NCBI GenBank assembly: GCA_002840405.1
Contig: PHAR01000001.1
Location: forward strand, 262,384-326,383
Direction of reading: 5' to 3'
Length of the DNA: 64,000 nucleotides
Source of the DNA: Deltaproteobacteria bacterium HGW-Deltaproteobacteria-8
GTDB taxonomy: Bacteria > Desulfobacterota > Desulfovibrionia > Desulfovibrionales > Desulfovibrionaceae
Shown: positions 1 to 64,000 of the stretch, piece by piece
Position numbering within the stretch: position 1 is the stretch's first letter
Layout of the letters: each line of letters starts with the position of its first letter
Translations under genes and position numbers: made by a program
Notes under the pieces: model-generated
Seen by the model: the letters and a program-made list of their open reading frames with translations, nothing else
What the model was told of the DNA's origin: nothing
Databases searched by the model: none

Positions 1-564
1 CCGAACCTCATCCCCCTGTTCCATCAGAACGTGCTCGGCATCTCCTCCTACATGCTCATGGTGGCCTACAAGATGTTCTGCTACGCCTTGGTGCCCATGA
101 TCCTCATGGCCATCGCCGACCTGTGGTGGACGCGCTACCGCTACAACGACAACCTGATGATGACCAAGGAAGAGGTCAAGGACGAACGCCGTCAGGCCGA
201 AGGCGACCCGGAAGTCAAGGCGAAGCAGCAGCGCAAATTCATGGAGTTCATGGCCAGGCGCCTGAACTCCAGCGTTCCCAGGGCCGACGTTGTCATCACC
301 AACCCCACCCACTACGCCATCGCCCTGCGCTACGACCTGACCGAGGCCCCGGCGCCCATGGTGCTGGCCAAGGGCGCAGACAGAATTGCAAAAAGAATCA
401 GGGATTTGGCCATCGAGAACGACATCCCCATCGTCGAAAATCCACCTCTGGCACAGGCTTTGTATAAGCAGGTGGAAATCGGTGAGACCATCCCCGAGGA
501 GATGTACCAGGCCGTGGCCGCAATTCTGGCCCGACTGGCTAAGTTCAAGGGCCGCAAAGGCTAG
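1..564 (+). CDS. flhB: FlhB, flagellar type III export protein (C-terminal part, 5' end outside window)
   Basis: This is the last 187 residues of FlhB, open from the first base of the window in the frame starting at base 1. A final membrane segment (about residues 15-40) is followed by the charged cytoplasmic linker and the C-terminal autocleavage domain. The NPTH motif, where FlhB cleaves itself between Asn and Pro, is at 301-312. FlhB sits in the export gate at the base of the flagellum and switches substrate specificity from rod/hook to filament proteins. flhA follows 57 bases downstream on the same strand, the usual order. The missing N-terminal membrane domain is only an effect of the window edge. 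Confidence 0.95.
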   Translation, partial: PNLIPLFHQNVLGISSYMLMVAYKMFCYALVPMILMAIADLWWTRYRYNDNLMMTKEEVKDERRQAEGDPEVKAKQQRKFMEFMARRLNSSVPRADVVITNPTHYAIALRYDLTEAPAPMVLAKGADRIAKRIRDLAIENDIPIVENPPLAQALYKQVEIGETIPEEMYQAVAAILARLAKFKGRKG

Positions 565-621
565 CTCCTCCTTTCAGGTGATGCTCTCTCCCGCGCACAA
601 ACCGCAGGGAGCGTCAAGATT

Positions 622-2733
622 ATGGCCACCCCCAAAAACAAATTCGCCAGCATAGACATCGACTACACCCAGTTTGCCAAGCAGGGAGACATTCTCCTCG
701 CCGCAGGCGTGGTCATCGTGCTGCTGATCATGCTTGTTCCCACGCCGACCATCATCATCGACTTCATGCTGACCTTCAGCATCGCCATCAGTCTCGTCAT
801 CCTGGTCACCAGCATGTTCCTTGAATCACCCATGGAATTCTCCATCTTTCCATCCCTGCTGCTTGTAACAACCCTCATGCGGCTGGCGCTCAACGTGGCC
901 TCCACCCGCCTCATCCTGATGCACGGCCACGAAGGCACGGGAGCTGCGGGCAGCGTCATCCAAAGCTTCGCCGAGTTCGTTGTCGGCGGCAACTACGCCA
1001 TCGGCATTGTCATTTATTGGATTCTGTTCACCATCAACAAAACCGTCGTCGTCGGCGGCATGTCACGCATCGCGGAAGTTGCAGCACGCTTTACCCTGGA
1101 CTCCATGCCCGGCAAGCAGATGGCCGTTGAAGCGGACCTGAACGCTGGCCTCATCGACGAGCCCGAGGCCACGCGCCGCCGCGAAAAGATCCGCAAGGAA
1201 TCCGACTTTTACGGCGCCATGGACGGCGCAGGCAAGTTCGTCTCCGGCGACGTCAAGGCCGGCGCCATCATGCTGATGATCAACCTGGTGGGTGGCTTCT
1301 TCATTGGCGTGTTCCAGAAGGACATGAGCTGGCTTGATGCAGCAAGGACCTTCACCATGCTGACCATCGGCGATGGTCTGGTTGCCACCATTCCTTCGCT
1401 CATCACCGCCACGGCCACAGGCATCATCGTCTCCCGCTCCGCCGCAGAGGCCAAGATGGGCGAGGAATTCCTCGGCCAGCTGACCTTCCACCACCGCGCG
1501 CTCAAGCTCGTGTCCGGCATCCTGCTCGTCTTCGGCCTGATTCCGGGCCTGCCCACCCTGCCCTTCCTGTTCTTCGCCGGGCTCGTGTACTGGATCGCCC
1601 GCATGTCCGAACGCACCCGCCCCGAACACGAGGCCAAGATCAAGTCGGAAAAGGACAAGGCCAAAGGCGGCGCCTCGCAGCTGGATACCCCGGAAGAGGT
1701 GCAGTCGCTCTTGCCGCTGGACCAGCTGGAACTGGAGGTCGGCTACGGGCTCATCCCGCTGGTGGACGAGGAGCAGAACGGCAACCTGCTCTCGCGTATC
1801 CGCTCCATCCGCCGCCAGTTCGCCCTGGACATGGGCGTGGTCATCCCGTCGCTGCACCTGCGCGACAACCTGCAGCTCAAGCCTGGCGAGTACCGCATGC
1901 TGGTGAAGGGCAACGCCATCGCCTCGGCCGAGATATTGATCGACCACTTCCTGGCCATGGACCCCGGCGACGCCAAGCACCGCATCGAGGGCGTGGAGAC
2001 CGTGGAGCCCGCCTTCAACCTGCCTGCCGTCTGGATTCCGGACGTGCAGCGCGAGGCCGCCATGCTGGCCGGCTACACCGTGGTCGACCCGTCCACCGTG
2101 GTGGCCACGCACCTGACCGAGGTCTTCCGCCGCAACCTGCAGGACTTCCTGGGCCGCCAGGAGGTGCAGGACCTCCTGAACAATCTGGCCAAGCGCGCGC
2201 CCAAGGCTGTGGAAAACCTGGTGCCGAACATGCTGCCTCTCGGCACCGTGCAGAAGGTTCTCCAGAACCTGGTGCGCGAGGGCGTCAGCATCCGAGACAT
2301 GATGACCATCACCGAGGCTCTGTGCGACTACGGCCCGGCCATCCAGGACGCCGGGATGCTCACGGAGTACGTGCGCGCCCGCATGGGCCGTACCATCGTC
2401 AAAAACTACATGGCCAGCGACGGCAGCCTGCCCATCATGACCCTGTCCGGCGAGATCGACGAACTCTTGACGACAAGCGTGCGCAGCAGCGACCAGGGCG
2501 GCTATCTGGCCCTGGAGCCGGGCAAGGCCCAGCAGGTCATCAAGGCCATCTCCACGGCCCAGGACAACACCGCAGGCACCGACGGGCAGCCGGTTCTCTT
2601 GACCGCACCGCAGATCCGGCCACATCTGGCCCAATTGTTGCTTCGCTTCCTGCCAACCATGCCTGTGGTTTCACAGGCGGAAATACCGGCAGATATCCGA
2701 ATCCATTCACTCGCCACTGTGAAGCTGGGCTGA
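622..2733 (+). CDS. flhA: FlhA, flagellar type III export gate protein
   Basis: 703 residues, the normal FlhA length. The N-terminal half carries several hydrophobic segments (about residues 20-130 and 200-320), and the FHIPEP-family signature RIAEVAARFTLDSMPGKQMA lies between them near residue 150. The C-terminal half is the cytosolic docking domain for export chaperones and substrates. FlhA is the central membrane channel and proton-driven component of the flagellar export apparatus. The start is preceded by a purine-rich AGGGAG. It ends 4 bases before flhF, so translation is probably coupled. Confidence 0.97.
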   Translation: MATPKNKFASIDIDYTQFAKQGDILLAAGVVIVLLIMLVPTPTIIIDFMLTFSIAISLVILVTSMFLESPMEFSIFPSLLLVTTLMRLALNVASTRLILMHGHEGTGAAGSVIQSFAEFVVGGNYAIGIVIYWILFTINKTVVVGGMSRIAEVAARFTLDSMPGKQMAVEADLNAGLIDEPEATRRREKIRKESDFYGAMDGAGKFVSGDVKAGAIMLMINLVGGFFIGVFQKDMSWLDAARTFTMLTIGDGLVATIPSLITATATGIIVSRSAAEAKMGEEFLGQLTFHHRALKLVSGILLVFGLIPGLPTLPFLFFAGLVYWIARMSERTRPEHEAKIKSEKDKAKGGASQLDTPEEVQSLLPLDQLELEVGYGLIPLVDEEQNGNLLSRIRSIRRQFALDMGVVIPSLHLRDNLQLKPGEYRMLVKGNAIASAEILIDHFLAMDPGDAKHRIEGVETVEPAFNLPAVWIPDVQREAAMLAGYTVVDPSTVVATHLTEVFRRNLQDFLGRQEVQDLLNNLAKRAPKAVENLVPNMLPLGTVQKVLQNLVREGVSIRDMMTITEALCDYGPAIQDAGMLTEYVRARMGRTIVKNYMASDGSLPIMTLSGEIDELLTTSVRSSDQGGYLALEPGKAQQVIKAISTAQDNTAGTDGQPVLLTAPQIRPHLAQLLLRFLPTMPVVSQAEIPADIRIHSLATVKLG

Positions 2734-2737
2734 TACT

Positions 2738-3832
2738 ATGCAAGTAAAAACATTCAAGGGATCGGATACACAGGCCGCCCTGGCGCTGGTCAAGGCTGAG
2801 CTCGGCGACGACGCCATCATCCTGAACACCAAGACCGTGCGCACCGGCGGCGGGAAAACCTGCGAGATCACCGCAGCCATCGACCCGAAGGCCAAGAACG
2901 GCAATGGCAATGGCTCAGGCTCCGGCCAGCGCGATCCCGGCGGTTTCGTGCCCATGCAGGATTCGAATCCCTCGGACTGGACCTGCGAATGGCGGCAGAT
3001 CAAGGACCATCTAATGGCCCTGGTGAAGCCCCAGATGAACATGAGCGACCTGGCCCCCAGGCAGCGCGTGGCCCTCCAGTATTTGGAGCGCGAGGAAGTG
3101 GACACCCAGGTCATGCTCAAGGTCTTCCTCGACCTCAAGGCCGATGCCGACCGCCCAATTCTCCCTGTGCTGGAGTCCGTAGCCCCCTGCTACGGGTTCG
3201 GGTCAAAAAAATGGCTCCAGAAGATCCACGTCTTTGCCGGGCCGCATGGCGCAGGCAAGACCTCCTGCCTGGTGCGCCTGGCCCTGCGCGAGAAACAGCT
3301 CAAGCCCAAGTCGCGCATCTGCGTGGTGGCCTCCGACGAGGGCCAGGGCAAGGGCCGGCTCGTGCTGCGCCACTATGCAGACCTCTCCGGCCTAGCCTTC
3401 CGCGAGGCGGGAAATGCCGAGGAGATGGAGGAATTGCTCAAGGAAGCGCACAAGTTCGACATGATCCTCATCGACCTGCCCGGCCTGTCCGGCAAGGCCA
3501 CGCTGGCCGAGCGCCTGGACGACCTGGGCCTGTCCAGCAGCCGGGACATGGCCGCGCACCTCGTGGTCGCGCCGTACTTCAGCGCCAGCCAGTATGCGGA
3601 AATCGCCAGGCGCTATGGCTGCCCACAACTGAAAAGTCTCATCTGGACGAAACTGGATGAAGCCTGTACCTTTGGCGCACTGCTCAACATGGCGCGGCTG
3701 ACCGAGCTCCCCGTTTCAGCATTGTCTTTTGGTGCGGGACTCAAGAACACCATCACTCCCGCTGTCAGCGAGATGTTGTGGCGGCTCATCTTCAAGCACA
3801 CCCTGCCCGGCGCGACAGCCGAGCGGAATTGA
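2738..3832 (+). CDS. flhF: FlhF, SRP-like GTPase for flagellar placement
   Basis: 364 residues. The N-terminal region (MQVKTFKGSDTQAALALVK) is typical of the FlhF basic domain. The NG domain has a P-loop GPHGAGKTS (about residue 168) and a guanine-specificity TKLDE (about residue 305). FlhF, with FlhG, sets the site and number of polar flagella. Oddities: the SRP-family DT-R-x-G-A-x-E-Q-L motif reads ASDEGQGKGRLVLRH and the DTxGR motif reads DLPGLSG, so GTPase chemistry may be altered. Neighbours flhA and flhG make the assignment firm despite this divergence. Confidence 0.93.
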   Translation: MQVKTFKGSDTQAALALVKAELGDDAIILNTKTVRTGGGKTCEITAAIDPKAKNGNGNGSGSGQRDPGGFVPMQDSNPSDWTCEWRQIKDHLMALVKPQMNMSDLAPRQRVALQYLEREEVDTQVMLKVFLDLKADADRPILPVLESVAPCYGFGSKKWLQKIHVFAGPHGAGKTSCLVRLALREKQLKPKSRICVVASDEGQGKGRLVLRHYADLSGLAFREAGNAEEMEELLKEAHKFDMILIDLPGLSGKATLAERLDDLGLSSSRDMAAHLVVAPYFSASQYAEIARRYGCPQLKSLIWTKLDEACTFGALLNMARLTELPVSALSFGAGLKNTITPAVSEMLWRLIFKHTLPGATAERN

Positions 3833-3846
3833 TAGCGAGGCAGGCA

Positions 3847-4674
3847 ATGACAAGCTCTCTTCCTCTGGTCTTCTCGGTCACTTCCGGCAAAGGCGGGGTC
3901 GGCAAGACAAACATTTCCGTGAACCTGGCCCTGGCCTTGACCAGGATGGGCAAGCGCGTGGTCATCCTCGACGCCGACTTGGGTCTGGCCAATGTGGACG
4001 TGATCCTGGGCATCACGCCCAAGCTCAACCTCTTCCACCTCTTCGCCGAGGGCATGACCCTCGAGAAGATCCTCTGCGACACGCCGTACGGCTTCCGCAT
4101 CCTGCCGGCCGCCTCGGGTGTCAGCGACATGGTCAACCTGAACACCGGCCAGAAGCTGGACCTCCTGGAGTCCATGGACTACCTGGAGGGCGGCATCGAC
4201 CACCTCATCGTGGACACCGGCGCCGGCATCAACGACAACGTGCTCTACTTCAACATCGCGGCCAGTGAGCGCCTTGTGGTGCTGACCACCGAGCCCACTT
4301 CGCTGACGGACGCATACGCGCTCATCAAGGTGCTCAAGCTGAAGCACGGCGTGGACCGCTTCCGCGTACTGGTGAACATGGCGAAGGACGAAAAAGTCGC
4401 CAAGGAGATCTTCACCAAGCTCTACAAGGCCTGCGACCACTTTTTAAGTGGCGTATCCCTTGATTTTGTGGGCTTCATCCCGCAGGATGCGGCAGTGCGC
4501 AAAGCCGTCATCGCCCAGACGCCGTTCACGCATTTAACCCCTGATTGCCCCGCCAGCGTGGCCATAGGTCAGGCAGCGGCCAAGATAACCAGTTGGAAAG
4601 TCACGGCGAAGGCAGATGGAAACATTAAATTCTTCTGGAAAAAGCTGCTCTTCCAGGAGCAGTCCGTGGCGTGA
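3847..4674 (+). CDS. flhG: FlhG/FleN, MinD-like ATPase controlling flagellar number
   Basis: 275 residues from the ATG at 3847. Upstream in-frame GTG codons exist, but homology to MinD-type ATPases begins right after this ATG. The deviant Walker A motif SGKGGVGKTN is near residue 12, followed by ILDADLGLANVDVILG, the family switch region. FlhG is the ATP-dependent antagonist/activator of FlhF and limits the number of flagella. The gene starts 14 bases after flhF and its end overlaps the start of fliA by 59 bases. It lacks an obvious C-terminal amphipathic MinD helix, which I could not judge firmly. Confidence 0.93.
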   Translation: MTSSLPLVFSVTSGKGGVGKTNISVNLALALTRMGKRVVILDADLGLANVDVILGITPKLNLFHLFAEGMTLEKILCDTPYGFRILPAASGVSDMVNLNTGQKLDLLESMDYLEGGIDHLIVDTGAGINDNVLYFNIAASERLVVLTTEPTSLTDAYALIKVLKLKHGVDRFRVLVNMAKDEKVAKEIFTKLYKACDHFLSGVSLDFVGFIPQDAAVRKAVIAQTPFTHLTPDCPASVAIGQAAAKITSWKVTAKADGNIKFFWKKLLFQEQSVA

Positions 4675-5407
4675 TTTAGAGACCGGCACTGTTGCCTGGC
4701 CGCAATTTCCACCGCGCGACCAGGAAAACATCGTCCGTCACTACGCCCCGAAGATCCGCATCCTTGCGCTCCGGATGAAGAACAAGCTGCCACAAAGCGT
4801 GGAGCTTGGCGAACTCATCAGCGCAGGGAGCATCGGTCTGCTTGACGCTTTGGGAAAGTTCCGCCCGGAGCTGGGCATCAAGTTCGACACCTACGCGGAG
4901 AACCGCATCAAGGGCGCCATGCTCGACGAGCTGCGCCGCATGGACTGGTTCTCTCGCGGCATGCGCCAGAAGGTGAAGATGCTCGACGAGGCCATGCGCC
5001 AGATCGAGCATGAAACAGGCTCCACGGCAACGCAGGAGCAGTTGAGCACAAAGACCGGTTTGTCCTCGCGCGAGGTGCAACAGGGTCTGGAGGCCTTGCA
5101 AAACCAGTTGTGTGTCAGCCTCGACGCGTTTCAGGAGAATTTCGTCGGCACCCGCGAGTCCTTGTCCGAGAACGAGCCATACCAGTCCACTGCATTCCAA
5201 GAAATGGTTGACAAGATTGCAGGCCTCATAGAAGAGTTGACTCCTAGAGAGAAGCTTGTCATATCACTCTACTACGGTGAAGAATTGAACATGAAGGAGA
5301 CCGCCCAGGTCATGGACATCACCGAGGGCCGCGTCTCTCAGTTGCATTCACAGGCTTTGGCCAAGCTCCGCGACAACTTCCGGCGGCGCTACGAAAACGC
5401 AGATTGA
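4616..5407 (+). CDS. fliA: FliA, flagellar sigma factor (sigma-28)
   Basis: 263 residues. Region 2 is recognisable (ELGIKFDTYAENRIKGAML, near residues 84-102), as is region 4 with its helix-turn-helix (LTPREKLVISLYYGEELNMK to SQLHSQALAKLR). FliA/WhiG-type sigma factors direct RNA polymerase to late flagellar and chemotaxis promoters. The start overlaps the flhG end by 59 bases; residues before WRDLETG are poorly conserved-looking, so a slightly later start is possible. A perfect match to the classical FliA promoter is present elsewhere in this window at 42970-42996. Its activity would normally be held by FlgM, which I do not see here. Confidence 0.94.
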   Translation: METLNSSGKSCSSRSSPWRDLETGTVAWPQFPPRDQENIVRHYAPKIRILALRMKNKLPQSVELGELISAGSIGLLDALGKFRPELGIKFDTYAENRIKGAMLDELRRMDWFSRGMRQKVKMLDEAMRQIEHETGSTATQEQLSTKTGLSSREVQQGLEALQNQLCVSLDAFQENFVGTRESLSENEPYQSTAFQEMVDKIAGLIEELTPREKLVISLYYGEELNMKETAQVMDITEGRVSQLHSQALAKLRDNFRRRYENAD

Positions 5408-5424
5408 TTCAAGGGGAGAACAAC

Positions 5425-5808
5425 ATGCCTGCAGACAAGAATATGCGCATCCTTATCGTCGATGATTTTTCCACCATGCGCAAGATCATCAAGAACATCC
5501 TCCGCCAGCTCGGCTTCAACAACGTCACCGAGGCTGACGATGGCACCACCGGTTGGGAAGTCCTCAACCGCGACAACATCGACTTCATCATCTCCGACTG
5601 GAACATGCCGCAGATGACCGGGATCGAGCTCTTGCGCAAGGTGCGCTCCAGCGAGGAATACGCCAGCACCCCATTCCTCATGGTCACGGCCGAAGCCCAG
5701 CAGGAGAACATCATCGAAGCCGTTCAGGCCAAGGTTTCCAACTACATCGTGAAACCGTTCACCCCGGAGACCCTGGGCCAGAAGATCGACAAGATCTTCG
5801 CAGCTTAA
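5425..5808 (+). CDS. cheY: CheY-like single-domain response regulator
   Basis: 127 residues, receiver domain only. The acidic pocket (IVDDF near residue 10), the phosphoacceptor Asp in IISDWNMPQMTG (about residue 57), the Thr in LMVTAEA (about residue 87) and the Lys in YIVKPF (about residue 109) are all present. Phospho-CheY binds the flagellar switch to change rotation. The ATG at 5425 is chosen because AAGGGGAG lies about 7 bases upstream; an in-frame ATT/ATG region earlier has no such site. It directly follows fliA and precedes fliL, which supports a chemotaxis or motor role. Confidence 0.92.
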   Translation: MPADKNMRILIVDDFSTMRKIIKNILRQLGFNNVTEADDGTTGWEVLNRDNIDFIISDWNMPQMTGIELLRKVRSSEEYASTPFLMVTAEAQQENIIEAVQAKVSNYIVKPFTPETLGQKIDKIFAA

Positions 5809-5841
5809 GGCCTAACCCTTTAATGGGGGGGCATGCTCGAC

Positions 5842-6543
5842 ATGGTTCCAGATCCGGCTGAGGAGGCAAGACCAACAGGCGCAGGAAAACCTGACAACAA
5901 TGATGTCATGCTGGACACCAGTGAGCCGTCGCGCGCCGCGCAGAAGGTCGACCTTGACCTGGACGACGCGCCCTTCCTCGAGGAAGAGGAAGAGGTCAAG
6001 CCGGAAGCGCCAAAACCAAAGAAGGAAGTAAGCCTCGCCGAAGACGAGGCGGAAAAGCCGGCCCCCAGAGACCGGAAAAAGCTCATCATCATCGGCGCAG
6101 CAGCCCTGGTCCTCGTGCTGGCGCTCGGTCTTGCCGCCAAGTTCTTCTTCTTCAAGGGCAAGGCCCCCGCCCCCGCCGACAAGACGGCCCAGTCAGCCGC
6201 ACAGGACAACAACACGCAGGCCGTTGCGCCCGAGCTCCCAGAAATCCAGGTCCGCATGGAGCCGTTCTGGGTGGAGCAAAAGGGCGAGGGTGACGAGGTG
6301 CGCTTCCTCATTGCGCGCATCCTGCTGAGCACGCACGATGAGAATATCGCCAAGGAATTTCAGGCCAGAATGATGCAGGCCAGAAACGCCATCTTCTACT
6401 ACCTAAAAAATAAAGATGTTCAGTTTTTGGCCGATGAGAAGAACGCTGAGAAGTTGAAGTCAGAACTGCTCCTGGTCGTCAACCAGTATGTCAGCGACGG
6501 CAAGTTCGATACACTCCTGTTCGAGGAATATGTGGTGAAATAG
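5842..6543 (+). CDS. fliL: FliL-like flagellar basal-body-associated protein
   Basis: 233 residues from ATG 5842; an earlier ATG at 5833 is only one base after the G7 ribosome-binding stretch (5825-5831), so 5842 is better spaced. The N-terminal ~75 residues are acidic and Lys/Pro-rich, followed by one membrane segment (IIIGAAALVLVLALGLAA) and a periplasmic domain ending in TLLFEEYVVK, a typical FliL tail. FliL surrounds the stator units and supports motor torque. The long acidic cytoplasmic leader is longer than in enterobacterial FliL. It ends one base before the next gene. Confidence 0.88.
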   Translation: MVPDPAEEARPTGAGKPDNNDVMLDTSEPSRAAQKVDLDLDDAPFLEEEEEVKPEAPKPKKEVSLAEDEAEKPAPRDRKKLIIIGAAALVLVLALGLAAKFFFFKGKAPAPADKTAQSAAQDNNTQAVAPELPEIQVRMEPFWVEQKGEGDEVRFLIARILLSTHDENIAKEFQARMMQARNAIFYYLKNKDVQFLADEKNAEKLKSELLLVVNQYVSDGKFDTLLFEEYVVK

Positions 6544-6544
6544 C

Positions 6545-6877
6545 ATGGCTACCACGCCGCTTGACCTGCCCATTCTGATCTCACAACTGCCCAACATGCA
6601 GCAGATGGCGGGCTCGCACATCATTCCGCAAGACGCCCAGCAGGCCCTCTTCGGCCAGATGGTGGCCGACCAGCAGCGCAAGGTCGAGCAGACCGTCCAG
6701 GAAGTGGAAAAGAAGGAGAAGCTGGAAGCCATCAGCCAGGATACCGGCGGCAAGAACTCCGCGCCGGGCTTCTCACGACAACGCCGCAGACCGCCCCCAG
6801 AGACCATTCCGGAACCTGACACCCAGTCGTCCAACGCCTCGCCTTGGGCCGGAAACATCATCAACGTAAAGATTTGA
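6545..6877 (+). CDS. Small hypothetical protein at the end of the flagellar operon
   Basis: 110 residues, starting one base after the fliL stop, so it is translated in the same message. It has no membrane segment or signal peptide. The middle (about residues 38-65) is a charged helix with repeated Lys/Glu and Gln, and the C-terminal third is Arg/Pro-rich and probably disordered. I do not recognise a family. Position suggests a motor- or export-associated accessory protein, which is inference only. Confidence 0.75.
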   Translation: MATTPLDLPILISQLPNMQQMAGSHIIPQDAQQALFGQMVADQQRKVEQTVQEVEKKEKLEAISQDTGGKNSAPGFSRQRRRPPPETIPEPDTQSSNASPWAGNIINVKI

Positions 6878-6894
6878 GACCACCTGACCGCGCT

Positions 6895-7098
6895 CTACTT
6901 GGGCCGCTTCCGGTCTTCCTCCTCCTCTTCCTCCAGTTCCTCCTTTGACGGATAGCGTCCGGTGAACCAGTATTCAAGCCACCTCCGCCTGCGTCTGCGC
7001 GCCGCCGGAGGCCCAGGCCTGTCCTTGAGCCGGTCGACGAAGATGGTGAGGAACAGTCCAAACCCAAAAACAACCAGAGCAAACCACCAGTTGTTCAT
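6895..7098 (-). CDS. Small membrane protein with acidic tail
   Basis: 67 residues. The ATG at 7098 is chosen because GGGGGAGAA lies immediately upstream on the minus strand; a longer reading frame exists but lacks such a site. It has a single N-terminal hydrophobic segment (NNWWFALVVFGFGLFLTIFV), a run of six arginines near residue 35 and a C-terminal stretch rich in glutamate. It is convergent with the flagellar operon, with only 17 bases between the stops. No family recognised; likely an inner-membrane micro-protein. Confidence 0.6.
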   Translation of the reverse strand: MNNWWFALVVFGFGLFLTIFVDRLKDRPGPPAARRRRRRWLEYWFTGRYPSKEELEEEEEEDRKRPK

Positions 7099-7288
7099 TT
7101 CTCCCCCGAACGTGGACTGCATTTTCCTTTGCACATGATTCCGGCCTACGGCGATTTTTCTAAAAACGCGAGATATTTTATGCGGCAGTCGCGATGGCAT
7201 TGCCTCTATGCCCGTGAATGTGCATAATGCATGAGCGGACACGGCGCATGGCCTGATTTCCGCCACCACAAACATGCGAGGAGGAAGA

Positions 7289-7849
7289 GTGCCCATACCG
7301 AACGATTACACACTGTTCAGCGGCGGCGCCCAGGGCGCCGAGGCCGAGTTCGGCAAGCTGGCCGAGAAAATCGGCGTCCAGGAGGTCAACTTCTCCTTCG
7401 AAGGCCACAAGATCGAACGAACCCGCGGCCTGCGAATGCTCACCTCCGAGGAACTCATGCGCAAGGACGTCAGCCTGACCTACGTGTCCAAGCTACTGGA
7501 CCGCAACTTCAGCAACGCCCCGCACATCCGCATGGTCATGCGCACCATCATGTACCAGGTCGACGCAGGCCTTGAGGTCTTCGTCATCGGCAACATCCTG
7601 GACAACGGCACCGTCAACGGCGGAACCGGCTGGGGCGCGGAGTTCGCCAAGATCTGCAACAAGCCTCTGTTCGTCTTCGACCAGGTGAAGAGCGGCTGGT
7701 TCAGCTTCGCGCACGGCAAGTGGGAAGCTGTGGAGGCGCCGGTGATCACAAAGACCCATTTCACGGGCACGGGCACGCGCTTTCTGGAAGACAACGGCCG
7801 CCAGGCCATTGCCGACCTCTTCACGCGCTCCTTCCGCGCCTCGGTCTAG
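7289..7849 (+). CDS. SLOG-like nucleotide-binding fold protein of unknown function
   Basis: 186 residues from the GTG at 7289, which has GAGGAGG four bases upstream; the ATG at 7274 overlaps that site and is less likely. The N-terminus reads PNDYTLFSGGAQGAEAEFG, resembling the glycine-rich first loop of SLOG (LOG/DprA/YspA-like) Rossmann proteins, and GGTGWGAEFA near residue 115 matches a second conserved loop. No catalytic assignment can be made. SLOG proteins generally bind nucleotides or nucleotide-derived ligands. It stands alone, with a hairpin just downstream at 7861-7909. Confidence 0.65.
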   Translation: MPIPNDYTLFSGGAQGAEAEFGKLAEKIGVQEVNFSFEGHKIERTRGLRMLTSEELMRKDVSLTYVSKLLDRNFSNAPHIRMVMRTIMYQVDAGLEVFVIGNILDNGTVNGGTGWGAEFAKICNKPLFVFDQVKSGWFSFAHGKWEAVEAPVITKTHFTGTGTRFLEDNGRQAIADLFTRSFRASV

Positions 7850-7860
7850 CTTTCGCAACA

Positions 7861-7909
7861 GAACAGCGGGCGATCCCTGTCCTCACCCGGACGAGATCGC
7901 CCGCTGTTC
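7861..7909 (+). terminator. Perfect 15-bp inverted repeat after the SLOG-like gene
   Basis: GAACAGCGGGCGATC at 7861-7875 pairs perfectly with 7895-7909 around a 19-base loop, starting 11 bases after the stop codon. There is no strong T-run directly after it (the next Ts are in GATTTT at 7919), so it may be a weak or factor-dependent terminator or an mRNA-stabilising stem. Confidence 0.65.
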
Positions 7910-7999
7910 GCACGAATTGATTTTCCGCACAAAACCGTGCATCCCAACTCCATGGCTGGGCTTCCTGCCCGGCCGCACAGCCAAACACACGGGTGCCCC

Positions 8000-8416
8000 A
8001 TGCAGATCACCGCGTTGCTGCTTCTGGCCCTTACGGTCACTGAAATGGCCCTGCTCTTCGTGGTCATCATCTTCTACCTGCGCTTGCGCAAGTCCGAGAC
8101 CCTCATCGCGCGCATGCAGACCAAGCAGGAGGAGTTTTTGAACAAGCTGCGCGCCAACGCCCAGCTGGAGCAGGAGCTCGTGGACAGCTTCGAGCGCAGG
8201 CAGGACGAGCTGTCCAGGCTCGACGGCCAGCTCACCGAGCGGGTGGTCATCTTGAACAAGCTGCTCAAGCAGGCCGACGAATACGCCCGCTCACCGCAGT
8301 TCCTGCGCCAGGTCATCATTTCCGGCAACCGCCAGGGCAAGTCGCCCAAGGAGCTTGCCAAGACGACAGGCCTGTCCGTTGACGAGGTCGAGCTCATCAT
8401 CGACCAGAACATGTAA
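8000..8416 (+). CDS. Membrane-anchored coiled-coil protein
   Basis: 138 residues from ATG 8000; an in-frame ATG at 7937 would add a non-hydrophobic leader and is less likely. One N-terminal membrane segment (TVTEMALLFVVIIFYLRLR) is followed by a long heptad-like helix rich in Leu/Glu/Gln (about residues 28-95). The C-terminal part, from SPKELAKTTGLSVDEVELII, looks like a small helix-turn-helix. It lies 7 bases before the FliK-like gene, so the two probably share a message. Function unknown. Confidence 0.7.
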   Translation: MQITALLLLALTVTEMALLFVVIIFYLRLRKSETLIARMQTKQEEFLNKLRANAQLEQELVDSFERRQDELSRLDGQLTERVVILNKLLKQADEYARSPQFLRQVIISGNRQGKSPKELAKTTGLSVDEVELIIDQNM

Positions 8417-8423
8417 GGCCGGC

Positions 8424-9284
8424 ATGCGCATCAAGGGCTACGGAACGGGACAGCAAGGCCGCCCAGGCTCCGGTCGTGACCGCGCCGACGCCTTCCGCGC
8501 CAGGCACAGCATTGGCGAGCGCCTCAAGGGCCGCGTGCTCCGGCGCGATCCCTCGGGCCTGTACTGGGTCCAGGTCGGCGGCGAGGAGCTGCTGGCCCGG
8601 CTGGAGCTTGAAACCGACCCAGGTGATTTTCTCCTGTTCGTGGTCCGTGCCCTGGTGCCGGAGATCCGTCTCCAGGCCCTGCAGGGCGATGCGCCCCAGG
8701 ACGACCTGCCTGGCTTGGTGCAGGCCTTCCGCGCCGTGCGCGAAGTCTTCGAGACCCAGGCCGCGCCCCTGCTCCAAGTCATCACCGCAATTCCGCCCCT
8801 CCTCGCGCAGCGCCAAGAAGCCTTCACCACCGCCCTGGCAGGCGACGAAGAAGCCGCCGCGCTCTATGGTCAGGCCCAGGCGCTGCTTGAGCGCATCAAC
8901 CGGGCGCTGCACCCTGAAAACGGCGGCGTGGCCCTGTACGAGCCCTGGCTGCTGCCCGGCATCAGGCAGCAGGAGATCGTGCGTCGGGGAAGCGGCGGCT
9001 TCGCCGAGGCATCCCTCAGCGGCCGCATGGCCGGGTGCGGGGGGGTGGAGGTGCGACTCATGTCCCGCGCTGGGGAGTGCAGCCTGCGCGTCTTGGCCGA
9101 GCGACCTGAGCAGACCGGGCCGCTGCAGGTGGAACTGGCCGCCCTGGTGCGCGACGGGCTGAAGGTGGAAGCGCAGTTCCTGGGCGTGGCGCGACTGGCG
9201 GCAAGCGCCGGGGCAGGCGTCCTGGCCGAGCTCCTGGGCGACGCCCCGCGCTGGGCCTCGGGCGGGCTGAACACGCGCGTCTAG
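8424..9284 (+). CDS. FliK-like protein (possible flagellar hook-length control)
   Basis: 286 residues from ATG 8424. The N-terminal part (GERLKGRVLRRDPSGLYWVQ onward) resembles the beta-rich N-terminal unit of divergent FliK proteins. The C-terminal part (GGVEVRLMSRAGECSLRVLA, then a long helix) has the pattern of the FliK C-terminal domain, which contacts FlhB. The middle is an alanine-rich helical region. Proximity to flhB and flhA is consistent with a role in export switching, but similarity is weak by eye, so this could be an unrelated protein. Confidence 0.45.
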   Translation: MRIKGYGTGQQGRPGSGRDRADAFRARHSIGERLKGRVLRRDPSGLYWVQVGGEELLARLELETDPGDFLLFVVRALVPEIRLQALQGDAPQDDLPGLVQAFRAVREVFETQAAPLLQVITAIPPLLAQRQEAFTTALAGDEEAAALYGQAQALLERINRALHPENGGVALYEPWLLPGIRQQEIVRRGSGGFAEASLSGRMAGCGGVEVRLMSRAGECSLRVLAERPEQTGPLQVELAALVRDGLKVEAQFLGVARLAASAGAGVLAELLGDAPRWASGGLNTRV

Positions 9285-9323
9285 CCACTGCTGGCCCACC
9301 TTTCATTCCCCTTCCGGCAACAA

Positions 9324-9346
9324 CAAAAAAACGCCCTGGTGGGCGT
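9324..9346 (-). terminator. Rho-independent terminator of the lpxC operon
   Basis: ACGCCC (9331-9336) pairs with GGGCGT (9341-9346) around a 4-base loop; on the minus strand the stem is followed by seven Ts (9330-9324). It lies 27 bases past the lpxC stop. Confidence 0.85.
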
Positions 9347-9372
9347 TCGTCAAGGCGGGGTGAGACTGTCGG

Positions 9373-10317
9373 TCAGGCCAGGGCAGGCTGTCCGCGCAGG
9401 CCTTTCAGACCCTCGCGCACGGGCACGACGCCGGGAACAGACTGCGGCGTGGACTCGGGCAGAGCCAAGGTGCGCTCTTCAAGGTACTCGCTGGCGTGGT
9501 CCTCGACAAAGCGCAGGAAGGCGTTGTTCATGGCGTGACCCGAGGCGTATACCTCGAAGCGGCCCTGCAGGGGCAGGCCCATGACGGCCATGTCGCCCAC
9601 GAAGTCCAGCATCTTGTGGCGCACGAACTCGTCGGGGTAGCGCAGGCCATCTGTGTTCAGCACGCCGAACTCGTCCAGGACCACCGCGTTGTCCAGGGTG
9701 CCGCCCAGGGCCAGGCCGTTGGCGTGCAGATACTCGACCTCACGCAGGAAGCCGAAGGTGCGGGCCTTGGCAAGATCGGTCGCAAAGGCGTCCGGGGTCA
9801 CTTCCATGCTCAGGTTCTGGCGGCCGATGAGCGGGTGGGCGAACTGGATGGTGTAGTCAACCAGGAAGCCGTCGTGCGGGAAAGCCTTGATGTACTTGCC
9901 GTCCTGCTCAAAGGACAGGGGGCGGGTGACGGCCAGGACCTTGCGGGCCTTGTTCTGGCGGCGCACTCCGGCCTGGTTGAGCAGGTAGACGAAGGAGGCG
10001 GCGCTGCCGTCCATGATGGGCAGCTCGCGTCCCTGCACCTCGATGCGGATGTTGTCGATGCCCATGCCGCGCACGGAGGCGAGCAGGTGCTCCACCGTGG
10101 CGATCTGGTCGTGGCCGTTGCCCAAGCTGGTAGCCAGGCCGGTGTCCACGACAAGACGGGGCTTGGGGCTCAGGAAGGAGGTGCCCGATCCGCTGCGCAG
10201 GGCAAAGAGAATGCCCGTGTCTTCGGGCGCGGGGCGCAGCACGAGTTCAACCTTCCTGCCACCATGCAGGCCGATTCCCGTGCAGCGTACCGTATTGCGG
10301 ATCGTGGTCTGATGCAT
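9373..10317 (-). CDS. lpxC: LpxC, UDP-3-O-acyl-N-acetylglucosamine deacetylase
   Basis: 314 residues. It catalyses the committed zinc-dependent step of lipid A synthesis in the cytosol. Zinc ligands are visible in VEHLLASVRG (His near residue 79) and RHKMLDFVGD (His and Asp near 240), and the catalytic His in SGHAMNNAFL (near 268). The ATG at 10317 is chosen because GGAGG lies 6 bases upstream; homology starts with TIRNTVRCTGIGLHGG. It is the last gene of the group rpmE-DUF1385-prfA-prmC-lpxC but is separated from prmC by 160 bases and may have its own promoter (10341-10356). Confidence 0.96.
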   Translation of the reverse strand: MHQTTIRNTVRCTGIGLHGGRKVELVLRPAPEDTGILFALRSGSGTSFLSPKPRLVVDTGLATSLGNGHDQIATVEHLLASVRGMGIDNIRIEVQGRELPIMDGSAASFVYLLNQAGVRRQNKARKVLAVTRPLSFEQDGKYIKAFPHDGFLVDYTIQFAHPLIGRQNLSMEVTPDAFATDLAKARTFGFLREVEYLHANGLALGGTLDNAVVLDEFGVLNTDGLRYPDEFVRHKMLDFVGDMAVMGLPLQGRFEVYASGHAMNNAFLRFVEDHASEYLEERTLALPESTPQSVPGVVPVREGLKGLRGQPALA

Positions 10318-10340
10318 AATGCCTCCGTCAGACCCCCTTA

Positions 10341-10356
10341 TGCATACGTGGTGCCA
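10341..10356 (-). promoter_or_regulatory. Possible sigma-54 (-24/-12) promoter of lpxC
   Basis: On the minus strand TGGCAC (10356-10351), five bases, then ATGCA (10345-10341) match the sigma-54 consensus TGGCAC-N5-TTGCA with one mismatch. The predicted start would be near 10331, leaving a short leader that still contains the lpxC GGAGG. No activator site was identified. Confidence 0.35.
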
Positions 10357-10477
10357 ATATGTGTTTCGTTGCAACTATCATGTTTTATTAGATATTATTA
10401 AGCCAGAATTTGTCCTGGATGTGTCATTCACGCCACAAGGTGCGCGGATGCAACAATTAAATCCCAAAGTGTGGTTT

Positions 10478-11362
10478 TCAGGCCGCAGGCTGGATGGCGC
10501 GCAACACCCTGTCCAAGCCAGCGTAATCGCGCAGGATCACGGGCTGCGCAAAGCCCCAGGAGGGCTCGCTGAAGAGCTCCAGCACCGCCCTGCCCTGGCT
10601 TGAGCCGAACTCGCAGAGCAGCACGCCGCCGGGCTTGAGCGCCCGTGCCGCCACCGGGGCCAGGCCCCGGATGTGCGCCAGGCCAGCGTCCGGGCTGACC
10701 AGCGCGGCCTGCGGCTCGAACCCGCGCACCTCAGTGCTTAAGCACGCGTACTCGTCTTCGGTGACGTACGGCGGGTTGGCCACCACCAGATCCAGGGAAC
10801 CAGGCTCAAGCTCCAGGGTGGTGAAGTCGGCGTCAACAAACTCCAGGCGGGCATCCAGGCAATGCGCGCGGGCATTGTGGCGTGCGACCTCAAGGGCCTG
10901 GGGGCTCAGGTCAACGGCGATGCCGTGGGCATTCGGGAACACGTGCGCCAGGCTTATTGCCAGCGCGCCCGAGCCGGTGCCGAAGTCGGCGAAGCGCAAT
11001 GCGGCGTCGGCCGGGAAAAGGCGCAGCGCTTCCTCAACGATGATCTCCGTGTCCGGGCGGGGGATGAGCACGTCCGGGGTGACGCGAAAGGCCAGACCGT
11101 AGAATTCTTTCTCGCCCAGCAGATAGGCCACGGGCTCGCCCTTGGCACGGCGGTCCAACAGGTCGCGGAAGGCCTCCAGGGCGTGGCCCTCAAGCGGGTC
11201 CTTGGCGCGCAGGATGAGCCCCAGGCGCGTTGTGTCCAGGGCCTTTGCGGCCAGAAGCTCGGCGGAAAGGCGCGGCGCGTCCACCCCGAGGGCTGAAAGC
11301 TCGGCAGTCGCGGCGCGCAGGGCCTCGGCGATGGTGGAGGGAAAGGGTTCGCGCCCGGCCAC
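10478..11362 (-). CDS. prmC: PrmC/HemK, release factor glutamine methyltransferase
   Basis: 294 residues. It methylates the Gln of the GGQ motif in release factors, here most likely the PrfA encoded directly upstream. An N-terminal helical domain is followed by a Rossmann methyltransferase domain with the AdoMet loop DFGTGSGALAISLA (about residue 125) and the catalytic NPPY (about residue 195). The prfA stop and the prmC start are separated by 4 bases. The length and order prfA-prmC are standard in bacteria. Confidence 0.95.
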   Translation of the reverse strand: MAGREPFPSTIAEALRAATAELSALGVDAPRLSAELLAAKALDTTRLGLILRAKDPLEGHALEAFRDLLDRRAKGEPVAYLLGEKEFYGLAFRVTPDVLIPRPDTEIIVEEALRLFPADAALRFADFGTGSGALAISLAHVFPNAHGIAVDLSPQALEVARHNARAHCLDARLEFVDADFTTLELEPGSLDLVVANPPYVTEDEYACLSTEVRGFEPQAALVSPDAGLAHIRGLAPVAARALKPGGVLLCEFGSSQGRAVLELFSEPSWGFAQPVILRDYAGLDRVLRAIQPAA

Positions 11363-11366
11363 GGGG

Positions 11367-12440
11367 TTACCCGCCAGAGGCCTGCTGCTTCAGGGACTCG
11401 GTCTGGTAGTGGCTGGTCAGGGCCTGGATGAGCTCGCCAACGTCGCCCTCCATCACCGCATCAAGCTTGTACAGGGTCAGGTTGATGCGGTGGTCCGTGA
11501 CGCGGCTCTGGGGGAAATTGTAGGTGCGGATGCGCTCGGAGCGGTCGCCGGAGCCGACCTGGGCGCGGCGGATGTCCGTCTCCACGGCCTTGGCCTTTTC
11601 CTGCTCCTGGGCCAGCAGGCGCGAACGCAGGACCTTCATGGCCGAGGCTTTGTTTTTGTGCTGTGACTTCTCGTCCTGGCACTGCACCACCAGCCCCGAA
11701 GGCAGGTGGGTGATGCGCACGGCGGACTCCGTCTTGTTGACGTGCTGGCCGCCCGCGCCGCTGGCGCGAAAAACGTCGATGCGCAGGTCCTCGGTGCGGA
11801 TGTTCACGTCCACTTCCTCGGCCTCGGGCATGATGGCCACGGTCACGGCGGAGGTGTGGATGCGGCCCTGGGCTTCGGTGGCGGGCACGCGCTGGACGCG
11901 GTGCACCCCGGCCTCCCACTTCAGCTTGCTGTACACGCTGGTACCGGAGATGGAGGCGATGACTTCCTTGTACCCGCCGGTGTCCGTGGGGCTGGCGTCC
12001 AGGAGTTCCACCCGCCAGCCCGTGCGCTCGGCAAAACGGGAATACATGCGGAAAAGGTCGGCGCAGAACAGGGCGGCTTCTTCGCCGCCGGTGCCCGCGC
12101 GGATCTCCAGGATGCTGTTCTTGTCGTCCAGCGGGTCCTTGGGCAGGAGCAGAAACTTGAGATCAACGTCCAGCTGCTCCAGGCGGGTCTTGATGCGCTC
12201 GCTCTCGGCCTCGGCCATCTCGCGCATCTCGGGATCGGCGTCCTTCAGGAGCTCGCGGTTTTCAGACAGTTCCTGGCTCAGGTGCTTGTACTCGCGGAAG
12301 GCCTTGACGATGACGCCAAGGTCGGAGTGGCTCTTGGCCACCTTCCGGTAGCGCTCCTGGTCGGCCAGAACCTCGGGCGCTCCAAGCTCGCGCTCCAGAT
12401 CCAGAAAGCTGTGCTCTATCTCTTCGAGTTTGGCGAACAT
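11367..12440 (-). CDS. prfA: Peptide chain release factor 1
   Basis: 357 residues. RF1 recognises UAA and UAG and releases the polypeptide. The GGQ motif is in [16 protein letters not shown], near residue 230. The start is the ATG at 12440, which overlaps the stop of the upstream gene as TGATG; the in-frame ATG at 12449 abuts the ribosome-binding site and is unlikely. It is followed at 4 bases by prmC, whose product modifies it. Confidence 0.97.
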
Positions 12441-13393
12441 CAGGGACATCCCTCCTCGCTCACGGCGCACTTCAACGCGGCCATGGCGACTTCGAGCTGG
12501 CTGTCGTCCGGCTCCTTGGTGGTCATCATCTGGAGCACCAGGCCGGGCCAGCAGAGCATGCGGCAGAAAATATTGGTGTTGAACTTTCCGGCAAAGCGGA
12601 TGATTTCATAGGCGATGCAGCTGATGGGGATCATGAACAGGAGCTTCATGCTCACGATGTACAGGTGCTTGAGCAGAAACATTTCGGGCTTGTAGAAGGA
12701 CAAAAGCCAGGGCACCAGAGCCGTGTAGAGCAGGATGCTTACGGCCAGGACAAAGAGCAAAAACGAGGTGCCGCAGCGCGGGTGCAGGCGGCTGTTGCCG
12801 CGCGCCGAAGCAACCGTCACCTCTTGGCCGCTCTCAAAGGCCCAGATGACCTTGTGCTCGGCCCCGTGGTACTGGAACACCCGGCGGATGTCCGGCACAA
12901 GCGAGATGGCCCCGATGTAGCCCACAAACAGGAGCATCTTGAAGGCGCCGTCCCAGGCGTTGAAGCTCAGGGTCTCCACGTCGCCGGAAAGGCCGAGCCA
13001 CTGCATGGCCACGGACAGGAAGTGCGGCAGCACCACGAAAAGCCCCAGGGCCACGCCCAGGGCCACGAACATGGTCAGCACCAGGTGCCAGGGCGTGAGC
13101 TCGCTCTCGCCCTCGTCCTCCTCCACGGCCTGCATGGCCGAAAAGTTCAGGGCCTTGATGCCGTTGACCAGGGTCTCCAGGAGCACCGGGAAGCCGCGCA
13201 ACATGGGTTTCCTGAGGATGGGCGCAGTGGTCAGGCTGAACCACGGGCGCAGCTCCACCAGAATCTCACCGTCGGGCTTGCGCACGGCGATGGCCAGGCG
13301 ATTTTTGGCGCGCATCATCACACCCTCGATGACGGCCTGGCCGCCCACTGTGGTGTTTGCGGAGACAAAGGGGATCAGAGCGCGTCGTTTCAA
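12440..13393 (-). CDS. DUF1385 membrane protein (YqhQ-like)
   Basis: About 317 residues if translation starts at the TTG at 13393, which has GAGGT about 8 bases upstream; an in-frame ATG at 13435 is the alternative. The family signature is seen in [20 protein letters not shown] near the N-terminus and [15 protein letters not shown] in the middle. About four membrane segments follow (near residues 110-135, 160-175, 230-255 and 265-290). The biochemical function of DUF1385 is not established. The stop overlaps the prfA start (TGATG), a common gene order in this group. Confidence 0.88.
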
Positions 13394-13519
13394 GAGGCTT
13401 ACCTCACGGGCTTGGGGGCTTATCCGGCCCCGCATCGTGCCGCCGGAACGTTCCCGACGGCCCTACCCAGATAAGTCCAGGCGGGTCGAAGTAAAGGCCA
13501 GCAGGCCGAGGGAAACAAG

Positions 13520-13551
13520 AATGCCTCCATTGGCGACCCAACAGAGGCATT
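13520..13551 (-). terminator. Hairpin between rpmE and the DUF1385 gene
   Basis: AATGCCTC (13520-13527) pairs with GAGGCATT (13544-13551). On the minus strand the stem follows the rpmE stop by 21 bases and is followed by CTTGTTT, a weak T-run. It probably terminates or attenuates transcription after rpmE. Confidence 0.6.
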
Positions 13552-13572
13552 CCGCAGTGCGTGAGTCGTTCG

Positions 13573-13791
13573 CTACTTCTTGGCTTCGCCGACGTTTCCG
13601 TACTTCTTGCGGAAGCGGTCGATGCGGCCGGCGGTATCCACAAAGCGCTGCTTGCCCGTATAGAACGGGTGACAGTTGGAGCAGATTTCAACCGAGAGTT
13701 CCTTGCCCTTGGTGGTGAGCAGGGTGGCCTCGTAGCCGCAGTTGCAACGGATCAACGTATCGTTGACGTTGGGATGGATGTCTTTTTTCAT
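13573..13791 (-). CDS. rpmE: Ribosomal protein L31 (zinc-binding type)
   Basis: 72 residues from ATG 13791, preceded by GGAGA; an upstream in-frame ATG (13809) has no site. Zinc ligands are seen as C-N-C (RCNCGYE) and C-x2-C ([12 protein letters not shown]), so this is the zinc-containing C+ form. L31 bridges the ribosomal subunits. The C-terminus is the usual [10 protein letters not shown] followed by a short tail. Confidence 0.97.
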
Positions 13792-13828
13792 GACTGTCTC
13801 CAGGCTCATTGTTCACGTGAAGCATCGG

Positions 13829-13857
13829 CATATACGCCCGAATTTTGCGGAAGGCAA
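13829..13857 (-). promoter_or_regulatory. Predicted sigma-70 promoter of rpmE
   Basis: On the minus strand TTGCCT (13857-13852), 17 bases, then TATATG (13834-13829). The predicted start is about 35 bases before the rpmE ATG. Confidence 0.5.
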
Positions 13858-13972
13858 GAGTCCTCAACGAAATATTTCCCGCCGGGTTACAACGCCCCCA
13901 CGGGCGTTCCGGTTGACTTCCCTGCAGGCGGGAGGTAGCGGAAGGAAACGATCATTGCCAGTTAGCGCGCCA

Positions 13973-14063
13973 TACGGGAGTCCGGGTCAACCGGGCTGAG
14001 AGGGTCTCTTCCATGCGGGGCCGACCGTTGAACCTGATACGGGTCATGCCGTTGGAGGAAATG
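13973..14063 (+). promoter_or_regulatory. TPP riboswitch (THI element) upstream of thiC
   Basis: The conserved aptamer parts are present in order: CTGAGAGGG near 13996-14004, and CCGTTGAACCTGATACGGGT with CATGCCG and TTGGAGGAAATGG at 14024-14064. Thiamine pyrophosphate binding would shut down the downstream thiC. The 379-base gap between rpmE and thiC holds the rpmE promoter, this element, and a short expression platform with a 15-bp tandem repeat. I see no classical terminator with a T-run between aptamer and thiC, so control may be at translation. Confidence 0.93.
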
Positions 14064-14118
14064 GATTCATCCCCCCTTTTCCCCACACTCCCGTCCGCTA
14101 CAAGCGCCCTGTTTGGTA

Positions 14119-14149
14119 AAACCCCAGGTCGTCGAAACCCCAGGTCGTC
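14119..14149 (+). repeat. 15-bp direct repeat in the thiC leader
   Basis: AAACCCCAGGTCGTC occurs at 14119-14133 and again at 14135-14149, separated by one G. The second copy's GTCGT (14144-14148) can pair with ACGAC (14155-14159) just before the thiC ribosome-binding site GAGGAG at 14160-14165, so the repeat may offer alternative pairings to the riboswitch. Confidence 0.75.
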
Positions 14150-14170
14150 ACGCAACGACGAGGAGCATGC

Positions 14171-15448
14171 ATGCCCATCATCACGACGAACAAAGCTCTC
14201 TCCGGCATCCTTGACCAGCACAGCGCTGCGCTCGCCGCCCATGAACGCATGCCCGAGGCCGAGATCCGCGCGCGCATCAACCAGGGCACGCTGACGCTCC
14301 TGGCCAACCCGGCCCACAAGAACGTCCGCCCCACCCTTATCGGTCAGCCCGCGCGCGTCAAGGTCAACGCCAACATCGGCACCTCGCCCCTGGCCAGCGG
14401 CCTGGCCGAGGAGACCGACAAGCTCAAGGTGGCCGAGACCGCCGGGGCCGACGCGGTCATGGACCTTTCCACCGCAGGCGACCTGGACGCCATCCGCGTG
14501 CGCATGCTCTCCGAGACCCCACTGCCGCTCGGCACCGTGCCCATCTATGCCGTGGCCGGAGCCTGCGCCAAGGACGGCCGCGACCCCTCGGGCTTTGAGC
14601 CGGCCGAACTCATCAACGAGATCAAAAAACAGGCCGAACAGGGTGTGGACTTTGTCACCGTGCACTGCGGCCTGACCAAGCGCGGCGCTGAGCTGGCCAT
14701 GGACGGCTCGCGCATGCTGGGCATCGTTTCGCGCGGCGGGGCCATCCTGGCGCGCTGGATGCGCCGCACCGGCCAGGAAAATCCCCTACTCACCCATTAT
14801 GACGAGATCCTGGACATCGCCAGGGAGCACAACCTGGTGCTGAGCCTGGGCGACGGCCTGCGGCCCGGAGCTGGCTGCGATGCCGGTGACCCGGCCCAGT
14901 GGGAAGAGGTGCTGACCCTTGGCGTGCTGGCCAAACGCGCCTGGGCCGCCGGGGTGCAGGTGATGATCGAGGGTCCGGGACACGTGCCCCTGCACCTGGT
15001 GCAGTCGCAGATCCAGGGCATCAAGCGGGCCACCTTCGGCGCGCCGCTGTACGTCCTGGGGCCGCTGGTCACGGACACGGCGGCCGGGCGCGACCACATC
15101 GCCGGAGCCATCGGCGGAGCCCTGGCCACCCAGTACGGCGCGGACTTTTTGTGCTACCTGACCCCGGCCGAGCACCTCTGCCTGCCCGATGCCAAGGATG
15201 TCTACGAGGGCGTGCAGGCCTCACGCATCGCCGCACAGGCGGGTGAGGCGGCCCTTGGCCGCCCCTGGGCCGTGGAGCGGGAGCATGAGATGTCCGACGC
15301 GCGCATGAAGCTCGACTGGAAGCGCATGGCCGACACGGCGCTGGACCCCTGCCTTGTGCGTGCGCGCTCCCAGGGCACGGAACACGGCAAGGAGTGCGGC
15401 ATGTGCGGGAAGTTCTGCGCCATCCGCATGGCCGAGCCGGAAGTCTGA
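14171..15448 (+). CDS. thiC: ThiC, phosphomethylpyrimidine synthase
   Basis: 425 residues. ThiC is a radical SAM enzyme converting aminoimidazole ribotide to the thiamine pyrimidine (HMP-P). The unusual C-terminal cluster motif C-x2-C-x4-C is seen as ECGMCGKFC near residue 410. VKVNANIGTSP and IEGPGHVPLH are family landmarks. The close paralogue family BzaF makes benzimidazole instead, but the TPP riboswitch directly upstream favours ThiC. GAGGAG precedes the ATG by 5 bases. Confidence 0.95.
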   Translation: MPIITTNKALSGILDQHSAALAAHERMPEAEIRARINQGTLTLLANPAHKNVRPTLIGQPARVKVNANIGTSPLASGLAEETDKLKVAETAGADAVMDLSTAGDLDAIRVRMLSETPLPLGTVPIYAVAGACAKDGRDPSGFEPAELINEIKKQAEQGVDFVTVHCGLTKRGAELAMDGSRMLGIVSRGGAILARWMRRTGQENPLLTHYDEILDIAREHNLVLSLGDGLRPGAGCDAGDPAQWEEVLTLGVLAKRAWAAGVQVMIEGPGHVPLHLVQSQIQGIKRATFGAPLYVLGPLVTDTAAGRDHIAGAIGGALATQYGADFLCYLTPAEHLCLPDAKDVYEGVQASRIAAQAGEAALGRPWAVEREHEMSDARMKLDWKRMADTALDPCLVRARSQGTEHGKECGMCGKFCAIRMAEPEV

Positions 15449-15461
15449 AACCGGCTGCCGC

Positions 15462-15542
15462 GCACGACAGAAAACAAGGCGGGAGCTTGAAAGCTCCCGT
15501 GCACGACGCAAAAAAAGAGGCGGAAGCTTGCAAGCTTCCGCC
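15462..15542. repeat. Tandem pair of related hairpin modules
   Basis: Two modules follow each other: GCACGAC-A-rich-GGCGGGAGCTTGAAAGCTCCCG (15462-15499) and GCACGAC-A-rich-GGCGGAAGCTTGCAAGCTTCCG (15501-15542). Both consist of the same 7-base lead, an A-rich stretch and a GC-rich palindrome containing AGCTT. This looks like a duplicated terminator. Confidence 0.7.
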
Positions 15543-15547
15543 TCTTT
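15510..15547 (-). terminator. Terminator between convergent thiC and dsrC
   Basis: A perfect 34-base palindrome at 15514-15547 (17-bp stem centred between 15530 and 15531) is flanked on the minus strand by seven Ts (15516-15510), so it terminates dsrC. A second hairpin at 15480-15499 may serve thiC from the other side. Confidence 0.88.
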
Positions 15548-15566
15548 GCATTGACTAAGATCAGGT

Positions 15567-15884
15567 CTAGACGCAGCCTGTGGGCTTGGGCAGGCCGGCC
15601 ATTTTGCAGGCGCCCTTGCCGGGGCCGGACGGGAACAGCTCGTAGATTTCCTTGAGCTTGTAACCGGTGACCTTGGACAGGATGCGCACCATGGGTGCGA
15701 TGCCGTTCTTCTTGTAGTAGTCCTGCAGGAAGTCGATGACCTTCTGGTGGCTCTCGCTGATGGTGGCGATACCCTCGCTCTCCTTCACGTACTCCACCCA
15801 CTCAGGGTTCCAGTCCTCGAATTTCAGCAGAAAGCCGTCCTCGTCCACCTCAAACTTGTTGCTCTTGAACTCAACAATAGCCAT
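15567..15884 (-). CDS. dsrC: DsrC, sulfur-carrier protein of dissimilatory sulfite reduction
   Basis: 105 residues, the normal length. The swinging C-terminal arm carries both conserved cysteines: Cys93 (GACKMAG) and the penultimate Cys104 (TGCV), 11 residues apart. In sulfate reducers DsrC accepts a sulfur from sulfite at DsrAB as a trisulfide between these cysteines, and the DsrMKJOP complex is thought to reduce it. GAGGA lies upstream of the ATG. dsrAB is not in this window, which is usual. The YcaO-TPR gene is 161 bases upstream on the same strand. Confidence 0.97.
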   Translation of the reverse strand: MAIVEFKSNKFEVDEDGFLLKFEDWNPEWVEYVKESEGIATISESHQKVIDFLQDYYKKNGIAPMVRILSKVTGYKLKEIYELFPSGPGKGACKMAGLPKPTGCV

Positions 15885-15949
15885 TCTTCGTCCTCCTCAT
15901 AGGATCTCAGGGAAGTCGCCAAAGCCGATTGGTTCCTTTGAAACCGCGC

Positions 15950-16008
15950 ATGGGCCAAGCCCATACTTGCGTGCAAATCGAACTAAAGGATTTCTCAGCC
16001 GTGGTCAA
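15950..16008 (-). promoter_or_regulatory. Possible dsrC promoter and leader palindrome
   Basis: On the minus strand TTGACC (16008-16003), 17 bases, then TAGTTC (15985-15980) form a weak sigma-70 promoter. Immediately downstream a 15-base palindrome, ATGGGC-CAA-GCCCAT, lies at 15950-15964, in the predicted leader. DsrC is usually very strongly expressed, so a separate promoter in this 161-base gap is expected. Confidence 0.35.
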
Positions 16009-16045
16009 TACGGTCAGGAAGTATATCCTCCAAACCGGTGGAAAT

Positions 16046-17782
16046 TTATGAGCGTCTGGAAAGCAGGAGCTCCTCAAGGTGCTTGCGGGCGTACTCCAGC
16101 CCGGAATCCAGGCGCAGCGCAGCTTCCAAGCACTCCAGCGCCTCCGGCAGCTGGCCCAGGAACTTGTGGCACAGGCCCAGGTTGGCCAGATCCGGGGCTG
16201 ATCCCGAGTCCAGCGCCAGTACGGCGACAAAATCATCCTTGGCAAGTTCGTATGTACCGGCCTTGAACCGCGCCACACCGCGCAGGTTGAAGTATTCCTT
16301 GACCTCCGCGTCCAGGCCGATGGCCCGGTCCAGGTGCGGCACGCAGTCCTCCCAGCGACTGTCCTGGGTCAGGGCATAGGCCTGGTAGAAGGCGCACATG
16401 GCGCGCTCCTCCCGGCCCGGTTGGAGCGGCTCGGCCTGGGCAAAACGCTCCGCAGCCAGGGTCAGATTCCCCTGGCGCAGGGCCAGCAGGGCCTGGAAGA
16501 ACGGCAGGTAGTAGGCCGTGGGCGCGACCTCGGCCAGCACGGCCAGACCGGCCTCGGCCTCGCCGACCTCAGCCTCCTCGGCCAGCTTGCGGCCCACGAA
16601 CAGGCCCAGACTGCGGTTCGCCGTGCGTTCGCGAAAGTCGAAACCCGGCACGAGGTTGTAGTTGGCCGGCACCTGGATGTCGGCGCGGGTGGTGTCCACG
16701 GAATACAGGTTAAAACCTTTGGCCCCGAGGCCCTCGGCCAGGCGGGAAAGCTCCACGCGGATGTTGTCGTCCTCCACGCCGGGCAGGGTCGCCAGATCCA
16801 CAACCGGCCCGGTCAAGAGCCAGTCGAACTGCCACGGGTCCGTGAACTTGCGCAGGCCCGAGGCCTCGTAGACGCGGCCAGTCTCGAAGTCCCCGGCCAG
16901 CTGCGCGATCTCGGTGACGGCGCGTACCGCCGCCTTCACCGGAGAAGCCGACGTGCCTGCCGTGTACACAATCTCGCTCAGGCCCGGGAAGGTCTTGGGG
17001 TCAAAAGCCAGGGCGGCAACAGTGGGCACGGGCAGGCCCAGGGAAAAGTCCTTGAGCACGAGCAGGATGCCGTTTTTCCGGAAGGCCTCGCACAGCTCGC
17101 GCAGCACGGGATCGGTGAGGTTTTCCTGGCTGATGGTGGGCAGCTCCGGCGAGGCGCGGTCGATGACGGCGCAGACGTGGCGCTCCACCAGCTCGCAGGC
17201 GCCCTGGAGCACGGACTCCTCGCTGGTGTTCCCGGCCGAGGAGCCGTTGAACTCGTTCAGGGTCTTGAACCAGTCCAGCGGCAGCACCGTGGCCGCGCCC
17301 GTGGCCACGTTCAGCGCCGGGCAGAAGCGCCAACGCACCAGGTCCATGACCCGCCGCGCGCCCGCAGGCGACAGCTCGTCGCCCACAGAGGCGCAAATCT
17401 CGCGGATGTCCATGAGCTGGTCGCCGAACCGCTCGGCCGCTTCGGACCAGGTGGCGCGCGTAAAGTTGGCCTCATCCGCCCAGAAGCTGAAGTAGCTGAA
17501 GCGCTCCACCAGCTCCATCAGCGCCGAGGCCTCGGCCTGCTCCGGGCTTGCGCCCTTGCCCATCTGCTTGCGCGTGGGCATCACCGCTCGCGCCGCCGGG
17601 CCGCAGATGCTCAAATAGACGGGGATGCCCAGGCGTCCGGTATCGACGCGCTTGGTCTCTTCCAGCACGCCGGGGCATTTCTGCTCCAGCACGGCCTTGA
17701 CCCTGGCCACGGTTTCGCCCGGAGGCGCGGCCTTGTCCTGGTCCATGGTGTAGGCCTTGAAGCAGTCCTTCAGCGCAAACAT
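16046..17782 (-). CDS. YcaO-domain protein with C-terminal TPR repeats
   Basis: 578 residues. YcaO enzymes use ATP to activate peptide backbone amides (cyclodehydration or thioamidation). ATP-site motifs are present: GKGASPEQAEASALMELVER (about residue 77), NGSSAGNTSEESVLQGACEL (about residue 178) and TAGTSASPVKAAVRAVTEIA (about residue 275). From about residue 400 onwards several TPR-like helical repeats follow. No TfuA partner and no precursor-peptide gene are visible nearby. The start has AAGGAGA upstream. The next gene downstream is dsrC. E. coli YcaO has a similar two-part layout and is linked to S12 methylthiolation, so a sulfur-related role is possible. Confidence 0.85.
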   Translation of the reverse strand: MFALKDCFKAYTMDQDKAAPPGETVARVKAVLEQKCPGVLEETKRVDTGRLGIPVYLSICGPAARAVMPTRKQMGKGASPEQAEASALMELVERFSYFSFWADEANFTRATWSEAAERFGDQLMDIREICASVGDELSPAGARRVMDLVRWRFCPALNVATGAATVLPLDWFKTLNEFNGSSAGNTSEESVLQGACELVERHVCAVIDRASPELPTISQENLTDPVLRELCEAFRKNGILLVLKDFSLGLPVPTVAALAFDPKTFPGLSEIVYTAGTSASPVKAAVRAVTEIAQLAGDFETGRVYEASGLRKFTDPWQFDWLLTGPVVDLATLPGVEDDNIRVELSRLAEGLGAKGFNLYSVDTTRADIQVPANYNLVPGFDFRERTANRSLGLFVGRKLAEEAEVGEAEAGLAVLAEVAPTAYYLPFFQALLALRQGNLTLAAERFAQAEPLQPGREERAMCAFYQAYALTQDSRWEDCVPHLDRAIGLDAEVKEYFNLRGVARFKAGTYELAKDDFVAVLALDSGSAPDLANLGLCHKFLGQLPEALECLEAALRLDSGLEYARKHLEELLLSRRS

Positions 17783-17802
17783 CGATGTCTCCTTGCGAAA
17801 AG

Positions 17803-17827
17803 AAGCCCGGAGAGGGCCTCCGGGCTT
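17803..17827. terminator. Terminator between the Tim44-like gene and the YcaO gene
   Basis: AAGCCCGGAG (17803-17812) pairs with CTCCGGGCTT (17818-17827). On the minus strand it lies 40 bases past the Tim44-like stop and is followed by CTTTTC; on the plus strand a T-run also follows. It separates the YcaO transcript from the gene upstream. Confidence 0.8.
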
Positions 17828-17866
17828 TTTGTTGTGCTCAATTCAAGGCTGGGCGAAACCCGGCCG

Positions 17867-18862
17867 CTAGGCATCCAGCTGCTGGATGCCCTCCAGGCGC
17901 CAGTTGGCGTCCAGATTACCCGTGGGCCGGGAGAAGTGCCAGACCTCGCGGATCTGCTTGGGCCGGTCCTCGCTCACGTCCTCGCGCAGGAGCACGTCGA
18001 AATAGACCGAGGTGACCGTGTCGCGGGGCTCCTCGCGGAATTCGAGAAGCCGCGCGTTGATGAGCAAAAGCTCCGTCTTGGACGGCTTGGGGTCTGCAGC
18101 AGCCTGCCGCCTGATCTCGTCCAGCACCTCCGGGGTGGTGAACAGGGCGATGTCGTCCATGTCGCGGCGGTCCCAGGAGTGCTGCAGACGGGCGTACACG
18201 GTCTTGGCCCCTTCCAGGAACTCCGGCACGTTGAAGCCGGCGGGCACTGTGGGCTGGACTTCAGACTCAGCCTCGGGCTCGGGCTGGGCAGTGGCCGCGC
18301 CAAAACCGGCCGCAGCAACGCCCTGGGGATTTGAGCGCAAGGCGTCCCAACTCTGCGCGGCGCGGGAGCGGGCATCGTCCGAAGGATCCTGCATAGAAGC
18401 CGGAGGCACCTGCCCGCTGTCCTGCCCTGCTGGCGTGCTGCTGTCAGGCCCCTGGCTGCGGCGGCGCAGCAGCTTCACGGCAAAGAAGATGATCAGCCCG
18501 ATGAGCAGGATGTCCAGGAAGCCTATGCCGCCTGCGCCCATGCCACCCATGCCGCCGCCGAAGAGCATGGAACCGATGAGGCCGCCGGCCATCAGGCCGC
18601 CCAGGCCCCAACCCAGGCGAGAGAACATGCTGGGCTGCGTCGCGCCCAGGGGGGGCGTGACGGCGGGCTTGGGCTGCGCCACCTGCGACGGGGTCTGCGA
18701 CGGGCTGTAGGGCGCGGGCGACACCGGCTTGCTGTAGCTGCGGGAATAGGTGGTCCTGCTGCCAAAGGAGCGGCCCCCGCCCAGGCGGGCGGCCTCGGCC
18801 AGGCTCAGGGCAGAGAGCATGAGAAGGGCCGCAAGGCCCAGAATGACGCCAAATTTTTTCAC
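17867..18862 (-). CDS. Tim44-like domain membrane protein
   Basis: 331 residues. A signal peptide (MKKFGVILGLAALLMLSALS, cleavage likely after AEA) is followed by a Ser/Pro/Gln-rich region. A very glycine/methionine-rich stretch then runs into a membrane segment (FLDILLIGLIIFFAVKLL, about residue 118). The C-terminal ~130 residues match the Tim44-like fold (FLEGAKTVYARLQHSWDRRD to VWHFSRP..NW.LEGIQQLDA). In bacteria this family is of unknown function, possibly membrane protein handling. It lies 14 bases downstream of the response regulator gene. Confidence 0.85.
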   Translation of the reverse strand: MKKFGVILGLAALLMLSALSLAEAARLGGGRSFGSRTTYSRSYSKPVSPAPYSPSQTPSQVAQPKPAVTPPLGATQPSMFSRLGWGLGGLMAGGLIGSMLFGGGMGGMGAGGIGFLDILLIGLIIFFAVKLLRRRSQGPDSSTPAGQDSGQVPPASMQDPSDDARSRAAQSWDALRSNPQGVAAAGFGAATAQPEPEAESEVQPTVPAGFNVPEFLEGAKTVYARLQHSWDRRDMDDIALFTTPEVLDEIRRQAAADPKPSKTELLLINARLLEFREEPRDTVTSVYFDVLLREDVSEDRPKQIREVWHFSRPTGNLDANWRLEGIQQLDA

Positions 18863-18876
18863 GATTCTCCTCGTTC

Positions 18877-19272
18877 TCAGCTGCTGATGCCCAGGTTGCG
18901 GAGGGTTTCGAACATGCGCTCCGGGATGATGGGCTTGGTGACGTAGGCCGTGGCCCCTTCCTTGTAAGCGCCCATGACCGAGCGAACGTCGCCCAGGGCG
19001 GTGGTCATGACGACCTTGGCCTCATCAGCGGAGTTGACGCCCCGCTCGAGCTCCATGGCGCGGATCTGCTGCAAGGCCTCCTGACCGTTCTTGTTCGGCA
19101 TCATGACATCCAGACAGACCACCTGGAAAGGGCGGCCCTCGTCAAAGGCGGCCGAGAACGCCGCGACGGCCTGCTCGCCGTCACTGGTGACGACGCATTC
19201 GCCATAGCGGGCCATGAGCCCCTCCATATAGCGCGCGCTCGTCAGGTCATCTTCGGCTATGAGTATGCGCAT
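18877..19272 (-). CDS. Single-domain response regulator (CheY-like)
   Basis: 131 residues from ATG 19272, chosen because GGAGG lies 5 bases upstream. It is a receiver domain alone: acidic pair in ILIAEDDLTS, phosphoacceptor Asp in VVCLDVMMPNKNG (about residue 57), Thr in MTTALGD and Lys in YVTKPI. The output must come from a partner. No histidine kinase is nearby. It is co-directional with the Tim44-like gene at 14 bases, so they are probably co-transcribed. Confidence 0.88.
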   Translation of the reverse strand: MRILIAEDDLTSARYMEGLMARYGECVVTSDGEQAVAAFSAAFDEGRPFQVVCLDVMMPNKNGQEALQQIRAMELERGVNSADEAKVVMTTALGDVRSVMGAYKEGATAYVTKPIIPERMFETLRNLGISS

Positions 19273-19472
19273 CCCGACCTCCATTATCCGCCTTTGCTCA
19301 TAGCCCATCTTTTCTCAGGAGACAATGGGACCTGGCAGGCGGCAGCCGCAAGCGTCTTGCCAGCGGGCCGGATGCGCAGTATCTCTCCCAGTCGTGGCGC
19401 GGACGCATGGCGCAGCCCCATGCGCATATCCGCGCGAGCCGCCCCGCAAGAACACCCGGAGGTTTCCCGACA

Positions 19473-19784
19473 ATGTCCTTCCTGAATATCAGCGCCCAGA
19501 CCACCCTGCCCTCGAAGTGGGACGGCTGGCCGTTCAACTCCGGCTTTGGCGGCGACTGGCAGACCACGCTGGCCACCTATGCCTTCTCCGCCCTCATCCT
19601 TGGCGGCATCTGCATATTCCTGCGCCTGCTTTACGGCCCCAAGGGCATCTGGCGCGACAAGGAGATGGAGCGCGAGGCCGAGGAAAAGAAAAGCAGGGAG
19701 CTCTCCCAGCTGGAGGCGAAGTACCACTCCGGGAAGATCACCAAGCTCGAATACACCATGAAGAAGCGGGCCATCGAGCAATGA
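19473..19784 (+). CDS. Small membrane protein with SHOCT-like C-terminus
   Basis: 103 residues from ATG 19473. One membrane segment (YAFSALILGGICIFLRLLYG, about residues 37-56) follows a Trp-rich, probably periplasmic N-terminus. The cytoplasmic part is a highly charged helix ending in LEAKYHSGKITKLEYTMKKR, which resembles the SHOCT motif often found at protein C-termini. The stop overlaps the start of the HD gene (ATGA). Function unknown. Confidence 0.72.
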   Translation: MSFLNISAQTTLPSKWDGWPFNSGFGGDWQTTLATYAFSALILGGICIFLRLLYGPKGIWRDKEMEREAEEKKSRELSQLEAKYHSGKITKLEYTMKKRAIEQ

Positions 19785-20566
19785 GCAGTGACCTTGTCGG
19801 CATCGTGGCGCGGCGCTTCAAGGACTTCACCGAGCCCTACCTGAACGAACCCGGGGACGACTTCGCTTACCGCCTCAAGGTGGACCACACGAACCGGGTC
19901 TGCGACATCGCCACAGACATCGCCAGCGCCTCCGCCGTGTCCCCGCGCGTGCTCCTGGCGGCGCGCATCGCCGCCCTGCTCCACGATGTCGGGCGCTTTC
20001 CGCAGTACAAGCGCTACCGCACCTTCCGTGACGCCGCATCAGCCAACCACGCGGCCTTGAGCGTGCGCCACGCCCTGCGAGCGGGCATGCTTGCCGACGT
20101 GCCCGCAGACCTCCGCAGGCTGGTCCTAAGCGCGGTAATCCTGCACAACGTGCGCATCCTGCCCAGCACCCTTCCTGCGGACACCCTGGCCGTGGCGCGC
20201 ATTGTGCGCGACAGCGACAAGCTGGACATCTACCGCGTCATGATCGCCCACTTCGCGCAGGAAGACCCGGAGCACCCGGAGGTGGCCCTGGACGTGAAGC
20301 GCCACCCCACGGCCTACACCCAGGCAGTGCTTGCGTCCCTGCTCAAAGGCGAGACCGGAGACTACCGGCACATCGTCTGGGTCAACGACTTCAAACTCAT
20401 GGTCGTCGGTTGGCTTTACGACCTGAACTACCGCCGCTCCTGCCAGATGCTCCATGACCTCGGCTACATGGACACCATCTTCGCCACCCTTCCCGCTGAT
20501 CCGCAGATTATTGCCCTGCGCGCGCAGATAACGGACCACCTTGCCCACAGGCTGGCAAATGGTTAA
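19781..20566 (+). CDS. HD-domain phosphohydrolase
   Basis: 261 residues, starting with the ATG that overlaps the preceding stop. The metal-binding HD residues are clear: His in KVDHTNRV, the pair H68-D69 in LLHDVGRFPQ, His in NHAALSVRHAL and a distal Asp in VRDSDKLDIY. HD proteins hydrolyse nucleotides or phosphate esters; the substrate cannot be read from sequence. It is not an HD-GYP c-di-GMP phosphodiesterase, because no GYP motif follows. It likely shares a message with the small membrane protein. Confidence 0.88.
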   Translation: MSSDLVGIVARRFKDFTEPYLNEPGDDFAYRLKVDHTNRVCDIATDIASASAVSPRVLLAARIAALLHDVGRFPQYKRYRTFRDAASANHAALSVRHALRAGMLADVPADLRRLVLSAVILHNVRILPSTLPADTLAVARIVRDSDKLDIYRVMIAHFAQEDPEHPEVALDVKRHPTAYTQAVLASLLKGETGDYRHIVWVNDFKLMVVGWLYDLNYRRSCQMLHDLGYMDTIFATLPADPQIIALRAQITDHLAHRLANG

Positions 20567-20608
20567 CTGCTTCAGATAATCCCCCCGCATGCACACAAAG
20601 GAGCGGCC

Positions 20609-21553
20609 ATGACCCAGACCAGCATGTATGACGTCGTCATTCTCGGCTGCGGCCCGGCTGGCATCCAGGCCGCCATCCACGCCTCGCGCAAGAAGACCAG
20701 CGTGCTCATGCTCGGGCGCATGAACAAAAGCAGCCTGTTCTGGGCGCATGTGGAAAACTTCCTCGGAATGTTCAAAACCAGCGGCGAGGACATGCTCAAG
20801 ACGGGCCTGGCCCAGGCCCAGAGCTTCGGCACCGAGATTCTTGAGGAAGACGCCCTGGGCATCACCCACGAGAAGCGCTGCTTCGAAATCGAGACCGAGA
20901 GCGGCCGCAAGGTCTGCGCGCGGGCGCTCATTCTCGCCACAGGCACCACGCGCAACAAGCTCGGAGTGCCGGGTGAAAAGGAGCTCCTCGGACGCGGCGT
21001 GTCCTACTGCGTGGACTGCGATGGCGGGTTCTTCCGAGGAGAGGACGTGGCCATCGTGGGCGGCCAGAGCGCGGCCGCCGGCGGGGCACTGACCCTGCTG
21101 CACATGGCCAAGAGCGTGCACCTGGTCTGCGAGAGCCTGGACGTGTCGCCCACCCTGCAGGCCAAGCTGCGTGAAAGCGGCGCGGTGCTGCACGAAGGCG
21201 TCACGGTCACGGGCATCCTGGGCGACAAGCAGGTGGACGGCCTGAAGCTCTCCGACGGCTCAACGCTGCCGGTGGCGGGCGTGTTCATCGAACAGGGCGC
21301 CAAGGGCGTGCTGGAGTTGGCCTCGTCCCTGGGCCTCACCCTCGACGAGAGCATGAAATACATCCAGACCGACAAGAACCAGGCCGCCAGCGTGCCCGGC
21401 GTGTTCGCCGCAGGCGACATCTGCGGCCCGCCCCTGCAGATGGCCAAGGCCGTGGGCGAAGGCTGCGTGGCCGGAACCCTGGCCGCCACCTACGCCAAGA
21501 ACCTCAAGCTGGCCCAGGAGGGCCCGGAAGAGGAAGAGAAGAAAGAGGAATAG
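20609..21553 (+). CDS. Thioredoxin reductase-like flavoprotein, atypical
   Basis: 314 residues, the length of low-molecular-weight thioredoxin reductase. The FAD loop GCGPAG is at residue 12, the redox pair is C134-V-D-C137, and the C-terminal FAD motif is AAGDICGPPLQMAKAVGEG. Differences from E. coli TrxB: the NADPH loop is GGQSAAAGG rather than GGGDSAxEEA, and the HRRxxxR motif that grips the 2'-phosphate is absent (VHLVCESLDV instead). It may use NADH, another donor, or another partner. The tail is strongly acidic. It is alone, 42 bases after the HD gene. Confidence 0.82.
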   Translation: MTQTSMYDVVILGCGPAGIQAAIHASRKKTSVLMLGRMNKSSLFWAHVENFLGMFKTSGEDMLKTGLAQAQSFGTEILEEDALGITHEKRCFEIETESGRKVCARALILATGTTRNKLGVPGEKELLGRGVSYCVDCDGGFFRGEDVAIVGGQSAAAGGALTLLHMAKSVHLVCESLDVSPTLQAKLRESGAVLHEGVTVTGILGDKQVDGLKLSDGSTLPVAGVFIEQGAKGVLELASSLGLTLDESMKYIQTDKNQAASVPGVFAAGDICGPPLQMAKAVGEGCVAGTLAATYAKNLKLAQEGPEEEEKKEE

Positions 21554-21568
21554 AATAGCCTCCGGCGG

Positions 21569-21703
21569 CCGGGGGACTTGAAGTCCCCCGGACCCCCTCA
21601 TAGCCGAAAGGGCTGGTCAGGCTCCGCCTGACCAGCCCTTTCGGCGTGATGGGGATTCCAAAGGGCCTCAGGCCCTTTTGGGGTCCAGGGGCGGCGCCCC
21701 TGG
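21569..21703. repeat. Four consecutive hairpins between convergent genes
   Basis: Four palindromes follow one another: 21569-21591 (11-bp arms CCGGGGGACTT), 21604-21644 (perfect 19-bp arms, 3-base loop TCC), 21660-21678 (arms AAAGGGCCT) and 21685-21703 (arms CCAGGGGC). They fill almost the whole gap between the flavoprotein gene (+) and the hydrogenase operon (-). They probably act as a bidirectional terminator; the style resembles mobile or REP-like palindromic units. Confidence 0.85.
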
Positions 21704-21708
21704 CTCTC

Positions 21709-23145
21709 CTACTTCTTGTAGTTGAACTGCACCATGCTCGGCTTCTGGTCGTCCAGGCCGCGGGCGTCGATGAAGTGCGTGGAGCAGCTGATGCAGGGGT
21801 CGTAGGCGCGCACGAGCATGGACAGCCTGAGCTCCATTTCCTTCTCGGACAGGCCGGAGAGCAGCGGCACCAGCGCGTCCAGATCCTTCTGGATGTTGCC
21901 GTGGTTCTGGTTGGTGGGAATGACGCAGTCGGCCTGGAAGATGCGGCCATGCTCGTCGTACTCGTAGGCGTGGAAGAGGATGCCGCGCGGCACCTCCACC
22001 GCGCCAGCGCCGCGTCCAGCGGCGATGCTGGCCTTGGCCGGGGCCTCGTCGCGGATGCCGCGCGCCAGCAGTTCGTCCGTCAGCTGCAAGGAATCCTCCA
22101 CCGTGTGCACGCACTCCACCAGCTGGGCGATGGTGATCAGGTAGGGGTTGGTGCAGCCCTTCTTGAGGCCGAGCTTTTTGGCCGCTGCTGCGGCCTTGGG
22201 CAGCAGGTGCTCGGCGTTCAAGTTGAAGCGCGCCAACGCGCCCACCATGTACGACTCGCCCTGGTTCTTGGTCCACTTGGCCGTGGAGGTGGGGATCATG
22301 TATTCGCGGGTGATGTTGCGGTACTGGCGCACGGGCCTGCGCTCGTCCGTGCTGGAGCCGATCTCGCCCCAGTACATGGCGTATTCCGACGGCGAGACCA
22401 GGCCGATGTACTCGGTCGGGCGCTCGAACTTCGGGAACTTGTCCATGATCCCGGAAAAGAAGTCCACGGCGAAGTCCAGGTTGGACAAGGCATCGGTGAG
22501 CATGCCGCGCAGGGTTTCCAACTGCTCGGTTGTGGGGAACATGGTGAACCCGCCCGGGGTCATGCGCTGGGGGTGCGTGGTGCGGCCGCAGATGAGGCGG
22601 CTGAACTCGTTTGACACGCGCCGGGCAGCGATGAACTTGAGCACCGCGTCCTTGTGGGTGGTGGCCAGCGGCAGGATGGAGTCCACGCCCATCAGGTCCG
22701 GCAGCACCAGATAGGCGATGTGCAGCAGGTGGCTCTGGAGGTTCTCGGCGTGCAGGGCCAGGCGGCGCAGGATGTGCGTCTGCTCGCTGACGTTGATGTT
22801 CAGGGCGTCCTCGGTGGCCTGGAGGCTGGCCAGCTGGTGGCCGATGGCGCAGATGCCGCAGATGCGCGAGACGATGTGGTGCACGTCCTTGTAGTCGCGG
22901 CCGATGAGCATGGCCTCGAAGAAGCGCGGGGCCTCGGGCACCTCCCAACGGCAGGTGGACACGCGGCCGTCGGCCTCCACGTCCACCACGATGTTGCCGT
23001 GGCCCTCCACGCGGGTCAGGTAGTGCACGTGGACCTTTTTGGGTCCGGCCACCTTGGCGGGCACGGAGATGGGCGTGGCTGGGGACTTCTTGGCCTTTGC
23101 GGCTTCCTTTTTGACAGCGGGCTTGGCAGCAGGGGTCTTGGCCAT
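21709..23145 (-). CDS. [NiFe] hydrogenase large (alpha) subunit, group 3 type
   Basis: 478 residues. It holds the Ni-Fe active site: proximal motif RICGICAIGH (C96, C99) and distal motif DPCISCSTH (C451, C454). The 21 residues after His457 should be removed by a maturation protease. Residues 1-36 are a Lys/Ala/Pro-rich extension before the usual start VHYLTRVEGHG. Together with the three upstream genes this is the four-subunit cytosolic group 3b (sulfhydrogenase/NAD(P)-linked) arrangement. It is the last gene of the operon. Confidence 0.94.
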   Translation of the reverse strand: MAKTPAAKPAVKKEAAKAKKSPATPISVPAKVAGPKKVHVHYLTRVEGHGNIVVDVEADGRVSTCRWEVPEAPRFFEAMLIGRDYKDVHHIVSRICGICAIGHQLASLQATEDALNINVSEQTHILRRLALHAENLQSHLLHIAYLVLPDLMGVDSILPLATTHKDAVLKFIAARRVSNEFSRLICGRTTHPQRMTPGGFTMFPTTEQLETLRGMLTDALSNLDFAVDFFSGIMDKFPKFERPTEYIGLVSPSEYAMYWGEIGSSTDERRPVRQYRNITREYMIPTSTAKWTKNQGESYMVGALARFNLNAEHLLPKAAAAAKKLGLKKGCTNPYLITIAQLVECVHTVEDSLQLTDELLARGIRDEAPAKASIAAGRGAGAVEVPRGILFHAYEYDEHGRIFQADCVIPTNQNHGNIQKDLDALVPLLSGLSEKEMELRLSMLVRAYDPCISCSTHFIDARGLDDQKPSMVQFNYKK

Positions 23146-23207
23146 GATCCTATCCTCTCGGCGGCCCGAAGAAGGGCCGGTCGGCTACAATTCCGCAACA
23201 GGGGCGG

Positions 23208-23948
23208 CTACAGGGCGGCTCCGGTGTCGCCCAGGAAGAAGCGCAGCAGGTCCTGGGTGGCCTTGCGGTCCGAACCCGCGCGGTCCATGACGATGCGGGC
23301 GGCGTCGAGGTTGGCGCCGGGCACCAGGCCCCGGCAACCCCAGCAGTGCGCGCCCTCGGTCACGCAGGCGGCCTTGCAGCCGGCGCGGGTGATGATTCCG
23401 AGGCACATCTTGCCCATCTCATAGCGGCAGACGTTGCCCGCCTGCTTGCATTCCACGCAGACCGGGAAGTCCGGAATCCAGGGCGCGCGGCCCTGGAGCA
23501 GCTCCTTGGTGATGCGCGCGAACTCCACGGGGTCGATGGGACAGCCGGGAACCTCGGCGTCAACCTTGACCACGCTCTTCAGCGGCCGCGCGGCGTAGGT
23601 GGGGAACCAGCGGGCGCTGCCTCCGTAGACCTCTTCGCGGTACACGTTCTCGGCCATGAAGTTCTTCAGGCAGTTGATGCCGCCGATGGCCGCACAAGCG
23701 CCCAGGGCCACGAGGACCTTGGCGTTCTTGCGGATCTCCTTCAGGCGGATCTCGTCCTCGGGCCGGGTGATGGAGCCTTCAACAAAGGCCACGTCGTAGT
23801 CGTCCGAGTGGCCGGTGACCACTTCGCGGAAGCTGACCACCTCAACGTGCCCCAGGATGTCGAGCAGGCGCTCCTCGAGGTTGGCGATCTGAAGCTGGTC
23901 GCCCTCGCAGCCAGCGAAGTCGAAGAAGGCGATTTTCGGTTTGGCCAT
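23208..23948 (-). CDS. [NiFe] hydrogenase small (delta) subunit
   Basis: 246 residues, without the twin-arginine leader of periplasmic hydrogenases, so the enzyme is cytosolic. Iron-sulfur ligands are seen at FAGCEGDQL (near residue 14), LGACAAIGG (near 84), EVPGCPID (near 135) and in the later Cys-rich stretch CVECKQAGNVC to HCWGCRG. It passes electrons from the large subunit to the flavoprotein subunit. It sits between the FAD subunit gene (24 bases) and the large subunit gene (62 bases). Confidence 0.94.
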   Translation of the reverse strand: MAKPKIAFFDFAGCEGDQLQIANLEERLLDILGHVEVVSFREVVTGHSDDYDVAFVEGSITRPEDEIRLKEIRKNAKVLVALGACAAIGGINCLKNFMAENVYREEVYGGSARWFPTYAARPLKSVVKVDAEVPGCPIDPVEFARITKELLQGRAPWIPDFPVCVECKQAGNVCRYEMGKMCLGIITRAGCKAACVTEGAHCWGCRGLVPGANLDAARIVMDRAGSDRKATQDLLRFFLGDTGAAL

Positions 23949-23972
23949 GATGTCCCCTCCCCGCCAAGCCGC

Positions 23973-24806
23973 CTAGATGGCTTCCTGGTAAGCTTCGATG
24001 TCCGTGTAGCAGAACACGGGGCCATCGATGCAGGTGTTGAGCTCGTTGATCTGGCAGTGTCCGCACTTGCCCAGGCCGCACTTCATCTTGCGCTCAAGGG
24101 AGACGAAGATCTGCTCCGAGGCGATGCCCTTCTTGCGGCACTCGGCGATGACGAAGCGGTACATGATCGGGGGGCCGACCATGGCCACGAAGGTGTTGCC
24201 CGGGTCGAGCTCAGCCTTGGGCAAAAGCGTGGTGATGACGCCGACGTTGCCCTTCCAGGTGCTGTCGGGCATGTCCACGGTCTCCAAGACCTCCACGTCG
24301 CCGCTCTTGGCCAGGTCCGCGATCTCGTCCACGAAGATGCGCTCCTTGGGGTCGCGGGTGCCGACCATCAGGATCATGCGCCCGAACTCGTCGCGGTGGC
24401 GCAGCTGGTAGAACAGAAGCGAACGCAGCGGGATGTAGCCCAGGCCGCCGGCCACGATGAGGATGTCCTTGCCCACGAACTTCATCACCGGAAAGGACGA
24501 GCCGTAAGGCCCGCGGATGCCGACCTTGGCGCCGGGCTCGAGCGCGTGCAGGGCGCTGGTCACCGCGCCGATCTTGCGCACCGCGATCTCAAAGGTGATG
24601 TTGGTGCGCCGGGGCGGCGAACTGATGGAGAACGGGGCCTCGCCGATGCCGTAGATGGACAGGTTCACGAACTGGCCAGGCTTGTGCGCCAGCGGCTTGC
24701 CGTTGTCCTGCTCAAAGGTAAAGCGCGTGACGAAGTCCGACAGGGGTGTCTTCTCCACCAGCGTGACCGGACGCGGCACGTAGGGCGAGAAGAGTTTAGT
24801 ATTCAT
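23973..24806 (-). CDS. Hydrogenase FAD/NAD(P)-binding (gamma) subunit
   Basis: 277 residues, with ATG 24806 inside the end of the previous gene (11-base overlap). FAD motif: RxxS-type EAPFSISSPP. NAD(P) loop: IVAGGLGYIPLRSL (about residue 117). A C-terminal [2Fe-2S] cluster is formed by KMKCGLGKCGHCQ and a later Cys. This is the diaphorase module of group 3b hydrogenases and is homologous to AsrB of anaerobic sulfite reductase. The context of a large and small hydrogenase subunit decides for the hydrogenase. Confidence 0.92.
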   Translation of the reverse strand: MNTKLFSPYVPRPVTLVEKTPLSDFVTRFTFEQDNGKPLAHKPGQFVNLSIYGIGEAPFSISSPPRRTNITFEIAVRKIGAVTSALHALEPGAKVGIRGPYGSSFPVMKFVGKDILIVAGGLGYIPLRSLLFYQLRHRDEFGRMILMVGTRDPKERIFVDEIADLAKSGDVEVLETVDMPDSTWKGNVGVITTLLPKAELDPGNTFVAMVGPPIMYRFVIAECRKKGIASEQIFVSLERKMKCGLGKCGHCQINELNTCIDGPVFCYTDIEAYQEAI

Positions 24807-25842
24807 GCGCGGTCTCCTCCCACAATTCGTTGAACACCTTGAGCGGGTTGGCGATGCCTGCGGTGCAGGCGCGCACGCAGCGTCCGCAGCCCACGCAGCC
24901 AAGCTCGCCGATCTTGTCGTAGATGTATTTGCCCTTGCGGAAGTACCGGTGGCGATAGCGGTCCTGGGCCTTGGGACGGAAGTTGTGGTTGCCCGCGACC
25001 TTGGCGAAACCCTCCAGCATGCAGCCATCCCACTCGCGGGAGCGCACGCCCGTTTCAAGCTGGTCGTCGGACTCCTCGCGGATGTCGAAGCAGTAGCAGG
25101 TGGGACACACCAGGTTGCAGGAGCCGCAGGCCAGGCACATCTGGGAGTAGCGCCGCCACAGGGGCGAATCCCAGCACTTGGCGAGCAGGCGCGGGGTCTC
25201 CTCCCAGTTGTAGCGCAGGGCATTCTTGCGGGCCTTGGCCAGCACCCGGGCCTTGGCCCGGCGCGCGCCTTCCTTGTCCCCGGCGGTGGAGGCCAAGAGC
25301 GGGCCGTTCATGCCAAGCAGCTCCTCGCCCCGGACCGAACCCACCTCGACGGTGAAGGCGGCCGGGCCGATCTTGGTCCAGTAGAGGTCGAAGCCGTGGG
25401 CCACGCTGGACGCGCCCACGCTGGCCCAGAAGGCCGAGGAGGACACGGTGAGCGGCTCGAAGACCATGACCACCGTGGCTTCGCGTCGGCGAATATAATT
25501 CTGGTCCGGACTGCCAGCCTCCATGATCTGATCCAGCTGGTTGAGCGCCTTCACATCATAGGGATGCACGCCGAAGAGGATCTGCTTCGGGGCGTCGAAA
25601 ACAGGCTTGGCCTCGCAGGTGCGGCGGTCATAGGTGATCAGGGCCTCGTGCGGGGGCATGACGAAACGCTTGGCCGAGTTGTAGGCAACATCGTAGTCCC
25701 AGGCGATCTCCAGGTCCTTTTTCCAGGGCACAAGGTCGTAAAAACCCTCGCGCAGCCGGGCCGGGACGTGAAGCGCATACAGTTTGCTCCACTTCTCAAA
25801 CAGCCCGGGCAGCTGCTCCTTGTAGACGGTGTACGTCGTCAT
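24796..25842 (-). CDS. Hydrogenase 4Fe-4S (beta) subunit
   Basis: 348 residues from ATG 25842, which has GGAGGGG a few bases upstream. Two ferredoxin-type motifs lie in the C-terminal third: CLACGSCNLVCPTC (about residue 238) and CVGCGRCVRAC (about residue 318). The N-terminal ~230 residues are the domain shared with AsrA. It is the first gene of the operon hydB-hydG-hydD-hydA. It probably carries electrons to or from an external partner such as ferredoxin. Confidence 0.92.
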   Translation of the reverse strand: MTTYTVYKEQLPGLFEKWSKLYALHVPARLREGFYDLVPWKKDLEIAWDYDVAYNSAKRFVMPPHEALITYDRRTCEAKPVFDAPKQILFGVHPYDVKALNQLDQIMEAGSPDQNYIRRREATVVMVFEPLTVSSSAFWASVGASSVAHGFDLYWTKIGPAAFTVEVGSVRGEELLGMNGPLLASTAGDKEGARRAKARVLAKARKNALRYNWEETPRLLAKCWDSPLWRRYSQMCLACGSCNLVCPTCYCFDIREESDDQLETGVRSREWDGCMLEGFAKVAGNHNFRPKAQDRYRHRYFRKGKYIYDKIGELGCVGCGRCVRACTAGIANPLKVFNELWEETAHEY

Positions 25843-25948
25843 GGTTCCCCTCCGGAGTCGGATACGTGACTCTGCTCCTTTGGGCGCTATGAACAAAAAC
25901 TCGAAAAAGCGCAACCCATGTTCAAAAATGCACATGGATTTCTTGGAT

Positions 25949-25977
25949 AAAAAAAGGGCGCCCGCATGGAGCGCCCT
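25949..25977 (-). terminator. Terminator of argH
   Basis: AGGGCGC (25955-25961) pairs with GCGCCCT (25971-25977); on the minus strand it is followed by seven As complement, that is TTTTTTT (25955-25949). It lies 33 bases past the argH stop. Confidence 0.85.
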
Positions 25978-26009
25978 GATTCGGCAAAAACACCGAACAA
26001 TCGTCAGCG

Positions 26010-27389
26010 CTAGCCAGCCAGCCAGGCCCGCAACACGGCAATCTGCCAGGCCACGGACTCCGGCCCGGTGCCGCCAGGCAGGTTTCTGCGCCCTACCGCC
26101 GCCTCGAATTCCAGCACGGCATAGACATCCTGCTCCACCAGCGGCGAAAAGGAGCGCAGCTCATCCAGACTGAGCGCCTCCAGGGCCACGCCCTTTTTCT
26201 CGGCCAGGGCCACGGCGGCCCCGGTGGCGTGGTGCGCCTCGCGGAAGGGCAGGCCCTTGGCCGCCAGATAGTCAGCCAACTCCGTGGCGTTGAGGAAACC
26301 CCTGGCCAGCGCCCGGCGCATGGCCTCAGGCACGAACTCCAGCACGGCCAGCATGTCGGCCATGATGGCCAGGGACGACGAAACCGTCCTGTCGGCGTCG
26401 AAGAACGGCTCCTTGTCCTCCTGCATGTCGCGATTGTACGTCAGCGGCAGGCCCTTCATGAGGGTCAAAACCGCCGTCAGCGCGCCGTACACCCGGCCCG
26501 TCTTGCCGCGCATGAGCTCGCAGACGTCCGGGTTCTTCTTCTGCGGCATGATGGAGGAGCCCGTGGAGTAGGCATCGGGCAGGCGCACGTAGCCGAAGTT
26601 TGGGTTGGCCCAGAGGATCAACTCCTCGCACAAGCGGCTCAAATGCATCATGGCCACGCTGCCGCAGAACAGGGCCTCCAGGGCGAAGTCGCGGTCGGAG
26701 ACGGCGTCCATGCTGTTGGCGAAGGTAGCAGGGAAGCCCACGGCCTCGGCCACCTGGGCCGGACTGATGGGATGCGTGGTGCCGGCCAGGGCCGCAGCGC
26801 CGAGCGGCGACACGCGCACCCGCTTGAGGCAGTCGGCCACGCGCGCATGGTCGCGACGGAACATCTGGGCGTAGGCCAGGAGGTGCTGGGCCAGGCTCAC
26901 AGGCTGGGCGGGCTGCAGGTGCGTGCAGCCGGGCAGCAGGGTCTTCGCATGCTCCTCGGCGCGCGCGGCGAGGACGCCCACCAGCCGAGCCAGCGCAGTA
27001 CTCCACACGTCCAGCCGTGCCGAGACGTGCAGCCGGAAATCCAGCGCCACCTGGTCGTTGCGGCTGCGCGCGGTGTGCAGCTTGCCCCCCACAGGCCCGA
27101 CGATCTCGGTGAGCCTGCGCTCAATGTTCATGTGCACATCTTCCAGTTCGCGCTTCCACACAAAGGTCCCGGCCTCGATCTCGGAAAGCACTTGGTCCAG
27201 GCCGGTGCACAGGGTCCGGGCTTCCTCGGGCGTGATGATGCCTGCCTTGCCCAGCATGGTCGCGTGGGCCTTGGAGCCCAGGATGTCCTCGCGATACAGC
27301 GCCCGGTCAAAACTCTCGGACTGGGTGTACTGCTCAACCGTTGCCGCAGCGGCTCCCTCGAAGCGTCCGCCCCACATCTTCTTGGTCAT
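26010..27389 (-). CDS. argH: Argininosuccinate lyase
   Basis: 459 residues. It cleaves argininosuccinate to arginine and fumarate, the last step of arginine synthesis. The fumarase/aspartase superfamily signature is seen as [17 protein letters not shown] near residue 280, and [13 protein letters not shown] near residue 106. ATG 27389 is chosen since GGGAGGAA lies just upstream and [10 protein letters not shown] is the usual start. The cluster argF, argG, argH is read in that order on the minus strand, interrupted by a GNAT gene. Confidence 0.96.
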
Positions 27390-27492
27390 AGAAATTCCTC
27401 CCGGCTCTGTGCCGCTGTGTTCCCAAAGGCGTATAGCCCGGGCGCGCGCAAAATTCTGCCCTCTCGTGCGGCCCGAGGCAAGAGAAAAGCCC

Positions 27493-27511
27493 GGCCTGGG
27501 GCGCCAAGGCC
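27493..27511 (-). terminator. Probable terminator of the GNAT gene
   Basis: An imperfect stem (GGCCT.GG/CC.AGGCC) on the minus strand lies 18 bases past the stop and is followed by GGGCTTTTCTCTT. It sits between the GNAT gene and argH. Confidence 0.45.
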
Positions 27512-27528
27512 ACAGGCGCGCCCGCCCC

Positions 27529-28572
27529 TCACAGCACGGTATCGGCGCCGCACAAGGCCTCGTAATCCGCACGCACAAGCCGCATAAGCTCCTGCACCTC
27601 AGGGGTCAGCAACTGCGGCGCGTCGAAGTCCGGGCGGCCAGCCAGCTTTTGCAGCAGCAGCACGTCGGTGTCGTTCCACAGCGGCAGCAGCCCGCCCAGC
27701 CAAAATCCATGCGCGCGCGCAAACTCCACGGCCCAGGGCAGGGCCGGGTCCGCCAACGGCAGCTGCAGGTGCAGGGCGTGGGCGGTGTCCATCTGCGCGA
27801 CCTGGCGCAGCACCGCGTCCAGGTCCGCCCCGATCTTCGTCACCTGGAGCTTCGCCAGATTGGCTATAGGCATCTCCATCCGCTCCCAGCGTGTGCCGCC
27901 TGCGGGCTCCTGTCCGGGCAGGAACCGGCGCGTCAGCCCGTGGGCCGCGTACTGGTTGCGGAGCAGTTCGGCGTAGCGCTCCGGCAGGTAAACATCGTGG
28001 GGAACATCGCGCAGGACGACGAACTCATCGAGCAGGGTGACGCGCCGCCCATCGCCAGCGAGCCGCGGCCCCATGGCCTCGATCTCCAGGCCCAGCCCCC
28101 TGGCCCCAAAGCGCTCGTTCATCTTCTGCGGGGTAATTTGGTCGGTGACGGTCTGCGTATACTCAGCGTTGAGCCAGGGCAGACCACGGGCGATCTTCTG
28201 CGTCAGGTCGTAGAGCCGGTACAGCAGGAGCCCCTTGCGATACTCCGGCAGGATCATCAACCCGCCCGATTCCAGGATGCCTTTTCCCGGCGCGGCGCGG
28301 AACATGGCCATGACCCCGACGACGTCGCCCGACTCCGTTCTGCCCACAATCTGGTACAGGTCCTGCCTGCGGTTGGCCTCGCGGATGCGGTCCGGGTCGT
28401 ACAGGTAGTCTATGGGAAAGGTGTCACCATAGATCGCATAATAGAGGCGGGCAATCCCCTCGGCGTCCTCGGGCCGGAACTGTTCCGTGCGCACCTTCTG
28501 CCCGGGCGCAACCTCGTACGCATCGGCCTTCAGCCTGTCGAGGCATTCCTGCCGGGTCATCTGCCGTGTCAC
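27529..28572 (-). CDS. GNAT-family acetyltransferase-like protein in the arg cluster
   Basis: 347 residues if it starts at GTG 28572 (GGGAGG four bases upstream); ATG 28560 is the alternative. The N-terminal half has a GNAT pattern: [20 protein letters not shown], a beta strand VVGVMAMFR, and an acetyl-CoA region [17 protein letters not shown]. The C-terminal half has no recognised motif. Substrate unknown. It lies between argG and argH, separated from argG by a terminator, so it is probably not simply part of one arg message. It does not look like known N-acetylglutamate synthases. Confidence 0.7.
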
Positions 28573-28689
28573 GAGTCCTCCCTGCCGAAAGCGCCATACT
28601 GACGACAACACGACGCAAAGCATCCCGGCCATATCCACCAGTCACGCTTGCACGCCGAAACGTATCTGGCACAAACGCGTCGGCCTGAC

Positions 28690-28737
28690 AACAAAATAGC
28701 CCCCGACTGGAACGCTGGGGTCCGAGGCGGGGGCTAT
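28690..28737 (-). terminator. Terminator of argG
   Basis: ATAGCCCCCG (28696-28705) pairs with CGGGGGCTAT (28728-28737), a 10-bp stem. On the minus strand it starts 22 bases after the argG stop and is followed by TTTTGTTG. Confidence 0.8.
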
Positions 28738-28758
28738 GAAGTGAATGTCTGAAGCGCG

Positions 28759-29955
<1,197 letters not shown>

Positions 29956-29984
29956 GCGCGTGTGCTCCGTGTTCGAAGATGGTG

Positions 29985-30890
29985 TTACAGGGCCTCGAAG
30001 ACCCATTCCAGGATTGCCTTCTGCATATGCAGCCGGTTCTCGGCCTCGTCGAAAATCATGTCCGCGTTGGCCTCAAAGACCTCATCGGAGATCTCCTCGC
30101 CCCGGTGCGCGGGCAGGCAGTGCATGACCTTGCAGCCAGGCTTGGCCAGGGCCATGAGGGCATCGTTCAGCTGGTAGCCTTCAAAGGCGGCCTCGCGCCT
30201 GAGCTGCTCCGCTTCCTGGCCCATGGAGGCCCAGACATCAGTGTTCAGGTAGTCGGCGTTGCGCGCGGCCAGCCCCGGGTCCTCAGTGAGCACGATGCGC
30301 GCGCCCTGCTCCCTGGCCTTGGCCAGGATGGAAAGGTCCGGGGTGTAGCCCGAGGGGCAGGCCAGCGTGAGCTCAAAGCGGAACTGCGCGGCGGCCTCGA
30401 TCCAGGAATGGGCCATGTTGTTGCCGTCGCCGATCCAGCCGACCTTGAGGGCACAAAGGTCCGGGGTGCGCTCATACATGGTCAGCACGTCGCTCATGAC
30501 CTGGCAAGGGTGGTGCTCGTCAGTCAGGGCGTTGACCACCGGGATCGTGCCCCACTGGACCAGGGTGTCCAGCTTCTCCTGGCCGAAGGTGCGCACCACA
30601 AGGGCGTCAGCGTAGCGCGAGAGCACGCGGGCCGTGTCCTTGAGGGGCTCGTTGCGGCCCAGCTGGGACTCGCCGGGGGTCAGGAACACGGTGCTGCCGC
30701 CCAGGTGGCGCACGGCCACTTCAAAGGACACGCGGGTGCGCGTGGAGGCCTTCTCAAAGATCAGGATGACTGTCTTGCCATCCAGCAGCTTCGTGCGGAC
30801 GTCGCCGCCCTTCAGGGCCTTGGCCCGCTCCAGGACTTTGAAGGCCTCAGCCTTGGTGAGGTCCAGGATGTTCAGAAAATGTCTGGGCAT
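29985..30890 (-). CDS. argF: Ornithine carbamoyltransferase, anabolic
   Basis: 301 residues. It makes citrulline from ornithine and carbamoyl phosphate. The carbamoyl-phosphate loop is [12 protein letters not shown] (about residue 47) and the catalytic HCLPAHRG is near residue 262. GAGGAGGG precedes the ATG. A promoter candidate lies at 30938-30966. First gene of the arginine group here. Confidence 0.96.
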
Positions 30891-30937
30891 GGCGAACCCT
30901 CCTCGCGAGAAGCATGTCTTGCGTTCGTGAATTGAGT

Positions 30938-30966
30938 ATTTTGCCCAACCGCGCCGGGATTGTAAA
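30938..30966 (-). promoter_or_regulatory. Predicted promoter of argF
   Basis: On the minus strand TTTACA (30966-30961), 17 bases, then CAAAAT (30943-30938). The start would be about 40 bases before the argF ATG. Around the -10 a TGAAT-N4-TATTT stretch (plus strand) weakly resembles an ArgR half-site pair. Confidence 0.4.
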
Positions 30967-30989
30967 GAGCTGCAGGGGCAGGCGTATAT

Positions 30990-31457
30990 TCAGGCCTGAA
31001 ATCCGGCAGGATGCCCTGTAGGCAGGGGCTCCTCGGGATGCACCGCGTCCACGGCCAGGTCAGTCAGCGCCTCCATGTCCGGGCCGTGGTCGTGGCCGCA
31101 TAGGTGCAGCACTCCGTGGGCCAGGAGCCGCGCCAGGTGACGCGCCGGGTCCTGGCCGTAGAGGAAGGTCTCACGCGAAAGCGTGTCCACGGACAGAAAC
31201 AACGCCCCCAGGGACTCAGGCCGTTCAGGATCGGCCTCGGGAAAGCTCAGGATGTTGGTGGGGCCTTGGCAGCCCAGGGACTTGGCGTTGAGGAGCGCGA
31301 TGGCCGGGTCGTTCAGGAGCGTCAGGGACAGGTGCGCGCCAATGAGGCCCAGGGCCGCAAGGATAGCCTCCATGACGCCGGAGAGCTCGCTCCTGGTGAG
31401 CGGAAAGCGCGGGTCGAGGCTGCCGGGCCGGGCCTGGACATCCAGGGTGATGCTCAC
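30990..31457 (-). CDS. ybeY: YbeY, endoribonuclease for rRNA maturation
   Basis: 155 residues. The zinc-binding family motif H-G-x-L-H-L-x-G-x-D-H is seen as HGVLHLCGHDHG near residue 114. YbeY takes part in 16S rRNA 3' end processing and ribosome quality control. The start overlaps the phoH stop (ATGA), the standard phoH-ybeY pairing. Confidence 0.94.
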   Translation of the reverse strand: MSITLDVQARPGSLDPRFPLTRSELSGVMEAILAALGLIGAHLSLTLLNDPAIALLNAKSLGCQGPTNILSFPEADPERPESLGALFLSVDTLSRETFLYGQDPARHLARLLAHGVLHLCGHDHGPDMEALTDLAVDAVHPEEPLPTGHPAGFQA

Positions 31458-32479
31458 GCCTTGCCCTTTTCGCGGCCCTGGGCGCGCTTGCCCTGGTCAT
31501 GCCTGTCATAGGCCTGGACGATGCGGCCCACCAGCGGATGGCGGATGACGTCCTCCTCGTGGAACTGCACAAAGCCGATGCCCTTGACCCCGGCCAGGAT
31601 GCCGCGCGCCTCCACCAGGCCGGAGCGCGTGTGGCTGGGCAGGTCGATCTGTGTCACGTCGCCCGTGACCACGCAGCGCGAGCCAAAGCCCAGGCGCGTG
31701 AGGAACATCTTCATCTGCTCGGGCGTGGTGTTCTGGGCCTCATCCAAAATGACGAAGGCGTCGTTCAAGGTCCTGCCGCGCATGAAGGCCAGCGGCGCGA
31801 CCTCGATGACCCCGGTGGCCAGCATGTCCTGCACCCGGGCAAAGTCCAGCATGTCGTGCAGGGCATCGTAAAGCGGGCGCAGGTAGGGGTTGACCTTCTC
31901 GGCCAGGTCGCCGGGCAGGAAGCCGAGCTTCTCCCCCGCCTCCACGGCCGGGCGCGCCAGGATGATCCGCTTGACCTCGCGCTTCATGAGCGCGGAGACG
32001 GCGAGCGCCACGGCGAGATAGGTCTTGCCCGTGCCAGCCGGGCCGATGGCGAAGACCAGGTCGTTCTCGCGGATGGACACAAGGTAGTCACGCTGGCTGA
32101 TGGTCTTGGGCGCGATGGTCTTGCGCGGCGAGGCCACGTACACCGTATCCTGGAAGATGCGGCGGATGTCCGCGCCGGGCTCGCGCAGGAGGATGCGCCA
32201 GGCGCAGTCCACGTCCTGCGGGTGCACGCTCTTGCCCTCCTGAAGCAGGCCGTAAAGCTGCGTCAGCACGCTTGCAGCCAGGTCCACGGCTTCGGGCTCT
32301 CCGGAAAGCGTTGCCACTGATCCGCGCGTGTCGATGGTCACACCGGTCTTCTCGGCCAGCAGGGCCAGGTTGCCTGCCTGCGGCCCAAAGAGCTTGTTGG
32401 CCAACTCAGAGTCCTTGAACTCCAGCTTGCGGCCACTTGCACCCGTTGTCGCGCCCGTTTTTGCGCCCTGTTCCGCCAT
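31454..32479 (-). CDS. phoH: PhoH-like ATPase
   Basis: 341 residues from ATG 32479. An N-terminal KH-like part ([20 protein letters not shown]) is followed by the PhoH ATPase domain with Walker [16 protein letters not shown] (about residue 146) and Walker [15 protein letters not shown] (about residue 242). It is an RNA-associated ATPase, often paired with ybeY. Its exact substrate is not established. A weak promoter (TTGCGG-17-AATATT) can be read at 32531-32503 on the minus strand. Confidence 0.94.
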
Positions 32480-32596
32480 GTGCCTTCGCGCCCTCCGAAC
32501 AAAATATTCGTCAGAGCATCCGCTACCGCAATCCGCGCCCAGCCGCAAGCCGAGTCCAGCCGCGAACAGGAAGACCCGCGAAACAGGCCTGAATTC

Positions 32597-33709
32597 TCAG
32601 CGTTGCGCAACCTCACAGGGCAACGCCGCGTGATCGTGGCGGGAATGCAGCACCGCGCGCGCGATGAGGACCAGGAGCAGGAAGGACGAGGACACCTCCA
32701 GCCAAGCGGGCAGGGCCTCGGTCACGGTGCTGAGCACGGCGTGGATGTCGAAGCCAAGGGCCGCGTAAATGCGGTTGGCCAGGAAGCCGAAGGCCAGGGA
32801 GCAGAGCACGATGGACGCCACGTACACGCCTGTGAGAGCCGTGCCGAAAGTCCGGGCCATGACGGTGATGGTGGTGATGTTGGTGGCCGGGCCGGTGAGC
32901 AGAAACACCAGCGCCGCGCCAGGCGAGAGGCCCTTGAGCAGCAGCGAAGCCGCGATGGGCGTGGAGCTGGACGCGCACACGTACATGGGCACGCCCACAA
33001 CAAGCATGACCAGCATGGAGGTGAGCTCGCCGCCGGGCAGGCCCTGGAAGAACGTCGGCGGCACAAAGGCCGCAATGGCCCCGGCGGCCAGCACGCCGAT
33101 GACCAGCCACAGGCCCACGTCAGCCAGCATCTCGCCAAAGGCATGGTCCAGGCCGTCGCGCAGTCGCGCGGACAGAGTGGCGGGAACCGCAGGGTCCGTC
33201 TCGGCAGAGGCAACCGGGCTCGCGCAGCCGCCGGAGCAGCAGCCCGAGACACAGGCCGACGTGGCCTGAACTCCGGGCTTGAGGGCCGGGATGAAGCGCT
33301 CGGGCAGCAGGTTGGCGGCCAGGCCCGCGACCACGGCCGTGAGCACTGCGGAAAGGGGCCGCAGCACGGTCATGAGCGGGTCGATCATGGCGTAGGTCAC
33401 GGCCAGGGAGTCCACGCCGGTCTCCGGGGTGGCGATCATGAAGGCCGTGGTGGCCCCGGCCCCGGCCCCCTGCCGCCGCAGGCCCATGGCTGCGGGCAGC
33501 ACGCCGCAGGAGCACAACGGCAGCGGCGCGCCGAGCAGCGCGCCCTTGAGCACCGAAGCAAAGCCCCGCCCACCGAAATGTCGCACAAGCAGGTCAGCGG
33601 GCACCAGGGCCTTGAGCAGCCCGGCTACGAGAAACCCAAAGAGCAGGAACGGCGCGGCCTGGCGAAAAACATGCCAGCTCTCGGCCAGAAAACTCGTGAG
33701 ATAGTCCAT
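32597..33709 (-). CDS. SO_0444-like metal efflux permease (DUF318/ArsP superfamily)
   Basis: 370 residues from ATG 33709, preceded by AAAGGA. About eight hydrophobic segments are visible. Cys motifs typical of the Cu/Zn-efflux branch are present: PLCSCGVLP (about residue 66) and a cytoplasmic Cys cluster CVSGCCSGGC (about residue 157); the tail ends in a His-containing HSRHDHAALPC. It probably exports a divalent or thiophilic metal. Its promoter at 33725-33753 is overlapped by a site also found at the adjacent arsR gene. An organoarsenical substrate (ArsP) is the alternative. Confidence 0.8.
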   Translation of the reverse strand: MDYLTSFLAESWHVFRQAAPFLLFGFLVAGLLKALVPADLLVRHFGGRGFASVLKGALLGAPLPLCSCGVLPAAMGLRRQGAGAGATTAFMIATPETGVDSLAVTYAMIDPLMTVLRPLSAVLTAVVAGLAANLLPERFIPALKPGVQATSACVSGCCSGGCASPVASAETDPAVPATLSARLRDGLDHAFGEMLADVGLWLVIGVLAAGAIAAFVPPTFFQGLPGGELTSMLVMLVVGVPMYVCASSSTPIAASLLLKGLSPGAALVFLLTGPATNITTITVMARTFGTALTGVYVASIVLCSLAFGFLANRIYAALGFDIHAVLSTVTEALPAWLEVSSSFLLLVLIARAVLHSRHDHAALPCEVAQR

Positions 33710-33724
33710 GACGCGTCCTTTCCG

Positions 33725-33753
33725 TTTATACAAACATATGCACACTTGTTCAA
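33725..33753 (-). promoter_or_regulatory. Permease promoter with ArsR-type operator
   Basis: On the minus strand TTGAAC (33753-33748), 17 bases, then TATAAA (33730-33725). The imperfect palindrome at 33752-33731 (TGAACA...TGTTTG) fills the spacer exactly and matches the arsR upstream site in 16 of 22 positions. Confidence 0.65.
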
Positions 33754-33778
33754 TCGACAGGGCAAAAGAATATCCGAC

Positions 33779-34144
33779 TCAGCGCTCCAAAACGTGATCC
33801 AGGCCCTGGGCAAAGAGCTGGCGCACATGCTCGTCGTCCAGGGTGTAAAAAACGTTCTTGCCCTCTTTCCGGGACTTGATCAGCTTGGCCGTGCGCAGAA
33901 GCCTGAGCTGGTGCGACACGGCCGAGGAGGTGGTGCCGAGCACTGCCGAGATGTCGCACACGCACAACTCGCCCAGGCTCAGGGCATGCAGGATGCGCAC
34001 GCGTGTTCGGTCGCCCAGCAGGCCGAAGATCTCGGCCAGACCCTCCGCTACCCGGTCGTCAAGCATGCCACCACGCACCTGTTCCACGCGGTCCAGGTGC
34101 AGGCAATGCTTCTCGCAGACATCCAGGTTGGTCGGCTTATTCAT
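33779..34144 (-). CDS. ArsR/SmtB-family metal-sensing repressor, CadC-like
   Basis: 121 residues. A winged helix has the recognition helix SSAVSHQLRLLRTAKLI. Metal ligands match the CadC alpha3N arrangement: C10 and C14 in the N-terminal arm and C61-V-C63 in ELCVCD. Such proteins release DNA on binding Cd, Pb or Zn. It is encoded directly upstream of the permease and both have the same operator type, so it very likely represses itself and the permease. No good ribosome-binding site is seen, and the predicted leader is only about 17 bases. Confidence 0.9.
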   Translation of the reverse strand: MNKPTNLDVCEKHCLHLDRVEQVRGGMLDDRVAEGLAEIFGLLGDRTRVRILHALSLGELCVCDISAVLGTTSSAVSHQLRLLRTAKLIKSRKEGKNVFYTLDDEHVRQLFAQGLDHVLER

Positions 34145-34145
34145 A

Positions 34146-34197
34146 TGAACATGTACTCACTTGTTTGCAGGATATGCTCCCGGACCTGCCCTGTCAA
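34146..34197 (-). promoter_or_regulatory. arsR promoter and operator
   Basis: On the minus strand TTGACA (34197-34192), 17 bases, then TATCCT (34174-34169), a good sigma-70 promoter. Directly after it lies the imperfect palindrome at 34167-34146, related to the one in the permease promoter. A repressor here would cover the transcription start. Confidence 0.7.
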
Positions 34198-34250
34198 GCG
34201 GTCCGGCCCCTGTTATTCCCTGGACGAGCCATTCCATTACGACACCCACC

Positions 34251-35333
34251 CTACTGATTTTCCGTGGCCTTTGTCAGAAGCGTGACGTTGCTCTTGGTGA
34301 AGAAGCCATCAAAACCATCGTAGCGCTTGATGTACTCGTTAACCACGAGGGTGTTGGGCAGCGGACGGCTGAAGGTCTGGCGCAGGCCCTCCTCGGGCGA
34401 GCCCACCAGCTCCACCAGGAACTCCATGCCCGCAGCCTTGAGCCCGGCAAAGGTCTGCTCAATGCGCTCGGTGCGGAAGGCCAGGTGGTGGATCCGCCGC
34501 CCGTAGTTCTCGATGAACTTCTCGGTGGGGCCGGGCTGGCCGCCCGCCGCCTCGCCCAGGCCGGAGGTGATGACCATGGCGTAGACCTCGCCCGGCAGGC
34601 GCGCCACGTTGGTGATGGAGTTCAGGTTGTCCACATACAGGGACATGGAATAGTCGTAGTCGGTGAGTTCCAGGAACTCCACGATGGCGTCGTCGCGCTC
34701 CCGGGCGCGCACGCGCACCGAGGCGTGGTCAAAGACGCCGATGTTGCGCAGGTGCGCCTTGTCCGGCTTGGGCAGAGACCAGCCGGCCTCGCGGAAATAC
34801 CCGCCGTCGTACTGGCGCCCGGCCCCCAGCCACTGCACGAACCCGTAGGACAAGGCGCTATGCTTGGAAGGCTCGGTCTGGATGAACAGGGAGGCCTCCG
34901 AGCGCAGGATCTCCGGGCTCATGAAACGCACCCCGCGCGCCTTCTGGAGGGCAACGAAGCGTTCCAGATCATGGCACAGGAAGACCATGGCCTCTACCCT
35001 GGTGTGTGGCAGGTGCGTGGATTTCGGCCCCTTGGGCTCGGCGTCGAAGGGATTGGGACCGCTCTTGCGCGCGGTCAAAAGGAAGTCCGCCGAGCCGGGC
35101 AGCTCCAGCACGCAGGCCGAAGCTCCGGGGCTGTCCAGGGCCGTGCCAAAGAAATATCCGCTGGTGTCCAAGAACTCGACCGCAGCGTCCTTGAGCCGAT
35201 CCGGCTCAACGTTGAGGACCACGGTCTCCAGGCCGCCCACCAGACCCTCTAGGCCAAGGCCTTTGCGCTGAAGCATAACCTGCTCCACCCGTTTCAAAAG
35301 CACGCTGTCGTCATTGCGGAACTTGGCAACCAT
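34251..35333 (-). CDS. VOC-superfamily protein resembling 4-hydroxyphenylpyruvate dioxygenase
   Basis: 360 residues, two tandem VOC modules. In the C-terminal module three residues align with the HPPD iron ligands: H203 (FDHASVRVR), H283 (RRIHHLAFRTE) and E333 (NEYIKRYDG). The final FDGFFTKSNVTLLTKA resembles the HPPD tail. Oxygen-dependent tyrosine breakdown is unexpected in a sulfate reducer, so the actual reaction is open; it could be another 2-oxoacid dioxygenase or an unrelated VOC enzyme. It is alone, divergent from the GGDEF-PilZ gene. Confidence 0.7.
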   Translation of the reverse strand: MVAKFRNDDSVLLKRVEQVMLQRKGLGLEGLVGGLETVVLNVEPDRLKDAAVEFLDTSGYFFGTALDSPGASACVLELPGSADFLLTARKSGPNPFDAEPKGPKSTHLPHTRVEAMVFLCHDLERFVALQKARGVRFMSPEILRSEASLFIQTEPSKHSALSYGFVQWLGAGRQYDGGYFREAGWSLPKPDKAHLRNIGVFDHASVRVRARERDDAIVEFLELTDYDYSMSLYVDNLNSITNVARLPGEVYAMVITSGLGEAAGGQPGPTEKFIENYGRRIHHLAFRTERIEQTFAGLKAAGMEFLVELVGSPEEGLRQTFSRPLPNTLVVNEYIKRYDGFDGFFTKSNVTLLTKATENQ

Positions 35334-35427
35334 GGCGATCCTCGCTGTTATTTGAATGCAATCCGTATATTTTACAGATGCATCCGTCTGAAGAAACTGT
35401 CAAGGAGACAAAACCAGAGCATGGGTA

Positions 35428-35456
35428 TTGACTTTATGTTGCTCCATAAATATATA
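35428..35456 (+). promoter_or_regulatory. Predicted sigma-70 promoter of the GGDEF-PilZ gene
   Basis: TTGACT (35428-35433), 17 bases, then TATATA (35451-35456), in a notably AT-rich gap of 180 bases between divergent genes. The predicted start leaves a leader of about 50 bases. No clear ribosome-binding site precedes the ATG at 35514. Confidence 0.6.
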
Positions 35457-35513
35457 TTAAACCAAGAAACACTCAGTGCAATATACATCTAAAATACAGC
35501 AGGTTAGAAATAC

Positions 35514-36731
<1,218 letters not shown>

Positions 36732-36771
36732 CCAGGTCGACCGCCTGAGCGCCAGACGCACCGGCAGCGCC

Positions 36772-36790
36772 CCCGGTCTCGCCGACCGGG
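36772..36790. terminator. Hairpin between convergent genes
   Basis: CCCGGTC (36772-36778) pairs with GACCGGG (36784-36790). It lies between the GGDEF-PilZ gene (+) and the glycosyltransferase gene (-). No T-run follows, so the terminator call is tentative. Confidence 0.4.
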
Positions 36791-36886
36791 TCACGCGGGT
36801 TTGCATCCGCATCGTCTGAACTTGTCGGGAATCGCCCTGACCGCACAGGACCTAGCGGCAGGCTGAATTTGCTGCGCCCGGTGGCG

Positions 36887-38572
36887 TCAGACTATGGGCA
36901 GCGCATCCTGAAGCTGGCTGAAACGGCGCTCCATGTCGCGCTCAAGCAGCGCCTCGCCGCCCTGGCAAAGACTCGCCAAAGCCGAGGCCGAGTGCTTGGT
37001 CAACAGCTTGTGCGTGTTGGCCGTGGCGTTGCCTATCTCCGCCGCGCTGCGCTCGGCCAACTGCCCGCTGCTGCGCTTGTGGCCCACCACCAGATGCCCC
37101 TGGTACACGGCATGCCCGCCGCCCAGGAACACGCGCAGGTCGCGCTCCAGGTCGTCGTACTGCGTGGGCGAGAAGCGGATGTCGAAACCGCCGGTGCGTT
37201 CGATGTCGGCCGTGCGCAACAGGTGGCAGCAGCCGGTGACGCTGACGCAGGGCCGCAGGTACGTGAACTGGCCCAGGTCCGGCTGGCCCTGGTGCAGGGT
37301 CGGCAGGGTCATGGGCTGGCCGCCCTCCTGGTCCGGCTGCGCCGCCTGCGGCGTGTAATCCACGCTCTGGACCACCAAGGGATTGGCCTCGTCCTTCACC
37401 CGGCAGCCCCAGACCGAGGCCTCGGGGAAACGTTTGACCGCCGAGCCGAACCGACCGAGCCAGTCGCCCGGCAGGGCCACGTCATCGTCGAGGAAAACCA
37501 AAAAATCGTGGCTGCGCACCTCCGGCAGGGACAGCAGCCAGTTGCGCGCCGCCGGAGCGCCGATGTTCACGGGCAGGCGCAGGACGCTCAAGGACTCGCC
37601 CAGCCGGGCCTGCCAGCCGCCAAGGACCTGTGGCGTGGCGTCGGTGCTGCCGTTGTCCAGCACCCACAGCCGCGCGCCCTGCCCTGCTCCGAAGACGCCG
37701 GACGCGGCCAGCGACGCCAGGCTCTCGTCCAGTTCTTGGGCCTTGTTCCAGGTGTACAACAGCACAGCCACGCTGCCGGGCACGTTTGCCGTCTCCTTTG
37801 CCGCGCCGCTCACCAGATCGGACAGGCGCAGGACCTCGCTGGTGCGCCAGGGCGCGCGGCGGACGGATTCGGTGAGCACGTCCACCGCCTCGGCCTCGCG
37901 GCCCAGGCGCAGCAGGCACTCGGCGCGCAGGCCTGGGCTGCCGCCCGGGAAGAACGCACCCACGCCGTACAGGGCGGTCAGGGCATCCGAAGCCTCGCCA
38001 CGAGCCAGCAGGGCCTGGGCCTGAGCCTGCAGCCGCACCGGTGTGAGGGTGCGGGGCCAGGACTCGGGGCGCAACAGCGCGTCCGCAAGCACCCAGTCCG
38101 CGCGCGGCCAGGCAAAGCCCCAGGCCTCGGACTTCCAGAACAGGTTCCTGGGCTCGGCCTCCAGGTGCGAGAGCAGCGTGGCCCGACGCTCGCCATTGCC
38201 AGCCAGATCCCCCGGCAGGGTCCACCAGGGATCAGAGGTCGGCGGCGGACGCCAGAAGTTGGCATAGGCCTTGAGCGTGTCGGCGACGCTCTCCGGCAGC
38301 CTGGGCCAGCCCGGCCAGGGCTGTCCGGAGCAGAGCTGCGCCAGGTCGCCGTCCAGAGGATTTGCGGCCCAGGCCATGCCCAGCAGGTCCTGGATGAGCG
38401 CGGCCAGCCTGGCGCGGGCAGCCGGTTCAGCCGAGGCAGCCAGGGACAGCAGCTCCGCAGACAGACCCACAAGATGGTCGCGGCCCACGGAGCCGCGCGC
38501 CAAGGCCCGGCGTGCCAGGGCTGGCAGTGCGTTCCAGGTGCTCAAGGCATTCGATTCGGGCGCGTCGGGCAT
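36887..38572 (-). CDS. Family 2 glycosyltransferase with long N-terminal domain
   Basis: 561 residues. The first ~265 residues are helical, Ala/Leu/Trp-rich and TPR-like. The GT-A domain begins at SVAVLLYTWNKAQELDESLA; nucleotide-sugar contacts are LDNGSTDATPQ and the DxD-type FLDDDVALPGD. QYDDLERDLRVFLGGG near residue 475 may supply the acceptor-site acid. The acceptor is unknown; flagellin or surface glycan are possible in a motile bacterium. It starts 35 bases after the metallo-hydrolase gene. Confidence 0.82.
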   Translation of the reverse strand: MPDAPESNALSTWNALPALARRALARGSVGRDHLVGLSAELLSLAASAEPAARARLAALIQDLLGMAWAANPLDGDLAQLCSGQPWPGWPRLPESVADTLKAYANFWRPPPTSDPWWTLPGDLAGNGERRATLLSHLEAEPRNLFWKSEAWGFAWPRADWVLADALLRPESWPRTLTPVRLQAQAQALLARGEASDALTALYGVGAFFPGGSPGLRAECLLRLGREAEAVDVLTESVRRAPWRTSEVLRLSDLVSGAAKETANVPGSVAVLLYTWNKAQELDESLASLAASGVFGAGQGARLWVLDNGSTDATPQVLGGWQARLGESLSVLRLPVNIGAPAARNWLLSLPEVRSHDFLVFLDDDVALPGDWLGRFGSAVKRFPEASVWGCRVKDEANPLVVQSVDYTPQAAQPDQEGGQPMTLPTLHQGQPDLGQFTYLRPCVSVTGCCHLLRTADIERTGGFDIRFSPTQYDDLERDLRVFLGGGHAVYQGHLVVGHKRSSGQLAERSAAEIGNATANTHKLLTKHSASALASLCQGGEALLERDMERRFSQLQDALPIV

Positions 38573-38607
38573 CAGGCCTCCGGGGAATTCTAGCTGCTTC
38601 TGGGGGC

Positions 38608-39372
38608 CTATTTCATTGACCTTATGCGCGTCTCCACGCCAGGCACGGCCTTCAGCAAGGCGTCTGCCTTGGCCATGTCCGTGTCACCGGTGTGGTAGGG
38701 GTACAGGATTTTTGGCTGGATCGCCCTGGCCGCGTCCACGAGCATGTCGACAGTCATGGTGTAGGGCAGGTTCGCGGGCAGGAAGGCCACGTCCACGCCC
38801 TTCAAGGCCGCCATCTCCGGGATGTTCTCGGTGTCGCCCGCGACATACACGCGCACCTTGCCGAAGTGCAGCACGTAGCCGTTGCCCTCACCCTTGGGGT
38901 GAAACGGAGTGCCGGGCGAGCGCATGTGCTCGATGTTGTAGGCAGGCACAGCGTCCACGCGGATTCCGGCCAGGTCCTTCGAGTCGCCGTTCTTCAACAC
39001 CACGGCGCCGTCAAGGCCGGACGAGGCCTTGAGCGAGGAGCCGATGGCCGTGCCGGGCTTGCGCAGGGCCTTGATGGCGCCAAGGTCCAGGTGGTCGCGG
39101 TGCTCGTGGGTGACGAGGATCAGGTCGGCCTTGGGCAGTGCGGCGTAGTCGGCCTGGCTGGTCCAGGGGTCCACGTGGACGACCTTGCCGTTCCACTGGA
39201 ACATGAGGGTGCCATGGCCCAAAAAGGTGATGACGAGATCGCCCTTGTCCGTGGGGATGGTGTCGACAAGTTTGGCGGCAGGTTTTGCTGGCTTGCCATC
39301 CTGGGCCGGTGCGAAGCCGGGAAAGCCGAGGACCAGAAGCAGAAGACCGGACATCCAAAAGGTCTTGCGCAT
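38608..39372 (-). CDS. Exported metallo-beta-lactamase-fold hydrolase
   Basis: 254 residues from ATG 39372, where a signal peptide starts (MRKTFWMSGLLLLVLGFPGF, cleavage likely near APA-Q). The metal motif THEHRDHLD is near residue 94, and further ligands are in YVAGDTENIPEM and YPYHTGDTDM. It resembles the UPF0173/UlaG-like metal-dependent hydrolases but is exported to the periplasm. Substrate unknown. It is co-directional with the glycosyltransferase gene. Confidence 0.85.
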   Translation of the reverse strand: MRKTFWMSGLLLLVLGFPGFAPAQDGKPAKPAAKLVDTIPTDKGDLVITFLGHGTLMFQWNGKVVHVDPWTSQADYAALPKADLILVTHEHRDHLDLGAIKALRKPGTAIGSSLKASSGLDGAVVLKNGDSKDLAGIRVDAVPAYNIEHMRSPGTPFHPKGEGNGYVLHFGKVRVYVAGDTENIPEMAALKGVDVAFLPANLPYTMTVDMLVDAARAIQPKILYPYHTGDTDMAKADALLKAVPGVETRIRSMK

Positions 39373-39505
39373 GGTTTCACCCTCACCTTGCATGTTGGAG
39401 TCTACAGGGACAGCCGTTGGACTTTCGCTGGGGCCGGAGCGGCAAACCGCCCTGGCCGTGCTTCGTACTGGTCGAATACCCCACTCTGCCTTCGCGCTCA
39501 AGAAT

Positions 39506-39538
39506 AAAGGCCCACCCTGTGAACCAGGATGGGCCTTT
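39506..39538 (-). terminator. Terminator of ettA
   Basis: AAAGGCCCACCCTG (39506-39519) pairs with CAGGATGGGCCTTT (39525-39538) with one G-T pair. On the minus strand it lies 62 bases past the ettA stop and is followed by ATTCTTG, so termination may be partial. Confidence 0.65.
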
Positions 39539-39599
39539 CTCAGCATTTTGACACTCACCCCGGGCGTAGTGCCCGGCAGCCCTGCGGGCCGAAACCCGG

Positions 39600-41279
39600 C
39601 TAGCGGGTCAGGTGCCGGTACTTGATGCGGTGCGGCTGGTCGGCCGCCGTGCCCAGGCGGGCCTTGCGGTCGGCCTCGTACTCGCTCCAGTTGCCGTCGA
39701 ACAGGCTCACCTGGGAGTCGCCCTCAAAGGCCAGGATGTGCGTGGCGATGCGGTCCAGGAACCAGCGGTCATGGCTGATGACCAGCACGCAGCCCGCGAA
39801 GTTCACCAGCGCGTCTTCAAGCGCGCGCATGGTGTTCACGTCCAGGTCGTTGGTCGGCTCGTCAAGCAGCAGGACGTTGGCACCTTCTTTCAGCAGGGCA
39901 GCCAGGTGCACGCGGTTGCGCTCGCCGCCGGAGAGCAGCCCGACCTTCTTCTGCTGGTCGCTTCCGGTGATGTTGAACTTGCCGATGTAGGCCCTGGCGT
40001 TCATCTCGCGGTTGCCCAGCTTGATGAAGTCCGCGCCGCCGGAGATGGCCTCGTACACGGTCTTTTCCGGGTCAAGGCTGCGATCCTGGTCCACGTAGGC
40101 CAGCTTCACGGTCTCGCCGATCCTGAGCGTGCCCTCGTCGGGCTGCTCCTTCCCGGTGATCATGCGGAACAGGGTGGTCTTGCCCGCGCCGTTGGGGCCG
40201 ATGATGCCGACGATGGCGCCGGGGGGCATGATGAAGCTGATGCCGTCCACCAGCAGGTTGTCGCCAAAGGCCTTCTTGAGCCCCTGCGCCTCAATGACCA
40301 CATTGCCCAGGCGCGGGCCTGCAGGCACGAAGATCTCAAGCTCAGGGCCAAGCTTCTCGTTCTCCTGGGACAAAAGATTCTCGTATGCGCTGATGCGCGC
40401 CTTGCCCTTGGCGTGGCGGCCACGCGGGGACATGCGGATCCACTCAAGCTCACGGGCCAGGGTCTTCTGGCGCTCGGTCTCGGATTTTTCCTCACCCGCC
40501 AGGCGGTTCTGCTTCTGCTCCAGCCAGGAGGAGTAGTTGCCCTGCCAGGGGATGCCCCGGCCGCGGTCCAGCTCCAGAATCCAGCCGGCCACGTTGTCCA
40601 GGAAGTAGCGGTCGTGGGTTACGGCGATGACCGTGCCCGCATACTGCTGCAGGTGGTGCTCCAGCCAGGCCACGGATTCCGCGTCCAGGTGGTTGGTGGG
40701 CTCGTCGAGCAGCAGGATGTCCGGCTTCTGGAGCAGCAGGCGGCACAGGGCCACGCGGCGCTTCTCACCACCGGAAATCACGTTCACCGGGGTGTCGGCC
40801 GGGGGACAGCGCAGGGCGTCCATGGCCATCTCCAGGCGGCTGTCCAGGTCCCAGGCATCGCAGGCGTCAAGCTTCTCCTGCACGGCCGCCTGGCGGTCGA
40901 TGAGCTTCTGCATGGCGTCGTCGTCCATGGGCTCGGAAAATTTCTCGTTGATGCGCTCGAACTCGGCCAGCAGGTCCACGGTCTCCTGGGCGGCCTCGGC
41001 CACGACCTCGCGGCAGGTCTTGGTCTCGTCGAGCTTGGGCTCCTGCTCCAGAAAGCCGATGGTGTATCCGGGCGACAGGGCGATCTTGCCCTGGAAGTCC
41101 GTGTCCAGCCCGGCCAGGATCTTCAAGAGCGAGCTCTTGCCGCTGCCGTTCAGGCCCAGCACGCCGATCTTGGCGCCGTAGAAGTAGGACAGGGAAATGT
41201 CTTTGAGAACCTGGCGCTTGTCGTAGTACTTGCTCACGCCCATCATCGAATAAATAATCTTGTTGGTCGGCTCAGCCAT
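39600..41279 (-). CDS. ettA: EttA, energy-dependent translational throttle (ABC-F ATPase)
   Basis: 559 residues, the EttA length. It has two ABC domains: Walker A GLNGSGKSS and GPNGAGKTT, signatures VISGGEKRRVALCR and LLSGGERNRVHLAA, Walker B LLLDEPTNHLD and LLLDEPTNDLD. The linker between them carries many Lys/Arg, as expected for the ribosomal P-site tRNA-interaction motif. EttA binds the ribosomal E site and regulates initiation according to ATP/ADP. It has no membrane segment. It lies 70 bases downstream of the S1-domain gene. Confidence 0.93.
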   Translation of the reverse strand: MAEPTNKIIYSMMGVSKYYDKRQVLKDISLSYFYGAKIGVLGLNGSGKSSLLKILAGLDTDFQGKIALSPGYTIGFLEQEPKLDETKTCREVVAEAAQETVDLLAEFERINEKFSEPMDDDAMQKLIDRQAAVQEKLDACDAWDLDSRLEMAMDALRCPPADTPVNVISGGEKRRVALCRLLLQKPDILLLDEPTNHLDAESVAWLEHHLQQYAGTVIAVTHDRYFLDNVAGWILELDRGRGIPWQGNYSSWLEQKQNRLAGEEKSETERQKTLARELEWIRMSPRGRHAKGKARISAYENLLSQENEKLGPELEIFVPAGPRLGNVVIEAQGLKKAFGDNLLVDGISFIMPPGAIVGIIGPNGAGKTTLFRMITGKEQPDEGTLRIGETVKLAYVDQDRSLDPEKTVYEAISGGADFIKLGNREMNARAYIGKFNITGSDQQKKVGLLSGGERNRVHLAALLKEGANVLLLDEPTNDLDVNTMRALEDALVNFAGCVLVISHDRWFLDRIATHILAFEGDSQVSLFDGNWSEYEADRKARLGTAADQPHRIKYRHLTR

Positions 41280-41349
41280 GAAAATCCTCACAAAGAAGTC
41301 GGGGCGGAATGGCCGCCCCGTTTCGTTATATCCTTGAATCGTTGATCTT

Positions 41350-42852
41350 CTACTTCTTGCTCTTCTGGGCCTTGGCCTGGGCCAGCATGTCGCCCAGGTT
41401 GCCCATGCCGCCCGGGGCCGACTTCTCGGCGGGCTTGGCAGCGGCCTTGTAGCCCTTCCAGTCCTCGTTCTCGCGGCCGCCGCCACCCTGGCCCGCGTTT
41501 TCGCGCACCTCAAGGGGGGACAGCGCAATGCGGCGCTCGCCCGCGCGCAGGTCCTCGACCACCAGGGTCACGGAGTCGCCGCGGTTCAGCTTGTCGAACT
41601 GCTTGGGGTCAACAGCCACGGCCATGCGCGACTTGGGCAAAAGCGCGGTGATGCCCGGCTCCAGCGTCACGAAGATGCCGAAGGTCTCGCGCTTCTCCAC
41701 GATGCCGGTGACCTGGGTGCCGGGAGCGTATTTGGCCGCAGCCTCCAGCCAGGGGTCGCCCTCGGCGTCCTTCATGGACAGGGAGATGCGGCGCTTGGCC
41801 AGATCGATCTCTTTCAGCACCACCGAGACCTCGTCGCCCACCTGGACCATCTCGCTCGGCTTGTTCACGCGCTTGGTGTAGCTCATCTCGCTCACGTGGA
41901 TCAGTCCGTCCACGCCGGGCAAAATCTCCACGAACGCGCCGAAGTCGGCCAGGCGCACCACCTTGCCGGTGTGCTTCTCGCCTTCCTTCAGCTTGTCGGC
42001 CACGCCGTCCCAGGGGTCGGACATGGTCTGCTTGCGCGAGAGCGAGATCTTCAGCTGGCCGGGCTTCTTGCCGGGCTCCACGCCAAGGACCTTGACGCGA
42101 ATCTTCTCGCCCATGCTCACGGCCTCGTCGGGCTTGGCGATGCGGGCGTACCCGAGCTCGCTCACGTGGACCATGCCTTCCAGGCCCGGGGCGATCTCGA
42201 CGAAGGCGCCGAAATCGGCCAGACGGACGACAGTTCCTTCAATCTCCTCGCCGGGCTTCATGGCGGCCAAGAACTCTTCGGTGGCGGCCTGGCGCTCGCG
42301 CTCGATGAGCACCCGGCGGGACACCACGATGTTGCGGCCGCGCTCCTCCAGCTTGGTGATGAGGAAGAGGAAGGTCTTGCCCACGTATTCTTCGGGGTTC
42401 TCCACGTAGCGGGCGTCGATCTGGCTCACGGGGCAGAACGCCCTGCGGTTCATGATCTCAACCGAGAAGCCGCCCTTGCAGGTCTCCTTGACGCGGCCGT
42501 CCACAGGCAGCTCGGCGTCCTTGGCGCTCTGGAGCATCTCCAGGCCGCCAGCCCCGGCCAGGGCGCGGGAGAGCACGATCTCGCTGCGGGTCTTGGAGAC
42601 CACGTAGAGGTCGACCGTGTCGCCTTCCTTGAAGGGAAAGTTGCCCTCAGCGTCGAGGAGTTCTTTTTTCTCGGCCACGCCGTCAATCTTGGTGCCGGTG
42701 TCGAAGTACACGCTGTCCGCGCCGATGGTGATAATGCGGGCGGAAATCTTGTCTCCCAGGTTCAGGGGCTCGCCCTGTCCGGCATAGCTGGCCTCAAAAA
42801 GCTCCGCGAAGCTCTGCTCCTGATCCCCGTTGGTCTGCGCCTGGTCGGTCAT
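41350..42852 (-). CDS. S1-domain RNA-binding protein (ribosomal protein S1-like)
   Basis: 500 residues from ATG 42852 (AGGAG 6 bases upstream). About five S1 OB-fold repeats are visible; the third and fourth are nearly identical at their cores (VVRLADFGAFVEI). The C-terminal ~50 residues are Gly/Lys/Ala-rich and probably disordered. S1 proteins recruit mRNA to the 30S subunit. It is shorter than six-domain E. coli S1, so either this is the cell's S1 or a second S1-like protein. Confidence 0.88.
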   Translation of the reverse strand: MTDQAQTNGDQEQSFAELFEASYAGQGEPLNLGDKISARIITIGADSVYFDTGTKIDGVAEKKELLDAEGNFPFKEGDTVDLYVVSKTRSEIVLSRALAGAGGLEMLQSAKDAELPVDGRVKETCKGGFSVEIMNRRAFCPVSQIDARYVENPEEYVGKTFLFLITKLEERGRNIVVSRRVLIERERQAATEEFLAAMKPGEEIEGTVVRLADFGAFVEIAPGLEGMVHVSELGYARIAKPDEAVSMGEKIRVKVLGVEPGKKPGQLKISLSRKQTMSDPWDGVADKLKEGEKHTGKVVRLADFGAFVEILPGVDGLIHVSEMSYTKRVNKPSEMVQVGDEVSVVLKEIDLAKRRISLSMKDAEGDPWLEAAAKYAPGTQVTGIVEKRETFGIFVTLEPGITALLPKSRMAVAVDPKQFDKLNRGDSVTLVVEDLRAGERRIALSPLEVRENAGQGGGGRENEDWKGYKAAAKPAEKSAPGGMGNLGDMLAQAKAQKSKK

Positions 42853-42911
42853 CTGCTGCTCCTGTGCGATTGAACGCAAATATATTGGCGGTACGCATCC
42901 GCCTGGGGCGT

Positions 42912-42939
42912 GTATTATCGAAGGGGCGACACTTGTCAA
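42912..42939 (-). promoter_or_regulatory. Predicted promoter of the S1-domain gene
   Basis: On the minus strand TTGACA (42939-42934), 16 bases, then TAATAC (42917-42912). The start would be roughly 55 bases before the ATG. It is divergent from the sigma-28 promoter at 42970-42996. Confidence 0.55.
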
Positions 42940-42969
42940 ACACAGCCTGCGTGATTTTTGGGCCAGCCC

Positions 42970-42996
42970 TAAAGTTTTTTAAGGATTTGCCGATAA
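42970..42996 (+). promoter_or_regulatory. FliA (sigma-28) promoter, perfect consensus
   Basis: TAAAGTTT (42970-42977), 11 bases (42978-42988), then GCCGATAA (42989-42996). This is identical in all 16 positions and in spacing to the classical FliA consensus. It is followed by AAGGAGG (43028-43034) and the ATG at 43044. Confidence 0.9.
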
Positions 42997-43043
42997 GAAA
43001 CGAGAAAGCGTCATCCATGATTTCGGTAAGGAGGTGGTCAAAT

Positions 43044-43331
43044 ATGCCCATTGAACTCATCGGTGGATTCTCCGCCTTTGACCAGCAGCAGTTTACCGGA
43101 ACGGACCCCTACGCCGCGAAACAGGCCACGCTGGCCCAGTCCAGCCAGGAATCCGCACCCATGGACAAACAGACATTCGGGGCCGCTGTGGTCTCAAAAA
43201 CTCTCGACTACATGAATTCGGGCCAAGGCCATGACAATGGCATGGCCCAGAGCTACGACTTCCAGAAAAGCGTCCTGGGCGGCCATGCGGACGCCATAGC
43301 CAGCGGGGCGCTTGCAAACATCAAGGTGTGA
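43044..43331 (+). CDS. Small FliA-controlled protein, probably motility-related
   Basis: 95 residues, no signal peptide or membrane segment. AAGGAGG lies 9 bases before the ATG. The N-terminal half is Gln/Ser/Ala-rich; a helix FGAAVVSKTLDYMNSG is followed by a Gly/His-containing region. I do not recognise it with certainty; short putative motility proteins of the YjfB type are loosely similar in having a V-x-K-x-L-D-x-M helix. The perfect sigma-28 promoter in front and the terminator behind show a monocistronic late flagellar gene. FlgM is not obviously matched. Confidence 0.85.
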   Translation: MPIELIGGFSAFDQQQFTGTDPYAAKQATLAQSSQESAPMDKQTFGAAVVSKTLDYMNSGQGHDNGMAQSYDFQKSVLGGHADAIASGALANIKV

Positions 43332-43365
43332 CAGCCGAAACCACCCGAGATGACGCCAGAGCATG

Positions 43366-43395
43366 AAAACCCCGCCCCTCACAAGGCGGGGTTTT
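43366..43395 (+). terminator. Terminator of the sigma-28-controlled gene
   Basis: AAAACCCCGCC (43366-43376) pairs with GGCGGGGTTTT (43385-43395), an 11-bp stem with the T-run as part of its 3' arm. Confidence 0.88.
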
Positions 43396-43514
43396 CCATT
43401 TGCAGCGCGGCCCCGCGCGGTATTGTCCCGGTCTGGTCCGACTTGCCAATGCTGCCAAGAACGGCTAAAGGCGCTGTGCAACTGCCGCCACAATAGCGAG
43501 GGGAACAAAAGCAC

Positions 43515-44933
43515 GTGACCAGGGACAAGCACAAGGTACTCATAGCCAACCGGGGCGAAATCGCCGTACGCATCATGCAGGCCTGCGCCGATCTGGGCGT
43601 CGGCTTCGTCTGCGTATATACGAAGGAAGACGCCGATTCCGGCCATGTTTCCCTGGCCCGGAGCCTGGGTGGGGAGGAGGCGCTGGTGCGCATCCACAAC
43701 TACCTGGACGCCGGCGACATCCTCTCTGCGGCCGATGCCAAGAACGCCACGGCCATCCACCCCGGCTACGGCTTCTTCTCGGAGAACTACCGCTTCGCCC
43801 GGCGCGTGGTGGAGCGCTCCCGGCCCATGCTGTTCATCGGGCCCTCCTGGCGCGTCATCCGCGACCTGGGCGACAAGATCAACACCAAGCGCCTGGCCCG
43901 AAGCCTGGGCGTGCCCACGGTTCCGGGCTCCGACCGCGCCATCTACGACGAGATGGAGGCCGAGACCATCGGCCAGCAGCTCTTCAACTACCAGGAGAAG
44001 CAGGGCGTCACCCGGCCCATGGTCCTGGTGAAGGCCTCGGCTGGCGGCGGCGGCATGGGCATCGACGAAGTGCACAGCATGAACCACTTCCGCCAGACGT
44101 ACCGGCGCATCCGCAACTACTCACAGCGCCAGTTCAACGACCCCGGCGTGCTCATCGAGCAGCGCATCTTCAACTACAACCATCTGGAAGTGCAGATCGT
44201 CTCCGGGCGCGGGGGGCTTGACCCCATCCACTTCGGCACGCGCAACTGCTCCGTGCAGAGCCCCGGCCGCCAGAAGCGCATCGAGACCGCGCCAGGCTTC
44301 GTGCCCGAGACCTTGACCTACGGCTTCGACGCCCGCAAGGTCATGGACGACATCGTGCGCCACTCCCTTTCCATCGCGCGTGAAATCAACTACGACAACG
44401 TAGGGACCTGGGAATGGATCGTGACGCCCAAGGGCGAGCCCTTCCTCATGGAAGTGAACACGCGCATCCAGGTGGAGAACGGCGTTTCCGCCGCCATCTC
44501 GCGCATCCGGGGCAAGGGCGACGTGAACCTCGTGCGCGAGCAGATCCGCCTGGGTCTGGGCGAGGAGCAGGGCTACACCCAGAGCGACGTGAGCTTTGAG
44601 GGCGTGGGCATCGAGTACCGCATCATCGCCGAAGACACCTTCAATCGCTTCGCCCCCTGGACCGGCCGCATCGAGACCATCGCCTGGCCGGACGAGCCCT
44701 GGCTCAAGCTGCATACCCACGTACCCCAGGATCAGGCCTACCAGATCCCCACGGAGTACGACCCCAACCTGGCCCTGGCCATCATCTGGGGCAAGGACCT
44801 GGACGAGGCCAAGGCCCGTGGCCTGGCCTTTTTGGACGCATTCAAGCTGTCCGGGGCCGACGCCCAGGGCGTGGAACTCAAGAGCAACATCGCCTTCCTG
44901 CGCGAGAAAACCAAGGACCTGCTGGAGTTCTAA
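43515..44933 (+). CDS. Biotin carboxylase subunit of acetyl-CoA carboxylase (divergent)
   Basis: 472 residues from GTG 43515, preceded by GCGAGGGGAA. It has the ATP-grasp layout of biotin carboxylase: IANRGEIAVRIMQAC at the N-terminus, VLVKASAGGGGMGI (about residue 173), catalytic MEVNTRIQVEN (about residue 311) and EYRIIAED (about residue 366). The usual HPVTE after RIQVE reads NGVSA, a family-level divergence. It carboxylates biotin on a carrier protein; no BCCP is encoded here. It is 20 bases before the carboxyltransferase gene, which indicates acetyl-CoA carboxylase rather than pyruvate carboxylase. Confidence 0.88.
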   Translation: MTRDKHKVLIANRGEIAVRIMQACADLGVGFVCVYTKEDADSGHVSLARSLGGEEALVRIHNYLDAGDILSAADAKNATAIHPGYGFFSENYRFARRVVERSRPMLFIGPSWRVIRDLGDKINTKRLARSLGVPTVPGSDRAIYDEMEAETIGQQLFNYQEKQGVTRPMVLVKASAGGGGMGIDEVHSMNHFRQTYRRIRNYSQRQFNDPGVLIEQRIFNYNHLEVQIVSGRGGLDPIHFGTRNCSVQSPGRQKRIETAPGFVPETLTYGFDARKVMDDIVRHSLSIAREINYDNVGTWEWIVTPKGEPFLMEVNTRIQVENGVSAAISRIRGKGDVNLVREQIRLGLGEEQGYTQSDVSFEGVGIEYRIIAEDTFNRFAPWTGRIETIAWPDEPWLKLHTHVPQDQAYQIPTEYDPNLALAIIWGKDLDEAKARGLAFLDAFKLSGADAQGVELKSNIAFLREKTKDLLEF

Positions 44934-44953
44934 CTCCGGAGACCCCACCGCCT

Positions 44954-47200
44954 ATGGATATCGAAAAGAATCTCGACTCTCTCTCGCAGCGCGTGGCCTA
45001 CGCCCGCGACATCATGGTGCCCAGAACCAGCGAACGCCTGGAATCCATCAGCCAGGACATCGCCCTGCTCGCCCCCAAGCTCGACAGCCTGGACATCGAC
45101 GTGGCCCTGGAAAAGGTTGCTGACATCTCTAAAAGGCTCTCCGTGCTCGAGGAGGACCTGGACCAGCTGCTCACGCCCATGGACAAGGTGCGCGTGGTGC
45201 GCCACCCGCAGCGCGTGTGTCTGAAGGACATCCTGGAGAACGTCTACGACAACTACACCGAGATCGGCGGCCGCGACGAGGTCTCCATCGACCCCGGCAT
45301 GCTCATCGCACGCGCGTACATCACCCGCCGCGTGGGCAAGCGCGTCATCCACCACTCGGTCATGGTTGTCGGCCAGGAGAAGGGCCACGGCCAGGAGTTC
45401 CGCAACGGCGGCTCCATCAAGCCCTGGGGCAACGCCAAGGCGCTGAAGTACATGAAGGTCGCCGCACGCGAGAACATCCCCATCCACGCCTACGTGTCCA
45501 CGCCCGGCTCCTACCCCATCGAGGACTACCCCGGCGCGGCCCAGCAGATCGCGGAAAACATCTACGAAATGGCCGGACTCGACGTGCCCATTGTGGCCGT
45601 GTTCTCCGAGGGCGGCAGCGGCGGGGCCGAGGCCATCGCCCTGGCCGACAGGCGGCTCATGTTCTCCCACGGCTACTACTCGGTCATCTCGCCCGAGGGC
45701 GCGGCGGCCATCGAGGGCAAGGTCCACGGGCAGATGCGCGCCACCCCGGAGCTCATCGAGAAGTGCGCCAAGCACCAGATGATCACCGCCCAGGACAATC
45801 TGCGCAACGGCTACATCGACGCCATCATCGAGGAACCGCCGCTCGGCGCGCGCAACGAGCACTTCGACTTCTTCAAGCGCCTGCGCTCGGACGTCATCCG
45901 CGCCACGGACGAGGTGGTGCTCTCGGTTCAGGCCGTGAGCGTGCTGCGCAGGCTGGCCCGGCGCCGCGCCAAGCAGCCCGAGAACGTCGAGGACGTGCTC
46001 ATCCGCTGGGAGCTGGACTCCCACGCCCGCGAACAGCTGGTCTGGAAGCGCTACCAGAAGTACCGCCGCATGGCCCGCCACGCCTACATCGACAAGCGCG
46101 GCATCCTGGAGAAGCTGGCGGCCAAGCACATGGAGTTCTTCTACTCCATCTACACCACCCTGCGCTACGAGATCCTCAAGCGCTACCAGAAGAAGATCGC
46201 CCGCATGGCCACGGACGTCACCGACGAGATCCACGTGGTCACCAGCCGCATGGACCGCCTGACCAGCCAGGCCCTGGAAAAGCTGGGACTCCTCCAGCTC
46301 GGCCGCGGCAACGACGATTCCCTGACCAGCCTCTCCGCCCCGGCCTGCGATGCGCGCTTAAGCGAGTGCAGCTACATCAGCCCCAAGTCCCTGGACGACC
46401 GCGAGATCACCTGCCCGCACGCCAGCGAGCGCGGCTGCCTGGACATCTGGGCGCGCGACCTGTTCGGCGAGTTCGGCGGCGTATGCCCCACCTGCGGCTA
46501 CCACTTCCCCATGGAATACAAGTGGTACATGGCCAACGTGTTTGACCGCAACAGCGTGCGCGAATTCAATCAGTCCATCGCCGCAGGCAACCCCACGGGC
46601 TTTCCCAAGTTTGACGAGCGCATCCTGAAGGCCAAGGAGACCACTCACCTGCAGTCCTCCTGCGTGACCTTCAATGCCAGCATCCTGGGCATCCGGCTGA
46701 CCTGCGGCATGCTCGTGGCCAACTTCCGGGGCGGCAGCGTGGGCGCGGCCGAGGGCGAGAAGTTCATCCGCGCCCTGGACCTTGCGCGCAAAAGGCACCA
46801 GCCCTTCCTGGCCTATGTCCACGGCACTGCAGGCATCCGCATCCAGGAAGGCGTCAACGGCCTGATCCAGATGCCGCGCGTGACGCTGGCCGTGCGCCGC
46901 TACATCGAGGAAGGCGGCCTGTACATCGTGCTCTACGACACCAATTCCTACGCCGGCCCGGTGGCCAGCTTCCTGGGCTGCTCGCCCTACCAGTACGCCG
47001 TGCGCAGCGCGCGCATCGGCTTCGCCGGCCCCGGCGTCATCCGCGAGACCACGGGCATGGACATCCCGCCCGACTACCACAGCGCCTACAAGGCCCTGTC
47101 GCGCGGGCACATCCAGGACATCTGGGACCGCCGCGACATCCGGGCCAACCTGCACCAGGCCTTCCTGACCATGGGCGGACGCAACCTGTACTACCGCTAG
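44954..47200 (+). CDS. Acetyl-CoA carboxylase carboxyltransferase, AccA-AccD fusion
   Basis: 748 residues. Residues 1-320 correspond to the alpha subunit ([29 protein letters not shown]). Residues about 330-480 are a basic helical linker. Residues about 485-748 correspond to the beta subunit, with [19 protein letters not shown]. The beta-type zinc ribbon is altered: the first pair is C487-x7-C495, the second a normal C511-x2-C514. It transfers carboxyl from biotin to acetyl-CoA for fatty-acid synthesis. Order alpha-beta is the reverse of plant-type beta-alpha propionyl enzymes. Confidence 0.9.
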
Positions 47201-47222
47201 CCGCCGCACACGCGCCACGATC

Positions 47223-47260
47223 AAAAGACGCCCAAGGGACTGCTCCCCTGGGCGTCTTTT
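47223..47260 (+). terminator. Terminator after the AccA-AccD fusion gene
   Basis: AAAAGACGCCCAAGGG (47223-47238) pairs with CCCCTGGGCGTCTTTT (47245-47260), a long stem ending in a T-run. Confidence 0.9.
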
Positions 47261-47384
47261 CGTTTGAGCGCGCCCAATGCTTTCCACTCTGTCACCTGCT
47301 CGTCACCATACGGACGCCTCGACACACTATCTTCACGACCACACGCGGCGGCGCTTCGCCCCTGCACGAACCCCGAGGTCTGCA

Positions 47385-49712
47385 ATGCTCAGCACCATAA
47401 TGCACCGCCTGCGCAACGGCAAAACTGCCTTTGGCAGCGATGCCAACATTCCTGAATTACGGACGAACCGCTTGCGTGAACTTGTGCGCACGGGCCAGGA
47501 TTTCGACATCCTGCTCATCAACGTGCGCGACTTCCTCCTGCTGCGGGAGCTCTACGGCAAGGAGCTCTCAGAGGAGGTCCAGACCCAGCTGACAAGCGTG
47601 CTGCGCCGGGCCGTCAACGAGCGCCTGCACGTGTCGCCCTTCTGCCTGACGCTGGAGCCCGGCGAGTACTTGCTGGGCTGGCCGAGCCAGGGCGACGACT
47701 TCACCCTCCAGCACGACGCGGCCTATGAGATAAAGCTCATTGCCCAGCGCGAGGCAAACACCCACCTGCTGCGCTGGGCCGGGCGCGAGCTGGACCTGGG
47801 CTTCGGCTGCGCCCGGCACACCTCGGCCAACTGCCAGGACCGCGAGGCCCAGCTGTTCCAGGCCGTGAACGAGGCCCGGCTGCGCGCCAAGATGCGCCTG
47901 GACTTAAGCCAGCTCTCCCTGTCCACCGAGTTCAACACCATCCTGCGTGACAAGAACGTACGCGCCGTGTTCCAGCCCATCGCCGACTTCACCACCGGCA
48001 CCATCCTGGCCTGGGAGGCGCTGACGCGCGGGCCGGAAGGCACCACCTTCCACTCCCCGGCCATGCTCTTCGACTTTGCGGAGCAGAGCGGCAAGCTCTT
48101 CGCGCTGGAGCGCCTGTGCCGCGAAAAGGCCATCGGCACCTTTGGAGCCATCGGCACCGGGCAGAAGCTCTTCCTGAACATCCACCCCAAAACCATGGCC
48201 GACCCGGAGTTCACCCACGGCATGACCCTGGAGCTGCTGCAGGCCGCTGGCCTGACCCCGCAGAACATCGTCTTCGAGATCACCGAGCGCCACAGCATCA
48301 CCGAGTTCGCCCTGTTCCACCGCACGCTGGACCACTATCGCAGCCAGGGCTACCTGGTGGCCGTGGACGACGCCGGAGCCGGGTACTCGGGCCTGACCTC
48401 CATCGCCCAGATCCGTCCGGAGTTCATCAAGATCGACATGAGCCTCATCCAGGGCATCGACAAGGACCCGGTGAAGCGCGCGCTCATCGAGACGCTGGTC
48501 ACCTTTGCCGACAAGATCGGCTCCAAGATCATCGCCGAGGGCATCGAGTCCCAGGCCCAGGCGGCCTGCCTGGTGGACATCGGGGTGCACTATGGCCAAG
48601 GCTTCTATCTTGCCCGGCCCGACGCGCCCAAGCCCGCCCTTTCGCTGGACACGGCCTACCTGCGCGCGCCCCAGGAGCAGACCCGCCTGACCACCTCCTG
48701 CCTCATGCCCATCGGCAACCTGGTGGAGGCCGCGCAGGTGCGCCCGGCCGGGATGCTCGTGCCCGACGCCCAGCAGTGTTTCGAGTCCCTGCGCCAGCAT
48801 TCCAGCATCGTGGTGGTGGACGGAAAGCGGCCCATCGGCCTGGTCATGGAGTACCAGCTCAACCGCCAGCTCTCCGGGCAGTTCGGCTCGGCCCTGTACG
48901 CCAAGCGGCCGGTGGAGGCCATCATGGACCGCAGCCCGCTCATCGTGGACGAGGCCACGCCCGTGGAGCAGACGGCCAAGGCGGCCATGCAGCGCGAGAA
49001 AATAAAAGCCTACGACGACGTCATCGTGACGCGCCAGGGGCATGTGCTGGGCATCGTCACGGTGCAGCGCCTGCTGAACACCCTGGCCACGGTCCAGGTG
49101 GAGATGGCCAAGGGCACCAACCCCCTCACCGGCCTGCCCGGCAACGTGACCCTGGAGCAGGAGGTGGAGGCCTGCATTTCCACCGGCAAGCGCTTCTCCA
49201 TGGCCTATGCCGACCTGGACAACTTCAAGGTCTACAACGATACCTACGGCTTCAAGAACGGCGACCGGGTCATCAAGCTGGCCGCCGACCTGCTGGACCA
49301 CAGCGTGCGCCGCTTCGGCGACCCCACGGCCAAGCTGTTCCACATCGGCGGGGACGACTTCGTGCTAGTGAGCAGGCCGGAGCATGTGGAGCGCATCTGC
49401 AAGTCGGCCACGCGCTGCTTCAAGCGCCTCATTCGCAGCTGCTACAGCCTGGAGGACCGCAAGCGCGGCTCGGTGCTGGCCAACGGGCGCGACGGCGTGG
49501 AGCGCACCTATCCCCTGGTGTCCGTGTCCATCGGCATCATGGAGATCGGCGGGCCCTGCAACCTGCTGGAGATCGGCGAACGCGCCGCCTATGTAAAGAA
49601 ATACGCCAAGTCCATGCCCGGCAACGTCTACGCCTGGGACCGCAGGGCTCCGCTGGGCAGCGAGACGGCAGGCGTCAACGGGCTGTCAGCCTGCGCCGAG
49701 GCCGCTCTCTAG
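47385..49712 (+). CDS. EAL-CBS-GGDEF c-di-GMP turnover protein
   Basis: 775 residues from ATG 47385 (GAGG 6 bases upstream; earlier in-frame ATG 47277 less likely). Order: a degenerate GGDEF-like N-terminus (about 30-165), an EAL domain (about 180-420), a CBS pair (about 445-590) and a GGDEF domain (about 600-760). The EAL has its catalytic set: [32 protein letters not shown] and AEGIE. The GGDEF signature is GGDDF. CBS domains usually bind adenine nucleotides, so activity may respond to energy state. No membrane segments. Confidence 0.88.
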
Positions 49713-49763
49713 GTTCAAGACACAGACTTCAGAACCCAAGGGACAATCCGATGGTTCAAAATA

Positions 49764-49790
49764 AGGGGCGCCTCCGGGCGCCCCTCTCTT
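49764..49790 (+). terminator. Terminator after the EAL-CBS-GGDEF gene
   Basis: AGGGGCGCC (49764-49772) pairs with GGCGCCCCT (49777-49785) and is followed by CTCTTTT. It lies between convergent genes and can also serve korB. Confidence 0.8.
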
Positions 49791-49807
49791 TTGCTGGTGC
49801 GATGCGG

Positions 49808-50671
49808 CTAGAGGTACGAACGCAGCACGCCCTGCAAGGCCGCCATGTCGGGCTTGCGCAAGGCCAGCGGACCGCGCTTAAGGGGGGGCAGGTCCGCGCC
49901 GAAGGCCGCCCGGCCGCTCTTGTAGAGCACGCCGATGGGGATGCTCTCCCCAAACTCCAGGGCCAGGGCCATGGCCTTTTCCCGATCGGCCGGGTCGTGC
50001 TCCGGGGTGATCTTGCGGCAACGCTGCTTGTACCAGGCGAAGGTGTTGACCTTGTTGAAGGACACGCAGGGCTGGAACACATCCACCAGGGAAAAGCCCT
50101 TGTGCCGCACGGCCTGCTGGATGAGGTCCACCAGGTGCTCCGGCTCGCCGCTGAAGCCGCGGGCCACGAAGCCAGCGTTCATGGCCACGGCCACGGCCAT
50201 GGGGTTGAAAGCCTCCGAGGGCTGGCCAAAGGGCTGGGCCTTGGTCACGTGGCCCTTGGCCGTGGTGGGGCTGGCCTGGCCCTTGGTCAGGCCGTAGATG
50301 CCGTTGTCGTGCACGATGAGGGTCATGTCCACGTTGCGCCGGATGGCCGCCAGAAAGTGGTTGCCGCCCTCGCCGTAGTTGCAGCCGTCACCGCACTCGG
50401 TGATGACCGTGAGATCCGGGTTGGCCAGCTTGGCCCCGGTGGCCGTGGGCAAGCCCCGGCCGTGCAGGCCGGTGATCATGTTGCAGTTCATGTACAGGGG
50501 GGCCTTGGCCGCCTGGCCGATGCCCGTGACCATGAGCACCTGATGCGGGGCCAGGCCCAGACCGGAGAGGGCCTGCTTCATGCACTTGAGCAGGGAATGA
50601 TTGCCGCAGCCGGGACACCAGGCCGTTTCGAACTGTCCGTAGTCGTCGGGAGTAACCGTTTGGCTGACCAT
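49808..50671 (-). CDS. korB: 2-oxoacid:ferredoxin oxidoreductase, beta subunit
   Basis: 287 residues. It binds thiamine pyrophosphate; the motif GDGCNYGEGGNHFLAAIRRN (about residue 93) is followed by NGIYGLTKGQASPTT. An N-terminal AWCPGCGNH holds iron-sulfur ligands. With the alpha/gamma partner it decarboxylates 2-oxoacids (2-oxoglutarate or similar) to acyl-CoA, reducing ferredoxin. The fourth residue of the TPP motif is Cys rather than the usual Asp. It follows korA by 17 bases. Confidence 0.92.
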   Translation of the reverse strand: MVSQTVTPDDYGQFETAWCPGCGNHSLLKCMKQALSGLGLAPHQVLMVTGIGQAAKAPLYMNCNMITGLHGRGLPTATGAKLANPDLTVITECGDGCNYGEGGNHFLAAIRRNVDMTLIVHDNGIYGLTKGQASPTTAKGHVTKAQPFGQPSEAFNPMAVAVAMNAGFVARGFSGEPEHLVDLIQQAVRHKGFSLVDVFQPCVSFNKVNTFAWYKQRCRKITPEHDPADREKAMALALEFGESIPIGVLYKSGRAAFGADLPPLKRGPLALRKPDMAALQGVLRSYL

Positions 50672-50688
50672 GCGTCTGGCTCCTTGCT

Positions 50689-52395
50689 CTAGAGGATATT
50701 TTCCAGGCCGCGCAGAATGAAGGCGGCGGTGATGGGCAGGCCATCGAAGCGCAGCACCAGGTCCTTGAACAGGAAGCCCGTCTCCTGGCGGATGAGCCTG
50801 GCCAGCTGCCCGGTGGCGTTGCCCTCCACGCACACGGCGCGCTTGGCGCTGGCAAGCTGCGGCAGGAACTGGTCCTCACTCAGCGGCCAGACCTGGGAGA
50901 AGTGCAGCACGGCCGCGCTCCTGCCGGATTCCTCCAGCCGCTCCCTGGCCTCCAGTGCCGCTCCCAGGGTCGAGCCCCAGCAGACCAGCAGCACGTCCGC
51001 GCCATCCTCGCCGTAACAGCTGGGCGGGATGGCATCCTCGACGAGGCCCAGGCCCTTGTTCAGGCGCTTGGCAACCATCTGCACGCGCACGTCCAGGTCC
51101 TCGGTGAGCTTGCCGTCCTCGGTGTGCTCATCGCTGTCCGAGACGACCAGCGCCGTGCTGAAGCCGGGGATGGCGCGCGGCGAGATCCCATCCTCGGTCA
51201 GGGCGAAACGCTTGAAAGTCTTGGGGTCCGCAGGCTCCAGCAACGGGGCCGGGAGCTCCGGAAGCTCGGAGAGGGCAAAGGGCTCCACGTTCTGGAAGGA
51301 GTCGGCCAGGTACTGGTCCGTGAGCAGAAACACCGGTGACTGGTACGTGTCCGCCATCTCAAAGGCGCGGTGCGTCAGGTAGAAGCACTCCTCCACACTG
51401 CCCGGCGCGAACACAGCGCGCGGGAATTCGCCATGCCCGGCATAGAGCACCAGGTTCAGGTCGCCCTGCTCGGTGCGCGTAGGCAGGCCCGTGGCCGGTC
51501 CGGGGCGCATGGCCACCACAAAGACCAGGGGCGTCTCCAGCATGCCGGCCAGACTCACGGCCTCGACCATGAGCGCGAAGCCGCCGCCGGAGGTGGGCAC
51601 CATGGCCCGCCCGCCCGCGCAAACAGCGCCCACGGCCATGTTGGCAGCCGCGATCTCGTCCTCGGCCTGCTCCACCACCGTGCCCATGGCCTTGGCCTTG
51701 GCGGCGAGGGTCAGGGCAACGGAGGAACCGGGCGTCATGGGGTAGAAGGAGCAAAAGTTGCAACCTGCGGCCAGCGCGCCCAGGGCGATGGCCTCGTTGC
51801 CGTTGAGCATCAGGCGCTCGCCCGGGATTGAAGGCGCAGGTGGCATGCAGGCGAAGCCGTGCTTTTGGGTGCTCATCCAGTCGTAGGCCGCGCGCAGCAC
51901 GGCCAGGTTCTGGTCGATGACCTCCTGGCCCTTCTTGGCGAAAGTCTCACGCAGCAGCGTCTCCAGCAGGCCGATGTCCTTGCACAGGGCCGAGGCGAGC
52001 ACGCCCAGGGCGAGCACGTTCTCGTGGGCGGCCTTGGGCGCGAGCTTTTTGGAGGGGATGCGCAGGAGGTTCAATCCGGCGCCACTCTCGGAGAGGTCAA
52101 CGGCCTCATCCGCCAGGACGATTCCCCCCGGCGTGAGCTGCTGCCTGTGCAAGGCCACGGTCTCGGCGTCCAGCGCCACCAGGATGTCCACCTTCTCGCA
52201 GGATGCGTACACAGGGTCCAGGCCGGTGCGGATGGCGAAGGTGTTGTGCCCGCCCCGGATGCGCGACTGGTAGTCCTGGGAAACCACGACCTCGTATCCG
52301 GCGCGGATGAGCGCCTTGGCCATGAGCTGGCCAACAGTGACCAGGCCTTGTCCGGCCTCGCCGCCGACGAGGATGACGATGCTTGAGTCCGGCAT
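50689..52395 (-). CDS. korA: 2-oxoacid:ferredoxin oxidoreductase, fused gamma-alpha subunit
   Basis: 568 residues from ATG 52395. Residues 1-180 are the gamma domain (ILVGGEAGQGLVTVGQLMAK); residues about 195-568 are the alpha domain (LMLNGNEAIALGALAAG, FYPMTPGSSVALTLAA, PGPATGLPTRTEQGDL). The P-x-T-G-x-P-T-x-T-E-Q signature near residue 320 fits the 2-oxoglutarate/2-oxoacid branch. It works with KorB in ferredoxin-linked carbon metabolism. No delta (ferredoxin) subunit is nearby. Confidence 0.92.
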   Translation of the reverse strand: MPDSSIVILVGGEAGQGLVTVGQLMAKALIRAGYEVVVSQDYQSRIRGGHNTFAIRTGLDPVYASCEKVDILVALDAETVALHRQQLTPGGIVLADEAVDLSESGAGLNLLRIPSKKLAPKAAHENVLALGVLASALCKDIGLLETLLRETFAKKGQEVIDQNLAVLRAAYDWMSTQKHGFACMPPAPSIPGERLMLNGNEAIALGALAAGCNFCSFYPMTPGSSVALTLAAKAKAMGTVVEQAEDEIAAANMAVGAVCAGGRAMVPTSGGGFALMVEAVSLAGMLETPLVFVVAMRPGPATGLPTRTEQGDLNLVLYAGHGEFPRAVFAPGSVEECFYLTHRAFEMADTYQSPVFLLTDQYLADSFQNVEPFALSELPELPAPLLEPADPKTFKRFALTEDGISPRAIPGFSTALVVSDSDEHTEDGKLTEDLDVRVQMVAKRLNKGLGLVEDAIPPSCYGEDGADVLLVCWGSTLGAALEARERLEESGRSAAVLHFSQVWPLSEDQFLPQLASAKRAVCVEGNATGQLARLIRQETGFLFKDLVLRFDGLPITAAFILRGLENIL

Positions 52396-52433
52396 GGAAC
52401 CCTCCAGGTTAGAGGGACAGGGGGAAAGAGACA

Positions 52434-52450
52434 GGGGGGCTGGGCCCCCC
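52434..52450 (-). terminator. Terminator of the ferritin gene
   Basis: GGGGGGC (52434-52440) pairs with GCCCCCC (52444-52450). On the minus strand it lies 23 bases past the ferritin stop and is followed by TGTCTCTTT. Confidence 0.7.
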
Positions 52451-52473
52451 ATTGCTGCATCTGGCGCTGCGTC

Positions 52474-52983
52474 CTAGGCTGCGGTGGCCGGAGGCGTGAA
52501 CACGCGGGTGGCCAACTCGCGGTCGAGCATGAACAGCCCGCCGCCGTCGCCCACCAGCTTCAGCTTGTTCACGGTGTCGCCGAAGTTGGACTCTTCCTCC
52601 ACCTGCTCGGTGACGAACCACTGCAGGAAGATGGCCGAGGCGTGGTCTCGCTCCTTCTGGGCCAGGTCCACCAGATCGTTGATGCGCTTGGTGACGGCGA
52701 ACTCGTGATTCAGGGCGAACTCGAAGGCCCCGAGCGGCGACTTCCAGGTGTGCTGCGGGGCCTCGATGCCCTGCAGCTGGATCTTGCCGCCCTTCTCCAG
52801 CACGTAGTCGAACATCTTGCGGGCGTGGAACTGCTCCTCCTGGAACTGCACGTCCATCCAGTTGGCGAAGCCGGGCAGGCCCAGGCTCTGGAAGTAGGAG
52901 GACAAAGACAGGTACAGATACGCGGAAAAGTATTCCCACTTGATCTGGTCGTTGAAGGCCTTTTCCATTTTTTTGCTCAGCAT
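52474..52983 (-). CDS. ftn: Non-heme ferritin
   Basis: 169 residues. The four-helix-bundle ferroxidase site is visible: Glu in WEYFSAYLYLS (about residue 17), E-x2-H in FQEEQFHARKM (about residues 50-53) and Glu in TEQVEEESN (about residue 127). It oxidises and stores iron in the cytosol and protects against oxygen exposure. GGAGTTCC lies before the ATG. It stands as a single gene with its own terminator. Confidence 0.95.
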   Translation of the reverse strand: MLSKKMEKAFNDQIKWEYFSAYLYLSLSSYFQSLGLPGFANWMDVQFQEEQFHARKMFDYVLEKGGKIQLQGIEAPQHTWKSPLGAFEFALNHEFAVTKRINDLVDLAQKERDHASAIFLQWFVTEQVEEESNFGDTVNKLKLVGDGGGLFMLDRELATRVFTPPATAA

Positions 52984-53167
52984 GGCGGAACTCCTTGGGG
53001 TGCTGCTTTATGGTGGAGCCGAACAGGACAGAGGCTCCATTGTTGGACTCTAAGCATTTTCCCTGCGGATGGGAAGCGGGAGGGGCGGAAAAAGTCGGCT
53101 CGGCGACGTGATCAGGCGATCATGCGGCGGACAGAAACCGGTCAACGCGACCTGACAACTCCGTCGG

Positions 53168-55354
53168 CTAGCCGAAGACGTTGCCGCCGAAGACCGTGCG
53201 GATGCGGTGCTGCAAATGCGTCATGCGGTTGCCCGAGGTGACGTTCTTAAGCCCCATGGTCAGGGCTTTTTCGCTGCCGATGAACACGGCCAGCCTGCGC
53301 GCGCGGGTCAGCGCCGTGTACAGCAGGTTGCGCTGCAAGAGCAGATAGTGCTGCGTCACCACCGGCACCACGATGGCCGGGTATTCGCAGCCCTGGGACT
53401 TGTGCACGCTGACCGCATAGGCCAGGGTCAGCTCATCCAGCTCGGTGGAGTCGAAGGTCACGAGGTGGCCGTCAAAGTCCACCACAAGCGCGCCCTCCTC
53501 CACCTCCACCTCGGCCACCCAGCCCAGGTCGCCGTTGAACACTTCCTTGTCGTAGTTGTTGCGCAGCACGAGTACGCGGTCGCCCTTGCGGAAGGTCGCA
53601 TAGCCGCGCTTGAGCTCCGGCCCGCGCCTGGGGTTCAGGCGCTCCTGCAAGAGCTGGTTCAAGGTGCCGGTGCCCACGTCGCCCTTGTGCATGGGGGTCA
53701 GCACCTGGATGTCGCGCAGGGGGTCCAGGCCGTAGCGTTCCGGAATGCGCTGGCAGACCATCTCCAGGATGCGCTCCTGCACCTTGGCCGGGTCGTCCTG
53801 GGGCATCCAGAAGAAATCGGCCTCGGGCGGCTCCTTGGGGCTGGGAATGGGGGCCAGCCCGGCGTTGAAGCGGTGGGCGTTGACCACGATGGAGCTTTCC
53901 TGGGCCTGGCGGAAGATGTGCGTGAGCACCGCCGAGGGCACCTCGCCGCTGTTCAGCAGGTCGGCCAGGACATTGCCCGCGCCCACGCTCGGCAGCTGGT
54001 TCACGTCGCCCACCAGGATCAGCCGGCAGGTGACGGGCAGGGCGCGCAGCACGGCCAGGAAGAGCTGGGCGTCGAGCATGGACACCTCGTCCACCAGCAG
54101 CACCTCTGCGGCCAGCTTCTGGTCCTCGCAGTGGTAGAAGCCGTGCTCCGGGGAGTACATGAGCAGCCGGTGCAGGGTCTGGGCGGGCGCGCCCGTGGCC
54201 TCGGACAGGCGCTTGGCGGCGCGTCCGGTGGGCGCGGCCAGGCGCACCGTGAGCTTGAGCTCGCTCAAGGCCTCCACCACGGCCCGGGTGATGGTGGTCT
54301 TGCCCGTGCCCGGCCCGCCGGTGATGATGAAGACCTTGTGCACGCAGGCGTTCAACACCGCCGCGCGCTGCTCATTGGAGAGCGTGAAGCCGAGGTTGCC
54401 CTCGATGATGGGCAGGGTCTGGCGGACTTTCGCCTCAGACACCGGGGCCGGGTGGTTCACCAGCCCGAACAGGCGCTGGCTGATCTCGCGCTCGGCCCGG
54501 TAGGAGGTCATGAGGAACACGGCCTGGTGCACGCCCTGCTCCGGCAGGTCCTCGATGTGCACGCGCTTCTTGCCCTCAAGGGAGGCCAGGCCGTCGTCCA
54601 GACGCTCCGGGTCATGCACGTCGAGCAGCTTGGCGGCCTCTGCGAGAAGCCTTTCCTTGGGGCAGAACATGTGCCCGCCGCGTTCGCCCTGGCTGACCAA
54701 AATGTAGGCGATGGCCGCCTCGATGCGCTGGGGCGAATCCTCGGCAAAGCCGAGCTTGAGGGCCATGTTGTCCGCCGTGCGGAAGCCGATGCCCTGGATG
54801 AGGTAGGCCAGCTCGTAGGGGTTCTCGCGCAGCTTGGCCTCGCTCTGGGCGCCAAAGATCTTGAAGATGCGCGAGGCATAGGTGGGCGGCACCTCGTGGC
54901 TGTGCAGGAACACGATGAGGCTCTTGACCTCGCGCTGGCCCTGCCAGGATTCGAGCATGCCCGCCAGCTTCTTGCGGCTGATGCCCTTGCCGAGCAGCTT
55001 ATCGGGGTCGTTGTCCAGCAGGTCCAGCACGGCCACGCCGAAGCGCTCCACCAGATCCTTGGCCGTCTTCTCGCCCACGCCCTTGAGTGAGGACTTGAGG
55101 AAGCGCACAACGCCGTGCTCGGTTGCCGGGTAGGTCTGCTTGAAGGTATGCGCCTCCATCTGTCGGCCGAACTTGGGGTGGTTCTTCCACTCGCCCGTGA
55201 TCTCCAGGTACTCGCCGGGCGAAAGCTGGCCCAGGCAGCCGACCACGGTGATCATGCCGGGCTCGTCCTTGGCGCGCACGCGCACCACGGCGTACCCGTT
55301 TTCCGGGTTGTGGTAGACCACGGCGTGGACTTCAGCGGTGATGGTGGCGGGCAT
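53168..55354 (-). CDS. recD2: RecD2-type 5'-3' DNA helicase
   Basis: 728 residues from ATG 55354 (AAGGAG upstream). The long N-terminal region (helix-hairpin-helix part SSLKGVGEKTAKDLVERFGV) marks RecD2 rather than RecBCD RecD. Superfamily 1B motifs follow: Walker A ITGGPGTGKTT (about residue 340), DEVSMLDAQL, QLPSVGAGN and the late SVHKSQGCEY and TALTRARR. It unwinds DNA 5'-3' in repair. It is upstream of the ferritin gene and downstream of recR by 62 bases. Confidence 0.94.
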   Translation of the reverse strand: MPATITAEVHAVVYHNPENGYAVVRVRAKDEPGMITVVGCLGQLSPGEYLEITGEWKNHPKFGRQMEAHTFKQTYPATEHGVVRFLKSSLKGVGEKTAKDLVERFGVAVLDLLDNDPDKLLGKGISRKKLAGMLESWQGQREVKSLIVFLHSHEVPPTYASRIFKIFGAQSEAKLRENPYELAYLIQGIGFRTADNMALKLGFAEDSPQRIEAAIAYILVSQGERGGHMFCPKERLLAEAAKLLDVHDPERLDDGLASLEGKKRVHIEDLPEQGVHQAVFLMTSYRAEREISQRLFGLVNHPAPVSEAKVRQTLPIIEGNLGFTLSNEQRAAVLNACVHKVFIITGGPGTGKTTITRAVVEALSELKLTVRLAAPTGRAAKRLSEATGAPAQTLHRLLMYSPEHGFYHCEDQKLAAEVLLVDEVSMLDAQLFLAVLRALPVTCRLILVGDVNQLPSVGAGNVLADLLNSGEVPSAVLTHIFRQAQESSIVVNAHRFNAGLAPIPSPKEPPEADFFWMPQDDPAKVQERILEMVCQRIPERYGLDPLRDIQVLTPMHKGDVGTGTLNQLLQERLNPRRGPELKRGYATFRKGDRVLVLRNNYDKEVFNGDLGWVAEVEVEEGALVVDFDGHLVTFDSTELDELTLAYAVSVHKSQGCEYPAIVVPVVTQHYLLLQRNLLYTALTRARRLAVFIGSEKALTMGLKNVTSGNRMTHLQHRIRTVFGGNVFG

Positions 55355-55416
55355 GAGGCTCCTTGGCAAGGGCGGAGTAGTATCTGTTTACGCGAGAGGT
55401 TCTAAGGAGGCAGGCC

Positions 55417-56028
55417 CTACACGGACTGGCGGTGCAGCAGTGACTGGCGCAGGGTCTCGCGGTCCATGTACTTGACCTCCGCGCCCATGGGGATGCCCTG
55501 GGCCAGGCGCGACACGGCGACCTCCGGGAAACCCTGGGCAACGATGTTCTTGACGTGCGAGGCCGTGTTCTCGGCGTCCAGCGTGGCGCCCAGGGCCAGG
55601 ATCAACTCGCGCACCTCGCCCGAGGCCAGGCGGCGGCGCAGCAGGTCGAACTCCAGGCCCGAGGGGCCGATCCCGTCGAGCGGCGAAAGCAGCCCGCCGA
55701 GCACCAGATAGGTGCCGCGGAACATGTTCATCTCCTCCAGGGCCAAGAGCGAGTCCCACTCGGCCACGAGGCAGAGCTGGGCGCGGTCGCGCGAGGCATC
55801 GGCGCAGATGGGACAGGGGTTCTGCTCGGCCAGGCTGGCGCAGGTGCCGCACAGGCACAGGCGCTCGCGCAGGTGCAGAACGGACTGGCCCACGGCCGCA
55901 GCCTGCTCGCGGGGCATCTTGAGCAGGGCCAAGGCCGCGCGCAGGGCGCTCTTGGGCCCCAGGCCCGGCAGCCGGGCCAGATGCTCGGCCACCTCGCGCA
56001 GGGGGCCGGGCAGCCGTTCTGTCGACAT
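55417..56028 (-). CDS. recR: Recombination protein RecR
   Basis: 203 residues. A helix-hairpin-helix (ARLPGLGPKSALRAAL) is followed by a four-Cys zinc finger (CLCGTCASLAEQNPCPIC, about residues 58-75) and a Toprim domain (LVAEWDSLLALEEMN). RecR with RecO and RecF loads RecA at gaps. It starts 2 bases after the ybaB stop, in the classical dnaX-ybaB-recR group. Confidence 0.96.
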   Translation of the reverse strand: MSTERLPGPLREVAEHLARLPGLGPKSALRAALALLKMPREQAAAVGQSVLHLRERLCLCGTCASLAEQNPCPICADASRDRAQLCLVAEWDSLLALEEMNMFRGTYLVLGGLLSPLDGIGPSGLEFDLLRRRLASGEVRELILALGATLDAENTASHVKNIVAQGFPEVAVSRLAQGIPMGAEVKYMDRETLRQSLLHRQSV

Positions 56029-56030
56029 AT

Positions 56031-56342
56031 CTAGAACATGCCGGGGATTTTGAGGCCCCCGGTGAGCTTGCCCATCTCTTCCTCGTTCATGAGCTTGGCC
56101 TTCTTGAGGGCGTCGCGCACGGCGGCCAGCACCAGGTCCTGGAGCATCTCCACGTCCCCGGCCTCGACCACGCTCTTGTCGATGGTCACGGACACGATCT
56201 CCTGGCCGCCGGTGACCTTGACCGTGACCATGCCGCCGCCGCTGGTGGCCTCGACCTCACGGGTCTTGAGCTCCTCCTGGATGGTGGCCATCTTTTTCTG
56301 CATCAGCTGGGCCTGGCGCAACATATCCTGCATTCCACGCAT
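56031..56342 (-). CDS. ybaB: YbaB/EbfC nucleoid-associated protein
   Basis: 103 residues. An N-terminal helix rich in Met/Gln/Lys (MLRQAQLMQKKMATIQEEL) is followed by VKVTGGQEIVSVTIDKSVVE, the family core. YbaB forms a dimer binding DNA. It is encoded between dnaX (65 bases upstream) and recR, the standard order. GGAGG lies before the ATG. Confidence 0.95.
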   Translation of the reverse strand: MRGMQDMLRQAQLMQKKMATIQEELKTREVEATSGGGMVTVKVTGGQEIVSVTIDKSVVEAGDVEMLQDLVLAAVRDALKKAKLMNEEEMGKLTGGLKIPGMF

Positions 56343-56407
56343 GGGGTGTCCTCCGGTCGATTCGTATTGGGGTGTGGCGCGCTTGCCTGCGCGCGCCGAA
56401 CATTCTT

Positions 56408-58270
56408 CTAGCGCCGCTCCCGCAGGGTGACCTGGCCCGGAGTCTTGATCTCGAAGGCCTCGCGCACGCGCTGCACAGCCGGGTTGGCCTGCACCTCACG
56501 GTCCACCTCGGACCCGCTGCGCTGGGGCTCGCGCTCCTCGAAACTGAACTCCAGCCCGGCCTGCGGACCGAAGTATTCAAGAACAAGTCGCTGCAGGCGC
56601 ACGTGGTTATCGCCCTGGGAAAGCATGTTGCAATGGGTGCCGTTGTGACAGCCCAGGGTCAGCACCCCGGCTGCCCACTCGCCCTGCGCCTGGGCCAGGC
56701 CGGTGATCATGCCGCTGCCGTTCTTGGCGGCCACAAAGGCCTGGAACCCCTCCCAGGAGACCGGTCCGGCGCTGTCTGCCGCCGGGGCCGGCGCAGCCGG
56801 GGCGGCCTGCTGGCTGGGGGATTCCTGAAGCCGGGGCGCAGGAGAATCCGTGGCCTGGGGCGTGGACAGCGGCGGGGCTGAAGCCGTTGCAGAGGTCGTC
56901 GAAGAAGCCGTTGGCCCGGTGGCCTGCCAAGGGGGTGGGGTTGCGGACTGGGCAGCGGGCGCCAGCGGAGATGAAGCCGTTGCTGCAGCCGTTGACGCTG
57001 GCGTTGCTGACGCCGTTGAAGCTGGCGTGGACGAGCCTGCTTCGGAGCCCGCAGGTGGCCCGGTTGGCGGCGCAGTGCGCGAAGCGCTGCCCGGAGACGT
57101 CGCCCCTCCAGGCCCCCGGCCCGCAGCTCCCCCGCTGGCAGGACCAGACGAGGGCTGACCGCCCAGGGCCTCCAGCGGGATCAGGTCCGGCAGGCAGGCC
57201 AGGTTCAAAAGCAAAAGTTCCAGGGACTGTGCGGGCTCCAGGCTCTTGATGACGCGCTGCTGGCCGTCCAGCGTCATCTGCCAGCAGGCGTGGATATGCG
57301 CGGGCGTGAAGCGCTTGGCCCAGTCCTGCCACTGCGCGGCCTCCTCGGCGGGCAGGCCCAACTCAGGCAGGATGGCCTCGCCTGCCTGGCGCAGCAGGAA
57401 CATGTTGCGCCAGCAGGAGGACAGTTCGCGCAGGAAGAAGCCCAGGTCCAGGCCCTGGTCCAGCACGAGGCGCAGGGTCCGCGTCAAAAGCGGCAGGTCG
57501 CGGTTCTGGATGGCCTCCATGAGCGCGAAAAAGACCTCCTGCCCGGCCAGGCCAAGGCAGCCACGCACCTCGCTCTCCAGCAGCTTGCCCGTGCTGTAGG
57601 CCAGGGCCTGGCCCAAGAGCGACATGCTGTCGCGCACGCTGCCCGCGCCGCGCCGGGCGATGATGCGCACCGCCGCAGGCTCGAACTCCAACCCTTCGCG
57701 GACGAGCAGCCCCTCCAGGTGCGCGGCCAAGTCGGCCTGGGGCAGCATCTTGAAGACATAATGCTGGCAGCGCGAGAGGATGGTGGCCGGAAATTTGTGG
57801 GCCTCGGTGGAGGCCAGGATGAAGGTCACGCGCCCGGGCGGCTCTTCGAGGGTCTTCAACAGCGCGTTGAAGGCCGCAGTGGAGAGCATGTGCGCCTCGT
57901 CGATGATGAAGACCTTGAAGCGGCCCTCCAGCGGAGCGTAGCCCACGTCCTCCTTGAGCGCGCGGACATCGCCCACGCCGCCGTGGGAGGCCGCGTCGAT
58001 CTCGATGATGTCCACGGCAGTGCCTGCCAAGGCCTGCCGGCACATCGCGCACTCATTGCACGGCTCCGCCGTGGGGGCCTTCTCGCAATTGAGCGCCTTG
58101 GCGAAGATGCGGGCGATGGTGGTCTTGCCCACGCCGCGCGTGCCGCTGAACATGTAGGCCGGGGCGATCTTGCCCGTGGCCGAGGCGCGCGAGAGGATGG
58201 CCTTGACCGCGTCCTGGCCAGCCACTTCGGCGAAGCGGCGGGGCCTGTATTTTGCGGTGAGGCTGGCCAT
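56408..58270 (-). CDS. dnaX: DNA polymerase III subunits gamma/tau
   Basis: 620 residues from ATG 58270. AAA+ clamp-loader domain: Walker A FSGTRGVGKTT (about residue 44), zinc finger C-x8-C-x2-C-x2-C (CEKAPTAEPCNECAMC, about residues 63-78), Walker B VFIIDEAHML and SRC box ILSRCQHY. Residues about 385-505 are an extremely Ala/Ser/Thr/Pro-rich linker, followed by a C-terminal domain that would contact the polymerase (tau). I see no A-AAA-AAG-type slippery heptamer, so there is no evidence for the frameshifted gamma form. Confidence 0.95.
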   Translation of the reverse strand: MASLTAKYRPRRFAEVAGQDAVKAILSRASATGKIAPAYMFSGTRGVGKTTIARIFAKALNCEKAPTAEPCNECAMCRQALAGTAVDIIEIDAASHGGVGDVRALKEDVGYAPLEGRFKVFIIDEAHMLSTAAFNALLKTLEEPPGRVTFILASTEAHKFPATILSRCQHYVFKMLPQADLAAHLEGLLVREGLEFEPAAVRIIARRGAGSVRDSMSLLGQALAYSTGKLLESEVRGCLGLAGQEVFFALMEAIQNRDLPLLTRTLRLVLDQGLDLGFFLRELSSCWRNMFLLRQAGEAILPELGLPAEEAAQWQDWAKRFTPAHIHACWQMTLDGQQRVIKSLEPAQSLELLLLNLACLPDLIPLEALGGQPSSGPASGGAAGRGPGGATSPGSASRTAPPTGPPAGSEAGSSTPASTASATPASTAAATASSPLAPAAQSATPPPWQATGPTASSTTSATASAPPLSTPQATDSPAPRLQESPSQQAAPAAPAPAADSAGPVSWEGFQAFVAAKNGSGMITGLAQAQGEWAAGVLTLGCHNGTHCNMLSQGDNHVRLQRLVLEYFGPQAGLEFSFEEREPQRSGSEVDREVQANPAVQRVREAFEIKTPGQVTLRERR

Positions 58271-58314
58271 GGGGGGACTCCGGGGGGCTGGTGCGTGGTT
58301 GCGGGGAAACACGC

Positions 58315-58342
58315 CCGGAGGGGACTCAAAAGCCCCCTCCGG
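58315..58342 (-). terminator. Hairpin after ilvE, before dnaX
   Basis: CCGGAGGGG (58315-58323) pairs with CCCCTCCGG (58334-58342) with a 10-base loop. It is 12 bases past the ilvE stop on the minus strand. No T-run follows, so readthrough into dnaX is possible. Confidence 0.5.
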
Positions 58343-58354
58343 ACGCAAGGGGCG

Positions 58355-59278
58355 CTAGATCGAGTACTCGTACAGCCAGTGGGAGTAGTCCGGGTTCTCG
58401 CCCTTGACGATGCGGAAGTATTCCTTCTGCAGCAAAAGCGAGATGGGGCCGGCCTTGCCCGCGCCGATGGCGCGGCGGTCGACCTCGCGGATGGGCGTGA
58501 TCTCGGCGGCGGTGCCGGTGAAGAAGGCCTCGTCGGCGACATAGAGCTCGTCGCGGGTGAAGAGCTGCTCCACGACCTCGTAGCCCAGGTCGCGCGCCAG
58601 GACCATGATGCTGTCGCGGGTGATGCCGGGCAGCACCGAGGTCAGCGGCGTGGTCTTGATGATCTCGTTCTTGACGATGAAGATGTTCTCGCCGGTGGCC
58701 TCGGACACATAGCCCTGGGTGTCGAGCATGAGGGCCTCGTGGAACCCGTCGGCCACGGCCTCGGTCTTGGCCAGCACGGAGTTCACGTAATTGCCGCAGG
58801 CCTTGGCCTTGGTCATCATGACGTTGACGTGGTGGCGGTGGAAGGTGCTGGTCTTGACGGCGATGCCCTTGGTCAGGGCGTCGTCGCCCAGGTACGCGCC
58901 CCAGGGCCAGGTGGCGATGGCCACGCGGATGGGGTTGGTGCCGGGGTGCACGCCCATGACGCCGTCGCCGATGAACACCAGCGGGCGGATGTACCCGGCC
59001 TTCATCTTGTTCACCTTGAGGGTGTCGATGCAGGCCTTGACCAGCTCCTCGCGGCTGTAGGGGATCTTCATGCCCAGGATGTGCGCGGAGTCGAGCAGGC
59101 GCTGCATGTGCTCGACCAGGCGGTAGACCGCGCTGCGCCCATCGGTGCACTCATAGGAGCGGATGCCCTCGAAGACGCCGCAGCCGTAGTGGAGAGTATG
59201 CGTCAGGATGTGCACGTTGGCCTCTTCCCAGGGCACCAGCTTGCCATCCATCCAAATCTTTTCCGCTTTCTGAACCAT
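58355..59278 (-). CDS. ilvE: Branched-chain amino acid aminotransferase
   Basis: 307 residues from ATG 59278. Class IV PLP aminotransferase: the PLP-binding Lys is in [13 protein letters not shown] (about residue 158), and [15 protein letters not shown] with VLPGITRDS are family landmarks; [13 protein letters not shown] near the N-terminus is typical of IlvE. It interconverts leucine, isoleucine and valine with their 2-oxoacids. The upstream promoter candidate is at 59364-59392. Confidence 0.95.
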
Positions 59279-59363
59279 GTCCGTGTTCTCCCTTATGCGC
59301 GATTGTGGGGGGTGAGCACCGGCAGGCCAAAGAGGGACGCGCCAGGGTCTCACGAAGTCAGAC

Positions 59364-59392
59364 ACGCTAAAAAAAACGGGGCAAGAGGTCAA
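59364..59392 (-). promoter_or_regulatory. Predicted promoter of ilvE
   Basis: On the minus strand TTGACC (59392-59387), 17 bases, then TAGCGT (59369-59364). A T8 run on that strand lies in the spacer. Confidence 0.45.
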
Positions 59393-59468
59393 GGGCGGGG
59401 ACAGTGCGGAGCCAGCGGCACCACACTGCCCATGCCGGAGGGAATCAGCCGCCCCGCCCCCCCCCGGC

Positions 59469-60713
59469 TCACAGCGAGAGCAGCCTGCGGCCCGACAGGC
59501 CGAGCACCAGCACGCAGGCCACGCCCCCGGCCGTCACCGTGGCCTGGGCGCCGATCATGTGGGCCAGGGTGCCGGACAAAAGCGCCCCAAACGGCGCCAT
59601 GCCCATGAACATCATGGAGTACAAGGCCATGACCCGGCCGCGCAGCTCGTCCGGGCACAGGGTCTGCAGGATGGTGTTGGCCGCAGCCATGCTCACGATC
59701 ATGCAAAAGCCCACCGGAAGCAGCAGCAGGAAGGACAGCCAGAAACTGGACGAGAGCCCGAACAACGCCAGGCTGGCACCGAAGCCGAGCATCCCGAAAT
59801 AGGCGTAACGCCCGATGCCGCGGCTCTCCCGGCGCATGGCCAGGAGCAGCGCCCCGGCAAGGCTGCCGCAGCCCGTGGCCGACATCAGCAGACCCAGGCC
59901 GCTGGCGCCGCGATGCAGGATCTCTGCGGCGAAGACCGGCATGAGCACCACGTAGGACATGCCGATGACGCTGGCCACGGCCAGCAGCTGCAGAATGGCG
60001 CGCACCTCCCTGGTCCGCCAGGCATAGGCGAAGCCCTCGCGCAGATGGGTCCACACCGAGGGATGGCTCATGGGCACGGGGCGACGGGGCGTGCCCATGC
60101 GCAGCAGGCAGGCGATGACAGCCAGAAAACTCAGGGCGTTCAAGCTGAAGCACCAGCCTTCGCCCACTGCCGCGAGCATGATCCCGGCCACCGAGGGGCC
60201 GAGTATGCGCGCGGAATTGAACATGGAGGAGTTCAGCGCGATGGCGTTGTGCAGGTCCTGCTTGCCCACCAGATCCACGATGAAGGACTGGCGGGTGGGG
60301 ATGTCCACAGCGTTGACGGTGCCCAGGAAGGTGGCCAGGACCATCACCTGCCAGACCTCTATCTGCCCGGCGAAGGTGAGCCAAGCCAGGAGCACGGCCT
60401 GCAGCAGCGCGGCGGCCTGGGTGGCCACCAGCAGGGTGCGACGGTTCATTCTGTCGGCCATGACCCCGCCGAAGATACCCAGCACGAACACCGGGAACTG
60501 CCCGGCGAACCCGACCAGACCGAGGCTCAGGCTGGACCCGGTGAGGCGGTAGACCAGCCAGGCCTGGGCGGTCTGCTGCATCCAGGTGCCCACCAGGGAG
60601 ATGAACTGGCCGGTGAAGAACAGGCGGTAGTCGCGATGGCGAAAGGAGCGGGACAGGCTGAAAAACCTGCTCTGCGGCGCTTGGCTGGGGCCGGGTGGGG
60701 AAGGCGCGGACAT
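59469..60713 (-). CDS. Major facilitator superfamily transporter (EntS-like)
   Basis: 414 residues with about 12 hydrophobic segments. The N-terminal part [20 protein letters not shown] and the loop [17 protein letters not shown] match the MFS_3/EntS branch of exporters. The substrate cannot be derived; relatives export siderophores or drugs. It has no regulatory gene beside it and is separated from the cyclase gene by about 210 bases in which I see no clear signal. Confidence 0.85.
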
Positions 60714-60924
60714 CAGTCCTCCAGGTTCGCGCTCTACAGACGGGCGCTCCCAGGTCCTCTATGTCCGGCGGCCGGGCTTGTCCACTCCGAAGCGGGGCCG
60801 CAAAATCTTACTTCGGCGAAGCTCGGCACGGAAATGCAGGTCCAAGGGCTGGCTCCTCTCTGGCAGGCGGGCGCGCAAGCAATTTCGCCATGACATCCAG
60901 GAGCGCGCGCGCCTGCGCCCTGCC

Positions 60925-62142
60925 CTAGCCCTCCTCCGTCAGCCGCACGGAGTGGACCGACAGCGGCGCGCTCTTGCCCTTGGCACTGACCTCACGCGAG
61001 GACAACACCACGCAGAGCGCCCCGGTCTTGGCCAGCACCTCATCGGACACGAGGAATTCGCCGCCCTCAGCGGCCGAACAGATGCGCTTGGCGGTGTTCA
61101 CCGTGTCGCCGATGATTTCGTAGCGCTTGACCTCATTGCTGCCGAGCAGCCCTTCCACCACGAACCCGGCGTGGACCCCAGTGCCGGCGCTGAGCCCAAA
61201 GGCCGCCAGCTCGCCCTCGCAGGCCGTGTGCATACGATAGGCGCTGCGCAATCCGTCCTCGGCATCAGCGAAGAAGGCCATGACCTCATCAGCGGTGTAC
61301 TTGGTATGGATCACGCCGGATGTGGCGAAGACCGATTCCGACAGGGCATAAAAGCTGTTCAGCATGCCCACCACGACCTCCGGCTCCTGCCGCTCGCTCC
61401 AGCTGGTGAACCCACGGATATCCATGAACATTACTGTCCGCTCACGGCGCACCAGAGACAACGCGTCAGGGTCGGTCATGGCCATGGAGAGCATGTTGCG
61501 GCCCAGCAGCCAGTTGGAGAAGGTCTGCAAGCGACTTGCCGTGTCCCGCAGGATGGAGAGGAAGCGCTGCGAGCGGGCGTCGTCCAGACCCACGACGATG
61601 CCCAGGAACAGGATGGCCGAGAGGATGAAGATATGCGAGCGGTTGTTGAAGAACACGGCCGGGTCGGCGTACTTGGGCTCGGTCAGCTTCTCCATGAACC
61701 AGTACATGACCGCCAGGATGCTGGAACGCAGGATGTTCTCCACAAGGATGAAGGCCGACTGCCAGCGCTCGCCGACCCGCAGACGGAGCTCCTGGATGAT
61801 GCCAACGGCAAGGGCAAAGCCCCAGTAGGCATAGTGGAAGGGCATGAGGAAGAACTCGTCGGCCGACACGGCCATGTCGACGAGGGAATAGATGAGCGGC
61901 CCGATGAGGTTGCCGAGAAGCGGCCTCGGCTTGCCCTTGTACGACCAGCTGCCGAGGTAATACGCCTGCACGGCCGGGGCCAGGAGCGACGAGTAGAAAT
62001 CCAGCGACACGATGTAGTGCGCCGGGCCTTCCAGCACCAGCTCAAGCAGAATGTTCGCCAGCGGGAAATGGAAGGAGTTCTTCAAAAACTCCAGGATCAC
62101 CGAGCTCTTCTGCGTGCCGCGGATGCGTTCTTCGATCAGCAT
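60925..62142 (-). CDS. Membrane-bound class III adenylate/guanylate cyclase
   Basis: 405 residues. The N-terminal half has about five or six hydrophobic segments (between residues 25 and 190). The catalytic domain has the metal Asp D241 (FMDIRGFTSWSE), D285 (KYTADEVMAFF), and the late EIIGDTVNTAKRI carrying the transition-state Asn/Arg. K281 sits where adenine-specific cyclases have Lys, suggesting cAMP, but this is not certain. The integral-membrane input domain is of unknown type. It is 52 bases after the deaminase gene on the same strand. Confidence 0.85.
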   Translation of the reverse strand: MLIEERIRGTQKSSVILEFLKNSFHFPLANILLELVLEGPAHYIVSLDFYSSLLAPAVQAYYLGSWSYKGKPRPLLGNLIGPLIYSLVDMAVSADEFFLMPFHYAYWGFALAVGIIQELRLRVGERWQSAFILVENILRSSILAVMYWFMEKLTEPKYADPAVFFNNRSHIFILSAILFLGIVVGLDDARSQRFLSILRDTASRLQTFSNWLLGRNMLSMAMTDPDALSLVRRERTVMFMDIRGFTSWSERQEPEVVVGMLNSFYALSESVFATSGVIHTKYTADEVMAFFADAEDGLRSAYRMHTACEGELAAFGLSAGTGVHAGFVVEGLLGSNEVKRYEIIGDTVNTAKRICSAAEGGEFLVSDEVLAKTGALCVVLSSREVSAKGKSAPLSVHSVRLTEEG

Positions 62143-62194
62143 GGAATGCGCGCCTCCTGTCCCCCTGCGCTCCGATCATGCGCTGGAACGGGCC

Positions 62195-62671
62195 TCAGTC
62201 CACCCCGATGTCCTCGTTCCAGACCTCGGGCCGGGCCAGGACAAAGCCGCCAAGCAGGGCCTTGCACTCCGCGCTGTCCAGGTCGATGACGGTGACGCCG
62301 TTCTCCCTGAGCCAGGTGAGCCCGCCCTGGAAGGTTGCGCTCTCGCCCGCCACCACCGTGCCGATGCCGAACTGGCGCACCAGGCCGGAGCAGTACCAGC
62401 ACGGGGCCAGGGTGGTGACCATGATGGTGTCGTGGTAGCTCTTGCGGCGGCCAGCGTTGCGAAAGGCGCAGGTTTCGGCGTGCATGGCCGGGTCATTGTC
62501 CTGCACGCGGCGGTTGTGGCCGCGCCCCAGCAGCTTGCCGGTGCTGTCGAACAGCGCGGCGCCGATGGGCACCCCGCCCTCGGACAACCCCAGGCGGGCC
62601 TCCACCAGGGCCACTTCAAGCATGGCGGCATAGTCCTTCCGGGTCAATTTCCTGGTCGCTTCCTTTGGCAT
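62195..62671 (-). CDS. Cytosine deaminase of the yeast Fcy1 type
   Basis: 158 residues from ATG 62671, the same length as yeast Fcy1. The zinc site is H64-A-E66 and C91-W-Y-C94, in positions nearly identical to yeast H62/E64/C91/C94. Substrate-site features also match: GRGHN with N53, and the C-terminal RPEVWNEDIG with W151 and D154. It would convert cytosine to uracil. The usual bacterial cytosine deaminase CodA is unrelated. Guanine or other nucleoside-base deamination is the alternative. A promoter is predicted at 62698-62726. Confidence 0.85.
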   Translation of the reverse strand: MPKEATRKLTRKDYAAMLEVALVEARLGLSEGGVPIGAALFDSTGKLLGRGHNRRVQDNDPAMHAETCAFRNAGRRKSYHDTIMVTTLAPCWYCSGLVRQFGIGTVVAGESATFQGGLTWLRENGVTVIDLDSAECKALLGGFVLARPEVWNEDIGVD

Positions 62672-62697
62672 GGGCGCACCTCCGCACGGTTTCCGGG

Positions 62698-62726
62698 ACC
62701 ATAACACGTCTGCCTGCACCGGACAA
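62698..62726 (-). promoter_or_regulatory. Predicted promoter of the deaminase gene
   Basis: On the minus strand TTGTCC (62726-62721), 17 bases, then TATGGT (62703-62698). Confidence 0.5.
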
Positions 62727-62759
62727 TGCCCGCATCCCGCAATTGCGGCATCATTCATT

Positions 62760-62789
62760 TTGACAGCAGGCCCCCGGCGCATGTAAGGT
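62760..62789 (+). promoter_or_regulatory. Predicted promoter of the aminotransferase gene
   Basis: TTGACA (62760-62765), 18 bases, then TAAGGT (62784-62789). The leader contains a short direct repeat AGCTACGG (62819-62826 and 62839-62846). Confidence 0.5.
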
Positions 62790-62864
62790 TCTGCCCTACC
62801 GAACATTCATCTCCGGATAGCTACGGTCATTTGCGGTCAGCTACGGGGAGCCAAGGAGCGCGCA

Positions 62865-64000
62865 ATGGAGCAATTTCCCAGAGTCCACAGACTGCCGCCG
62901 TACGTTTTCGCTCAGGTCAACGAACTGAAGATGCAGATGCGCCACCAGGGCGCGGACATCATCGACCTCGGCATGGGCAACCCGGACCTGCCCACACCGC
63001 CGCATATCGTGGAAAAGCTCATGGAGGCGGCGCAGAAGTCCTCCAACCACCGCTACAGCGCCTCCAAGGGCATCAAGGGCCTGCGCCTGGCCATCGCCAA
63101 CTGGTACCTGCGCCGCTTCGGCGTGGAGCTGGACCACGACCAGGAGGTCGTCTGCACCCTGGGCGCCAAGGAAGGCCTGGCGCACCTGGCGCTGGTCATG
63201 CTCTCCCCCGGCGATGTCGTTTTCGCGCCCGACCCGGCCTACCCCATCCATCCCTTTGCAGCCATCATCGCCGGGGCCGACGTGCGCCGCATCCCCATGG
63301 GCAAGGGCCGCGACTTCCTGGAGGACCTCCAGATCGCAGTAAAGCAGACCTGGCCCAAGCCCAAGCTGCTCGTCATCAACTACCCGCACAACCCGACCAC
63401 CATCTGCGCGGACGTGCCCTATTTCGAGAGGATCGTGGACTTCGCAAAAGAGCACGGGATGTACGTCATCCACGACTTCGCGTACGCGGACTTCACCTAC
63501 GACGGCTACACCGCCCCGAGCTTCATGCAGGCCAGGGGCGCCAAGGACGTGGCCGTGGAGTTCTTCTCGCTCACCAAGAGCTATTCCATGGCCGGCTGGC
63601 GCGTGGGCTTCTGCGTGGGCAACCGCGACATGGTCCAGGCCCTCACCCGCATCAAAAGCTACCTGGACTACGGCATCTTCCAGCCCATCCAGATCGCGGC
63701 CTGCACGGCGCTGAACGGCCCGCAGGAGTGCGTGCGCGAGATCATGGACGTGCACCAGGACCGCCGCGACGCCCTCATCGAGGGCCTGCACCGCGCGGGC
63801 TGGATGGTGCCCGCGCCCAAGGCCACCATGTTCGTCTGGGCCGAGATCCCCGACGAGTTCAAGCACCTGGGCAGCGTGGAGTTCTCCAAACTCCTGCTGC
63901 GCGAGGCCGAGGTGGCGGTCAGCCCGGGCCTGGGCTTCGGCAACTACGGCGACGACCACGTGCGCTTCGCCCTGGTGGAAAACCGCCACCGCATCAACCA
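62865..64000 (+). CDS. alaC: AlaC-type class I aminotransferase (3' end outside window)
   Basis: The first 378 codons of a PLP aminotransferase; the frame stays open to the window end. CAAGGAGCG lies just upstream of the ATG. Landmarks: [27 protein letters not shown] (about residue 172) and the PLP Lys in [18 protein letters not shown] (about residue 238). The sequence resembles AlaC (glutamate-pyruvate aminotransferase) and LL-diaminopimelate aminotransferase relatives; the N-terminus [19 protein letters not shown] favours AlaC. A homoserine dehydrogenase often follows in this group but would be outside the window. Confidence 0.92.

Follow-up and report, generated by a model that had tools for sequence, protein, structure and literature searches.

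Among the described proteins closest to the one treated here, FlgM has about 95–100 residues, is the product of a late gene and is partly disordered. In the excerpted text of PMC11607428, YjfB (PF14070) is called 'an uncharacterized small protein' and placed in flagellar superoperons with sigma-28, and an excerpt of PMC4326333 contains a table in which yjfB is given as a hypothetical protein. The connection of YjfB itself to flagella and sigma-28 rests on the former excerpt and on the promoter of a canonical copy (locus L075, 41.9 bits), which has the sigma-28-type sequence TAAAGTTATTTTTTTAAATGCCGATAA upstream.

We analyzed a stretch of 64,000 nucleotides (the window) from the genome of Deltaproteobacteria bacterium HGW-Deltaproteobacteria-8, in which a sigma-28 (FliA) promoter precedes the gene of a 95-residue protein, here P0001 (Table 1). 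Like YjfB, P0001 and its relatives are small proteins with a sigma-28-type promoter and a helix around K-[TA]-LD, and the short family members also have the MD-I start and the GxGxxLdv end of YjfB. Unlike YjfB, the family carries the stretch FGAxVVxKTLDYMN, often doubled, a conserved YDFQ.VL helix and a mostly stand-alone gene, and P0001 does not score over the PF14070 cut-off. With FlgM, P0001 shares the size class, the late gene and the partial disorder, but not a sequence match to PF04316. A FlxA-like protein (PF14282) of the same genome is encoded behind a one-mismatch sigma-28 site as P0001 is behind an exact one, and FlaG (PF03646) adjoins one P0001 relative, whereas neither PF14282 nor PF03646 matches P0001 or the members of the family alignments A1 and A2 (44 distinct proteins).

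Table 1. Features of the P0001 locus and the FliA gene, with positions in the window.
Feature	Position	Strand	Description	Basis
FliA (sigma-28) gene, TIGR02479-matched stretch	4730..5380	+		converted from G000:C8:267113-267763
Sigma-28 (FliA) promoter	42970..42996	+	-35 TAAAGTTT 42970-42977, 11-base spacer, -10 GCCGATAA 42989-42996	pattern search of the window
GCGT leader element	43008..43011	+	close to expected transcript start	
Extended Shine-Dalgarno sequence	43028..43039	+	AAGGAGGTGGTC	read from sequence
Gene of 95-residue protein P0001	43044..43331	+	ATG 43044, 95 codons, stop TGA 43329-43331	
Conserved helix, codons 45-58	43176..43217	+	FGAAVVSKTLDYMN	alignment; helix 42-58 in low-confidence model
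Second predicted helix, codons 66-89	43239..43310	+	conserved SYDFQKSVLG	alignment and weak model
Terminator-like hairpin	43365..43396	+	GAAAACCCCGCC-loop-GGCGGGGTTTTC	fold; missing from terminator scan list

The original prediction, made from the letters of the window, comprised a perfect FliA promoter followed by a Shine-Dalgarno sequence and the 95-residue gene, and all these elements were recovered. The promoter showed no mismatch to the consensus TAAAGTTT-N11-GCCGATAA. With spacers of 10–12 bases it was the single exact match in the window (dinucleotide shuffles with any match: 0/100) and also the only one in the whole genome of 3,510,156 bases, where the backwards control gave 0. The Shine-Dalgarno sequence agrees in 11 of its 12 letters with the complement of the 16S 3′-end. 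A strong terminator had also been claimed: the hairpin behind the gene is indeed stable (12 pairs; −24.3 kcal/mol for the folded 65-base stretch), but its T run lies within the stem and the hairpin is missing from the output of the terminator scan, so that a terminator is likely rather than certain. The proposed presence of FliA in the same window is borne out by a TIGR02479 match of 249.1 bits (cut-off 189.6), about 38 kb from the P0001 gene. A search with Rfam over 42850–43550 returned five matches, every one far under its gathering score. By eye, a large frame on the opposite strand upstream of the gene resembles ribosomal protein S1, and a frame downstream of it resembles biotin carboxylase.

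Four further sigma-28 sites with one or two mismatches are present in this genome. The gene behind one of them encodes a flagellin (PF00669, 4.1e-38), that behind another a FlxA-like protein and that behind a third a chemoreceptor; these positions support that the consensus is functional in this organism. The fourth site (L121) is followed by the end of its contig. The FlxA-like protein, a low-complexity protein of 296 residues behind a one-mismatch site (L122; G000:C11:72969-72995, minus strand), scores 23.6 bits with PF14282, just below the cut-off of 26.3. A three-mismatch site (L126; G000:C2:112364-112390, minus strand) lies before a gene for a 69-residue CxxC-pair protein that matches no Pfam model at E ≤ 0.01.

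The product was said to have no recognisable domain, and in fact no Pfam (up to E 10) or NCBIfam model matches P0001. Other family members (A1, A2) gave weak, scattered Pfam matches only, and the NCBIfam search, for which P0001 and the A1 members served as queries, gave for the latter only single-member matches at 0.12 and 0.13. DUF5858 was found with 5 of the 18 A1 members (best 0.0038), failed to recur among the A2 members and was taken as a chance match; the same was assumed for one match to a solved structure at E 0.71. Judged by comparison with locus L040, whose protein is 80% identical to P0001 (A5 alignment), the P0001 gene is real and under purifying selection: among 56 aligned codons, 18 differ synonymously and 1 nonsynonymously, and 17 of the 20 base differences are at third positions. 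About 70 bases 3′ of the family gene in L040, a 188-residue protein is encoded whose start, MSLNISHNMMPMNASRDL, looks by eye like the N-terminus of a flagellin; no Pfam model matches the protein at E ≤ 0.01.

The family motif DKQTFGAAVVSKTLDYMNSG occurs as a single copy (e.g. in L015, L081 and L115) or as a double one (e.g. in L003, L016 and L027) and is followed by the YDFQKSVLG helix and a GALANIKV-like tail. P0001 itself has one complete motif, together with a diverged stretch where its nearest relatives carry the first copy. An AlphaFold2 model built with 33 sequences was poor (mean pLDDT 55.6, pTM 0.21); with low confidence, it places helices at residues 42–58 and 66–89 behind an unstructured N-terminus.

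With the P0001 protein as single query, relatives were detected in 151 of 297 genomes of the order (E ≤ 0.1), and with the family profile in 155 (E ≤ 0.001), belonging to 36 of 55 genera. FliA exceeded its cut-off in 254 of the 297 genomes; the 43 FliA-negative ones were assigned by best E-value, a number that agrees with the tally of the tool. Among the 155 family-bearing genomes, 152 have FliA over the cut-off and the three exceptions are 82–89% complete. Since the genomes share ancestry, which the nominal Fisher values for this co-occurrence ignore, such statistics overstate independence. A scan of titled contigs with a single peptide pattern, which therefore reaches close members only, yielded 35 loci, nearly all titled Desulfovibrionales or unspecifically Proteobacteria or Deltaproteobacteria. 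One of the 35 (L072:4448-4699) is on a contig titled Candidatus Methylomirabilis; its upstream region is AT-rich, its C-terminus differs, and it may reflect transfer or misbinning. Among 198 sampled genomes of the phylum there were 9 matches at E ≤ 0.01, namely the genome of the window, one of its family, five chemoreceptors and, from beyond the order, two clear members of the P0001 family, L159 and L160. A plasmid or phage origin was discarded, as tblastn of P0001 against both collections found nothing.

The promoter is conserved together with the gene. Upstream regions were compared for the fetched loci, not for all 155 family genomes, giving 83 distinct regions. Left out of the promoter counts were L004 (start misplaced; the gene is that of L041), L097 (doubtful), L072 (the Methylomirabilis-labelled assembly), L049 (no frame), L139 (wrong start), duplicates and upstream stretches of under 100 bases. 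At a spacing of 10–12 bases, 50 of the 83 contain at least 12 of the 16 promoter letters (controls: shuffles 1.1%, reversed 0/83) and 25 contain at least 14. The remaining 33 fall under 12 letters. No sigma-28 site was seen for the long Solidesulfovibrio-type copies (L008, L010–L012, L020, L024, L063), the Desulfonatronum type (L006, L009, L014) and the Nitratidesulfovibrio type (L062, L087, L088), and sites are present for short second copies of the Solidesulfovibrio type (L115–L118, L120). With 33 of 83 regions below the threshold, including these site-less groups, sigma-28 control is common in the family, not universal. Upstream of L006 and L009, TTGCCA and (C/T)AGTAT, about 17 bases apart, are common to both by eye, which suggests a switch of their promoter to the housekeeping type.

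A second shared element lies in the leader. GCGT starts 7–14 bases after the -10 element in 35 of 58 leaders, compared with a mean of 2.4 and a maximum of 8 of 58 in shuffles. It often takes the form GCGTTATTT or GCGTTGTCT and lies close to where the mRNA is expected to start. RNAalifold detected no conserved RNA structure in the alignment of the 58 leaders.

Gene neighborhoods were tabulated by mechanical picking of the longest ORFs in GC-rich DNA, so that the tables include spurious frames; by eye, the neighbors of most family members do not look flagellar. In L119, a FlaG gene (PF03646, 1.1e-10) ends 14 bases 5′ of the family member (17 including the stop codon). Taken together, promoter conservation, co-occurrence with FliA and this FlaG neighbor strongly support, by comparison of genomes, the idea of a stand-alone FliA-dependent late flagellar gene, and late, FliA-driven synthesis of P0001 appears well supported.

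A second group of small proteins shows the complementary distribution. Searched with a four-sequence alignment at E ≤ 0.01, a more permissive threshold than the E ≤ 0.001 used for the P0001 family, this YjfB-like set is found in 40 of the 297 genomes, in four genera, with 59–64 residues in the 24 proteins read. FliA is present in all 40 genomes, none of which has a member of the P0001 family, and 62 of the 254 FliA-positive genomes have neither. After 25 of the 40 matches had been fetched and one dropped, 20 of 24 distinct upstream regions matched the promoter in 12 or more of its 16 letters (shuffles 0.2%, reversed 2/24). In L132, chemoreceptor-type genes flank the YjfB-like gene on either side, the downstream frame being cut by the end of the locus and containing a Cache domain; L136 is arranged alike by eye. 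The P0001 family and the YjfB-like set, whose distributions exclude each other, look like alternatives for one job, and the P0001 family is probably a counterpart of YjfB.

Whether P0001 goes further and is a true, very diverged member of YjfB is a question that the original prediction had raised by proposing a profile comparison. The outcome is divided: the PF14070 cut-off is not reached, and profile alignment of the short members gives a suggestive likeness. An alignment of the short members (A2) compared by hhalign with one of YjfB-like sequences (A6) gave p=0.0016 at a probability of 15.9, a score reached by 0 of 100 column shuffles, and comparison with A3 gave p=0.0025 and a probability of 11.9. 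The length class of the short members, their MD-I start, K-[TA]-LD helix and GxGxxLdv end, the exclusive distribution and the sigma-28-type promoter of the canonical copy point in the same direction. Against membership, the probabilities are low (1.5, with p=0.035, for A1 against A3), the comparisons do not align over the same part (an 11-column tail in one, the helix in another), and A3 and A6 share sequences. Among the 18 A1 members PF14070 matched 3, the best at E 0.018, and among the 28 A2 members it matched 2, the best at 0.38; its cut-off of 27 bits was exceeded in none of the 297 genomes. The PF14070 matches L032 and L035–L039 of the order-wide search read as Ser/Met-rich frames; a PF14070 search around genome G355 reached only 2 genomes. 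The YjfB-like set does not reach the PF14070 cut-off either; only small alignments connect it with YjfB, and it owes its name to those containing the canonical L075. Homology of the P0001 family to YjfB is therefore suggestive only, P0001 is not filed under PF14070, and we regard true membership as conceivable, with the balance tilted somewhat against it.

For the function of P0001, we consider it fairly probable that it is a late (class 3) flagellar accessory protein whose helices dock on a partner and which does a YjfB-like job. Once hook and basal body are complete and FlgM has been exported, FliA would transcribe the P0001 gene, and the near-complete Shine-Dalgarno sequence would allow high translation. 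The protein would consist of a disordered N-terminal half and one short amphipathic helix FGAxVVxKTLDYMN (two in many relatives), behind which a further helix leads to a conserved tail. The helices may then serve as a short, repeated docking motif for a partner, itself a multimer of the flagellar or chemotaxis machinery, and the family would fill the role taken by YjfB-like small proteins in those genera of the Desulfovibrionaceae that lack it. We infer expression, timing, partner and docking mode, as well as functional equivalence to YjfB and an effect on swimming.

The main alternative, which we consider rather unlikely, is export: P0001 would be a small late substrate of the flagellar type III channel, either FlgM-like in physique or a minor filament-associated component, and would have its effect in the extracellular space or signal completion. 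Cysteine is nearly absent from the family (2 in 7,234 residues of 82 distinct proteins) and absent from the YjfB-like set (0 in 1,309 residues of 22 proteins), compared with 1.2% in six larger proteins of the window, which are not size-matched to the family. This hints at flagellar export, as do the disordered N-terminus and C-terminal helices of the weak model and the FlaG neighbor in L119, but small cytoplasmic proteins rich in Ser and Gly may be cysteine-poor as well. A search of the open-licence literature found no report on a lack of cysteine in flagellar proteins. Between the two, we favour docking over export.

An improbable variant would make P0001 a new late flagellar regulator of one or two short helices, swapped reciprocally with the YjfB-like proteins. 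In one version it would be exported, free of cysteine, and would report or modify the completion of the filament; in the other it would be a decoy which, by resembling the glycine-hinge helix GxxVVxxTIxxMN of chemoreceptors, tunes receptor arrays. The likeness of GxxVVxxTLxxMN to a chemoreceptor helix comes from the five chemoreceptors of the phylum sample, which had themselves been picked by the family profile, with about 2 false matches expected at E ≤ 0.01 over 198 genomes. The segment matched is presumably the glycine-hinge region. A2 had its best match in the glycine-hinge register in 11 of 15 chemoreceptor frames of the genome of the window, at only −3.3 to 7.9 bits, and only 2 of the 15 frames beat all 200 shuffles; the frame of L124 ends before this region. 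The resemblance was absent from the two L132 frames and from the YjfB-like profile A6; it is weak and may be a convergence of amphipathic helices.

That P0001 is a FlgM-like anti-sigma factor, a lead contained in the original prediction, is very improbable: size, sigma-28 control and partial disorder would fit, but P0001 has no match to PF04316, or to any other Pfam model up to E 10, and a separate FlgM gene (G000:C8:472415-472576, PF04316, 57.9 bits, cut-off 25) is present in the genome. That the promoter is a chance match before an ORF unrelated to motility is very improbable as well: the pattern does cease to discriminate at up to three mismatches (11 genome sites, 7 control sites), but the exact match is unique in the genome and kept with the gene across genera, and the family co-occurs with FliA.

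In the literature on the Desulfovibrio sigma-28 regulon and on fitness, the P0001 gene is unmentioned in titles and abstract openings of the open-licence papers retrieved. As far as can be judged from sequence, its family is a new, widespread, sigma-28-linked family of small proteins which parallels the poorly understood YjfB, and by its complementary distribution to the YjfB-like set it is less isolated than had been assumed. Centered on the Desulfovibrionales and without a Pfam or NCBIfam match, it can be named and annotated in 155 of the 297 searched genomes. Together with the YjfB-like set, it provides a pair of candidates for a single motility function that is missing. P0001 is likely a new motility or chemotaxis factor and probably an overlooked component of swimming in sulfate-reducing bacteria.
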